This document shows, one piece after another, positions 1-39,347 of a stretch of 39,347 bases of DNA. Under the pieces are notes generated by a model. That model ran no database searches. It saw nothing but the letters and a program-made list of their open reading frames with translations, and was not told the DNA's origin. The position numbers and the translations under genes are program-made. Source of the DNA: Opitutales bacterium (lineage in GTDB: Bacteria; Verrucomicrobiota; Verrucomicrobiia; Opitutales; JAFGAQ01); contig JAFGAQ010000180.1 in assembly GCA_016933595.1 (NCBI GenBank), positions 1-39,347 on the forward strand. Direction: 5' to 3'. Numbering within the stretch: position 1 is the stretch's first letter; each line of letters begins with the position of its first letter.

Positions 1-136
1 ACGCCGCCTGCCGCTGCATCATCCCGATGAACATCTCCTTCTCCCCATCCTCCAGCAAGTGCTCACCCAAACAACACCGGCTCATCAGATGATATACGCC
101 ATCCCGACTCTGAACCACCATTCGCTTCCTCTTCAT
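1..136 (-). CDS. REP-associated tyrosine transposase (RAYT, IS200/Y1 family), N-terminal fragment cut by window edge
   Basis: The minus-strand frame starts with ATG at 136 and stays open to base 1, giving 45 residues. It begins MKRKRMVVQSRDGVYHLMSR and continues through a GEHLLEDGEKEMF segment. This is the characteristic start of RAYT/TnpA-REP proteins: a basic N-terminus, a Y-H-x-M-S-R strand, then an 'F/L-x-D-x-x-E-K-x-x-F' helix. A good Shine-Dalgarno (AGGAG at 148-144) lies 7 nt before the ATG, which supports this start. The HUH histidines and catalytic tyrosine would lie outside the window, so activity cannot be judged. RAYTs in other bacteria are single-copy domesticated transposases that act on REP hairpins. 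Family assignment is from motif recognition only. Confidence 0.72.
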   Translation of the reverse strand, partial: MKRKRMVVQSRDGVYHLMSRCCLGEHLLEDGEKEMFIGMMQRQAA

Positions 137-281
137 GATAAATCTCCTTTGCCAACCTACCCAACACACCCAAAACTGTCAATAAAGGCCCTGTGTTTTT
201 ATTTGATACACGAGTTTGATTGCACCCGGCTTGACCTGGGAATATGCGATGAGTAGCCTACCCGGAACACACTCGCAAACC

Positions 282-515
282 ATGGCTGACAAACATTCCA
301 AATTCGCTGACAATGTCCCGGGCAAATTCTACGTTGATGAGAACTGCATCGACTGCGACCTCTGCCGCGAGATGGCTCCTGACTTTTTCGGACGCAACGA
401 CGAGGAGGGGCATTCCTTTGTGCAGCGCCAACCGACGACTCCGGAAGACATCGCGCTTTGCAAGGAAGCGCTTAACGATTGCCCGGTGGAGGCGATTGGA
501 AATGACGGCGAGTAG
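282..515 (+). CDS. Small single-cluster ferredoxin
   Basis: This is a 77-residue soluble ferredoxin, probably carrying one [4Fe-4S] (or [3Fe-4S]) cluster as a low-potential electron carrier. The N-terminal motif CIDCDLC supplies three closely spaced cysteines. The remote cysteine is in the C-terminal motif CPVEAIG. The position where a second-cluster cysteine would follow (REMAP) has alanine, so a two-cluster protein is unlikely. The sequence is very acidic, as is usual for the family. An in-frame ATG at 249 would add 11 residues; I prefer 282 because MADKHSKFADNVPGKFYVDE resembles the usual start of this subfamily. Its redox partner cannot be told: the downstream gene proC is 126 bp away and uses NAD(P)H. 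Confidence 0.88.
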   Translation: MADKHSKFADNVPGKFYVDENCIDCDLCREMAPDFFGRNDEEGHSFVQRQPTTPEDIALCKEALNDCPVEAIGNDGE

Positions 516-641
516 GATGTGGATCCATCCAGAGAGCCCGCACCCTTTTTGATCCGTGCAGGGGCAGGAGAACATTCCAGCGACAGATGGGGGCATCAAC
601 GCTTGCAAGCCTGTCGGGTTTGGTGCTAGGCATTTGATATC

Positions 642-1463
642 ATGCATGATCAGGAGAAGAGCTTTGGCGTGTTTTTTATCGGAGCGGGGATGATGGGCGG
701 ATCCATGGTGCGATCGCTCATCCGTGGCAACGCTTTCCCGCCAGATCAAATTGGATGCTGTTCCGCCAAAGACGGAACAGCTGAGAAGCTGGCGGCTGAA
801 ACCGGTATAGCCGTTGTGGACTTTGATGCTGGACACCCGCCATCAACCAATGTTCTGGTTCTCGCTTGCAAGCCCCAACAGCTTTCAGCGCTCAGCTCGA
901 CCATCACCGGAGGTTTTAAGGATACCCTCCTTGTATCCATTCTCGCAGGAACTCCAATCTCGAAAATCAGGGAGCGATTCCCAACGGCTCGTGCAATTGT
1001 GCGCGCAATGCCCAACACACCGGGTAGCATCGGAGCCGGAATCACTGCATGGGCATCCGATCAAACACTGCAACCGAACGACGCGACCGCAGTGGCAACC
1101 GTTCTCGGTTCGCTCGGTGACGTCATCTTTACCAAGGAATCCGAACTGGACGCGGTTACCGCGATTTCCGGCAGTGGACCAGCCTACCTTTTTCTGTTCA
1201 CAGAAGCGCTCGAAAAGGCCGCCCGTGGATTTGGTTTTGACGAGGCAACCGCACTCAAACTGGCACGCCAGACCATAATCGGTGCGGCAAAATTGATGGA
1301 CGAAAGCCCATTGCATCCAAGTGAGCTCCGCCGCCAAGTCACCTCTCCCGGGGGAACTACGCAAGCGGCCGTCCAGTCATTTGAACAAGGGGGGCTCCAC
1401 GATCTCGTGAACAAGGCTACCCAAGCCGCACACGCCCGTTCCATCGAACTGAGCAAACTCTGA
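642..1463 (+). CDS. proC: Pyrroline-5-carboxylate reductase
   Basis: It catalyses the last step of proline synthesis, NAD(P)H-dependent reduction of 1-pyrroline-5-carboxylate, in the cytoplasm. The 273-residue length is normal. A Rossmann glycine motif (FFIGAGMMGGSMV) sits near residues 10-22. The family signatures RAMPNTP (about residue 122), ISGSGPAYLFLF (about 176) and VTSPGGTT (about 232) are all present and intact. The ATG at 642 lacks an obvious Shine-Dalgarno, but the protein starts immediately before the Rossmann strand as expected. The exonuclease III gene starts 55 bp downstream on the same strand, so cotranscription is possible. Confidence 0.95.
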   Translation: MHDQEKSFGVFFIGAGMMGGSMVRSLIRGNAFPPDQIGCCSAKDGTAEKLAAETGIAVVDFDAGHPPSTNVLVLACKPQQLSALSSTITGGFKDTLLVSILAGTPISKIRERFPTARAIVRAMPNTPGSIGAGITAWASDQTLQPNDATAVATVLGSLGDVIFTKESELDAVTAISGSGPAYLFLFTEALEKAARGFGFDEATALKLARQTIIGAAKLMDESPLHPSELRRQVTSPGGTTQAAVQSFEQGGLHDLVNKATQAAHARSIELSKL

Positions 1464-1518
1464 CGGTTCCCCCTTCGGTCCATTCACACAGCCCTGTCAC
1501 CATCACCCAAAGGAACAC

Positions 1519-2295
1519 ATGACCCAGCCGCTCAGAATTATCTCATGGAATGTCAATGGAATCCGGGCATGCCTGAAGAAGGGATTTGAAGGGTTTATCC
1601 GTGAATATGATCCGGATATCCTATGCCTGCAGGAAATCAAAGCAGACCCGGTTGAGTTTTCCAAACTGGATTTTCCATTTCCCCATATCTACGCCAACTC
1701 TGCAGAAAAGAAAGGATACTCCGGAACCGCTGTGTTATCAAAGATCCCCGCGGAGGAGTGCATTCTTGGAATGCAAGATCCTGCCGATACCGGTGAAGGA
1801 CGGGTGATCTCCTGCCGATTCCGTGGCTTTGTTCTGGTAAATGTCTACACGCCAAACAGTCAGGATGGACTACGTCGCCTATCCTATCGTCAGCAGGAAT
1901 GGGATCCTGCCTTCCGGAGGTATCTCAATGAGTGGGACGCAAGGGTTCCTGTTATCTCTTGCGGGGATTTCAATGTGGCTCATCAAGAAATCGACATCGC
2001 ACGGCCTGATGCAAATCGTCGCAGCGCAGGCTTCACCGACGAGGAACGTGAGGAATTTGGCAAACTGCTCGATTCTGGTTTTGTGGATACCTTCCGCCAC
2101 TTCAACCCGAACGCCATGGATCAGTATACATGGTGGAGCTACAGAGCCGGAGCAAGACAACGCAACATCGGGTGGCGGATTGACTACTTTCTTGCTTCCC
2201 AAAGGTTGCTTCCAATGATTAAGCAAACGGCCATTTTCCAGAGTGTCGAGGGTTCAGACCATTGCCCGGTCATGATCGAACTTGCTTCAGCCTAA
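1519..2295 (+). CDS. xth: Exodeoxyribonuclease III (AP endonuclease, EEP fold)
   Basis: This is a cytoplasmic base-excision-repair enzyme that cleaves at abasic sites and trims 3' ends of duplex DNA. The 258 residues show the whole ExoIII signature set: ISWNVNGIRA at the N-terminus, LCLQEIKA with the metal-binding Glu, CGDFNVAH with catalytic Asp/Asn, and the C-terminal GSDHCPV with the catalytic Asp-His pair. An AAAGGAA Shine-Dalgarno a few bases before the ATG supports this start, one of the few clear ribosome sites in the window. The C-terminal end runs into the leader of the following deacetylase gene. Alternative symbols in use are xthA and exoA. Confidence 0.95.
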   Translation: MTQPLRIISWNVNGIRACLKKGFEGFIREYDPDILCLQEIKADPVEFSKLDFPFPHIYANSAEKKGYSGTAVLSKIPAEECILGMQDPADTGEGRVISCRFRGFVLVNVYTPNSQDGLRRLSYRQQEWDPAFRRYLNEWDARVPVISCGDFNVAHQEIDIARPDANRRSAGFTDEEREEFGKLLDSGFVDTFRHFNPNAMDQYTWWSYRAGARQRNIGWRIDYFLASQRLLPMIKQTAIFQSVEGSDHCPVMIELASA

Positions 2296-2380
2296 TCTAG
2301 GGCCTACCCTGTTGGTTGATTCTCCAATGACAACCGGAGACGGTTATGATTCTGACAGCCACCCCTGCAATGAGCATCCT

Positions 2381-3541
2381 ATGTCGCTAATAAAAAGTCT
2401 GTTATGTTCCACCATGGTAATCGTACCCATGCTTCCCGCGTATGCGATCACTGAAAATACCAGCGCTTTCGAAGTGCGGATAGCCAAATGGCCGGATAAC
2501 CGCGACGCGGCCTTCAGTTTTACTTTCGACGACGGCTACGTCAGTCATTTCGAACAGGCCCGTCCTGTGCTCAACGACTTCGGATTCCACGGCACTTTTT
2601 ATGTGTATCCCGGGGCACTGTCTGATGCCCTACCCGGAAAATGGCGCCACGGAACATGGGCCATATTTCAGGAAATGGCCGACGAAGGACACGAAATCGG
2701 ATCACACACCGTCACCCATCCACGCTTGACGACGCTTCAGATGGGGAATGCTGAAACACCAGGCACCTTGCTCTACGAGCTGATCGAATCAAAGAATCTC
2801 ATTGAGCAGCGCATCCCAGCCGCTGTTCCTTGCATCACCTTTGCTTACCCGTACGTCGATCGCAATGATACGGTTGATGAGGCGGTCTCAAGGATCTACC
2901 TTTCCGCGCGGGGAGGAGGACAGGGCGGCAACGATGCGACAAACCCAGTCTGGATGAATCTCACATCGCCAGCTATCATGCATGATCAGCCAAGATCGCT
3001 GCTTTCTCAGGACATACACGAACTCTACGGTCAACTCGAAATGATCCATCAATCCATTCTGAAGGGAGAATGGCATATCCTGATGTTACATGAAATTGTG
3101 CCGCAGGCCGAAATCCCCGATGCGATTGCGCAAGGATCCTGGGAACCGGTCTCGACCGAAGCTTTCACAATTCTGTGTCAATGGATGGAAACAAGGGCAA
3201 AAGCGGGAGACATCTGGGTGGACACTATGGGTAATCTCACCCGCTACGTTCGGGAACGGAACGACACCCGGACCCAAGTTCTCAGCGCCAACGATGATAC
3301 GCTAGTCTTCACGCTCAACAATGAGTTGGACGATTCCGTTTTCAACTACCCGCTTACAGTGCTGGTATCCGTACCCGATGGATGGACCCACGCATCGGTC
3401 ATCCAAGGGGAACACCAACAAAACTGCGTCGTGGACACAACTGGCGGGAACACCATCAAATGCCGGATTCTACCGGATCAAGGAATTGTCACGGTTTCGG
3501 TCCAATACTCTGAGACTCCTCCGCCCGGCGGGAATCCCTGA
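2381..3541 (+). CDS. Secreted polysaccharide deacetylase (NodB homology, CE4-like)
   Basis: This 386-residue protein has a signal peptide (MSLIKSLLCSTMVIVPMLPAYA). The NodB domain follows: TFDDG with the catalytic and metal Asp pair at about residues 50-51, then SHTVTHPRL with the two metal histidines at about 109 and 113. Such enzymes remove acetyl groups from N- or O-acetylated glycans outside the cell. After the catalytic domain a roughly 80-residue beta-rich tail (VFTLNNELDDSVFNYPLTVL onward) ends in a proline/glycine stretch and could be a small carbohydrate-binding or spacer module; that is inference. An upstream in-frame ATG at 2282 would destroy the signal peptide, so 2381 is preferred. 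The last 53 bp overlap the convergent alpha/beta-hydrolase gene. The substrate is not evident. Confidence 0.86.
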   Translation: MSLIKSLLCSTMVIVPMLPAYAITENTSAFEVRIAKWPDNRDAAFSFTFDDGYVSHFEQARPVLNDFGFHGTFYVYPGALSDALPGKWRHGTWAIFQEMADEGHEIGSHTVTHPRLTTLQMGNAETPGTLLYELIESKNLIEQRIPAAVPCITFAYPYVDRNDTVDEAVSRIYLSARGGGQGGNDATNPVWMNLTSPAIMHDQPRSLLSQDIHELYGQLEMIHQSILKGEWHILMLHEIVPQAEIPDAIAQGSWEPVSTEAFTILCQWMETRAKAGDIWVDTMGNLTRYVRERNDTRTQVLSANDDTLVFTLNNELDDSVFNYPLTVLVSVPDGWTHASVIQGEHQQNCVVDTTGGNTIKCRILPDQGIVTVSVQYSETPPPGGNP

Positions 3542-4325
3542 CGCTCCGGTCCACCCATTTCCGAAACTCACAAACAGTTTCAAGATAGGCTACTCCGCCC
3601 TTCAGGGAGACATCATTGTGGCCCGCCCCTTCGATCCAGAAGAAGAGTTTGGGATCATTCGCCAGATCCCACAGTTTTTTACCGTGTGAAAAAGGAACCA
3701 CTTCGTCTTCTGTCCCATGAACGACTAACAGGGGAACTGTGGACTCCCTGATTCTGGATGCGTTGTCAAAACGATCCCACGGAATAACCCGAAAGGGCAT
3801 ATACACCCGCTGAGCCGATAGGAATGCACTCTCAAGGATCAATCCTCCAACTGGATGGGAAGTCGCCAAGTTAAGAGAAGGTCCACCACCCATAGAACGC
3901 CCTAACAAGAAAACCCGTTCGGGAGGATAACCCAGATCCTTCGTAACGTAGGAATAGACACTCTCGACAGCAGCATAGGTGCCGGATTCTGACGGGGAAC
4001 CGGAACTCAAACCATATCCGGGATAATCGTAAGCGAACACATCAAAACCCAAAGCTGAAAAGCCGCCCAGATAGCCACCCATTCTCCCGATATCCTCCCC
4101 ATTGCCATGGCTCACGATGAGAGCATGACTCGGATTTCCTTCGCGCATTCGAAGGAAAACAATCCGATCGCCCGCTGAGGACTCAAGAACCCCCATGCCC
4201 GGTCCGATTCGATACCCAGGGGGCGGCACGGGAAAGACCAAGGCATCACCCACAAAAGCCACAATAATCCAAAGCAGCAGCCACATCACCCCGATTGCCG
4301 CCAGAATCTGCACAAGTATTCGCAT
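3489..4325 (-). CDS. Membrane-anchored alpha/beta hydrolase (ABHD13/17-like)
   Basis: This 278-residue serine hydrolase belongs to the 'bem46/ABHD' type. An N-terminal transmembrane anchor (ILAAIGVMWLLLWIIVAFVG) precedes the fold. The oxyanion segment is VSHGNGED. The nucleophile elbow is GRSMGG, the acid is in HGTEDEVVP and the catalytic His is in GAGHND, so the triad looks complete and the enzyme should be active. Likely substrates are esters or thioesters of lipids or acylated proteins, but nothing here fixes this. A GTG at 4355 would add 10 residues; the ATG at 4325 places the anchor at the N-terminus. The 3' end overlaps the deacetylase gene tail to tail. Confidence 0.85.
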   Translation of the reverse strand: MRILVQILAAIGVMWLLLWIIVAFVGDALVFPVPPPGYRIGPGMGVLESSAGDRIVFLRMREGNPSHALIVSHGNGEDIGRMGGYLGGFSALGFDVFAYDYPGYGLSSGSPSESGTYAAVESVYSYVTKDLGYPPERVFLLGRSMGGGPSLNLATSHPVGGLILESAFLSAQRVYMPFRVIPWDRFDNASRIRESTVPLLVVHGTEDEVVPFSHGKKLWDLANDPKLFFWIEGAGHNDVSLKGGVAYLETVCEFRKWVDRSVRDSRRAEESQSIGPKP

Positions 4326-4540
4326 GATTGTCAGGAAAGGATACCGCCTTTGCACATGTCGACAGACTGAGCTTTCCGTTGAAAACAGGGATCATCGCGA
4401 CGCTGTGACGCAAATGCACGCAAAAAAAAGCGTCGCCGATCTATTGAGTCCGCAAGGCGCCACCGGCAACCGGTAACCTACAGCAAACAACGCCCGACAA
4501 ACCCACTCCTGCTGAACCGGGACCCCTGACAGCCCAACGC

Positions 4541-5866
4541 CTATGGGTTCACGCTGAAAGAGGGAGCCCACCACGCGACCCCCTCATAAATCAGAGAATC
4601 TGCCCGGTCCGCGATCAATTGATCCCTTTCGGCCACATCACCCGTAAAGAAATGGCTGCCGGTTGAAGGGTGAAAAAACCGGAACACCGGCAAGCCCCCA
4701 TCCACGGGACCACTATAGACATAAAAAGCGATCCCATCATAGGTGTAGGTTTCGGACAGATGAGCAATGACGCTCTCACGCTCCGACTCCATAGCCGTGT
4801 AAAAATGGCCGCCTCCCCTCCGACTGAAACGATAGACCGGAACCACACCATCCAAATCCGGGCCGGCGAACACGGGATGGACAATTTTCTCGTACACAAA
4901 ATCCGGTTCGTGCATTTCGAGGCGCCCCCGTTCGACTTCAGAAGCCGTAAAGAAATGACTGTCGTTGTCGAGCCGGTGAAACCGGTGAAGGGATTCAATC
5001 GTATCCGGAGCCTCAATACGAAAAGTAATCAGTGCCTGAATCCCGAAAGGGAAACCAACTGTCACTTGGCGAAATTCCATAGTGCGGGGTTCGTGAAACC
5101 AACCATCGTGACACACCACAAGATTGCCTGACTTTGCCCGATGGTATCCGATAATTGGAATCGCATGATCGATCCTCCCGTCGCCATCGCTATCGGCTGA
5201 GCCAATGAGCGGCCGACCGGCCTGTATTTCTGCTACAATCAACTCGAAGCTATCTTCGAGGTTCTCCACGGTAACGGGCAATAAGTCACTGCTCTCAACC
5301 ACTGCCTCCGGATGCCGATCCAACACAAAGGCCTTGATCCCCGAAATCACGTTCTCCGGCCAAGTTGATCCATAGCTCAGCATCAATGCACTCCAGGAAG
5401 TCCGGAGGTAGTCCGCCACAGAATTGTCCACATGCGCGCCGCCCAATGTGGATCGATCCGCCAGAATCCAGTAGCCCGAATCCATTGGCAGCGAATAGTT
5501 CGAATAGTGCTCCGGACTCGCAATCGTGGACTCGGTCCGGGAATCAAGGTAGTGGGTTTCTTCCCTGCCCATCGGGATCACCCCGGCATCTCCGGGAAAC
5601 AGGTATGGAAACCCATGGGCATCATAGTAGGCCAGGAACATAGCTGCGGCGGTCGGAGCGCATCCATGCAGCCAGATGTAGGTGGGCATGCCCTCCAACA
5701 CCAGCGAACCGGCCGTATCGGTTTCATCGTACAATACCGGGAGGGAGAATTGCACCAAGGGAGGAGGCGTGGAAGGGCTGTCAAAACAATCCGGACTCTG
5801 GGAAGCCGCGAGCATCAGCCCGACAAGCCCCATCCAACAACCAAAAGCGTGGAACAACCCCTTCAT
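4541..5866 (-). CDS. Secreted C39-like cysteine peptidase domain protein with DUF5648-type repeats
   Basis: This 441-residue protein has an N-terminal signal peptide (MKGLFHAFGCWMGLVGLMLA). The first domain looks like Peptidase_C39-like: a Cys in HGCAPTAAAM (about C69) and a His in DHAIPIIGY (about H234). The His is preceded by a calcium-type DSDGDG loop. From about residue 290 to the end there are three tandem repeats of the 'LHRFHRLDNDSHFFTASEVE' type (also VYRFSRRGGGHFYTAMESE and VFRFFHPSTGSHFFTGDVAE), recognisable as a DUF5648-like repeat. The combination suggests an extracellular or cell-surface protein with a papain-fold enzyme and a binding beta-propeller-like tail. It is divergent from the TPR gene, with 120 bp between the starts. 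A GTG one codon upstream is possible. The substrate is unknown. Confidence 0.8.
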   Translation of the reverse strand: MKGLFHAFGCWMGLVGLMLAASQSPDCFDSPSTPPPLVQFSLPVLYDETDTAGSLVLEGMPTYIWLHGCAPTAAAMFLAYYDAHGFPYLFPGDAGVIPMGREETHYLDSRTESTIASPEHYSNYSLPMDSGYWILADRSTLGGAHVDNSVADYLRTSWSALMLSYGSTWPENVISGIKAFVLDRHPEAVVESSDLLPVTVENLEDSFELIVAEIQAGRPLIGSADSDGDGRIDHAIPIIGYHRAKSGNLVVCHDGWFHEPRTMEFRQVTVGFPFGIQALITFRIEAPDTIESLHRFHRLDNDSHFFTASEVERGRLEMHEPDFVYEKIVHPVFAGPDLDGVVPVYRFSRRGGGHFYTAMESERESVIAHLSETYTYDGIAFYVYSGPVDGGLPVFRFFHPSTGSHFFTGDVAERDQLIADRADSLIYEGVAWWAPSFSVNP

Positions 5867-5986
5867 CACAGATCACAAACTGGAACCATGCCGGGAAGCT
5901 ACACCATATTTGCATCCGGTTCCAGTCGGAAATCCGCTCCATTTTGCCATTGATCAACCAGCGCCTTGCGTTTGACACTAGGTCTC

Positions 5987-7414
5987 ATGTCACGCAAATC
6001 CAGAATAGCGGCCGGGATCATTCTTGTGATCACCGGATGCATCGGGTTCTGGCTGTTCGCCCGTCGGGATTCCTCCGGCACGGCGGCTTCATTTCTTCCC
6101 GACACACCGGACATGTCCGGGTGGTCAACCGAATGGATTGCGACAATGGAGAGCCTCGAAGATTCCGTAGCCTCAAAAGGGAACATCCGGAATCTCGGCG
6201 AATTGGGGCTGAACTACCATGCAAACGGGTTTTATCAGGAAGCCTCCCTCGTATATGAAGGAATGATGGAACTCGATCCGGCGAATCCATTGTGGCCTTA
6301 CCTTTATGCCGATATTCTGTCCGGGTTTGGCAAGTTAGAAGACGCAATTGAACTACTCAACGCAACCCTGAGACTGGATCCGACCTACCACACCGCCAAA
6401 CTGCGCCTCGCCGAGGGCCTCCAGAAACTTAACCGGACCGATGAAGCGCGGGAACAATTCTACTCCTGTCTGGAGAGCAACCCAAAGGACTTTCACGCCA
6501 TCATCGGATTGGCCAGAATCCACATGGAACAGCTGGACTGGAGTGCTGCCGAGACACGGCTTCGCCAGGCCATTTCGATCAAACCGGAAATTGGAGCTCC
6601 CTACGCATTGCTCGAAAGTGTTTACACCCAAAACGGACGAGCCACCGATGCCGCCAACATCCGTATTGCAGGAACCGGAAAACCGGCCCATGAGGAACCG
6701 CCGGACCCGTGGAAAGATCCGCTCATCGACCGATGTCAGGATTCCTATCGTTTGCGGGTAACCGCCGCGACGCCGCGGTATGAAAACAACCCCGATGCCG
6801 CCATTGCCTTGCTTGAGCGGGCCATCCGGATATCGCCGGATGAAACGGCCATCCATCAGCAACTGGGTATGCTGTTGTTTCGAAACGCCCACCCCCAACA
6901 GGCGGTTTCCCATCTCGAGACAGCCGTCAGGCTCGCACCTGAGGATCCGGATGGCTGGTCTTTCCTGGTTCATGTCCTCACCGAAACCGGACAATATGGG
7001 AAAGCCAGGAACCAGACCATCATCGGCTTGTCCCACTGCCCTCAAGCACCTGGCCTTCACTTGGAAAGGGCCCGCCAACAAATTGCAGACGGCGACCACC
7101 CTTCCGCAATCCGTTCCCTGCAGACCCTGATTCACCTGCGTCCGGAGGAATCGGTCGGATACATCGAACTCGCCCGCGCATACTTTGGAATCGATCAAGT
7201 TGATGAGGGAATTCAACAGATGAGACGCGCATTGGAAGTCGAACCTGGGCATCCGGTCGCCATCACCACGCTAACCTTGCACGCCATCGAGTCGGGAGAC
7301 GAAAACAAAGCCCGTCGCTTGTTCTCGGACATCACCGCCCAACTGCGCGTTCCACCATCCGACATCAAGCAGCTAACCGCAGCGTTCTTGGAAAAATTCG
7401 GAAGCCAGCCATGA
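5987..7414 (+). CDS. N-terminally membrane-anchored TPR protein
   Basis: This 475-residue protein has an N-terminal signal anchor (SRKSRIAAGIILVITGCIGF). About nine tetratricopeptide repeats then run from about residue 60 to the end, for example NLGELGLNYHANGFYQEASL, DAIALLERAIRISPDE and QAVSHLETAVRLAPEDPDGW. No enzymatic motif is seen; the TPR array should be a protein-protein scaffold in the periplasm or on the membrane. A DPWKDPLIDR segment at about residue 240 is a TPR-free break between two blocks of repeats. A TTG at 5966 could extend the start by 7 residues. The stop codon overlaps the next gene's start (ATGA at 7411-7414), which implies translational coupling to the FG-GAP lipoprotein. 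Confidence 0.85.
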   Translation: MSRKSRIAAGIILVITGCIGFWLFARRDSSGTAASFLPDTPDMSGWSTEWIATMESLEDSVASKGNIRNLGELGLNYHANGFYQEASLVYEGMMELDPANPLWPYLYADILSGFGKLEDAIELLNATLRLDPTYHTAKLRLAEGLQKLNRTDEAREQFYSCLESNPKDFHAIIGLARIHMEQLDWSAAETRLRQAISIKPEIGAPYALLESVYTQNGRATDAANIRIAGTGKPAHEEPPDPWKDPLIDRCQDSYRLRVTAATPRYENNPDAAIALLERAIRISPDETAIHQQLGMLLFRNAHPQQAVSHLETAVRLAPEDPDGWSFLVHVLTETGQYGKARNQTIIGLSHCPQAPGLHLERARQQIADGDHPSAIRSLQTLIHLRPEESVGYIELARAYFGIDQVDEGIQQMRRALEVEPGHPVAITTLTLHAIESGDENKARRLFSDITAQLRVPPSDIKQLTAAFLEKFGSQP

Positions 7415-8772
7415 AACGTCCCCTTTTCAGATCCTGCGAACCGGTCGGCCGATCGCGCAAGTCAACGGAGAACCGCGATTCAGGCCCAACCCGTCTTCTC
7501 ATGTTACTGAGCTCAATTGCGTTTGTCTTATGCTTATCCGGATGCGACTCCAAGCCCAAACCCACGCGGGCCACCCGGCTATCCACCCCAAACCACATCC
7601 ATCAATCGACCGACCTGTTGAAACCGGTTCCAATTGGAGCGGATTTCGCCAACCACCCGTGGATTGCCCATGTCATTGTAACCGACCTCGATCAGGATGG
7701 ACTGAACGACATCCTCGCGTGTGAGTCCCGGGAAAACAAAGTCCTTTGGCTCAGACAAACCGGCGGCCTCCGGTTTGAGGAAATTGTCTTGCATGAGGGG
7801 ACTCCCGCACCTGTTCACTCCGAGGCGTTCGACATGGATGGAGACGGCGATCTCGACATCCTGCTTTCGAGCATGGGTCAGGTCTTCCCCAACAACGACA
7901 AGATCGGAGCCGTGGTGATTCTCGAGAATGATGGGAATATGGGCTTCACGCCCCATGTCATAGCGGACAAGATCGCTCGGGTATGCGACATCCGTGCGGG
8001 AGACCTCGATGGCGACGGGCTTCCCGATCTGGCGGTTGCGCAGTTCGGGTATGATCAGGGCGAACTGCGTTGGATGCGCAACCTTGGGCATGACTGGCAG
8101 TTCGAGAGCATCATTCTGCTAAGCTTGTCGGGCCCCGTGAATGTTTTGGTGGCGGATTTCACCGGAAACGGGCACCTCGATATCGTGTCCAACGTCACCC
8201 AGCAATGGGAAGAGGTCTACCTTTTCGCGAATCAAGGTGGCGGCCGCTTCGTTTCCAAGGTGATCTTCGGTTCCACCAACGAAGACTACGGCAGCAGCGG
8301 TATCAGCACCGCCGATCTGAACCGGGACGGGCGCTGCGACATTCTTCTCTCGAACGGAGACGGATTTGACTATGCCGAACCCGGCCCACGCCCGTGGCAC
8401 GGCGTCCAATGGCTCGAAAACATGGATGGAGGATTCTTCCGCCACCATTGGATCGGAGATATGCCCGGAGCCTACAGCCCGGTTGAAATCGATCTCGATC
8501 GCGACGGGTTTCGGGATGTTGTGGCTGTCAGCGGGTTTAACGATTGGAGCAAAGCGGATGCCGCTTCTCTCATGTGGTTCAGGAACGATGGAAACCAGCG
8601 GTTTGAGGCCCATGTGCTCGCGTATCGTCCCACGCACCTCATGTGTGCCGCCGCAGGAGATCTGGAGGGCGGCGGAGATCTCACACTCGTGACGGGAGGG
8701 TTTCACGCCTATCCTCCCTACACGCACCGGAGCCGGCTTCTCAGATGGGAGAAGGCCGACCCGGAAAAATAA
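7411..8772 (+). CDS. FG-GAP/VCBS repeat lipoprotein
   Basis: This 453-residue protein is predicted to be an exported lipoprotein. A hydrophobic stretch ends in the lipobox LCLSGC (lipidated Cys at about residue 45 from this start, or residue 15 from an internal ATG at 7501). The mature part is a beta-propeller-like series with at least six calcium-loop motifs of the D-x-D-x-D-G type: DLDQDGLND, DMDGDGDLD, DLDGDGLPD, DFTGNGHLD, DLNRDGRCD and DLDRDGFRD. Such VCBS/FG-GAP proteins are surface-binding proteins in Planctomycetes and Verrucomicrobia. The ATGA overlap with the TPR gene supports the 7411 start, although the 30-residue arginine-rich leader is long for a lipoprotein. No enzymatic residues are seen. 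Confidence 0.86.
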   Translation: MKRPLFRSCEPVGRSRKSTENRDSGPTRLLMLLSSIAFVLCLSGCDSKPKPTRATRLSTPNHIHQSTDLLKPVPIGADFANHPWIAHVIVTDLDQDGLNDILACESRENKVLWLRQTGGLRFEEIVLHEGTPAPVHSEAFDMDGDGDLDILLSSMGQVFPNNDKIGAVVILENDGNMGFTPHVIADKIARVCDIRAGDLDGDGLPDLAVAQFGYDQGELRWMRNLGHDWQFESIILLSLSGPVNVLVADFTGNGHLDIVSNVTQQWEEVYLFANQGGGRFVSKVIFGSTNEDYGSSGISTADLNRDGRCDILLSNGDGFDYAEPGPRPWHGVQWLENMDGGFFRHHWIGDMPGAYSPVEIDLDRDGFRDVVAVSGFNDWSKADAASLMWFRNDGNQRFEAHVLAYRPTHLMCAAAGDLEGGGDLTLVTGGFHAYPPYTHRSRLLRWEKADPEK

Positions 8773-8786
8773 GATGCGCTGATTCA

Positions 8787-8815
8787 TGCCGGATGTGCCC
8801 GGAAAGCATCCGGCA
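8787..8815. terminator. Hairpin between convergent genes (possible bidirectional terminator)
   Basis: TGCCGGATG at 8787-8795 pairs perfectly with CATCCGGCA at 8807-8815 (9 bp stem, 11 nt loop). It sits between the ends of the FG-GAP gene and dps. No T-run follows on either strand, so it is not a canonical intrinsic terminator. Its position suggests a termination or mRNA-end role, or a REP-like element. Confidence 0.45.
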
Positions 8816-8844
8816 CACACCAGCCCGAACCTGGCAGGTCAGGA

Positions 8845-9330
8845 TCAGGACTTCTTGGATGCCGAAGCCTTGCTTGCCTTCGGAGCTTTCGGCAGAGTCG
8901 AACGGATCATCCACAACGCTTTTTCAAGCCATTGAATGTGATCTCCGTAGAGATTGCCCGTCGGGATGTCCCCTGCTTCATCCGCCATCCCATTGATCTT
9001 CTGAGCATCCTTGAGCAATACCTCGAAGTCAGCTTCCACCGCCTTGAGCACCTGCTCAGCCGTGAAACAATCCCCGCTCTCCTCTTTCAGAGAAGCGTTG
9101 TCGAGGTAGTCTTTTACCTTAGCAAAAGGCTTTGATCCCTTCTGGAGAATCCTTTCGGCCACATCATCGAAAAAGCCAAAAAAATACTCATAGTATTTCT
9201 CGGTCAGTTCATGAATGCCAAAAAACTGCAGTCCACTCACGTTCCAGTGGTAGTTATGCAGCTTGATATTGATCACATGCAAATCCGCCAGGTTGCAGTT
9301 CATCGCTGACACAAGGTCTTTTTTACTCAT
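8845..9330 (-). CDS. dps: Dps-family ferritin-like DNA-protecting protein
   Basis: This is a 161-residue Dps: a cytoplasmic dodecamer that oxidises and stores iron and binds DNA under starvation or oxidative stress. Ferroxidase-site residues are recognisable: the HNYHWN His (about 28), the GIHELTEKYYE His (about 40) and the FDDVAERI Asp/Glu (about 55 and 59). Helix spacing is normal. The C-terminus is a Lys/Ser/Ala-rich tail (KAPKASKASASKKS), the sort of basic extension used for DNA binding in other Dps proteins. The ATG at 9330 has a GAAAGG ribosome-binding site about 8 nt upstream; an upstream frame extension to 9363 is not needed. It is divergent from pyrC, with an inverted repeat in the 161 bp between them. 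Confidence 0.93.
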   Translation of the reverse strand: MSKKDLVSAMNCNLADLHVINIKLHNYHWNVSGLQFFGIHELTEKYYEYFFGFFDDVAERILQKGSKPFAKVKDYLDNASLKEESGDCFTAEQVLKAVEADFEVLLKDAQKINGMADEAGDIPTGNLYGDHIQWLEKALWMIRSTLPKAPKASKASASKKS

Positions 9331-9375
9331 AATCGCTTTCCTTTCGAATAGTTGAGTTATCACACGCTACCAAAA

Positions 9376-9406
9376 GGGACTGACTTGTGCTAAAGTCAGA
9401 GTTCCC
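9376..9406. promoter_or_regulatory. Imperfect inverted repeat in the divergent dps/pyrC intergenic region
   Basis: GGGA-CTGACTT (9376-9386) is mirrored by AAGTCAG-x3-TCCC (9393-9406), a 7 bp perfect inner arm with 4 more outer pairs after a small bulge. The centre lies about 60 bp upstream of the dps start and about 100 bp upstream of pyrC. It could be an operator for a dimeric regulator or a leader hairpin. No known Fur, PerR or OxyR consensus was recognised. Confidence 0.4.
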
Positions 9407-9491
9407 ACCCGGCAACCGTTTGTCTCCTTCATAGGATTCTGATTGAATGAACAAACGCAAGCGTGCATCCTGAGTCTTCCAATTATTGTCC

Positions 9492-10832
9492 ATGAAAAAC
9501 AGCTTTAGCATCCTGAATGCCAGGATCGTCAACGAGGGCACTATTGTCACTGGCGATGTAATTGTTGAGCATGGACGCATCGCGTCCATTGGTTCTTCCA
9601 CTCCAAACCAACGTAAAGGAAGCATTCTGGATGCCCGGGGCGCTTGGTTGATTCCGGGTCTCATCGACGATCAGGTCCACTTCCGGGAGCCCGGGTTTCC
9701 CGAAAAGGCATGCATCCGCACCGAATCAATGGCTGCGGTCGCCGGTGGAGTCACTGCCTACATGGAGATGCCCAACACTCGCCCGACAACCACCGATCAT
9801 GCGCGTTGGCAGGAGAAAATGGACATCGGCGCAAAGGATTCCTATGCACACTACGGATTCTACCTCGGGGCCACAAACGACAATTTGGAGGAAATCCGCA
9901 AGGCCGATCCCAAGCGCATCCCCGGTATCAAAGTTTTCATGGGCTCCTCTACCGGAAACATGCGGGTATCCGATCCGGACATCCTCGAAGCTGTGTTCAA
10001 GGCAAGCCCGACTCTCGTGGCCACCCATTGCGAAGACGATGACATCATTGCCCGGAATATGGCGGTTTTCGAACAACGCTACGGAGCCGACATCCCGGCG
10101 GAGTGCCATCCCGACATCAGAACCCGTGAGGCTTGCCTGGCTTCGTCCAGTCTCGCTGTAGAGCTTGCCCGGAGGCACAACACACGCCTGCACGTGTTAC
10201 ACATTACGACCCGCGACGAGCTCCAGCTCTTCGATTCCGGACCAGTTGAAGCAAAATCGATTACCTGCGAAGCGTGCGTGCATCATCTCTTCTTCAATGA
10301 CAAGGACTACGCCACGCTTGGGCACCGGCTCAAATGCAACCCATCGGTCAAGCGGGAATCGGACCGTCAGGCCTTGTTGCAAGCATTGCGGGATGACCGT
10401 ATCGACGTCATCGCGACTGACCATGCGCCCCACACCGTTTCGGAAAAAAGCCAACCCTACAAATCCGCTCCATCCGGGCTCCCGCTAGTTCAGCACTCCC
10501 TTCCCGTTCTACTTGATCTGGTTGCCCAAGGGGCGCTGGATATTCAAACGGTCGTATCCAAGACCAGCCATGCGGTAGCCAAACGATTCGGTATTCCCCA
10601 CAGGGGCTACATCCGCGAAGGGTATTGGGCGGATCTCGTTCTTTGCGCAATTGAGCCTCCCAAACAGGAGGATTCCAACCCGATTATTCTGTCAAAGTGC
10701 GGTTGGTCTCCCTTCGAGCGCTACCCGCTTCGAGGCAAGGTTTTGAGCACCATTATCGACGGACAACTCGTTTGGGACGGACAACGCATTTGCGGAAAAC
10801 CCGATGTGCAACCGCTGAATTTTGCTCAATGA
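9492..10832 (+). CDS. pyrC: Dihydroorotase (type I)
   Basis: It catalyses reversible cyclisation of N-carbamoyl-L-aspartate to dihydroorotate in pyrimidine synthesis. The 446 residues show the amidohydrolase fold: LIDDQVHFREPG (about 57-68), MEMPNTRPT, the carboxylated-Lys region IKVFMGSSTGN, HCEDD, LHITT and the C-terminal ATDHAPHT with the catalytic Asp. The first His of the usual HxH metal motif is a Gln (Q61). I recall this same DDQVHFREPG form in a Bacteroidetes dihydroorotase clade, so I still expect dihydroorotase rather than an allantoinase or an inactive homologue. A TTG at 9486 is an alternative start. The last 4 bp overlap the next gene (ATGA), so the two are probably translationally coupled. 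Confidence 0.88.
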   Translation: MKNSFSILNARIVNEGTIVTGDVIVEHGRIASIGSSTPNQRKGSILDARGAWLIPGLIDDQVHFREPGFPEKACIRTESMAAVAGGVTAYMEMPNTRPTTTDHARWQEKMDIGAKDSYAHYGFYLGATNDNLEEIRKADPKRIPGIKVFMGSSTGNMRVSDPDILEAVFKASPTLVATHCEDDDIIARNMAVFEQRYGADIPAECHPDIRTREACLASSSLAVELARRHNTRLHVLHITTRDELQLFDSGPVEAKSITCEACVHHLFFNDKDYATLGHRLKCNPSVKRESDRQALLQALRDDRIDVIATDHAPHTVSEKSQPYKSAPSGLPLVQHSLPVLLDLVAQGALDIQTVVSKTSHAVAKRFGIPHRGYIREGYWADLVLCAIEPPKQEDSNPIILSKCGWSPFERYPLRGKVLSTIIDGQLVWDGQRICGKPDVQPLNFAQ

Positions 10833-12760
10833 GTCTCGCTGAAAGTCTTTTTCAAAGGATCGCCGACTTTCTCGACGACTACCCACCTTTCCAATACCTT
10901 GGAAAAGAGGATCTTCTGCGGATTGCCCGCCTCGTTAAAATCAAATTTCATGAAAGAGACGAAACGATTTTCGAGGAGAACACGCCACGCAGAAACCTAT
11001 TCTACGTGATCCACAACGGGAGCGTAAGGGTATTCAACCGCAAAGGGAAAAAGCACCAGCTTCGGGATATCCGGGTGGAAGGCGAACTGCTCGGGATCGG
11101 GCACATCTCAGGATTACCCCATTACACCCAATCCGCTGTCGCCGAAAACGACACCATTCTTTACTCCATTCCCTGGGAGCCGTTTTCCCAACTGCTTCCC
11201 GCCTACCCGGATGTGATGCGCTTCCTGCGGGCCAACACCTCGCTCCATCCCGAATCCCGATCCTGGGGGGGTGCCGCAAGCGAAATGCTACCCGGTGATC
11301 CGGGAGCCGACACATTGGTGGGGCACATCAATGAAACCACCTATCTTCCCCAGATTGTTCAAAAGCGTTTTCTGGCCTGCCAAACGAACGACACACTTCA
11401 GGAAGCGGCTTTCAAGATGCTTCAAAATGAACTTGAAGCCATCATTGTCGTTGATCCGGACGGCACGCCGAAGGGCATGATCACCAAGACCGACATGACA
11501 CGATGCGTTCAGTCGGGACGCTTACCCCGCAAAGCGCTCGCAAAGGAGTTTATGAGCGCTCCTGTGATCACAGTCGGCGAAAACCCGCGCTTGGGAGACT
11601 GCATGCGGCTTATGCTCAAAAGCGCTTGCCGGTTTCTCTGCATGACGAAGGATGGCAGCGCGTTCACACCCGCGACAGGTGTGATCTCCGAAAGGGATCT
11701 CATGCTCTACTATGGGAACAACCCCATGGTCATCATCCGGCAAATCGGAATATCGGACAACTTTGAGGAGCTCACCCACCTTCGATACCGCGCGGATATG
11801 CTCATGCTGAACGAGCTCCGCAGCGTGGACGCCATACTATGGTTCTCCGAAGTTGTCCACGACCTCAACTGTGCCTTTGCAAGACGCGTGATTGAACTTG
11901 CCCAGGCCGACCTGAGAGCCGAGGGATACTTCCCTCCCGATGTCCACCTTTGCTGGATGGCCGCCGGAGCCGGGGGCCGCAAAGAGCTGTTCACCCGGAC
12001 CGCAATGGACCGGGGAATGGTTTACAAAGCCCTTTCGAGTGCTGCGGAATCCCATGCTGCGGATTACGCGACGCGCCTCGCACACACCCTCTCCAACGGC
12101 TTGCTCAAATGCGGCTGGACGCCCAATACCAGGCAGATGACAGAGGCCAATATCCAATGGAACCGTTCCCTCTCCGACTGGGAAGCCTACTTCCATCAAT
12201 GGATCAACCACACGCTGGACGATGAGCTTCCCTCGGTACTGCCATGGTTTGATGCCCTCCCGATTGCGGGAAACGATTACTTGGTCGACAGTTTCCAAAG
12301 CGTGCTCGTGCGAGAGATTGCCAGCCACCCCGCTTTCATCCGGAGGCTGGCTTCCGTAACCATCACATCGATTCCTAAACCCGAAGAGTATGAGGCCTTC
12401 TCAACCCGCGAAAACCGTCTAGGTGAGCGGCGTTTCGACATCAGCCATTCCGTGCTTCAGCCGCTCAGCCACCTGGCGAGGCTTTTCGCCCTAAAAGAAG
12501 GAATCGTCAAACACACTTCGACAATCGATCGTCTCAACAAGCTTGCAAAGACTTCAGCGGCCCATCGGGCGCTCTTTGAGGATGCGGCGGAGGGGTTCAA
12601 GATCGCGCTTTTTTGTTCAGCCAAAACCGGTCTGCGCGAACAAAGCCCGGGGAATCTGATCGAGCCCGCTACCCTCACCGGAATTGAACAGCAATCTATC
12701 AAGTCCACATTCCGTTCCATCTTCGAGCTCCAAAACCTGGCGGAAACGCTCGTGTCATAA
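10829..12760 (+). CDS. Cyclic-nucleotide-binding/CBS/DUF294 protein with degenerate nucleotidyltransferase site
   Basis: This is a 643-residue regulatory-type protein. Residues about 10-145 form a cNMP-binding domain (FHERDETIFEENTPRRNLFY...HNGSVRVF). About 190-320 form a CBS pair (TNDTLQEAAFKMLQNELEAI and SAPVITVGENPRLGDCMRLM). Then come the DUF294 putative nucleotidyltransferase domain and its C-terminal DUF294_C helical part (to about 640). The usual motif G-S-x-G-R-x-E-Q-x-x-x-T-D-Q-D-N reads GAGGRKELFTRTAMDRG here (residues 380-396). One of the two metal-binding Asp residues is Ala392 and the Ser is Ala381, so nucleotidyl transfer may be lost or changed. It overlaps pyrC by ATGA and precedes a DEDDh exonuclease by 16 bp, a neighbour pairing I recall from other bacteria. 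Its role is unknown; sensing of cNMP and adenine-nucleotide status is inference. Confidence 0.85.
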   Translation: MSLAESLFQRIADFLDDYPPFQYLGKEDLLRIARLVKIKFHERDETIFEENTPRRNLFYVIHNGSVRVFNRKGKKHQLRDIRVEGELLGIGHISGLPHYTQSAVAENDTILYSIPWEPFSQLLPAYPDVMRFLRANTSLHPESRSWGGAASEMLPGDPGADTLVGHINETTYLPQIVQKRFLACQTNDTLQEAAFKMLQNELEAIIVVDPDGTPKGMITKTDMTRCVQSGRLPRKALAKEFMSAPVITVGENPRLGDCMRLMLKSACRFLCMTKDGSAFTPATGVISERDLMLYYGNNPMVIIRQIGISDNFEELTHLRYRADMLMLNELRSVDAILWFSEVVHDLNCAFARRVIELAQADLRAEGYFPPDVHLCWMAAGAGGRKELFTRTAMDRGMVYKALSSAAESHAADYATRLAHTLSNGLLKCGWTPNTRQMTEANIQWNRSLSDWEAYFHQWINHTLDDELPSVLPWFDALPIAGNDYLVDSFQSVLVREIASHPAFIRRLASVTITSIPKPEEYEAFSTRENRLGERRFDISHSVLQPLSHLARLFALKEGIVKHTSTIDRLNKLAKTSAAHRALFEDAAEGFKIALFCSAKTGLREQSPGNLIEPATLTGIEQQSIKSTFRSIFELQNLAETLVS

Positions 12761-12776
12761 CTCCGCCACCATAACC

Positions 12777-13475
12777 ATGGACCACTCCTCGCTATCCCAC
12801 CAACCGCACAAGGCTCTGGACCCTGTGGTGCTCCCTTCGAGGTGGGTCGTTCTCGATACCGAAACCACCGGAGTCATCGCAACGCGTGACCAAATCGTAT
12901 CGATCGGTGCGGTTGCGGTTTCGGACGCTGAAATTCAACCCCAGGATTCTTTTGAATGCGTCATTCGCCAACCCTACAACAGCTCCTCTGTTGTGGTTCA
13001 CGGTATCACCCAGGACGAAAGCGAGCGCCGGGGAACCAGTGAATCGGAGGCGCTGCTGGCTTTCAGCGAATACATCAAAGACGCTTGTCTGGTGGGTCAT
13101 CATGTCGAATTTGACGTGACGATTCTCAACCACAGAATGAAGCACAAAACCGGACGGGTAGTCTCCAACCCATTCCTCGACACCATGGAACTCGTCATTG
13201 CCATGGAAGAGGCAAAATGGATCGACCCAAGGCCCTCCCCTAATGACTTTGGACTCGATGCCCTATGCCGCCACTTCAATGTCAAACGCAGTGGACGCCA
13301 TACCGCACCGGGAGATGCTTTCATTACGGCACTGATTTTCATCCGCTTGCTCAGCATCGCCGCGAACCGCGAACCGGATATGGTCCGCCGACTCATTCAC
13401 CCGGGAATCCCGCCGTCAGAAAAGGATCGGGTTTCTAAACCAGGAAGCAACGGGCAGGAGGAAAAAAAAGCATAA
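12777..13475 (+). CDS. DEDDh 3'-5' exonuclease (DnaQ/epsilon-like)
   Basis: This 232-residue stand-alone exonuclease is related to DNA polymerase III epsilon. All catalytic positions are visible: DTETTG (D27, E29), HHVEFDVTIL (D113) and HTAPGDA (H175, D180), so activity is expected. There is no polymerase-binding clamp motif or additional domain apart from short N- and C-terminal tails (basic KKA end). The frame is open to 12684, but the ATG at 12777 lies just after the preceding gene's stop at 12760 and leaves about 20 residues before the exonuclease strand. It is the third gene of the pyrC operon. Whether it degrades DNA or RNA is unknown; it may act with the cNMP/CBS protein. Confidence 0.87.
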   Translation: MDHSSLSHQPHKALDPVVLPSRWVVLDTETTGVIATRDQIVSIGAVAVSDAEIQPQDSFECVIRQPYNSSSVVVHGITQDESERRGTSESEALLAFSEYIKDACLVGHHVEFDVTILNHRMKHKTGRVVSNPFLDTMELVIAMEEAKWIDPRPSPNDFGLDALCRHFNVKRSGRHTAPGDAFITALIFIRLLSIAANREPDMVRRLIHPGIPPSEKDRVSKPGSNGQEEKKA

Positions 13476-13487
13476 GCTCCGGTTTAA

Positions 13488-14561
13488 TCAATCCGATGCG
13501 CCACCCGCGAGACTAACGGGCTCAGCCTGCTTGAGCCTTAGAGCAGTCCGCACCCCTTCGCCGGGGCGCTTGATCCCGAAAATCTGGGCCTGAATCGGGG
13601 CTTCAATATGAGCCAAAAGCTCCATGTGTCCGCGTTGATCGGCTACCACGCTGCGCAACACCTCCGACAACGGCATCTTTCCAGTGAGTTCCAAATAGTA
13701 AGGAATCAGCCATTCACCGATGCCCAGCTTTCCCGCCAGATAATGAACATATGCCTTCGGGTGAAAGCTTTCGCTGAACAGAAGCATGGAAGCCTCATAA
13801 GTCGTCCACTGACCGACACTCAAATCCTCCGAATGCCTCAGGTAATTAAGAACATCGGACTCCCAACGCAAGATTTCGGAAAGCTTGGAGTCATCCATGA
13901 CGAGCTGCACTTCACCAGCAGAAGGCACAGCCACAACCGAAGCCACCACTTGGGACACTTCTTTATCGGACACACCACCCTTGGCATTCCGCCATTCCAT
14001 CTCCTTACGGTAGGCCGCTTCGTAGATTTCTGCAAAACGCTCGTTTGAGACCGAAACCCCGATCCGATGCATCACGCGCTTGCGAATTTCAAGAACAAGA
14101 TCCTGAACCCGGACTTTTTTCATGTAAATGCGGGTCACGCCAGGACGCGTCTCCATGCCTTCCCCATGCGGAGCATCGGTAACCGTGATTTCCTCACCGG
14201 TCGGGAAGAAAACGCTCAACTCGACAAATACTCCCATTCCGTCATGCCGGTGCAAAACGGCCAAGATGTGATCCGTCGGGCAGCACAAACCCATTAGCCG
14301 CACTCCGGACAACTCCGACACCCGATAGCAATCGCCTTTTTCAAAACCCAGATGCTCCAGAATCCGAATCGCGGACTGCGCCCGCGGATGACGGATCCAC
14401 ATGGGCTTGGCGTCTTTTACCAAAGTGACTTCTGAAGGCGAGCCTTGAAGCGATGCACGGATCTTGTGCAGGTAACGACCCTTCCACAAAAGGACGGATC
14501 CACCAACAGCGGAAATGACGATCAAGCCAAAAAAGGCAATACCCAATACTTGAAAAAACAT
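13488..14561 (-). CDS. Unrecognised membrane-anchored protein
   Basis: This 357-residue protein starts with one hydrophobic helix (FFQVLGIAFFGLIVISAVGG) followed by a basic LLWKGRYLHKI stretch, so it is probably a type II or N-in anchor. The rest is soluble. An N-terminal part of mixed beta character (VTLVKDAKPMWIRHPRAQSA, residues about 50-180) is followed by a mainly helical C-terminal half (residues about 180-340) rich in Glu, Ala and Leu. I recognise no catalytic motif, and no cysteine cluster is seen. The frame opens upstream (14648), but the ATG at 14561 gives a clean anchor. It is convergent with the exonuclease gene (12 bp between stops) and faces the AT-rich region upstream. I would call it a conserved or lineage-specific hypothetical protein. 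Confidence 0.72.
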   Translation of the reverse strand: MFFQVLGIAFFGLIVISAVGGSVLLWKGRYLHKIRASLQGSPSEVTLVKDAKPMWIRHPRAQSAIRILEHLGFEKGDCYRVSELSGVRLMGLCCPTDHILAVLHRHDGMGVFVELSVFFPTGEEITVTDAPHGEGMETRPGVTRIYMKKVRVQDLVLEIRKRVMHRIGVSVSNERFAEIYEAAYRKEMEWRNAKGGVSDKEVSQVVASVVAVPSAGEVQLVMDDSKLSEILRWESDVLNYLRHSEDLSVGQWTTYEASMLLFSESFHPKAYVHYLAGKLGIGEWLIPYYLELTGKMPLSEVLRSVVADQRGHMELLAHIEAPIQAQIFGIKRPGEGVRTALRLKQAEPVSLAGGASD

Positions 14562-14968
14562 GGCTCGCAGGGGGTTGAAATTACGATGCAAGAAAAATCT
14601 TGCATAAAAATTCATTAAAAAAAAGCAAAAAGTATAATCAAAATGCATTATTAATGAATTCCACCAAATCCGGCGAATTTAACGCACCTTTCACAAATGA
14701 GCGCCACTATCAATGGAACATGATAATCTCTTGTGTTAATATCATAAACACATTACTTCACACGGAGACGCTATGAACCCGCTTTAGCGTTACATCATTT
14801 TGTCATCTTTACTAACTAAAACACCAACAACGAGTGATCCGGCATGCTCAATCCAACAGAAAAAGTCCCCCAAGGCTTGCCTCATCCCGTAAAATGCCCT
14901 AGTTGCCTTTCTGGAAGCGTCTTCCCGCACCCGTCTGGACACGGTGCACTCCAACTTCGGATTATCAT
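14562..14968. other. AT-rich intergenic region with inverted repeats, divergent starts (407 bp)
   Basis: This stretch separates the start of the unknown protein (minus) from the GT4 gene (plus). Its left half (14580-14760) is far more AT-rich than the surroundings. A perfect 8 bp inverted repeat with 4 nt spacer lies at 14586-14605 (ATGCAAGA/TCTTGCAT). Another inverted pair is AATTCATTAA at 14609-14618 with TTAATGAATT at 14651-14660. A TATAAT box occurs on the plus strand at 14633-14638, with no good -35. Only tiny open frames are seen. It probably holds promoters and operator sites for the flanking genes. Confidence 0.55.
14586..14605. repeat. Perfect 8 bp inverted repeat in AT-rich region
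   Basis: ATGCAAGA-AAAA-TCTTGCAT is a fully palindromic stem with a 4 nt centre, about 25 bp upstream of the unknown gene's start. It is plausible as a regulator dimer site. In such AT-rich DNA a chance palindrome of this length is less surprising than in the rest of the window. Confidence 0.5.
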
Positions 14969-16231
14969 ATGCCTAAACACTTTGGATTCATTTCCACCCG
15001 GTTTGCCGGAACAGACGGGGTATCACTCGAGAGCGCCAAATGGGCAGAGGTCCTTTGGCACGATGGTCACATTTCTTATTGGTACAGCGGACGGAGCGAC
15101 CGTCATCCTTCGGTATCGGCCTGTATTCCTGAAGCCTATTTCGGCCACCCCGAAAACGAATGGATCAACAAGCGAATATGGCAAACCACCACTCGGCCCC
15201 GGATGGTATCGGAACGGATCCGGGACATGGCGGATTACCTCAAAAGCACACTGTACCGGTTTGTCGAAATGCACGGAATCGATGTACTCGTGAGCGAGAA
15301 TGCGCTGACCATCCCCATGCACATTCCGTTGGGAATAGCACTCACTGAATTCATTGCCGAAACCGGCATTCCCTCCATTGCCCACCATCATGACTTCTAC
15401 TGGGAACGCACCCGCTTCTCGATATCCGCAGTTCAAGACTACCTCGACACCGCTTTCCCACCCCGACTGCCATTGCTCGCCCATACGGTGATCAACCGTG
15501 CCGCACAGGAACAGCTCTCGCTGCGAAAAGGAGTAGGTAGTATGCTCATACCGAATGTGTTCAACTTTGAACAACCCCCGCCCACAGCCGACGAATACAC
15601 AAGCGACCTGAGGGCGGATATCGGACTTGCAGATGACGACCTTTTCATCCTTCAACCCACCCGTATCGTCCCCAGAAAAGGCATCGAACACGCCATCAAG
15701 CTGGTGGGCATGCTCAACGACCCGAGGTGTAAGCTGGTGATCTCCCACGATGCCGGAGACGAAGGCCTCGAATACAAGCACATGCTTGAGGAACTCGCGC
15801 GGGAGGAAGGGGTCGACATCCGTTTCATCAGCGAGCGGATCGGGGAAGTGCGGCAACTCGATTCAGAGGGACGCAAGATCTACACGCTGGGAGACCTTTA
15901 CCCCCACGCCGATCTCGTGACTTACCCCAGTACCTACGAAGGATTCGGAAACGCTCTGCTAGAAGCGATCTATTACAGGGTCCCGATCGTCATCAACCGT
16001 TACAGTATCTTCATTCAGGATATCGAGCCGAAAGGATTCAAGCTTGCCGTAATCGACGGGTTCATCACACGCGAGGTGAAACATCACGTGAGGAGAATCC
16101 TGGACGACCGCAACTATCGATCCGAGATGGTCGAACACAACTACCGGGTGGCGCGGCAGTACTATTCCCATTCGGTGCTGAAGCGATCGCTTCGAATGCT
16201 CCTCAATGGCCTCACTGTCTGGTCCTCCTGA
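14969..16231 (+). CDS. GT4-family glycosyltransferase (possible small-glycoside synthase)
   Basis: This 420-residue retaining glycosyltransferase uses an NDP-sugar donor. The N-terminal domain begins FGFISTRFAGTDGVSLESAK, which marks a GT4 subgroup I recall among proteins near mannosylglucosylglycerate synthases. The C-terminal nucleotide-binding domain carries QPTRIVPRKGIEHAIKLV and the E-x7-E type motif EGFGNALLEA. It is cytosolic with no signal or membrane segment. The sugar phosphorylase gene begins 22 bp after its stop, so the two are likely one operon. That would fit making and recycling of a glucosyl- or mannosyl-glycerate/glycerol compatible solute, which is inference. The start is the ATG at 14969; a TTG at 14903 would add 22 residues but gives no better fit. 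Confidence 0.84.
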   Translation: MPKHFGFISTRFAGTDGVSLESAKWAEVLWHDGHISYWYSGRSDRHPSVSACIPEAYFGHPENEWINKRIWQTTTRPRMVSERIRDMADYLKSTLYRFVEMHGIDVLVSENALTIPMHIPLGIALTEFIAETGIPSIAHHHDFYWERTRFSISAVQDYLDTAFPPRLPLLAHTVINRAAQEQLSLRKGVGSMLIPNVFNFEQPPPTADEYTSDLRADIGLADDDLFILQPTRIVPRKGIEHAIKLVGMLNDPRCKLVISHDAGDEGLEYKHMLEELAREEGVDIRFISERIGEVRQLDSEGRKIYTLGDLYPHADLVTYPSTYEGFGNALLEAIYYRVPIVINRYSIFIQDIEPKGFKLAVIDGFITREVKHHVRRILDDRNYRSEMVEHNYRVARQYYSHSVLKRSLRMLLNGLTVWSS

Positions 16232-16253
16232 GTCAATCCTCCCCTGTTCAAGC

Positions 16254-17993
16254 ATGAAGTTTCTCCGAAAACACAAAGTCCTCGAAATCCAGAGTCAGCT
16301 CGAATACCTCTACGGATCGAATGCGTCGGCCCTCCTTGAAAGGTTGATCATGCTGGTCGGCCGATATGGCGTTGGGATGCCAATTCCTCCCCCACGGCAA
16401 GACCTTTGGTCCGAAAAGGATGCCGTTCTGATCACCTACGCGGATATGGTCCGGGAACCGGACAAGGCCCCCTTGCGCACGCTTCGCGACTTTCTCAGCA
16501 GGCGGTTGAAGGGAGTGTTCTCCACCGTTCACCTCCTTCCGTTTTTCCCATGGTCATCCGACGATGGATTCTCGGTGATTGACTACCGGAAGGTCGATTC
16601 CGGATGCGGTACGTGGCAGGATGTGGAAGCATTGGGCCGTGATGTGAACCTCATGTTTGATTTGGTGCTCAACCATTGCTCCGCCAAAAGTGAATGGTTC
16701 AGGGACTTCATCACCGGGATCGCTCCCGCCCGGCACTATTTCATTGAGGCGGACCCCCAAGAGGATTTATCGGCGGTTGTCCGCCCCCGTCCATGGCCGC
16801 TGCTCACCGACACTCCAACCCGCGACGGATCGAAATGGGTATGGACCACTTTCAGCGAGGATCAGGTCGATCTCAACTGGCAAAACCCGGATGTTCTCTT
16901 CGAGTTTCTCGACATCCTGTTCTTGTATGTTTCCAAAGGCATGCGGATTGTCCGTCTCGACGCGATTGCTTTTCTTTGGAAGGAGCTGGGGACATCTTGC
17001 ATCCATCTGCCGCAGACACACGAAGTGGTCCGGTTGATTCGGAATCTTCTCGAAATGGTCGCGCCACACGTTCTGGTCCTCACGGAGACCAATGTCCCCC
17101 ACGAGGAAAACATCAGCTATTTCGGAAATGGGGATGAGGCGCATATGGTGTACAATTTCAGTCTGCCTCCCCTCCTGCTACATGGCCTTCTGAAAGAAAA
17201 CTGCTCGACCCTGAGGGAGTGGGCCACCGGTCTACCGGAGCTCCCCGAGGACTGCACCTTCTTCAACTTCACGGCATCACACGATGGGATCGGAATAAGA
17301 CCGCTCCATGGGAGGGTCAGCGACGATGAACTCACGTGGCTGGTCGAACAAATGAAATCCAGAGGAGGGAAGATCAACTACCGATCCAATCCGGACGGGT
17401 CCACAAGTCCGTATGAACTCAACATCACCTATCTCGACGCGCTATCCGAGCCAAACGACACCACACTCGGAACCCAACGCTTCCTTTGCTCCCAGGCCGT
17501 GACACTTGCATTCAAGGGAATCCCCGCCGTTTACATCAATAGCCTCGCAGGGGGAAGAAACCACTTGGCAGGAGTGGCCAAAACAGGCCAAAACCGCACT
17601 ATCAACCGCCAAAAATGGACCCTCTCTGAACTCGAAGACCGAATCGATCTGCCCGCCTCAATCGCAAACACGGTTTTCTCGCGGATCACCCGGATGCTCA
17701 AAAAACGCGCTTTGCATCCTGCATTTCATCCGGATTCTCCGCAGCGGATCATCCCCATGGGCGACAGGATTTTCTGCCTCATCAGGGGCTCAACCGATGG
17801 GCCAAACTGGGTGCTGTGTCTCTTTAATTTCTCAGGGAAACGCAACGCTGTGCGAAACGTCATCAGCAAAGCCGGTCTTTCCGGAGACTTCCGTTTGCAG
17901 GACCTGATCGGACGCAAAAGCCTCGACTCCCCTTCCAGCGCCATCGTCTTGCAGCCTTATCAAGCCGTCTGGCTCACTCCTCAGGAGGGATGA
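16254..17993 (+). CDS. GH13_18-type sugar phosphorylase (sucrose/glucosylglycerate/glucosylglycerol phosphorylase-like)
   Basis: This 579-residue GH13 enzyme cleaves a glucoside with phosphate to give glucose 1-phosphate. The nucleophile Asp is in VRLDAIAF (about D236), the acid/base Glu in LTETNVPHEEN (about E278) and the stabilising Asp in SHDGIG (about D344). The N-terminal region LITYADMVREPDKAPLRTLR and the closing domain match the sucrose-phosphorylase subfamily by length and order. The acceptor specificity (fructose, glycerate or glycerol) cannot be read by eye. It follows the GT4 gene by 22 bp in the same direction. Its product, glucose 1-phosphate, is the natural substrate of the convergent nucleotidyltransferase next door. 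A further in-frame start upstream (16206) is inside the GT4 gene. Confidence 0.88.
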   Translation: MKFLRKHKVLEIQSQLEYLYGSNASALLERLIMLVGRYGVGMPIPPPRQDLWSEKDAVLITYADMVREPDKAPLRTLRDFLSRRLKGVFSTVHLLPFFPWSSDDGFSVIDYRKVDSGCGTWQDVEALGRDVNLMFDLVLNHCSAKSEWFRDFITGIAPARHYFIEADPQEDLSAVVRPRPWPLLTDTPTRDGSKWVWTTFSEDQVDLNWQNPDVLFEFLDILFLYVSKGMRIVRLDAIAFLWKELGTSCIHLPQTHEVVRLIRNLLEMVAPHVLVLTETNVPHEENISYFGNGDEAHMVYNFSLPPLLLHGLLKENCSTLREWATGLPELPEDCTFFNFTASHDGIGIRPLHGRVSDDELTWLVEQMKSRGGKINYRSNPDGSTSPYELNITYLDALSEPNDTTLGTQRFLCSQAVTLAFKGIPAVYINSLAGGRNHLAGVAKTGQNRTINRQKWTLSELEDRIDLPASIANTVFSRITRMLKKRALHPAFHPDSPQRIIPMGDRIFCLIRGSTDGPNWVLCLFNFSGKRNAVRNVISKAGLSGDFRLQDLIGRKSLDSPSSAIVLQPYQAVWLTPQEG

Positions 17994-18068
17994 ACCCAGG
18001 CAAATAGATCAGAGTCTGACTTGAGTTCCCTGTCCTGCGGTCAACAACCATTTTGCACCGCCGACCCC

Positions 18069-18078
18069 TCCGGCCGGA
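18069..18078. repeat. 10 bp palindrome between convergent genes
   Basis: TCCGGCCGGA is a perfect 10 bp palindrome between the phosphorylase stop and the nucleotidyltransferase stop. It has no T-run; it may be part of a termination structure or chance in a GC-rich gap. Confidence 0.3.
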
Positions 18079-18111
18079 CGGATCTCCTGGCTCAATTCCA
18101 GAAAACCTTGA

Positions 18112-19020
18112 TCACGACCACAGTGGAGATGGGTAGACCCCTGCGTCCACCCGCTCCCGGATTCCATTCACAACATGCTGACGGTCCGATGGATGCGTGA
18201 CCCCAAGCCAGGCGTCCGGCGTATCCAACAGCCGCACACGCGTCCTCCCATCCCGGATCGCATCATCAATGACTGCGGGAATGTAGCACTCCGCCTTTGG
18301 ATCGGTTCCTCGCTTCTCCAAAAAAGACACCAGCGCCCGGTCCGTCCATTCAAACACCTCGGGCGTGAACCCAAACAGGTTCATCGACACGGGCTGATCC
18401 CTGGAGATTTCAACAACCCCGCCATCCCCATCCGGATATCCGATGGTTCCATCTGGCTGACGCCCGATGCCATGGACTTCCTGAATACCTTTCAGCATTC
18501 CTTCCTCATCCTTACGGCAAAGTCCCCGGGAAACCGTACCGCCCTCGGACAGCGTCAATCCCAAACGATACGCAACCATCGACTGCAGAACGCCTCCTTT
18601 TGGCAGCTTTCGCAACTGGTCGGCGAGGCACTCAAAACTCGCTCGCCCATACAGATCATCCGCGTTAATCATTGCAAAAGGCCCACGGATGACATTTCTC
18701 GCACACCAAACCGCATGGCCCGTACCCCACGGCTTGGTGCGTTGCGGGTCAGCCCTGAATCCATCCGGTAAGGCGTCCAACTCCTGGAACACCCATTCAT
18801 ATCGAATACGCGAGGGCAATCGGCTGCAGACCCGTTCCTCAAAATCCTGCCGGATCGATTCCCGGATCACAAATACCACACGGTCAAAACCGGACTCGAT
18901 GGCATCGTAGAGGTTGTATTCGAGCAGGGTCTCACCCGATGGCCCGACCCCTTCCACCTGCTTGAGTCCACCGTAACGGCTTCCCATACCTGCCGCCAAT
19001 ACCAACAAAGTCAGCTCCAT
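18112..19020 (-). CDS. Sugar-phosphate nucleotidyltransferase (GalU/NTP-transferase fold)
   Basis: This 302-residue cytosolic nucleotidyltransferase activates a sugar 1-phosphate to an NDP-sugar. The N-terminal pyrophosphorylase motif is VLAAGMGSRYGGLKQ (residues about 7-21). A NADDLYG segment (about residue 130) carries the metal-binding Asp. There is no left-handed beta-helix domain. Which base and sugar are used is not readable. The ATG at 19020 has a ribosome site (GGAAGGAA) about 7 nt upstream; an in-frame ATG at 19053 is rejected because it lies before that site. It is convergent with the sugar phosphorylase, whose glucose 1-phosphate it could consume, and divergent from the UGT-like gene. 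Confidence 0.86.
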   Translation of the reverse strand: MELTLLVLAAGMGSRYGGLKQVEGVGPSGETLLEYNLYDAIESGFDRVVFVIRESIRQDFEERVCSRLPSRIRYEWVFQELDALPDGFRADPQRTKPWGTGHAVWCARNVIRGPFAMINADDLYGRASFECLADQLRKLPKGGVLQSMVAYRLGLTLSEGGTVSRGLCRKDEEGMLKGIQEVHGIGRQPDGTIGYPDGDGGVVEISRDQPVSMNLFGFTPEVFEWTDRALVSFLEKRGTDPKAECYIPAVIDDAIRDGRTRVRLLDTPDAWLGVTHPSDRQHVVNGIRERVDAGVYPSPLWS

Positions 19021-19103
19021 ACCATATTCCTTCCGTTCAAAAGCATTCCCCACTACAGTGAACGATTCATTGCAAGGAAAGCTTAGTCAGGCAAAAACGG
19101 AGC

Positions 19104-19123
19104 CCGGCATCTGTCAATGCCGG
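19104..19123. repeat. Hairpin CCGGCAT/ATGCCGG in divergent intergenic region
   Basis: A 7 bp perfect stem (19104-19110 and 19117-19123) with a 6 nt loop lies between the divergent nucleotidyltransferase and UGT-like starts. Its flank ACACAC resembles the flank of the 8787-8815 hairpin. It may be an operator, or one of a small family of REP-like hairpins. Confidence 0.35.
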
Positions 19124-19185
19124 ACACACTTCGATCAGTTGGTATTGAAAAGCAGCGAGAGTTCTGCCAGCCTCCCGCCATTTCC

Positions 19186-20442
19186 ATGAAAATCCTTCTC
19201 ACATCCTATGGTTCAACCGGTGATATTTTCCCGGTCATAGCCCTTGGAGCGGCCTGTATTAAAAAAGGCCATGAAGTGGCATTCGCAACCTCTCCGCTTT
19301 ACCGTGCCGAAATCGAACGTGCCGGGCTGCGCTATGTTTACCTCCCGCCGGATTGGGAGCAATGGCAATACAACGATGCCATGCTCAAACTCACCCGAGC
19401 CCGAACCCCAATCGAAACCCTTCAGATCATTTATCGCCACAGCCTTCCGTATCTGGATGAGATCGTGACTATTCTCAACCGTGAGATTGCGGCCTCGGAT
19501 CTAGTGGTATCCTCCTATCTTGTCCCCTACTACAGGACCCTCGCGGAGCGTCAGGGGAAACCCTTCGCAGTGGTGACATTCACCCCAAATGTTGTCCCTT
19601 GTGCCGCGGTTCCTCCGCCACATCCGGCAGCAATGATCCCCCTGCCCCGATTCATCCGTCCATTTTGGAACCGGCTCTCCTGGAAGATCGCTGGCATCGC
19701 TGTCGATAGCGCGATCAATCGGGTGATCGGGAAGCCGCTGCGAAAGATCGGAATCCCGAAATTCCGGAATTGGTTGCTGCATCCGGCGGATTGCGCTCTG
19801 GTCTCTGTTTCGCCTGCATTGTTTCAGCCTTCTGGAATCATTCCGCCCATCTTCCGTTTCGTCGGCTACATGCGATGGCAGACGCACCCAGATCCAGTTG
19901 TTCTCAAGCGGGTCGCGGACTTCTGCGATGGAGAGAAGGTACCCGTCATCACATTTGGAAGCGTGACATTCAAGGATCGCGAAAAAGTAATGGATCGCTT
20001 CCTCCGCAACTGGCCATCCAACCGCAGGATGATCATCCAGAAAGGCTGGGTCGATCTCGATGCGCCCTCAAACTGCAGCAACCTTTGTGTGGTGGGCAGC
20101 GTGTCCCACGATGAGCTTTTCAAACACGCATCCGTCGTGATTCACCATGGCGGTGCGGGAACCACTTCTTCTTGTTTGCATGCTGGAGTCCCCCAGGTGG
20201 TAATCCCCCATATCGGAGACCAATGGTTCTGGGGCCGCGAGATGAAACGACTGGGAGTGGGTGTCAGTTTAGGAAGATCGCGCTGGCCCGAACACCTTTG
20301 CTCAGCTGTGGACAGAATTGCTTCCAACGATCGATTCCGTCAGCGCGCGGACGAAATACGCGCCATTCTGGCCCATGAAAACGGAGCATCCCAGGCCGTC
20401 TCGGTGCTGGAATCCTATGCCGCTGAATGCCATAAACCTTAA
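19186..20442 (+). CDS. GT1/UGT-like glycosyltransferase
   Basis: This 418-residue inverting glycosyltransferase has the GT-B fold. The N-terminal acceptor-side motif is LLTSYGSTGDIFPVIALG. The C-terminal donor-binding region VVIHHGGAGTTSSCLHAGVP (about residue 325) is the standard UGT signature. There is no signal peptide or membrane segment. Known relatives include rhamnosyltransferase RhlB-like enzymes and sterol or lipid glucosyltransferases, so a lipid or small-molecule acceptor is likely but undefined. The ATG at 19186 starts directly at the conserved beta strand. Its stop at 20442 abuts the end of the convergent BatE-like gene at 20444. The preceding gene on the other strand could supply its NDP-sugar. 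Confidence 0.86.
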   Translation: MKILLTSYGSTGDIFPVIALGAACIKKGHEVAFATSPLYRAEIERAGLRYVYLPPDWEQWQYNDAMLKLTRARTPIETLQIIYRHSLPYLDEIVTILNREIAASDLVVSSYLVPYYRTLAERQGKPFAVVTFTPNVVPCAAVPPPHPAAMIPLPRFIRPFWNRLSWKIAGIAVDSAINRVIGKPLRKIGIPKFRNWLLHPADCALVSVSPALFQPSGIIPPIFRFVGYMRWQTHPDPVVLKRVADFCDGEKVPVITFGSVTFKDREKVMDRFLRNWPSNRRMIIQKGWVDLDAPSNCSNLCVVGSVSHDELFKHASVVIHHGGAGTTSSCLHAGVPQVVIPHIGDQWFWGREMKRLGVGVSLGRSRWPEHLCSAVDRIASNDRFRQRADEIRAILAHENGASQAVSVLESYAAECHKP

Positions 20443-20443
20443 T

Positions 20444-21226
20444 TCACAAAGGGGCCCTGAAGGTTCGGAAGGAGGCTTCCTCCAACCACCCCCGCATGCC
20501 ATCCGCTGCCTCAACATAGACGTGATGATTTCGCATCCTGAGCAAACGCGCATAACTCCCATCCTTGAGCGTCATCAAAGATTCGCTTTGGCTGGTCGGA
20601 GATACCTTGAAATCGGCATCCCCGGCCCACACAACCCCACGGCGGGAGTCCTGCGCCAATCCGACCCATGCGGCCACACAAACGATCACGATCAGCGACA
20701 TCAGAATCCCGACATCCCGGTAGCGCGCTCTCCTTCTCAGAAGCCCCGCATAAGCACCCCAACTGAAACACGCCATCCAGAATGATCCCATTGCCATCCA
20801 CGACCAAAGGTCCTCAGGCAACAACAATGCCAACTGTTCCAGTAATCCCGATTTCAGCTCCGCTATTCCATCTACCTGCCTGAGATAGCGCACTGCGTTC
20901 TGGGTGTCCGGATGCATGAATCCCATGCGGTCCGCCCGTTCCAAATGCCACAATGCGCGCCCGGACAAACCCAGACGGTAATGAGCCACTCCCAGGTTGT
21001 GATGAATCGAGGCCGATTCACCTTCCTCAAGACAAAAGGTCCAGGCTTCCAAGGCTTCACGTGTGGAACCAGCTGCATAAACCTGCCCGCCCCGCAAAAA
21101 AGCCGCCTCAGCTTCAGGCGACCACTGACACTCCCGCGCAAGCAATCCGGCAGGCTCCACAATGCCCAACATACCCAAGCTGCCGACCAGGCAGAAAAAC
21201 CATTTCAGGATGCACGGTGCATTCAT
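20444..21226 (-). CDS. batE: BatE-like TPR membrane protein with SH3-type C-terminus
   Basis: This 260-residue protein has a signal or anchor segment at the N-terminus (ILKWFFCLVGSLGMLGIVEP). Two or three TPR units follow (AAFLRGGQVYAAGSTREALE, HHNLGVAHYRLGLSGRALWH). Two transmembrane helices lie at about 140-205 (FWMACFSWGAYAGLL; MSLIVIVCVAAWVGLA). A C-terminal SH3b-like domain of about 60 residues ends near VEAADGMRGWLEEASFR. This order is the layout of BatE in Bacteroides aerotolerance operons. It overlaps the batD stop by ATGA (21223-21226), so the two are coupled. The von Willebrand BatA/BatB and MoxR partners are not in the window. The function is probably envelope-stress related, inferred from the family. 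Confidence 0.78.
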   Translation of the reverse strand: MNAPCILKWFFCLVGSLGMLGIVEPAGLLARECQWSPEAEAAFLRGGQVYAAGSTREALEAWTFCLEEGESASIHHNLGVAHYRLGLSGRALWHLERADRMGFMHPDTQNAVRYLRQVDGIAELKSGLLEQLALLLPEDLWSWMAMGSFWMACFSWGAYAGLLRRRARYRDVGILMSLIVIVCVAAWVGLAQDSRRGVVWAGDADFKVSPTSQSESLMTLKDGSYARLLRMRNHHVYVEAADGMRGWLEEASFRTFRAPL

Positions 21227-23157
21227 GCGCACCCCCCTTTTTTCCGGGCTTTCACACTCAATTTCATGAGGGTCGAGCATAGCTCCGATACGCGCTCATA
21301 TTCCGGCTTGAGAGGAGGGGTATCCGCACGGGAACCTGAAAAGCGGGACTGCTCATACTGGGTAACATAGTATTCCGCGATCCGGTTCATCTCGGCCGTG
21401 GAACCGCTCCGCTCCATCAACTGCGCCAACTCATCCGATGTCATGGCCTCCACATGGTGCGAGCCCAAGACGGAAACCGAGGCACACAAAGACAAATATG
21501 CATCCTCGAAAAACACGTCCGAATCGCCTTTTGCAGCAGCGGCTTTGGCAAGCCTAAGGTAATGGTGCATCCACCCTCTGGCTTGCTCTTCCCGGGCATA
21601 GCGTTGATTCACCTTGAGCCGGATACGATGGATTCGCCAGGCTGCAAAGCCGGCAAGGCCCGCAAATGGAAGCAGTTGCCATAGCCAAAACCATGGCTTT
21701 GTGAACAATGGCATGTCGAAACCTGAACAAACGCCCATCTCCCACCTTAGCCGCGCTACAGGCACCTCAAACGGTACCACCGCCGGACCCATCCCCCCTT
21801 CCTGAACCGGGTCGCGAATCACTGGAGACTCCACCTCTTCTGTATTCCGCACCAGGCTTTTTCCCGACACATGGATCGCAACCGGCTCAGAGGCCAGATC
21901 CCGGAATGACTTCGTCTCCACATCAAAGTAGCGGTATGCAACTGGAGGGAAAACCTCCATACCCGACTCGAGCGGGATCAACACATACTGATACTTCACC
22001 TTACCCCGGTACCCCAGAAAGTCTTCATCTCTAAACTCACTCTGCGGAGGAAACACACGCCAGGAATCACCGAGTTGCAGAACAGGAGCCTCCAGTTTAC
22101 TGAAGTTACCCTGTCCCGCGATTTCGATCGTCAGGTCTACCGGCTTTTCGACCTCCATTTCCGTTTCCGAAAGAGTTAATACCATTTCGAATTTTCCGAT
22201 ACCTCCGTAATAAAAAGTCTCCGCATCCGGCATTCCAAGACTGGTTACCCTTACATCCCGATCCTCGCTGAATACCGTGAACGAGCTCTCGGTAAAATCC
22301 TGAAGCAGGCGTTCCCGCTCCAACAAGGACGCTCCATTCTGATCCCGCACCCACCGCAGGAAACCAACCCGATCATTCGGCATCCGCAGGTTCACACTGA
22401 TCCGGAAAACGGTCCGCAAGGTGCCCGATCGCAACGGCGAATAGGTAAGAGGCCAGCTGTAAACCCGGTATCGCAGATCCCCCCGCGTCACCAGCCGCTC
22501 GATGGGACTGGGGGATATGGATTCCAAGGCCACGTCATTTCCAATCTTTTCCGGCTTTCCGTATGTCACGTTCTGCAGGCCATCCAAGATCATGAGATTA
22601 AGGGTGGCACGAACCCGCTGCCCAACCCATAGCTCATCGGACGGATCCTCGAGTTCCAGCCTTACCCAATCATCGCGTGCTTCGCGCTGGAGCGTATCCG
22701 GCTCAGCCACCTTCAACACCGCAGCGGGCACCCCTAACGTACCTCCTTGATAAGGCATCCTGAACGCGGGCATGATGATGCGACCCTGAAAATTCGGATT
22801 CACTTTGAACTCCAGGCGAATCCCGCCCGGATCCATCCCCATTGAAGACATGTACTCCTCCGAGGTCTGATAACGCCCAAAGGTCAAATGAGCGTGAGCC
22901 GGCAACTCCGGCTGCGGAGGAACAGTCAACCGGCTTTCCGGATCCCCTTCACGCCGCCGAATGGTAACAATGTACAGACATTCCTGCCCCAATGACACTT
23001 CCGCCGGTTCAAACCGGGAACTCACATCGTATTTCAGGACCTCCTCCCCCTCAACTAGCGAAGCCACCCACAGCATCCCAAAAATCCAGAAAACAACAGC
23101 AGACACCAAACGTCCTTCTGGTCCCCCGATGGATGGCATGTGTCTTTGTGTCCGCAT
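21223..23157 (-). CDS. batD: BatD-family protein
   Basis: This 644-residue protein has an N-terminal signal sequence (RLVSAVVFWIFGMLWVASLV). A long periplasmic BatD part consists of immunoglobulin-like beta domains (PAEVSLGQECLYIVTI, MPYQGGTLGVPAAVLKV, FETFYYGGIGKFEMVL-type strands). One transmembrane helix near residue 490 (PWFWLWQLLPFAGLAGFAAW) leads to a cytosolic helical tail of about 110 residues. No catalytic motif is seen. BatD is normally encoded with BatA, BatB, BatC and BatE downstream of a MoxR ATPase, in oxygen- or stress-tolerance loci. Here only BatE follows, by a 4 bp overlap. The start could also be the ATG at 23139. It is divergent from the FecR gene, with 184 bp between. Confidence 0.82.
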   Translation of the reverse strand: MRTQRHMPSIGGPEGRLVSAVVFWIFGMLWVASLVEGEEVLKYDVSSRFEPAEVSLGQECLYIVTIRRREGDPESRLTVPPQPELPAHAHLTFGRYQTSEEYMSSMGMDPGGIRLEFKVNPNFQGRIIMPAFRMPYQGGTLGVPAAVLKVAEPDTLQREARDDWVRLELEDPSDELWVGQRVRATLNLMILDGLQNVTYGKPEKIGNDVALESISPSPIERLVTRGDLRYRVYSWPLTYSPLRSGTLRTVFRISVNLRMPNDRVGFLRWVRDQNGASLLERERLLQDFTESSFTVFSEDRDVRVTSLGMPDAETFYYGGIGKFEMVLTLSETEMEVEKPVDLTIEIAGQGNFSKLEAPVLQLGDSWRVFPPQSEFRDEDFLGYRGKVKYQYVLIPLESGMEVFPPVAYRYFDVETKSFRDLASEPVAIHVSGKSLVRNTEEVESPVIRDPVQEGGMGPAVVPFEVPVARLRWEMGVCSGFDMPLFTKPWFWLWQLLPFAGLAGFAAWRIHRIRLKVNQRYAREEQARGWMHHYLRLAKAAAAKGDSDVFFEDAYLSLCASVSVLGSHHVEAMTSDELAQLMERSGSTAEMNRIAEYYVTQYEQSRFSGSRADTPPLKPEYERVSELCSTLMKLSVKARKKGGCA

Positions 23158-23341
23158 CTCAGATAAGGCAGTTCTATAGCAGGTCAAGGCCCGCCAATCA
23201 AGGGTTTCATTTGATTCAGATCCGGCCATATTCCCGGAATCTGCTCACGAAACACTTCGCGAATTTATCACAATTCATTGACAACTCAGATGTTTGGAGG
23301 TACCCCTAGCATACTGCTTCCGTTCCAGATTATCATACCAT

Positions 23342-24859
23342 ATGAAACCGCATTCATTCATTATTCTTGTGGCTTCAGCACTTGTTGCACTAAGCCCGCT
23401 TCACTCCCAGAATTCAATTCCGGGATCGATCTCATTCAAGAGAATCAGTGGTGACGCCTACATCACCAATACGAATACCGGCTCCCGCGAGAAAATCACC
23501 GAATCCACCTCCATCACACAGGGGTATTCCATACTCACGACAAACGACGCTTTTTTGGACGTTGTTTTCTCCAATGGGGTGGCTGCCAGGGTATCGCCCA
23601 ACACCAGTATAGAAATCGTGTCCTATTCCCAACAGGACGGCCGAGCCGCGGCCCGAAAAGCGGAGCAGGCACCTTCAATCAAGCTGATACTGACCCATGG
23701 CGACATTGTCGTGAACGCCACCCAAAAACCTGAGGGTGCCGCCATGACGGTGGAAACCCCCTTAGCCACGGTTTCCGCCGCACAAACCAAGTTCTTTGTT
23801 TCCCATGGATCCTCGGCGACTGGTGACATGAAGACTTCCCGCGCGATCAATCTCGGGGTAGCCACATTGAAAATTGAAACCAGGGGGCAATCCGGTTTCT
23901 CGGCTAAGGACAACCAAACGTTCTACATAACATGGGATGCGGAAGGAACCGCTCGCAGCCAATCCATCGACACCGAATCAACGGCAATCATCCTTCAAAT
24001 GCTCGAGACACCGGAACGCGACGGATCGAGTCCCGCTTATTCGGTCACCCCCTACGACTACGTTCTCTTGGAGAAACTCAGTGCCACAGCCAATAATCTT
24101 CTTCTCAGCGATCCATCAGCCGGTTCGAATGCGATCGTCCTCTCCACACTCGAAGGAGCGACCTTCCTCAACACCATCACCGGAGCGACCGGACCCATCG
24201 TCGAAGGGATGGAAATAGCGGCTGGAACAATTCTCCGCACGCCATCGGAAGGAAGAACCGTTTTGGCACTTCCCAATGAGGCCACACTCTCCATCGAACC
24301 CTCAGCGAACCTTTTCCTGGAAAGCATGTTTTCCCACCTCCTTTTGAGCGGAGTTCAACCCTCGGATATCACACGTGTGGGACTCAGAGTGGAAGCAGGA
24401 AAGGTGATTGCCAACACACTGAATGCGCCATCCATGGATTTCGTGGCGGTGATCAGCCCACTGGATCAGCACCGCATCGGCGCAAACTCACTGGTTTCAG
24501 TGGAATTTTTGCAGGTCGAAACCAACGCATTCCAGACCATCAGCCGTAACGATACTCCGGCTGGCGTCATCGGAATCAGCACAACGGTGGTCACCTCCAA
24601 TGAGCTGAGCTACACCGACGAACGGGTCACCTTCATCGAATACCGCGCGGAAGGCGGTCCGCTCTCGTTCAACACGCCTCCCGGATTCACGCACATTACT
24701 GAATCCGCGATTATCCCTCCCGGTTACGACTTTATCGACCGCACGATTGCCTTCGCTGCTCCTGCTGATCCTGCCGGTCCGACGCCAATCGGCACACCCG
24801 ATAATCCGGGAGACAATCTTCAAAACACGGAAGTGATTCCACCCCCACCCTCCCTCTGA
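23342..24859 (+). CDS. FecR-domain secreted protein
   Basis: This 505-residue protein has a clear signal peptide (MKPHSFIILVASALVALSPL). A FecR-type beta domain follows (SILTTNDAFLDVVFSNGVAA and NTSIEIVSY, residues about 65-110). The Ser/Thr-rich, non-repetitive remainder ends in a proline-rich tail (PAGPTPIGTPDNP...PPPPSL). No TonB, sigma or anti-sigma partner lies beside it, and the protein lacks the cytosolic N-terminal part of true FecR sensors, so it is more likely a Verrucomicrobia-style exported FecR-domain protein of unknown ligand. A second FecR-like stretch at residues about 300-350 (GTILRTPSEGRTVLALPNEA) suggests a duplicated domain. An intrinsic terminator follows at 24915. Confidence 0.84.
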   Translation: MKPHSFIILVASALVALSPLHSQNSIPGSISFKRISGDAYITNTNTGSREKITESTSITQGYSILTTNDAFLDVVFSNGVAARVSPNTSIEIVSYSQQDGRAAARKAEQAPSIKLILTHGDIVVNATQKPEGAAMTVETPLATVSAAQTKFFVSHGSSATGDMKTSRAINLGVATLKIETRGQSGFSAKDNQTFYITWDAEGTARSQSIDTESTAIILQMLETPERDGSSPAYSVTPYDYVLLEKLSATANNLLLSDPSAGSNAIVLSTLEGATFLNTITGATGPIVEGMEIAAGTILRTPSEGRTVLALPNEATLSIEPSANLFLESMFSHLLLSGVQPSDITRVGLRVEAGKVIANTLNAPSMDFVAVISPLDQHRIGANSLVSVEFLQVETNAFQTISRNDTPAGVIGISTTVVTSNELSYTDERVTFIEYRAEGGPLSFNTPPGFTHITESAIIPPGYDFIDRTIAFAAPADPAGPTPIGTPDNPGDNLQNTEVIPPPPSL

Positions 24860-24914
24860 TATTGGAGGGGGACTTCCCGTCTATACGGGGTTCCTTTCCG
24901 GTCAGGATTCTTTC

Positions 24915-24951
24915 AGGTGTGCCACAATCAATAGGCACACCTTTTCTTTTT
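24915..24951 (+). terminator. Intrinsic terminator after the FecR gene
   Basis: AGGTGTGCC (24915-24923) pairs perfectly with GGCACACCT (24934-24942) over a 10 nt loop. It is followed by TTTTCTTTTT to 24951. It lies 56 bp after the FecR gene stop and 86 bp before infC, so it separates the two transcripts. Confidence 0.88.
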
Positions 24952-25036
24952 GGTTGATGCCAACGGGATTTCACACTAGTTTCCTACGCAAAAATATCGA
25001 CAGCCTGCACACAAGGTTTTCATCCACACACATTGA

Positions 25037-25654
25037 ATGGCACAATATCCCAGATCCAGCAGTTACAATCGTCGGCAAACCGGCGCAAGCTCAGTTAGAA
25101 AAAACGAACGCATACGAGCACCCGAAGTCCGGGTCATCGGACCGGATGGTAAACAATTGGGAGTCATGAATCCGGCGGATGCTTTGCGCATGGCCAAAGG
25201 CGCCGGACTGGATCTCGTGGAGGTATCTCCAACCGCAAAACCTCCCGTTTGCCGCATTCTCGACTTCGGGAAATACATGTATGAATTGAGCAAGAAACAG
25301 AAGGAAAGCAAAAGCAATTCCGCTGTTACCAAGGTCAAGGAAATCAAGCTCCGCGTATCGATCGACACTCACGACTACATGACAAAGGTGCGGAGGGCAG
25401 AGCAGTTTCTCAACAAGGGCAACAAGCTCAAAATTTCGCTCCAATTCAGGGGCCGCGAAAACGAACACCGCGAACTCGGCTTCGAAACCGTCAAACGCGC
25501 AATTGAAGACCTCAATCACATCGGTAACCCCGATGCCGATCCGAGACTCGTTGGCCGTAGCGTCTCGGTCTCGCTTTCTCCTCTTCCCGCAACCAAACGG
25601 AAACTGAAGTATAGCACCGGAGACGAACCGGAAGAGGAAGACGACGGCGATTGA
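25037..25654 (+). CDS. infC: Translation initiation factor IF-3
   Basis: IF-3 binds the 30S subunit, checks start-codon pairing and prevents 50S joining. The 205-residue protein has a Ser/Tyr/Arg-rich N-terminus, the N-terminal domain ([20 protein letters not shown], residues about 22-90), the linker [17 protein letters not shown] and the C-terminal domain ([25 protein letters not shown]). It ends in an acidic tail ([11 protein letters not shown]) of about 15 residues, longer than E. coli's 180-residue protein. Here an ATG is used instead of the AUU known in enterobacteria. The usual downstream rpmI-rplT partners are missing; a cell-wall amidase gene follows. Confidence 0.95.
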
Positions 25655-25748
25655 TTTCTTTAGCGCTTCCGGGGTAATTTGGTTGCAGCCGGCTGCGGGA
25701 TTGTTTCACTCCGAATCTGTGTTCAGATCCTATCATACCGGGGATACC

Positions 25749-26756
25749 TTGTTCCGTATCACCCATTCCATTTTTCGGATTGGATGGATGGTGTTATTGG
25801 CGTGTGCCGGACACGTTGCCCTGAACGGCGCGGTTCAAAGCAAGACCATCGCGGGACGCGAAGTCGTCAATGTCTCCGACATCTCCAACCACCTCGGGAT
25901 GAAAATGCGCTGGGTGGAACGGGGTGAACGGATTTCACTGGCCAACCAATGGACCCGGATTGATATTGGAAGCAAGGAACGTCACATCCTGATCAACAAT
26001 GTCCGGATTTCGCTCGGTCGACCGGTTCTGGCATATCGCAATCAATTGTACATCGATACCCTTGATTGGCATTTCACCCTTCTGCCAGTTATCACACCCC
26101 AGCAGTTCAAGCCATCGAAACCCGGCCCCATACGCACCATTGTGATCGATCCCGGGCACGGCGGCAAAGACCCCGGAGCCGTAAACAAGCAGATGGGTCT
26201 TCAGGAAAAGAGTCTCACCTTCGATGTTTCCAAACGCATCCAGCAACACCTCACACGAGCAGGATTCCGGGTGGTGCTGACCCGGGAAAATGACACCTTC
26301 ATCGCTTTGGAGGACCGCACAGTCATTGCCAACCGCCACAAGGCGGATCTTTTCCTGAGCATTCACTTCAATTCACATGCCGATGGCTCAGCACAAGGAG
26401 TCGAGACATTCGCTTTCACCTTGATCAACCATCCATCCACTGCGCGATCAAGCACGGTAAAGAGTGACAGGTTGCATGCGCAAGCCAATCGCCACGACCC
26501 ATGGAATGCCCTCCTCGGTTACCACATCCAGAATCGCCTGATCCGCGGACTCTCCGAGAGAGACCGCGGGCTTAAACGGGCCAGGTTCACTGTCCTCCGC
26601 GATATCCGATGCCCTGCTGCCCTCATCGAATTGGGCTTTGTCAGCCACCCCGAGACTGCCCGAAAACTAAAGAACGCCAACTACCGCAATCAACTGGCTC
26701 AAAATGTGGCTCAGGGCGTAATCGACTACTCCGCGCGCATCCAAGCGATCCGGTAG
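25749..26756 (+). CDS. N-acetylmuramoyl-L-alanine amidase (Amidase_3), exported
   Basis: This zinc amidase cleaves the bond between MurNAc and the peptide stem, acting in the periplasm in cell separation or wall recycling. It has about 335 residues. An N-terminal signal sequence from the proposed TTG start is HSIFRIGWMVLLACAGHVAL. An AMIN-like segment follows (RISLGRPVLAYRNQLYID), then the catalytic domain. Zinc and catalytic residues are visible: DPGHGGKDPGA (His), the GLQEKSLTFD Glu, LFLSIHFNSH (His) and IELGFVSHPE (Glu). The start is uncertain: TTG 25683, TTG 25749 and ATG 25788 are all in frame. I chose 25749 because it gives a charged n-region before the hydrophobic core. It lies between infC and ispH. 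Confidence 0.88.
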   Translation: MFRITHSIFRIGWMVLLACAGHVALNGAVQSKTIAGREVVNVSDISNHLGMKMRWVERGERISLANQWTRIDIGSKERHILINNVRISLGRPVLAYRNQLYIDTLDWHFTLLPVITPQQFKPSKPGPIRTIVIDPGHGGKDPGAVNKQMGLQEKSLTFDVSKRIQQHLTRAGFRVVLTRENDTFIALEDRTVIANRHKADLFLSIHFNSHADGSAQGVETFAFTLINHPSTARSSTVKSDRLHAQANRHDPWNALLGYHIQNRLIRGLSERDRGLKRARFTVLRDIRCPAALIELGFVSHPETARKLKNANYRNQLAQNVAQGVIDYSARIQAIR

Positions 26757-26824
26757 CATTTTCCGCCCCGATTTGCCCGGGCAGTTTGACGCCATCGCCA
26801 AATCCGTCCACATTCGATCCCATC

Positions 26825-27694
26825 ATGAAAGTTATTCGGGCAAAGAGCGCCGGCTTCTGTTGGGGCGTGGATCGGGCCATTCGCATCGCAAGAGAATTCG
26901 CAACGACCAAAAACAAGACCGTCTTCACGGATGGACCGCTCATCCACAACCGCCAGATGATGGAAACCCTTGGAGCGGAGGGTATTCGCGAGATCGGAGA
27001 CTATCAAAGCCGGGATGCAATCCAACTTTCCGAAGCTCAGAAGGCCAATGCGGTTATGGTGGTCCGGGCGCATGGCATCTCCCCCGATCGGCGCAAATAC
27101 CTGCGCGAGCTGGGCATGGACTTCAAAGACGCCACATGTCCGGACGTGGGCATCATTGCCGGTAAAATCAAGCAACACAGTCGCAAGGGATACGCAACCG
27201 TCATCTTCGGAGACCCCGATCACCCCGAAGTCATCGGACTCATGGGGTATTCCGAAGGGAAGGGTCACGTGGTCCAGAGCATGGCCGATGTGGAGGCCCT
27301 TCCGCCTTTGGGGCCCTTGGTGTGCATGGTTTCCCAATCTACCATGTTCACCCACGAATTCGAAGCACTCGCCAACCGACTGCGGGAACAATACCCCGAG
27401 GCGGTCGTAATCGACACCATTTGCGGGGCGACCAAGGAGCGTCAGAGTGACCTTGTCAAGCTCGTCGAACAAGGAGCCGAAGCCATCGTAGTAATCGGGG
27501 GACACCACTCCGCCAACACACGCAAACTCGCCAAACTCGCCACCCTTCAGGGCAAACCCACCTTCCATATTGAAACAGCCAAGGACCTCGATCCCGAGGC
27601 ATTCCGGTCTTACAAGGTGGTCGGCGTCACCGCCGGAGCCTCCACACCCGACTTCATCATCGACGAAGTCTGTTCAATCCTTGAGGGTATTTGA
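26825..27694 (+). CDS. ispH: 4-hydroxy-3-methylbut-2-enyl diphosphate reductase
   Basis: This is the final enzyme of the MEP isoprenoid route, reducing HMBPP to IPP and DMAPP with a [4Fe-4S] cluster. The 289 residues contain the three cluster cysteines: AGFCWGV (C12), ATCPDVG (C105) and TICGATKE (C200). The substrate-binding residues are also there: HNRQ, RAHGIS, DHPEV and GGHHSANT. The C-terminal VGVTAGASTPDFIIDEV is the standard end. Length and motif spacing are normal. The last 21 bp overlap the convergent EI24 gene. The organism therefore makes isoprenoids by the MEP pathway, at least in this step. Confidence 0.97.
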   Translation: MKVIRAKSAGFCWGVDRAIRIAREFATTKNKTVFTDGPLIHNRQMMETLGAEGIREIGDYQSRDAIQLSEAQKANAVMVVRAHGISPDRRKYLRELGMDFKDATCPDVGIIAGKIKQHSRKGYATVIFGDPDHPEVIGLMGYSEGKGHVVQSMADVEALPPLGPLVCMVSQSTMFTHEFEALANRLREQYPEAVVIDTICGATKERQSDLVKLVEQGAEAIVVIGGHHSANTRKLAKLATLQGKPTFHIETAKDLDPEAFRSYKVVGVTAGASTPDFIIDEVCSILEGI

Positions 27695-28489
27695 CGGACT
27701 GTCGGGTTGATCCAATACATCCTCTGACAAGGGAGGAAGCACAGTGATTGCCAAAATAATCCCGGCGATCACCGTGTAGGTCGGCCCCACAAACCATCCA
27801 AACACAGGTATGGATGTGAGGATTATAGACATCAATCCAAACGCCAATATTTCCAACTTGGATTTCCACATAAGATTGAAAGACGCCTTGGCTGACAGCC
27901 CGCGCCTTTCCAAATAAGGATCAATGTATGGGATCGAACTGAAATACAGCTGAAAAGGGAACGTGACCCCCACGCTCAAGACGAATCCGATTACTGGAAG
28001 AATATTGAGAAACAACCCTGCGATAAAAACCCCGACAGAAGATGATATCGTCAGGAAGGCCAAAACCACAGGGCGCAGAATGGACTTCAAATAAGGACTT
28101 TTGTAATTGGTTACCCTTCCCGTTACAATCCAATCTGATTTCTCCGAAAGCCGATCCAGAAACGGCCCATAGAAAAGGATCACAATATTCCTGAACACAA
28201 CAAACAACGGACCAATCTCCAGCAGGATGATCAAAACCAAAACCAGAACCTTCATCCATTCCGAAAGCTGATCAAAGTAATGAATCCATTTTTCTGCCAG
28301 ACGCACGATTTGGGTTCCAAAATACACTGCAGCAAGAACCATCACACAAGCTAATGCCACGGAAAGAAATATGGGGATCAACAGATACTTCCAATATCCC
28401 ATCTTCCAGATGACTTCATGTGCTTTACGGAACGCGAAAAGCGAATTTTTGAATATAGGCTCGCTGAAATAGTCATCCAGAATGCTCAT
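27674..28489 (-). CDS. EI24/CysZ-like membrane protein
   Basis: This 271-residue integral membrane protein of the EI24 family is related in fold to the sulfate transporter CysZ. Hydrophobic helices are visible: YLLIPIFLSVALACVMVLAA (about 32-52), a pair around 80-110, 140-185 and 210-255. Conserved-looking polar segments between helices include RNIVILFYGPFLDRLSEK. No ligand can be deduced. The gene has weaker codon bias and lower GC than its neighbours. It overlaps ispH tail to tail by 21 bp, so the two transcripts must terminate inside each other. It starts just 127 bp from the leuB terminator on the same strand, with its own promoter presumably between. Confidence 0.8.
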   Translation of the reverse strand: MSILDDYFSEPIFKNSLFAFRKAHEVIWKMGYWKYLLIPIFLSVALACVMVLAAVYFGTQIVRLAEKWIHYFDQLSEWMKVLVLVLIILLEIGPLFVVFRNIVILFYGPFLDRLSEKSDWIVTGRVTNYKSPYLKSILRPVVLAFLTISSSVGVFIAGLFLNILPVIGFVLSVGVTFPFQLYFSSIPYIDPYLERRGLSAKASFNLMWKSKLEILAFGLMSIILTSIPVFGWFVGPTYTVIAGIILAITVLPPLSEDVLDQPDSPSNTLKD

Positions 28490-28616
28490 ATATGTATTAG
28501 GCTTGAAAAATCACACTAGCCCAGACTCCGATCAGAGCACAAGACCAATGTAAAAAAACCAAGTTCATAGCTGCTAATCACTCCTCATATACTCACCGAG
28601 ACTCCGATGGAAATGC

Positions 28617-28651
28617 AAAAAGCCCCGCAGCGGGATTTCCGCTCCGGGGCT
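28617..28651 (-). terminator. Intrinsic terminator after leuB (minus strand)
   Basis: Read on the minus strand, AGCCCCG (28651-28645) pairs with CGGGGCT (28627-28621). An inner AGCGG/CCGCT stem sits inside after a C/G mismatch pair, and a short T-tract follows (28620-28617). It lies 30 bp past the leuB stop codon. Confidence 0.85.
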
Positions 28652-28680
28652 CTAAAGGCCGACTATGGCATCACTCAGAA

Positions 28681-29745
28681 TCAGGACACCAGACTGCAGA
28701 CAAGGTCGCCCACTTCCGAAGTGGAGTAACCCATCTTTCCGGCAGACAGACTCTTGAGTTTCTTTCCGGTGATTTCCATCACTGCCGCCTCAATCTTGGA
28801 AGCAGCTTCGGTTTCGCCCAAGTGGTCCAGCATCATCTGCGCAGAGCAAATCGCGGCAAGCGGATTGATCACACCTTTTCCGGTGTATTTCGGGGCACTT
28901 CCACCGATCGGTTCAAACATCGAAACCCCTTCCGGGTTGATGTTCCCGCCCGCAGCAATCCCCATACCCCCCTGCGTGATCGCCGCAAGGTCCGTGATGA
29001 TGTCCCCAAACATGTTCCCGGTGACGATCACATCAAACCACTCCGGACTCTTCACCATCCACATGCAGGTGGCGTCCACATGGTAATAGTCGCGCTGGAT
29101 TTCCGGATACTGTGCCTTGCCCATTTCATGAAACGCTCTTTCCCAAAGGTCATACATGTAGGTGAGGACGTTGGTCTTACCACACAAGGCCAAGGTGTTA
29201 CGCTTCGCACGCTTGCGGGTGTATTCATAAGCGTATTTCAGACAACGGTCCACCTGATAGCGGGTGTAAATGCCGGTCTGAACAGCAGTTTCATGGGGGG
29301 TGCCCTTCATGGTGAAGCCGCCTGCTCCACAATACACGTCACCCGAGTTTTCACGGATCACCACATAGTCAATGTGCTCGGGGCCCTTGTCCTTGAGCGG
29401 AGTTTCCACCCCGGGGAAAAGCTTAACCGGACGCAGGTTGATGTATTGATCGAGCTCAAAACGCAACCGCAACAAAATCCCCTTCTCAAGAATTCCGGGT
29501 TTCACATCGGGATGCCCGATGGCTCCGAGCAAAATGGAATCGTAGCCGCGAAGCTCTTCCACCACGGAGTCAGGAAGGATTTCCCCTTTTTTAAGGTAGC
29601 GGTCTCCACCAATATCGTACTCATGCAAGTCGATCCCAAAGTCATATTTGGGAGCAATCGCATGAAGCACTTTAACGGCTTCACGAGTGACTTCCGGGCC
29701 AGTCCCGTCTCCGGGAATAGTCGCGATTTTGTAGGTCTTTTTCAT
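28681..29745 (-). CDS. leuB: 3-isopropylmalate dehydrogenase
   Basis: It oxidises and decarboxylates 3-isopropylmalate with NAD in leucine synthesis, in the cytosol. The 354 residues show the isocitrate/isopropylmalate dehydrogenase core: TIPGDGTGPEV at the start, RENSGDVYCGAGG, NVLTYMYDLW, the metal site VIVTGNMFGDIITD and the closing MFEPIGGSAPKYTGKGVINP. The active loop 'RENSGDVYCGAGG' differs from the 'RELTGGIYFG' of enteric LeuB and is of the type I recall from Planctomycetes and Chloroflexi. A tartrate- or homoisocitrate-dehydrogenase-like role is thus conceivable but less likely. A TTG at 29751 is an alternative start. It follows metY by 36 bp and is closed by the terminator at 28617. 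Confidence 0.87.
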   Translation of the reverse strand: MKKTYKIATIPGDGTGPEVTREAVKVLHAIAPKYDFGIDLHEYDIGGDRYLKKGEILPDSVVEELRGYDSILLGAIGHPDVKPGILEKGILLRLRFELDQYINLRPVKLFPGVETPLKDKGPEHIDYVVIRENSGDVYCGAGGFTMKGTPHETAVQTGIYTRYQVDRCLKYAYEYTRKRAKRNTLALCGKTNVLTYMYDLWERAFHEMGKAQYPEIQRDYYHVDATCMWMVKSPEWFDVIVTGNMFGDIITDLAAITQGGMGIAAGGNINPEGVSMFEPIGGSAPKYTGKGVINPLAAICSAQMMLDHLGETEAASKIEAAVMEITGKKLKSLSAGKMGYSTSEVGDLVCSLVS

Positions 29746-29781
29746 GTTCAATGGTATTCGCTTACTCGATGCCTGCCAACC

Positions 29782-31089
29782 TCATGCCTTCGCCAGCGCG
29801 AATTCGAGGTCCTTGAGAATGTCTTCGATATCCTCAATTCCTATCGAGAGTCGAACAAAATCCTCCGTTACCCCTGAAGCGATCTGTTCTTCAGCACTGA
29901 GTTGCGAATGCGTCGTCGTCCCGGGATGGATCGCAAGCGACTTCGCATCGCCGATGTTTGCCAGGTGGCTGAACAAACGCAACCCTCCAATAAAGCGCTT
30001 TCCGGCTTCGGCTCCTCCCTTGATCCCGAAACCAACCAAGGCCCCGAATCCGCCTTTCATGTAGCGTTGCGCAAGCGCATGATAGGGGCTGTCCTTGAGG
30101 CCAGGATAGGTCACCCATCCCACTTTGTCGTGTGATGCCAGAAACTCCGCTACCTTGAGCGCATTCGAACAATGACGCTCCATCCGCACATGCAAAGTCT
30201 CCACTCCCTGCAAGGTCAGCCATGAATTCAAGGGAGAGGGGCATGCACCCATGTCCCGCAACAATTGAAGGCGCATTTTCATGATGTATGCCACGTTGGC
30301 TCCCCCAAACGGCGCAAAAGAGCGGAACGCATCCCAATGCACCAACCCGTGGTAGCTGGGATCCGGGTCCGTGAAGCCGGGGAACTTTCCATTTCCCCAA
30401 TTGAAATTGCCTCCGTCCACCACCATTCCTCCAATAGAGGTTCCGTGACCGGCAAGAAACTTGGTCGTGCTGTATACAACCACATTGGCCCCATGCTCGA
30501 TCGGCCGATGAATCGCCGGCGTCAAAACCGTGTTGTCCAGAATCAGCGGCACACCCGCCTCCTTCGCGATCGCCGCCACCTCCGCAACCGGGAAAACATT
30601 CAGCCTGGGGTTTCCCAAAGTCTCGCCGAAGATGGCCTTCGTGTTAGCCTTGAGCGCCTTGCGGAAATTCTGCGGATCATCCGCATTCACAAAACTCACC
30701 TCTATTCCCAGCTTGGCAAAAGTGTAACGGAACAGACTGTAGGTCCCTCCATAGATCTGCGAAGCGGATACAATGTGATCCCCAGCTCCACATAGGTTCA
30801 GAATAGCATTGGTGATCGCCGCCTGCCCGCTGGAATGAGCCAACCCACCCACACCTCCATCCAGTGCAGCCAATCGTCCTTCCAACACATCATTCGTGGG
30901 GTTGTTCAGCCGCGTGTAGATGTGCCCCAAGTCCTTGAGCGCAAACAAATCCGCGGCATGCTCCGCATTCTTGAATACGAAACTCGTGGTCTGGTGGATG
31001 GGCAAAGCCCGCGCCCCATTGGACGGGTCGGGCGACTGGGCAGCATGAACCGCCTTGGTGCCGATTCCGGTAAACTGTGGGTCAAGCAT
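29782..31089 (-). CDS. metY: O-acetylhomoserine sulfhydrylase / aminocarboxypropyltransferase
   Basis: This PLP enzyme of the Cys/Met metabolism family makes homocysteine from O-acetylhomoserine and sulfide. The 435-residue length is typical of MetY rather than the shorter MetB or MetC. The PLP-binding Lys (about K210) is in YSTTKFLAGHGTS. Upstream come the phosphate-binding SSGQAAITNA (about 86-95) and LDNTVLTPAIHRPI. The C-terminal segment SLAIHPGTTTHSQLSAEEQ is standard. An in-frame extension to 31176 has no supporting conservation, so the ATG at 31089 is chosen. The 260 bp between it and the CNNM gene show no recognised SAM riboswitch. leuB follows 36 bp downstream, so the two are probably one transcript. 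Confidence 0.93.
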   Translation of the reverse strand: MLDPQFTGIGTKAVHAAQSPDPSNGARALPIHQTTSFVFKNAEHAADLFALKDLGHIYTRLNNPTNDVLEGRLAALDGGVGGLAHSSGQAAITNAILNLCGAGDHIVSASQIYGGTYSLFRYTFAKLGIEVSFVNADDPQNFRKALKANTKAIFGETLGNPRLNVFPVAEVAAIAKEAGVPLILDNTVLTPAIHRPIEHGANVVVYSTTKFLAGHGTSIGGMVVDGGNFNWGNGKFPGFTDPDPSYHGLVHWDAFRSFAPFGGANVAYIMKMRLQLLRDMGACPSPLNSWLTLQGVETLHVRMERHCSNALKVAEFLASHDKVGWVTYPGLKDSPYHALAQRYMKGGFGALVGFGIKGGAEAGKRFIGGLRLFSHLANIGDAKSLAIHPGTTTHSQLSAEEQIASGVTEDFVRLSIGIEDIEDILKDLEFALAKA

Positions 31090-31349
31090 GATATGACAAA
31101 TCTTCAGGTTATGAATCCATGGAGTCTTCCGCTCCGTGCAAACCCCATAGAAAACCACCTCTCCCATCGCTGTCAAACGAGCCGATCAATCAGATTGGAT
31201 TCCCGCAGGATCACCACAATCCCCAAAGCACCGTTTAAACGATCTCCGCAACAGATCAACGCCTCTCGACGAAACCTCCCAAAACAACCACATGAAAGGA
31301 CTCCGACGCGCAGGCTTGAAGCAAGAGGGACTCCAACCATCCCTCATCC

Positions 31350-32432
31350 TCATGCGGGTTTCGAATCGTCTGGTTCCCGCACCGTTGAACCCGCCGATCC
31401 TGCGGCCTCTCCTTCAGGGACATTCTTGCACGAATTCCGGGCAAACTCGCGCAAATCCTCCACCGTATCCCCTTCATCCATGATTTCGTGTCCAATAAGG
31501 GTCTCAATGACGTCCTCCATCGTCAAAACACCCGAAAAGCTTCCAAACTCGTCCACCACAACCGCCAAGTGTTCACGATCCCTCAGGAACAAACCAAACA
31601 CACGCTTCAAAGGCATCTGCTCAGACACAATGATGGCCTCATGAGACAAATCCTGAATGGTCCGGCTCCACTCATCCTTTGCCGCCGCAACCAGAATATC
31701 ATTTCTCAGGACATACCCGACGATCTCTTCGTCATTCTCCAGCACCGGATACCTGGAATAGTTGAGGACCCCATAGGATTCGATCACCGCCTTCACCGTC
31801 ATGTCATTGGAAAGGTATTTCACCACCGGACGTGGAGTGAAAATATCATACACTTTGATGGATTGGAAACGCATGATACTCTGAACCATCTGAGCATCCC
31901 CCGGATCGATGACCCCTTCCTGTTGTCCAAGATCCGCCATCGCATGGATCTCGTCCCGGCTTATTCCCGAACCCACATCCCCGGAGGTCAGCATACGGGA
32001 AAACATCTGCGACAAAACAACCAATGGCCACATAATGATCACCAGAAAGCGCACAAGATAGATCGAAGGAACAGCCAAAGACCGCCAGTAGACTGCCCCG
32101 ATGGTCTTGGGAAGAATCTCCGAAAAAACGAGGATCAATAAGGTAAGCACACCCGAAATGACCGAGAAAGGAATATGCTGAAACACAACCTGAGCCTGCG
32201 CACCCACACCAGCCGCCCCAATCGTATGCGCAATCGTGTTGAGGCTCAAAATCGCTGCCAACGGTCGATCCACATTCCGTTTCATCGACTCCATTAAAAG
32301 TGCCGACTTGGCCCCGGATTCTTTTTTTGAAGAGACATAGGACGGGGTCAGCGATAGCAGGACCGCCTCAAGAATCGAACACAAAAACGACAATAGAATC
32401 GCTACCAGAAAAAAGAATACCAGCATCAACAT
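31350..32432 (-). CDS. CNNM/CorC-like membrane protein with CBS pair
   Basis: This 360-residue membrane protein likely takes part in magnesium or divalent-cation extrusion or homeostasis. The N-terminal CNNM (DUF21) domain has several helices (LVFFFLVAILLSFLCSILEA, FSVISGVLTLLILVFSEILP) and the SEILPKTIG motif near residue 105. A CBS pair (residues about 195-320) includes FTPRPVVKYLSNDMTVKAVI and DEFGSFSGVLTMEDVIETLI. The C-terminal CorC_HlyC domain common in the family is missing; only a short acidic tail follows, as in some CNNM homologues. A second Met three residues in is an equally good start. It is divergent from rtcB, with 122 bp between. Confidence 0.87.
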   Translation of the reverse strand: MLMLVFFFLVAILLSFLCSILEAVLLSLTPSYVSSKKESGAKSALLMESMKRNVDRPLAAILSLNTIAHTIGAAGVGAQAQVVFQHIPFSVISGVLTLLILVFSEILPKTIGAVYWRSLAVPSIYLVRFLVIIMWPLVVLSQMFSRMLTSGDVGSGISRDEIHAMADLGQQEGVIDPGDAQMVQSIMRFQSIKVYDIFTPRPVVKYLSNDMTVKAVIESYGVLNYSRYPVLENDEEIVGYVLRNDILVAAAKDEWSRTIQDLSHEAIIVSEQMPLKRVFGLFLRDREHLAVVVDEFGSFSGVLTMEDVIETLIGHEIMDEGDTVEDLREFARNSCKNVPEGEAAGSAGSTVREPDDSKPA

Positions 32433-32434
32433 GG

Positions 32435-32452
32435 ATGGTTTAAACGAACCAT
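32435..32452. promoter_or_regulatory. Inverted repeat at the CNNM start in the divergent gap
   Basis: ATGGTT (32435-32440) and AACCAT (32447-32452) form a 6 bp inverted repeat immediately upstream of the CNNM ATG at 32432. It may be an operator or hairpin; the arms are short. Confidence 0.25.
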
Positions 32453-32554
32453 AGTTGCAGCATAAATCAAACCCAATCCACGGATACGCCGGGCTCCGCC
32501 GGAGAAGAGACCCTTGACCAGGCCCGTCAACGGGTCAAGAATCCCAGGCCTCCA

Positions 32555-33781
32555 ATGCTTCCCCGAATGATAACTCCTTTTGACACAACCCCGGTGGGCG
32601 GACAAAGCCCGGTTTCGTGGATACAATGGGGTTCCGACCTTGATCCGGCCTCCATCGAGCAGATGCGGGCCGCTTGCTCACTTCCGGTGTCGGTCGCCGG
32701 AGCGCTTATGCCCGATGCCCACACAGGCTACGGATTGCCTATCGGTGGCGTGCTCGCAACAGTTGGCGCTGTTATCCCCTATGCGGTTGGAGTGGACATT
32801 GCCTGCCGCATGAGGCTCACCGTGATTGACCAACCGGCATCAGCACTGAGCGGCCAAAAAGATCGCCTCGCCAAAACAATTGAGGAACAGACCCGATTCG
32901 GCATCGGCGCCGAATTCCGCGATCGCCGCAATCATGATGTTATGGATCTCGACTGGTCTGTCTCACCCGTCACCAAACGCTTCCGCGACCGCGCATGGGC
33001 CCAGCTCGGAACCAGCGGTTCCGGCAACCACTTTGTCGAGTTCGGCGAACTCCACGTCACCGATCCTTCTCTCGGGATTCCCACCGGAGACTACATCGCG
33101 CTGCTCAGCCACAGCGGTTCACGCGGTCCCGGAGCACAGGTTTGCCAGCGCTACAGCCGCCTCGCAACCGACAAGCATACCGAACTCACTGGAGCCCAAA
33201 AGCAACTCGCCTGGCTCGACATGGATTCAGCAGAAGGATTGGAATACTGGGCGGCCATGGAATTGATGGGGCACTTCGCTGCCGCCAATCATGAGCTGAT
33301 CCACCGGCACATTCTCAAAGCCATCAATGCCAAAACCCTTTTCACGATCGAAAACCACCACAACTTCGCGTGGAAGGAAACGCATCGGATCAATGGCACG
33401 CAACGGGAGGTCATCGTTCACCGCAAAGGCGCCACACCAGCCGGACTTGGCACCCTCGGCATCATACCCGGATCCATGGCCACCCCGGGCTTCGTGGTCC
33501 GCGGCCGCGGTAATCCCGATTCCCTCTGCAGCGCCTCCCACGGCGCCGGCAGGCTCATGAGCCGGACACAGGCCCGCAACACCTTCACATGGAGCGCCAC
33601 CCGCAAACTCCTCGCCGAACGCGGCGTGCACCTGCTCTCCGCCGACATTGATGAGGTTCCCGGCGTCTACAAGGACATCCATCAGGTCATGGAATCCCAG
33701 CGCGACCTCGTGGAAGTGCTTGCATCCTTCCAGCCCCGTATCGTCAAAATGGCCCCTCCCGGCGAAAAAGCCGAAGACTGA
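32555..33781 (+). CDS. rtcB: RtcB-family RNA ligase
   Basis: It joins RNA ends with 2',3'-cyclic phosphate or 3'-phosphate and 5'-OH, in RNA repair or tRNA splicing. The 408 residues match E. coli RtcB in length. Active-site motifs are present: MPDAHTGYGLPIGG, the metal-binding GVDIACRM (D81, C84), GTSGSGNHFVEF, LLSHSGSRGPG, GGHHNF-type ENHHNF and the guanylylated His in SASHGAGRLMSR (about H329). DIACRM replaces the enteric DIGCGM, which I recall as common in RtcB of this phylum. No rtcA, rtcR or archease lies beside it, so the usual operon context is absent. An ATG four codons in is an alternative start. Confidence 0.92.
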   Translation: MLPRMITPFDTTPVGGQSPVSWIQWGSDLDPASIEQMRAACSLPVSVAGALMPDAHTGYGLPIGGVLATVGAVIPYAVGVDIACRMRLTVIDQPASALSGQKDRLAKTIEEQTRFGIGAEFRDRRNHDVMDLDWSVSPVTKRFRDRAWAQLGTSGSGNHFVEFGELHVTDPSLGIPTGDYIALLSHSGSRGPGAQVCQRYSRLATDKHTELTGAQKQLAWLDMDSAEGLEYWAAMELMGHFAAANHELIHRHILKAINAKTLFTIENHHNFAWKETHRINGTQREVIVHRKGATPAGLGTLGIIPGSMATPGFVVRGRGNPDSLCSASHGAGRLMSRTQARNTFTWSATRKLLAERGVHLLSADIDEVPGVYKDIHQVMESQRDLVEVLASFQPRIVKMAPPGEKAED

Positions 33782-34158
33782 CCCAACAGACTTGAAGCTC
33801 TATCATCCGAAACGATTAAGCCCAACGGTACCGATTCCATCAAACGAAAAGCCTCCCAACTCTCTGCCAAATCCCACTCTGTTCTCTCATCCCGGACCCG
33901 GCGTTAAAGGCGGCCAGACCCTCAGGAGAATCAAACCGGATAAACAGCCCCCACAGGTAATCCTCCTGAAGCATCCTGTAACAATCCCCCTTTCATGAAT
34001 GAGTCCAAGCCTAAAGGAAAATGCCAATACCACCCGTTACCACTTTGTTGCTGTTTTGTCGCCGTTTTTTCTGCGTTTTTGGGCATTTCTAGCAAAGAAA
34101 ACAGGACACTTGATCAAACGCCTCTCTTTTCCGCAAGCCCCTGATTTCAAGGAAACTA
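33782..34158. other. Intergenic region without a recognised gene (377 bp)
   Basis: Between the rtcB stop and the 3' end of the minus-strand tRNA I see no credible protein gene. A loose inverted pair TCAGGAG (33922-33928) and CTCCTGA (33963-33969) is separated by 34 nt. The following 34030-34110 is a T-rich tract. Predicted short frames run through the tRNA and are artefacts. Confidence 0.5.
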
Positions 34159-34248
34159 TGGCGGATGGGGAGGGATTCGAACCCCCGGAACCGTCGCCGG
34201 TTCAACGGTTTTCAAGACCGCCGCAATCGACCACTCTGCCACCCATCC
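34159..34248 (-). tRNA. tRNA-Ser (anticodon UGA) with encoded CCA
   Basis: The minus-strand sequence starts GGATGGG at 34248 and pairs with CCCATCC at 34169-34163. The discriminator G is at 34162 and the encoded CCA at 34161-34159. A D-arm with GCAGAGTGGT is followed by the anticodon arm GCGGT-CTTGAAA-ACCGT. The anticodon is TGA (complement of 34212-34214), reading UCA serine codons. A long variable arm (ACCGGCGACGGT region) and the T-arm with TTCGAAT complete it. All elements fit a class II serine tRNA. Confidence 0.96.
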
Positions 34249-34574
34249 GTGTGTCGTTGTTTCGTGTAGAGTGCCGGAAGGCGGGCAACTGTCAAGCACC
34301 GAGCATCATACCCGGTTCCGGATTTGTTCCGGCTTCTCGTATGGGTATGCGCATTTCAGCCCCACGAGATTCCGTAATCAGGCCCAGACCCGTAACAAGC
34401 TGGTAACATTCACCTCGAAAATTCGGGGCAATTCCAACTGTTTTCCGCGCGAATGCAGCACGCTTGCGACTGATGTTCAACTACTTGCATTACAGACAAA
34501 GAAAATTGGCATGGAGCCTGATAGTTGGAATGCGGGTTCACTCACTTTGGGAGCCCATCGAACAATACATAAAA
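34249..34574. other. Intergenic region between divergent tRNA-Ser and S41 gene (326 bp)
   Basis: This stretch holds the tRNA upstream region with its TTGACA box. The in-frame part preceding the S41 start (34464-34574) has no hydrophobic or conserved content. No further gene, hairpin with T-run or riboswitch was recognised. Confidence 0.45.
34290..34295 (-). promoter_or_regulatory. Possible -35 element of the tRNA-Ser gene
   Basis: TTGACA on the minus strand lies 42 nt before the tRNA 5' end, the distance expected for a -35 box with a short 5' leader. The matching -10 is poor (TCTACA at 34270-34265, spacing 19), so only the -35 box is reasonably supported. Confidence 0.4.
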
Positions 34575-36437
34575 ATGGACATCCAATTGAAACATTCCTT
34601 CAAACGCGCAACCCGAACGGTGTTGCTCTCACTCCTTCTCGGACTGGCGGTCGGCATAGCTCCACTTGCCTGGAGCAAGCCGGTTGACGAAGACCTGAGC
34701 GAACTTCCGTTTACCGAAGCCTACCTACGGACTATCGATCTGCTGGCAGAAAACTACCCACTCGGACATTGGAAAGAAATCGACTGGGAAACGGCTCGCA
34801 ATCGTTATTTGCCGGAGATCGCCCTCGCTGAGAGCAACAACGACCTTCAGGCATTCTGCAGGGTATTTGCCCAGTTCGCATTCAACACGATCCGGGATGG
34901 ACACACGTGGATTACGGTAATAAGTGAAGACGCACCGGTAAGGCAGTCTTTTACCGACATCGTCGCGTCGGAAAGAGGGGGAAGCTTCGGACTGACTCTT
35001 GCGTCCCTGGACAATGGGAAAGTCGTTGTCGCCTCACTTCGCCCAGGGGAACCAGCCGAGTTGGCGGGAATCCAAGTTGGAGACGAAATCATTACATGGA
35101 ACGGGACGCCCATCGTGGACAAACTTGCCACGATTGATCTGCTTTGGGCACTTCAAGGAACACCAACCGATGAAGGAGCGATCCAATTGGCAAATACTTT
35201 CATTGGGAGGGGAGAACCTGAATCCTATGCCGATCTTGTTGTTCGCAATGCATCGGATGGCATCATCTCTGGCTATAGGCTCGAGGCAATCGATGACCCA
35301 TTGGGTCATATGTTCGACATCGCAGAGCTAGGTTCGACTGCACCAGGAAACTCGACATTCCGATTCTACTGGATAAACGGAGGAGTCGCATATCTTGGGA
35401 TATCCTCTCTGGTTCCCGATTTCCCAGAAACCGGATTTGAATCTGACGATCAGATGCTGGCGGCGGGGATGGAATATGTGGAAACATTCAAAGACTACAT
35501 GCGCTCCGTCACGACGGCAGGAGGAAAAGAACTCATTCTCGATTTGAGAGGGAATGAAGGAGGAGCGGATATTCTTGGAGCCATGATGGTGTCCTGCCTG
35601 ACCCGCGACAGCTGGTTATACACTCAGAATGTCTATCAGGATGATAACGGTCAATGGGTTAACGAAGATGATCCGTTTGCGGTATCGATGGTCGAACCTG
35701 AGGGAGATCCCCTTTTTGAAGGCGATATTCTCGTGCTCGTGGACAGCAACACAGTTAGTGCGGGAGAGGGATTTGCCTACCATCTACAGAAACTGCCCAA
35801 TGCCCGCGTTATAGGGACCACCCGCACCAACGGCTCCTACGCATGGGTCGGCTCGCGCATCATCCTCCCCGGAGGCTTGGTCTACAGTTTCCCATCCGGT
35901 CCCGCCCTGGACGAGAGCTTCCAAATCATGATCGATACTAACGCCAAGGGTGAAGGCGGCGTGTATCCCGACATCCGCATCCCGATGTCACTCAATCGCG
36001 TGATGCGTGAAGCCAACGGTGAAGATGTGGAACTCTCATACACAGTCGATGAATTGATTCAAACCCGGGCTACCCGCGAACGCATCAATCCAACACCGGT
36101 AGCCTGCCCCACCATCCTGGCTTTCGAGGTAAACGGAGAATTCCTGCCTGTAGACATTCTCCGACCGGCATCAAACGGGGTCTCGGCAGAAGCCATTCCA
36201 ACAAGGATCCATCTGCCAATCGGGGCCCCAACCGATATCCGCACCATCTGGGATTGGAGAAAGAATCCCTCCAGTTTCACTATCATTCAGGGAGCCCTAC
36301 CCGCCGGACTAAGCCTGAACCGCGAAACGGGACACATAGCGGGATCACCCCAGACCGCGGGAGTCTTCGAGATCCAACTGTCGGTCAAAGACTGGCGCGG
36401 ACGGGGTTACCAGCAACTTCAAATCCACGTCGAATAG
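34575..36437 (+). CDS. Secreted S41-family protease with PDZ and putative-Ig (He_PIG-like) domain
   Basis: This 620-residue exported protein has a signal peptide (RTVLLSLLLGLAVGIAPLAW). An N-terminal helical part carries DGHTWIT (about H110), followed by a PDZ domain (about 138-185, RPGEPAELAGIQVGDEII) and the tricorn/CTP-like S41 core. The nucleophile Ser is in DSNTVSAGEGFAYH (about S395), with LDLRGNEGGAD (about 322-332) as oxyanion region and GEGGVYPDIRIP for the last catalytic acid. The Lys of CtpA-type enzymes (GKGSVQ-like) is not seen, so a tricorn-type tetrad is more likely. The C-terminal GALPAGLSLNRETGHIAGSP is typical of a He_PIG fold. The ATG at 34575 gives the clean signal; the frame opens upstream to 34464 without reason. 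The substrate is unknown. Confidence 0.84.
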   Translation: MDIQLKHSFKRATRTVLLSLLLGLAVGIAPLAWSKPVDEDLSELPFTEAYLRTIDLLAENYPLGHWKEIDWETARNRYLPEIALAESNNDLQAFCRVFAQFAFNTIRDGHTWITVISEDAPVRQSFTDIVASERGGSFGLTLASLDNGKVVVASLRPGEPAELAGIQVGDEIITWNGTPIVDKLATIDLLWALQGTPTDEGAIQLANTFIGRGEPESYADLVVRNASDGIISGYRLEAIDDPLGHMFDIAELGSTAPGNSTFRFYWINGGVAYLGISSLVPDFPETGFESDDQMLAAGMEYVETFKDYMRSVTTAGGKELILDLRGNEGGADILGAMMVSCLTRDSWLYTQNVYQDDNGQWVNEDDPFAVSMVEPEGDPLFEGDILVLVDSNTVSAGEGFAYHLQKLPNARVIGTTRTNGSYAWVGSRIILPGGLVYSFPSGPALDESFQIMIDTNAKGEGGVYPDIRIPMSLNRVMREANGEDVELSYTVDELIQTRATRERINPTPVACPTILAFEVNGEFLPVDILRPASNGVSAEAIPTRIHLPIGAPTDIRTIWDWRKNPSSFTIIQGALPAGLSLNRETGHIAGSPQTAGVFEIQLSVKDWRGRGYQQLQIHVE

Positions 36438-36474
36438 TCTTTTTCGTCCGGATTCGATTCAAGAAAACTGAAAC

Positions 36475-36521
36475 GGCCCATCCCGAGGTGCAACCCGCAA
36501 GGCTTGCGCCAGAGATGGGCC
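36475..36521 (+). terminator. Large hairpin after the S41 gene (probable terminator)
   Basis: GGCCCATC (36475-36482) pairs perfectly with GATGGGCC (36514-36521); a second stem GCAAG/CTTGC lies in the 31 nt loop. It starts 37 bp after the S41 stop. The following ACTTTCC is a weak T-tract, so the terminator role is likely but not certain. Confidence 0.55.
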
Positions 36522-36602
36522 ACTTTCCTGTGACACGCTCCATTTGGGTTGAAAGAATGTAAGCATTCGGACAAGGTGCCTGTTTAACCTTCATTTCTTC
36601 TC

Positions 36603-37403
36603 ATGGCCGACCTGTCCTCCAAAGAAACCCCAGTTGCCCTATCGATCGCCGGCTCAGACAGTGGAGGAGGCGCGGGAATTCAAGCTGATCTCCTCACCTT
36701 CAGAGCCCTCGGCGTTTATGGGACTACCGCCATCACCTGCACTACCGCCCAGAATCCGGATAGCGTGATCTCGGTTTGCCCGCTTTCCCCCGACCACGTT
36801 AAGGACCAAATCCGGCAAGTGCTCGACTACTTTGATGTCCGTGCGATCAAGACCGGGATGCTGTTCAATGCGGAAATTATTCGGGCCGTCGTGGATAGCC
36901 TTTCCGCATCCAGCAAAATTCCCGTCATCGTTGACCCGGTAATGGTCTCCACCAGTGGATCGGTTTTACTCCAGCCTGAGGCCATCGAAATCCTCACAAA
37001 GGAGCTCTTTCCGTTGGCAACGCTTGTCACGCCCAATCTGGATGAAGTGAAAGTGCTCATCAAACGCCATCCCAAAGACCTCCAATCGATCGTAAACGCT
37101 GCCCGATCCTTGGCAACGCGCTTTCAAACGGCTTTCCTCGTTAAAGGCGGACACCTGCCCGGCAATCAGCTAACCGACGTGCTGGCATTTCCCGAATCCG
37201 ATTTCCGCACGTTCAACACACAACGGATCTCCGGGGTCAACAGCCATGGCAGCGGCTGTTCGCTGGCTTCCGCAATCGCGGCAGAAATTGCACGCGGCAA
37301 TCAATTGGAAGAAGCCATTGAAAAAGCACACCGCTTTCTCCAGGACACTTTCTTGCGCCCCGTCATCCTCAAAAAAGGGGCATTTCTCAACCACTTCAGG
37401 TAG
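36603..37403 (+). CDS. thiD: Hydroxymethylpyrimidine/phosphomethylpyrimidine kinase
   Basis: This cytosolic kinase phosphorylates HMP and HMP-P in thiamine synthesis. The 266 residues show the ribokinase-like ThiD signature: SIAGSDSGGGAGIQADLLTF at the N-terminus, CTTAQNP, AIKTGMLF, VDPVMVSTSG, TPNLDEV and the C-terminal anion hole and base in SGVNSHGSGCSLASAIAA. All are intact and length is normal. The start has no Shine-Dalgarno, but the first conserved strand begins at residue 11 as usual. No TPP riboswitch was recognised in the 160 bp before it. The comEC gene starts 12 bp after the stop, so the two are cotranscribed. Confidence 0.94.
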   Translation: MADLSSKETPVALSIAGSDSGGGAGIQADLLTFRALGVYGTTAITCTTAQNPDSVISVCPLSPDHVKDQIRQVLDYFDVRAIKTGMLFNAEIIRAVVDSLSASSKIPVIVDPVMVSTSGSVLLQPEAIEILTKELFPLATLVTPNLDEVKVLIKRHPKDLQSIVNAARSLATRFQTAFLVKGGHLPGNQLTDVLAFPESDFRTFNTQRISGVNSHGSGCSLASAIAAEIARGNQLEEAIEKAHRFLQDTFLRPVILKKGAFLNHFR

Positions 37404-37415
37404 TCTTCCTCCGCC

Positions 37416-39101
37416 ATGCATCGTCCCGGCCAAGAGATCGGGCACCGCAACAGAGCCCCTCTGGTCTATATTCTTACGCCTTGGGGATCGGGATTGATTG
37501 TGTCCCACTTTGTGAGTGCCATCGGCGAATACACGTATCTGCTTCTCATTCTAGCAATCCTTTGTTCGTTCGTTTCCATTGCAGCTTCATGGATTATACA
37601 ATCCCATTCCATTAGGGATTTCGCCTGGGGTATAGTATTCATCACCGGTTCTTTCATTGGGGGTTGGATTCATGGTTCAATGCATCTCCCGGAAACCCTT
37701 CCCGAGTCATGGAACGGGTTACCGCCCCGACAGGCGCGAATGACGGTTCAGGTCAATCGGATTCGCTTCCAACCCGAATCCGACAAGGCCGGATCTTGCG
37801 CATTCACCGGGTCAATCACAGCTGCTCCAACAGTGATGTCGGACAAAACCGGCCACAAAGTCAGCGCCTTTCTTTTCAAACCTGCCGACACCTTCCCCCT
37901 ATTGAAGGGCTCACTTGTACAGGGAACTGGCGTGCTGAAATGGGGCAAATGGAGTTATTTCGCTGAAAACCCCATTCCCAACATGCCCCTGCTCGAATGG
38001 AATGCGGGAGAAGTGCTCTCGGTTGATAACAGCCGGATCCATCCCACCGAGCATCTTCGCGCAAAGGTTTTATCTGAAATCGATGACATCCTAAGCTTGA
38101 ACGCTCCGCAAAACCTGCCGCTCGACGCCTACCTCAAATCCATGGTAACAGGGAGCAAAGCCTACCTCGACAAAGCCAGCAAACAGCGCTTCCAAGCCAC
38201 GGGCTTGATGCATTTCCTCGCCATAAGCGGCTTTCACATGTCGATTCTGGTGCTCAGCCTTGTGATAGCGGGCAAGGCCATTCGATTGCCAAGTTCCTTA
38301 TCTGCATTGGCAATCATCGCCATATCTGCGGCCTATGTGTGGATTACGGGAGCGAGTCCATCTGCCCAACGGGCGTGGATCATGGTGTTATTCTACTTTG
38401 CAGCCGCAGCTTTAAAAAGGAAACCCAACCCCTATGCGGCACTTGTCGCCGCCGCATGCGTGATCCTATGGAATGATCCCCGCCAAATATCCGATCCCGG
38501 ATTTCAGCTGTCTTTCACCATCGTCGCTGGAATCATCGGATACGGAACCGCTCTGATCCGGCAACTTAACCTTCGCCTGCTACCTGACCGGTTCCTGACT
38601 GAAAAACCGACAAGCAAAGGGCTTCGGCTTCGCGCAAGTTTCCTGAGCATGTTAATTCCCCCGCTTGCCATCAGCTGGATTGCCTTCTGGATCAGCGCAC
38701 CCCTTATTGCCTTTCACTTTGGAGCGCTTCCCCTTTCCACCTTTGTCCTCAATCCCATCCTCGGATCCATGTTCGCAGTGAGCCTGATCACGGCATTTCT
38801 CTCGCTTGCACTGGGAGCGATAGGGCTCCTTGGGGTTGCCGGATTTGTCAACTACGCCGCTTGGCTCAATCTTTTTATTATCCATTTCTCAACCTCTTGG
38901 ATGGCTCCAATCTCCTGGCTTAGAATCCCGCTTCAACCAACCATATGGGGATGTCACACTGCCACACTGGGTGCCCTCACCATCCTTACCCTTATTAACC
39001 ACCATCAGCCCCGAATCCCACTCCGGACGTTCCTGATAGTTCCGGGCTGGATAATTCTGGTTCTCTCAGCAGACGCTCTCGTTAGGATTCTTTCGTACTG
39101 A
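37416..39101 (+). CDS. ComEC/Rec2-type membrane protein lacking the MBL domain
   Basis: This 561-residue polytopic membrane protein of the ComEC/Rec2 DNA-uptake channel family has N-terminal helices (YTYLLLILAILCSFVSIAAS). A DUF4131/OB-like soluble part spans about 100-230. The competence domain carries the signature LMHFLAISGFHMSILVL (about residue 270) and then many helices (LSALAIIAISAAYVWITGAS, FYFAAAALKRKPNPYAALVA, QLSFTIVAGIIGYG). The C-terminal metallo-beta-lactamase domain found in the roughly 750-residue ComEC of Bacillus is absent, with the protein ending in a last helix pair. A separate MBL protein could serve instead. It lies 12 bp after thiD; competence itself cannot be claimed from this gene alone. 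Confidence 0.86.
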   Translation: MHRPGQEIGHRNRAPLVYILTPWGSGLIVSHFVSAIGEYTYLLLILAILCSFVSIAASWIIQSHSIRDFAWGIVFITGSFIGGWIHGSMHLPETLPESWNGLPPRQARMTVQVNRIRFQPESDKAGSCAFTGSITAAPTVMSDKTGHKVSAFLFKPADTFPLLKGSLVQGTGVLKWGKWSYFAENPIPNMPLLEWNAGEVLSVDNSRIHPTEHLRAKVLSEIDDILSLNAPQNLPLDAYLKSMVTGSKAYLDKASKQRFQATGLMHFLAISGFHMSILVLSLVIAGKAIRLPSSLSALAIIAISAAYVWITGASPSAQRAWIMVLFYFAAAALKRKPNPYAALVAAACVILWNDPRQISDPGFQLSFTIVAGIIGYGTALIRQLNLRLLPDRFLTEKPTSKGLRLRASFLSMLIPPLAISWIAFWISAPLIAFHFGALPLSTFVLNPILGSMFAVSLITAFLSLALGAIGLLGVAGFVNYAAWLNLFIIHFSTSWMAPISWLRIPLQPTIWGCHTATLGALTILTLINHHQPRIPLRTFLIVPGWIILVLSADALVRILSY

Positions 39102-39210
39102 GCCAATTGCCACTAGCTGATAACCGGAGCACCCGATAAACCACTGGATGCCGCCGTCGTTTCAGACGCAAGTCGATCGCACCTTTCACTAATCGAAGAT
39201 TGGAACTCTC

Positions 39211-39342
39211 ATGGAAAAACTATGGAACCAAACAAAAAGCATAACCGGAAAACAAACTCGGAGTTTTTTGGTCGATGAATCCATCCCGCTATTTCGGCGG
39301 TTCATTGAGAATTCTATTGGGGTTCCACCGGACCATCGATAA
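39211..39342 (+). CDS. Short unrecognised open frame at right edge
   Basis: ATG at 39211 opens 43 codons to a TAA at 39340-39342 (MEKLWNQTKSITGKQTRSFL onward). I recognise no family. A second frame from ATG at 39275 (MNPSRYFGGSLRILLGFHRT), preceded by GGAG at 39260, is open to the window end and could be the start of a gene that continues outside. The two overlap, so at most one is likely to be real. There is a weak AACTC/GAGTT stem with T-run at about 39256-39269. The 109 bp after comEC hold nothing else. Confidence 0.2.
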   Translation: MEKLWNQTKSITGKQTRSFLVDESIPLFRRFIENSIGVPPDHR

Positions 39343-39347
39343 AATCA

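Follow-up and report, generated by a model that had tools for sequence, protein, structure and literature searches.

Organisation of the locus

The window analysed here is a stretch of 39,347 nucleotides from an Opitutales bacterium (GenBank assembly GCA_016933595.1, contig JAFGAQ010000180.1). A search of the assembly yielded no 16S gene, and the taxonomic placement is drawn from related genomes. Within it, pyrC, a gene encoding a DUF294 protein and an exonuclease gene lie head to tail on the same strand, with the following features.

9492..10832 (+): pyrC, dihydroorotase, 446 aa (NF006688, 650 bits against a cut-off of 535)
10829..10832 (+): ATGA overlap of the pyrC stop and the DUF294 start, read from the sequence and the same in the other four genomes of the family
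10829..12760 (+): cNMP-CBS-CBS-DUF294-DUF294_C protein, 643 aa, predicted pseudo-nucleotidyltransferase regulator (Pfam, AlphaFold2, dN/dS)
10949..11197 (+): cNMP-binding fold, residues 41-123, without the canonical Glu and Arg cAMP contacts
11354..11701 (+): CBS pair, residues 176-291, both G-h-h-S/T-x-x-D motifs present
11951..12028 (+): degenerate nucleotidyltransferase (NTase) motif CWMAAGAGGRKELFTRTAMDRGMVYK, with the first catalytic Asp and the GS lost
12332..12745 (+): DUF294_C helical domain, residues 502-639, HEPN/KNTase_C clan (Pfam; clan from PMC3710099)
12777..13475 (+): DEDDh 3'-5' exonuclease, 232 aa (RNase_T, DEDDh residues, predicted fold)

The TGA stop codon of pyrC (10830-10832) overlaps the ATG of the DUF294 gene (start 10829, stop 12758-12760), and a gap of 16 bp precedes the exonuclease gene (start ATG 12777, stop 13473-13475), in agreement with the overlap and spacing given in an earlier note on this DNA. 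On the basis of this overlap and spacing, we infer that the three genes form one transcript; promoter and terminator scans of the region stayed at chance level. On the opposite strand, a ferritin-like (Dps-type) gene (8845-9363, -) is divergent from pyrC, and a 386-aa open reading frame without a Pfam match (13488-14648, -) is convergent with the exonuclease gene; an open reading frame of equal length lies there in the same-genus genome G001.

Known relatives of the module

The DUF294-exonuclease pair is already known from Pseudomonas. In P. putida, ErdR binds the promoter of an operon made up of pp_0354 and pp_0353. A strain lacking the exonuclease gene grows more slowly on pyruvate, and deletion of the DUF294 gene is not reported to cause a defect on acetate or succinate (PMC9927547). 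In P. fluorescens, Pflu5625 belongs to the CrbS/R (MxtR/ErdR) regulon, and its deletion has no phenotype (PMC5715377). The Pseudomonas pair has a genetic phenotype but no known mechanism, and since the exonuclease phenotype comes without a reported DUF294 defect, dependence of the exonuclease on the DUF294 protein is not demonstrated even in this known case.

The window's pair belongs to the same module: its protein carries cNMP, two CBS and DUF294_C domains, and an RNase_T/DEDDh exonuclease lies directly downstream on the same strand. Compared by description rather than by sequence, the Pseudomonas pairs likewise place a CBS/DUF294 gene before an RNase_T exonuclease gene in one operon (PMC9927547, PMC5715377). 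However, they lie near glcB or actP/yjcH under acetate two-component control, whereas the window's pair lies in a pyrC operon, has a degraded NTase motif and adjoins neither acs nor actP. The alphaproteobacterial acs-DUF4212/DUF485-actP-DUF294-(response regulator)-exonuclease clusters also combine a cNMP-CBS-DUF294 protein with a downstream exonuclease, but in an acetate context and with the NTase motif intact. One or two genes separate the two partners in Paracoccus, Ruegeria, Shinella and Agrobacterium. The exonucleases of these clusters (L129, L131, L134, L136 and L138) bear an N-terminal extension of 270-450 aa without a Pfam match, and in Paracoccus a response regulator precedes the exonuclease.

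Conservation of the pair

How strictly are the two genes kept together? Across 52 genomes (the window's own and its order relatives), 14 full-length DUF294 genes and 14 exonuclease genes occur at the same 14 places, with no orphan of either; exonuclease matches were counted at 70 bits or more, and the next match reached 38 bits. A set of 289 Verrucomicrobiota genomes contains 35 DUF294_C genes that score above the cut-off. Every cNMP-type gene among them is followed by the exonuclease (24/24), and none of the 11 Cache-domain genes is accompanied by one. The Cache-type proteins (L078, L079, L081, L084-L090 and L092) have a distinct membrane-receptor architecture, nearly all with PAS, and a PHP domain is also found in L081, L084 and L090. 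Outside the phylum, where our sample consists of genome-contig matches and plasmid records, pairs occur in Acidobacteriota MAGs (L122-L127), in Pseudomonadota-labelled MAGs (L111 and L121) and in proteobacterial plasmid records (L129-L138); the exonuclease is missing only in L119, whose locus ends at a contig end. The suggestion of the earlier note that the pair is a conserved unit is borne out by this co-conservation in relatives and by its presence in several phyla, often beside acs/actP in Proteobacteria (PMC9927547).

The two trees, each built from 60 pairs, are congruent. They share 38 of 57 splits, and in both the window's lineage, apart from clade B, makes up one side of a branch (support 99 for DUF294 and 92 for the exonuclease). 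The patristic distances correlate within clade A, which takes in the window's family plus other pairs (r 0.88), and within clade B (r 0.79), and none of 2000 permutations gave a value as high. This agreement arises in part from shared species history. Still, co-resident paralogous pairs keep their own partners: G002, G004, G136 and G309 each encode two paralogous cNMP-type DUF294 proteins, and the two exonucleases that go with them fall into separate clades in the same way.

The surrounding genes vary (acs/actP, psd, kdgR, pyrC), whereas the pair itself is constant. A phosphatidylserine decarboxylase-like gene lies one or two genes upstream of the clade A pairs L066, L067, L106, L108, L110 and L113, all outside the window's family, and is confirmed by Pfam in L066, L067, L110 and L113. 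In the Vibrio plasmids L133 and L137, the order kdgR-DUF294-exonuclease occurs within a sugar-acid utilisation region.

The strict 1:1 pairing bears on the reading that the two proteins act independently and share only their regulation, for instance as genes that respond to the carbon or energy state, in an operon without physical contact. The Pseudomonas data speak for it, as the operon is a CrbR/ErdR target whose phenotype comes only from the exonuclease deletion (PMC9927547), and the Pflu5625 result fits as well (PMC5715377). Nevertheless, the lack of orphans, the separate partners of the paralogous pairs and the constancy of the pair among changing neighbours argue against it, and we regard independent action as somewhat unlikely.

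The DUF294 protein has lost its transferase centre

The Pfam domains listed above, together with DUF294 at residues 340-462, all score above the curated cut-offs. The AlphaFold2 model of the protein has a mean pLDDT of 87.9 and a pTM of 0.87, and its fold matches include cNMP domains, CBS pairs and the GlnE adenylyltransferase. DUF294_C is listed as lacking the Rx4-6H motif of catalytic HEPN RNases (PMC3710099). An active transferase of the DUF294/GlnD type has GS and the two catalytic carboxylates of TDxD; in the window's protein, the GS..TDxD motif is replaced by AGAGGRKELFTRTAMD, which reads AG..TAMD at these positions. The earlier note had recognised the domains correctly, but had missed this loss.

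The full motif, G-S-x-[GA]-R...[TSGP]-D-x-D, is kept in clade B, in other Verrucomicrobiota pairs, in the Cache types and in the sampled proteobacterial proteins. Of the 32 members of the window's lineage (Verrucomicrobiota and Acidobacteriota), 31 have lost the first Asp of TDxD. The window's family has AG..TAMD, other Verrucomicrobiota have HS..S[SA]QR, GS..SAVY or AAQE, and the Acidobacteriota members have a degenerate NTase domain with motifs such as APPK. The exception, L111, retains GS and DLD. The DEDDh residues of the partner exonucleases are retained in all 32.

When the motif columns are excluded from the tree, these 32 members still fall on one side of a branch (support 99). Forcing the 31 motif-less members together, with L111 apart, gives a p-AU of 0.052. 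If the motif cannot be regained, the position of L111 implies two or three separate NTase losses; the test of these against a single loss is borderline.

The domain itself is not decaying. Against the same-genus G001, dN/dS is 0.046 for the whole DUF294 protein, 0.057 for the DUF294 (NTase) region and 0.081 for pyrC, and the values for the individual domains of the DUF294 protein range from 0.03 to 0.07. These ratios indicate strong purifying selection on the dead NTase domain. Moreover, Arg384 is invariant and Glu386 nearly so in an alignment of 22 sequences, which suggests a retained ligand-binding or structural role. The protein resembles the GlnD/GlnE-type nucleotidyltransferases in having the NTase fold and a helical C-terminal domain (1v4a, 3k7d), but differs from them in the loss of its catalytic residues and in that no link to glutamine synthetase or PII was seen.

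These findings weigh on a further alternative, that the two proteins write and erase: the DUF294 protein would attach a nucleotide either to a protein or to the 3' ends of RNA or DNA, and the exonuclease would take it off again. The GlnE-like fold of the model and the intact GS..TDxD of clade B, of other Verrucomicrobiota pairs and of the sampled proteobacterial pairs favour such chemistry, which may be how the module originally worked and could still operate in the lineages with an intact motif. As the explanation for the module it is improbable, because the pairing persists in the window's lineage where the carboxylate motif is gone. The loss of the NTase centre beside an intact exonuclease suggests that regulation works through contact and not through chemistry.

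Ligand sensing

In the cyclic nucleotide-binding domains of CRP and PKA, the Glu of the phosphate-binding cassette contacts the ribose of cAMP and an Arg contacts its phosphate. Both residues are absent in the window's family, where the corresponding segments in the window read LLGIGH and YTQSA; certain other members of clade A do have the Arg. In addition, a search of the family's five genomes for class III cyclases found none, the window's genome being only 78% complete. Cyclic-nucleotide sensing as the earlier note stated it is therefore not upheld. Each CBS domain keeps its nucleotide motif (GMITKTDM and GVISERDL), which makes an adenine nucleotide the likelier ligand of the DUF294 protein. 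In the Acidobacteriota members, recognisable CBS domains are gone while the exonuclease, DUF294_C and the cNMP fold remain, so CBS sensing is not indispensable to the module in all lineages.

The exonuclease

The exonuclease matches RNase_T above the Pfam cut-off (E=2e-23), and all five DEDDh residues (DxE, D and HxxxxD) are present, so that its description as intact stands. The model has a pLDDT of 82.4 and its nearest folds are the DnaQ and PolC exonuclease domains; the predicted fold is thus closest to DNA-type exonucleases. The best NCBIfam match is the PRK09145 family of 3'-5' exonucleases (NF006601), with 118 bits over the whole domain but below the family cut-off of 189. In G001, the exonuclease is 17 residues shorter and ends at a TAG stop (L061:2690-2800), and the C-terminal tail of the window's protein is not conserved.

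The link to pyrC

The attachment to pyrC, singled out earlier as unusual, is confined to the window's family: pyrC-DUF294-exonuclease with the ATGA is found in each of the family's five genomes and in none of the other sampled genomes. The G001 assembly has pyrC on one contig and the pair on another, and the junction is present at the end of both. The DUF294 proteins of different genera in the family are only about 48% identical, and the flanking genes differ.

A second locus elsewhere in the genome carries pyrR-pyrB-pyrC (G000:C386/C366; L141, L140). In all five family genomes (including L146-L149), the pyrB-linked PyrC has QxH for HxH and an Asn for a metal-ligand His. The best solved relative of the window's PyrC is the P. 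gingivalis dihydroorotase 2gwn (444 bits), with which it shares QVH, and the second metal-ligand His is retained. We considered the window's pyrC as a spare paralogue and rejected this, as it is the pyrB-linked copy that lacks the metal ligands. The window's pyrC is probably the catalytic dihydroorotase of the genome, and the pair would then share an operon with a working enzyme. With two metal-ligand His missing throughout the family's five genomes, the pyrB-linked PyrC seems to be a non-catalytic dihydroorotase that partners PyrB.

The persistence of the ATGA arrangement despite the low DUF294 identity between genera and the changing flanks, together with the apparently catalytic nature of the linked PyrC, could suggest a pyrimidine-specific unit, which would respond to pyrimidine status and, when pyrC is expressed, recover nucleotides from nucleic acids. 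This is very unlikely, since the link occurs in one family only, every other sampled clade A pair is without pyrC, and several of them lie near psd, another unrelated housekeeping gene. The link may do no more than tie expression to biosynthetic growth.

Proposed mechanism

Sensing: We propose, with roughly even confidence, a two-protein sensor-nuclease module in which the DUF294 protein is a non-catalytic partner that gates the exonuclease. The CBS pair, probably with adenine nucleotides, and the degenerate cNMP fold would sense a small molecule.

Gating: The pseudo-NTase and the helical C-terminal domain would bind and gate the DEDDh exonuclease encoded by the next gene, the exonuclease being the effector and the DUF294 protein its regulatory subunit. 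The dead transferase and the strict pairing argue that, in this lineage at least, the conserved function is exonuclease regulation and not nucleotidylation.

Co-expression: In the window's family, the module would be co-expressed with dihydroorotase. The fuller picture, a pseudoenzyme dedicated to ligand-dependent DEDDh gating, possibly after two or three independent losses, with one family coupling nucleic-acid trimming to pyrimidine synthesis through a dihydroorotase operon, is unlikely.

In the open-access literature, we found no description of the lineage with a pseudo-transferase, of the 1:1 strictness of the pairing or of the operon with pyrC; to that extent, the NTase loss beside an intact exonuclease in the window's lineage and the housing of a known module in a pyrC operon are new. 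The genomes that carry a dead-type pair alongside an intact-type one provide a built-in comparison for partner specificity.
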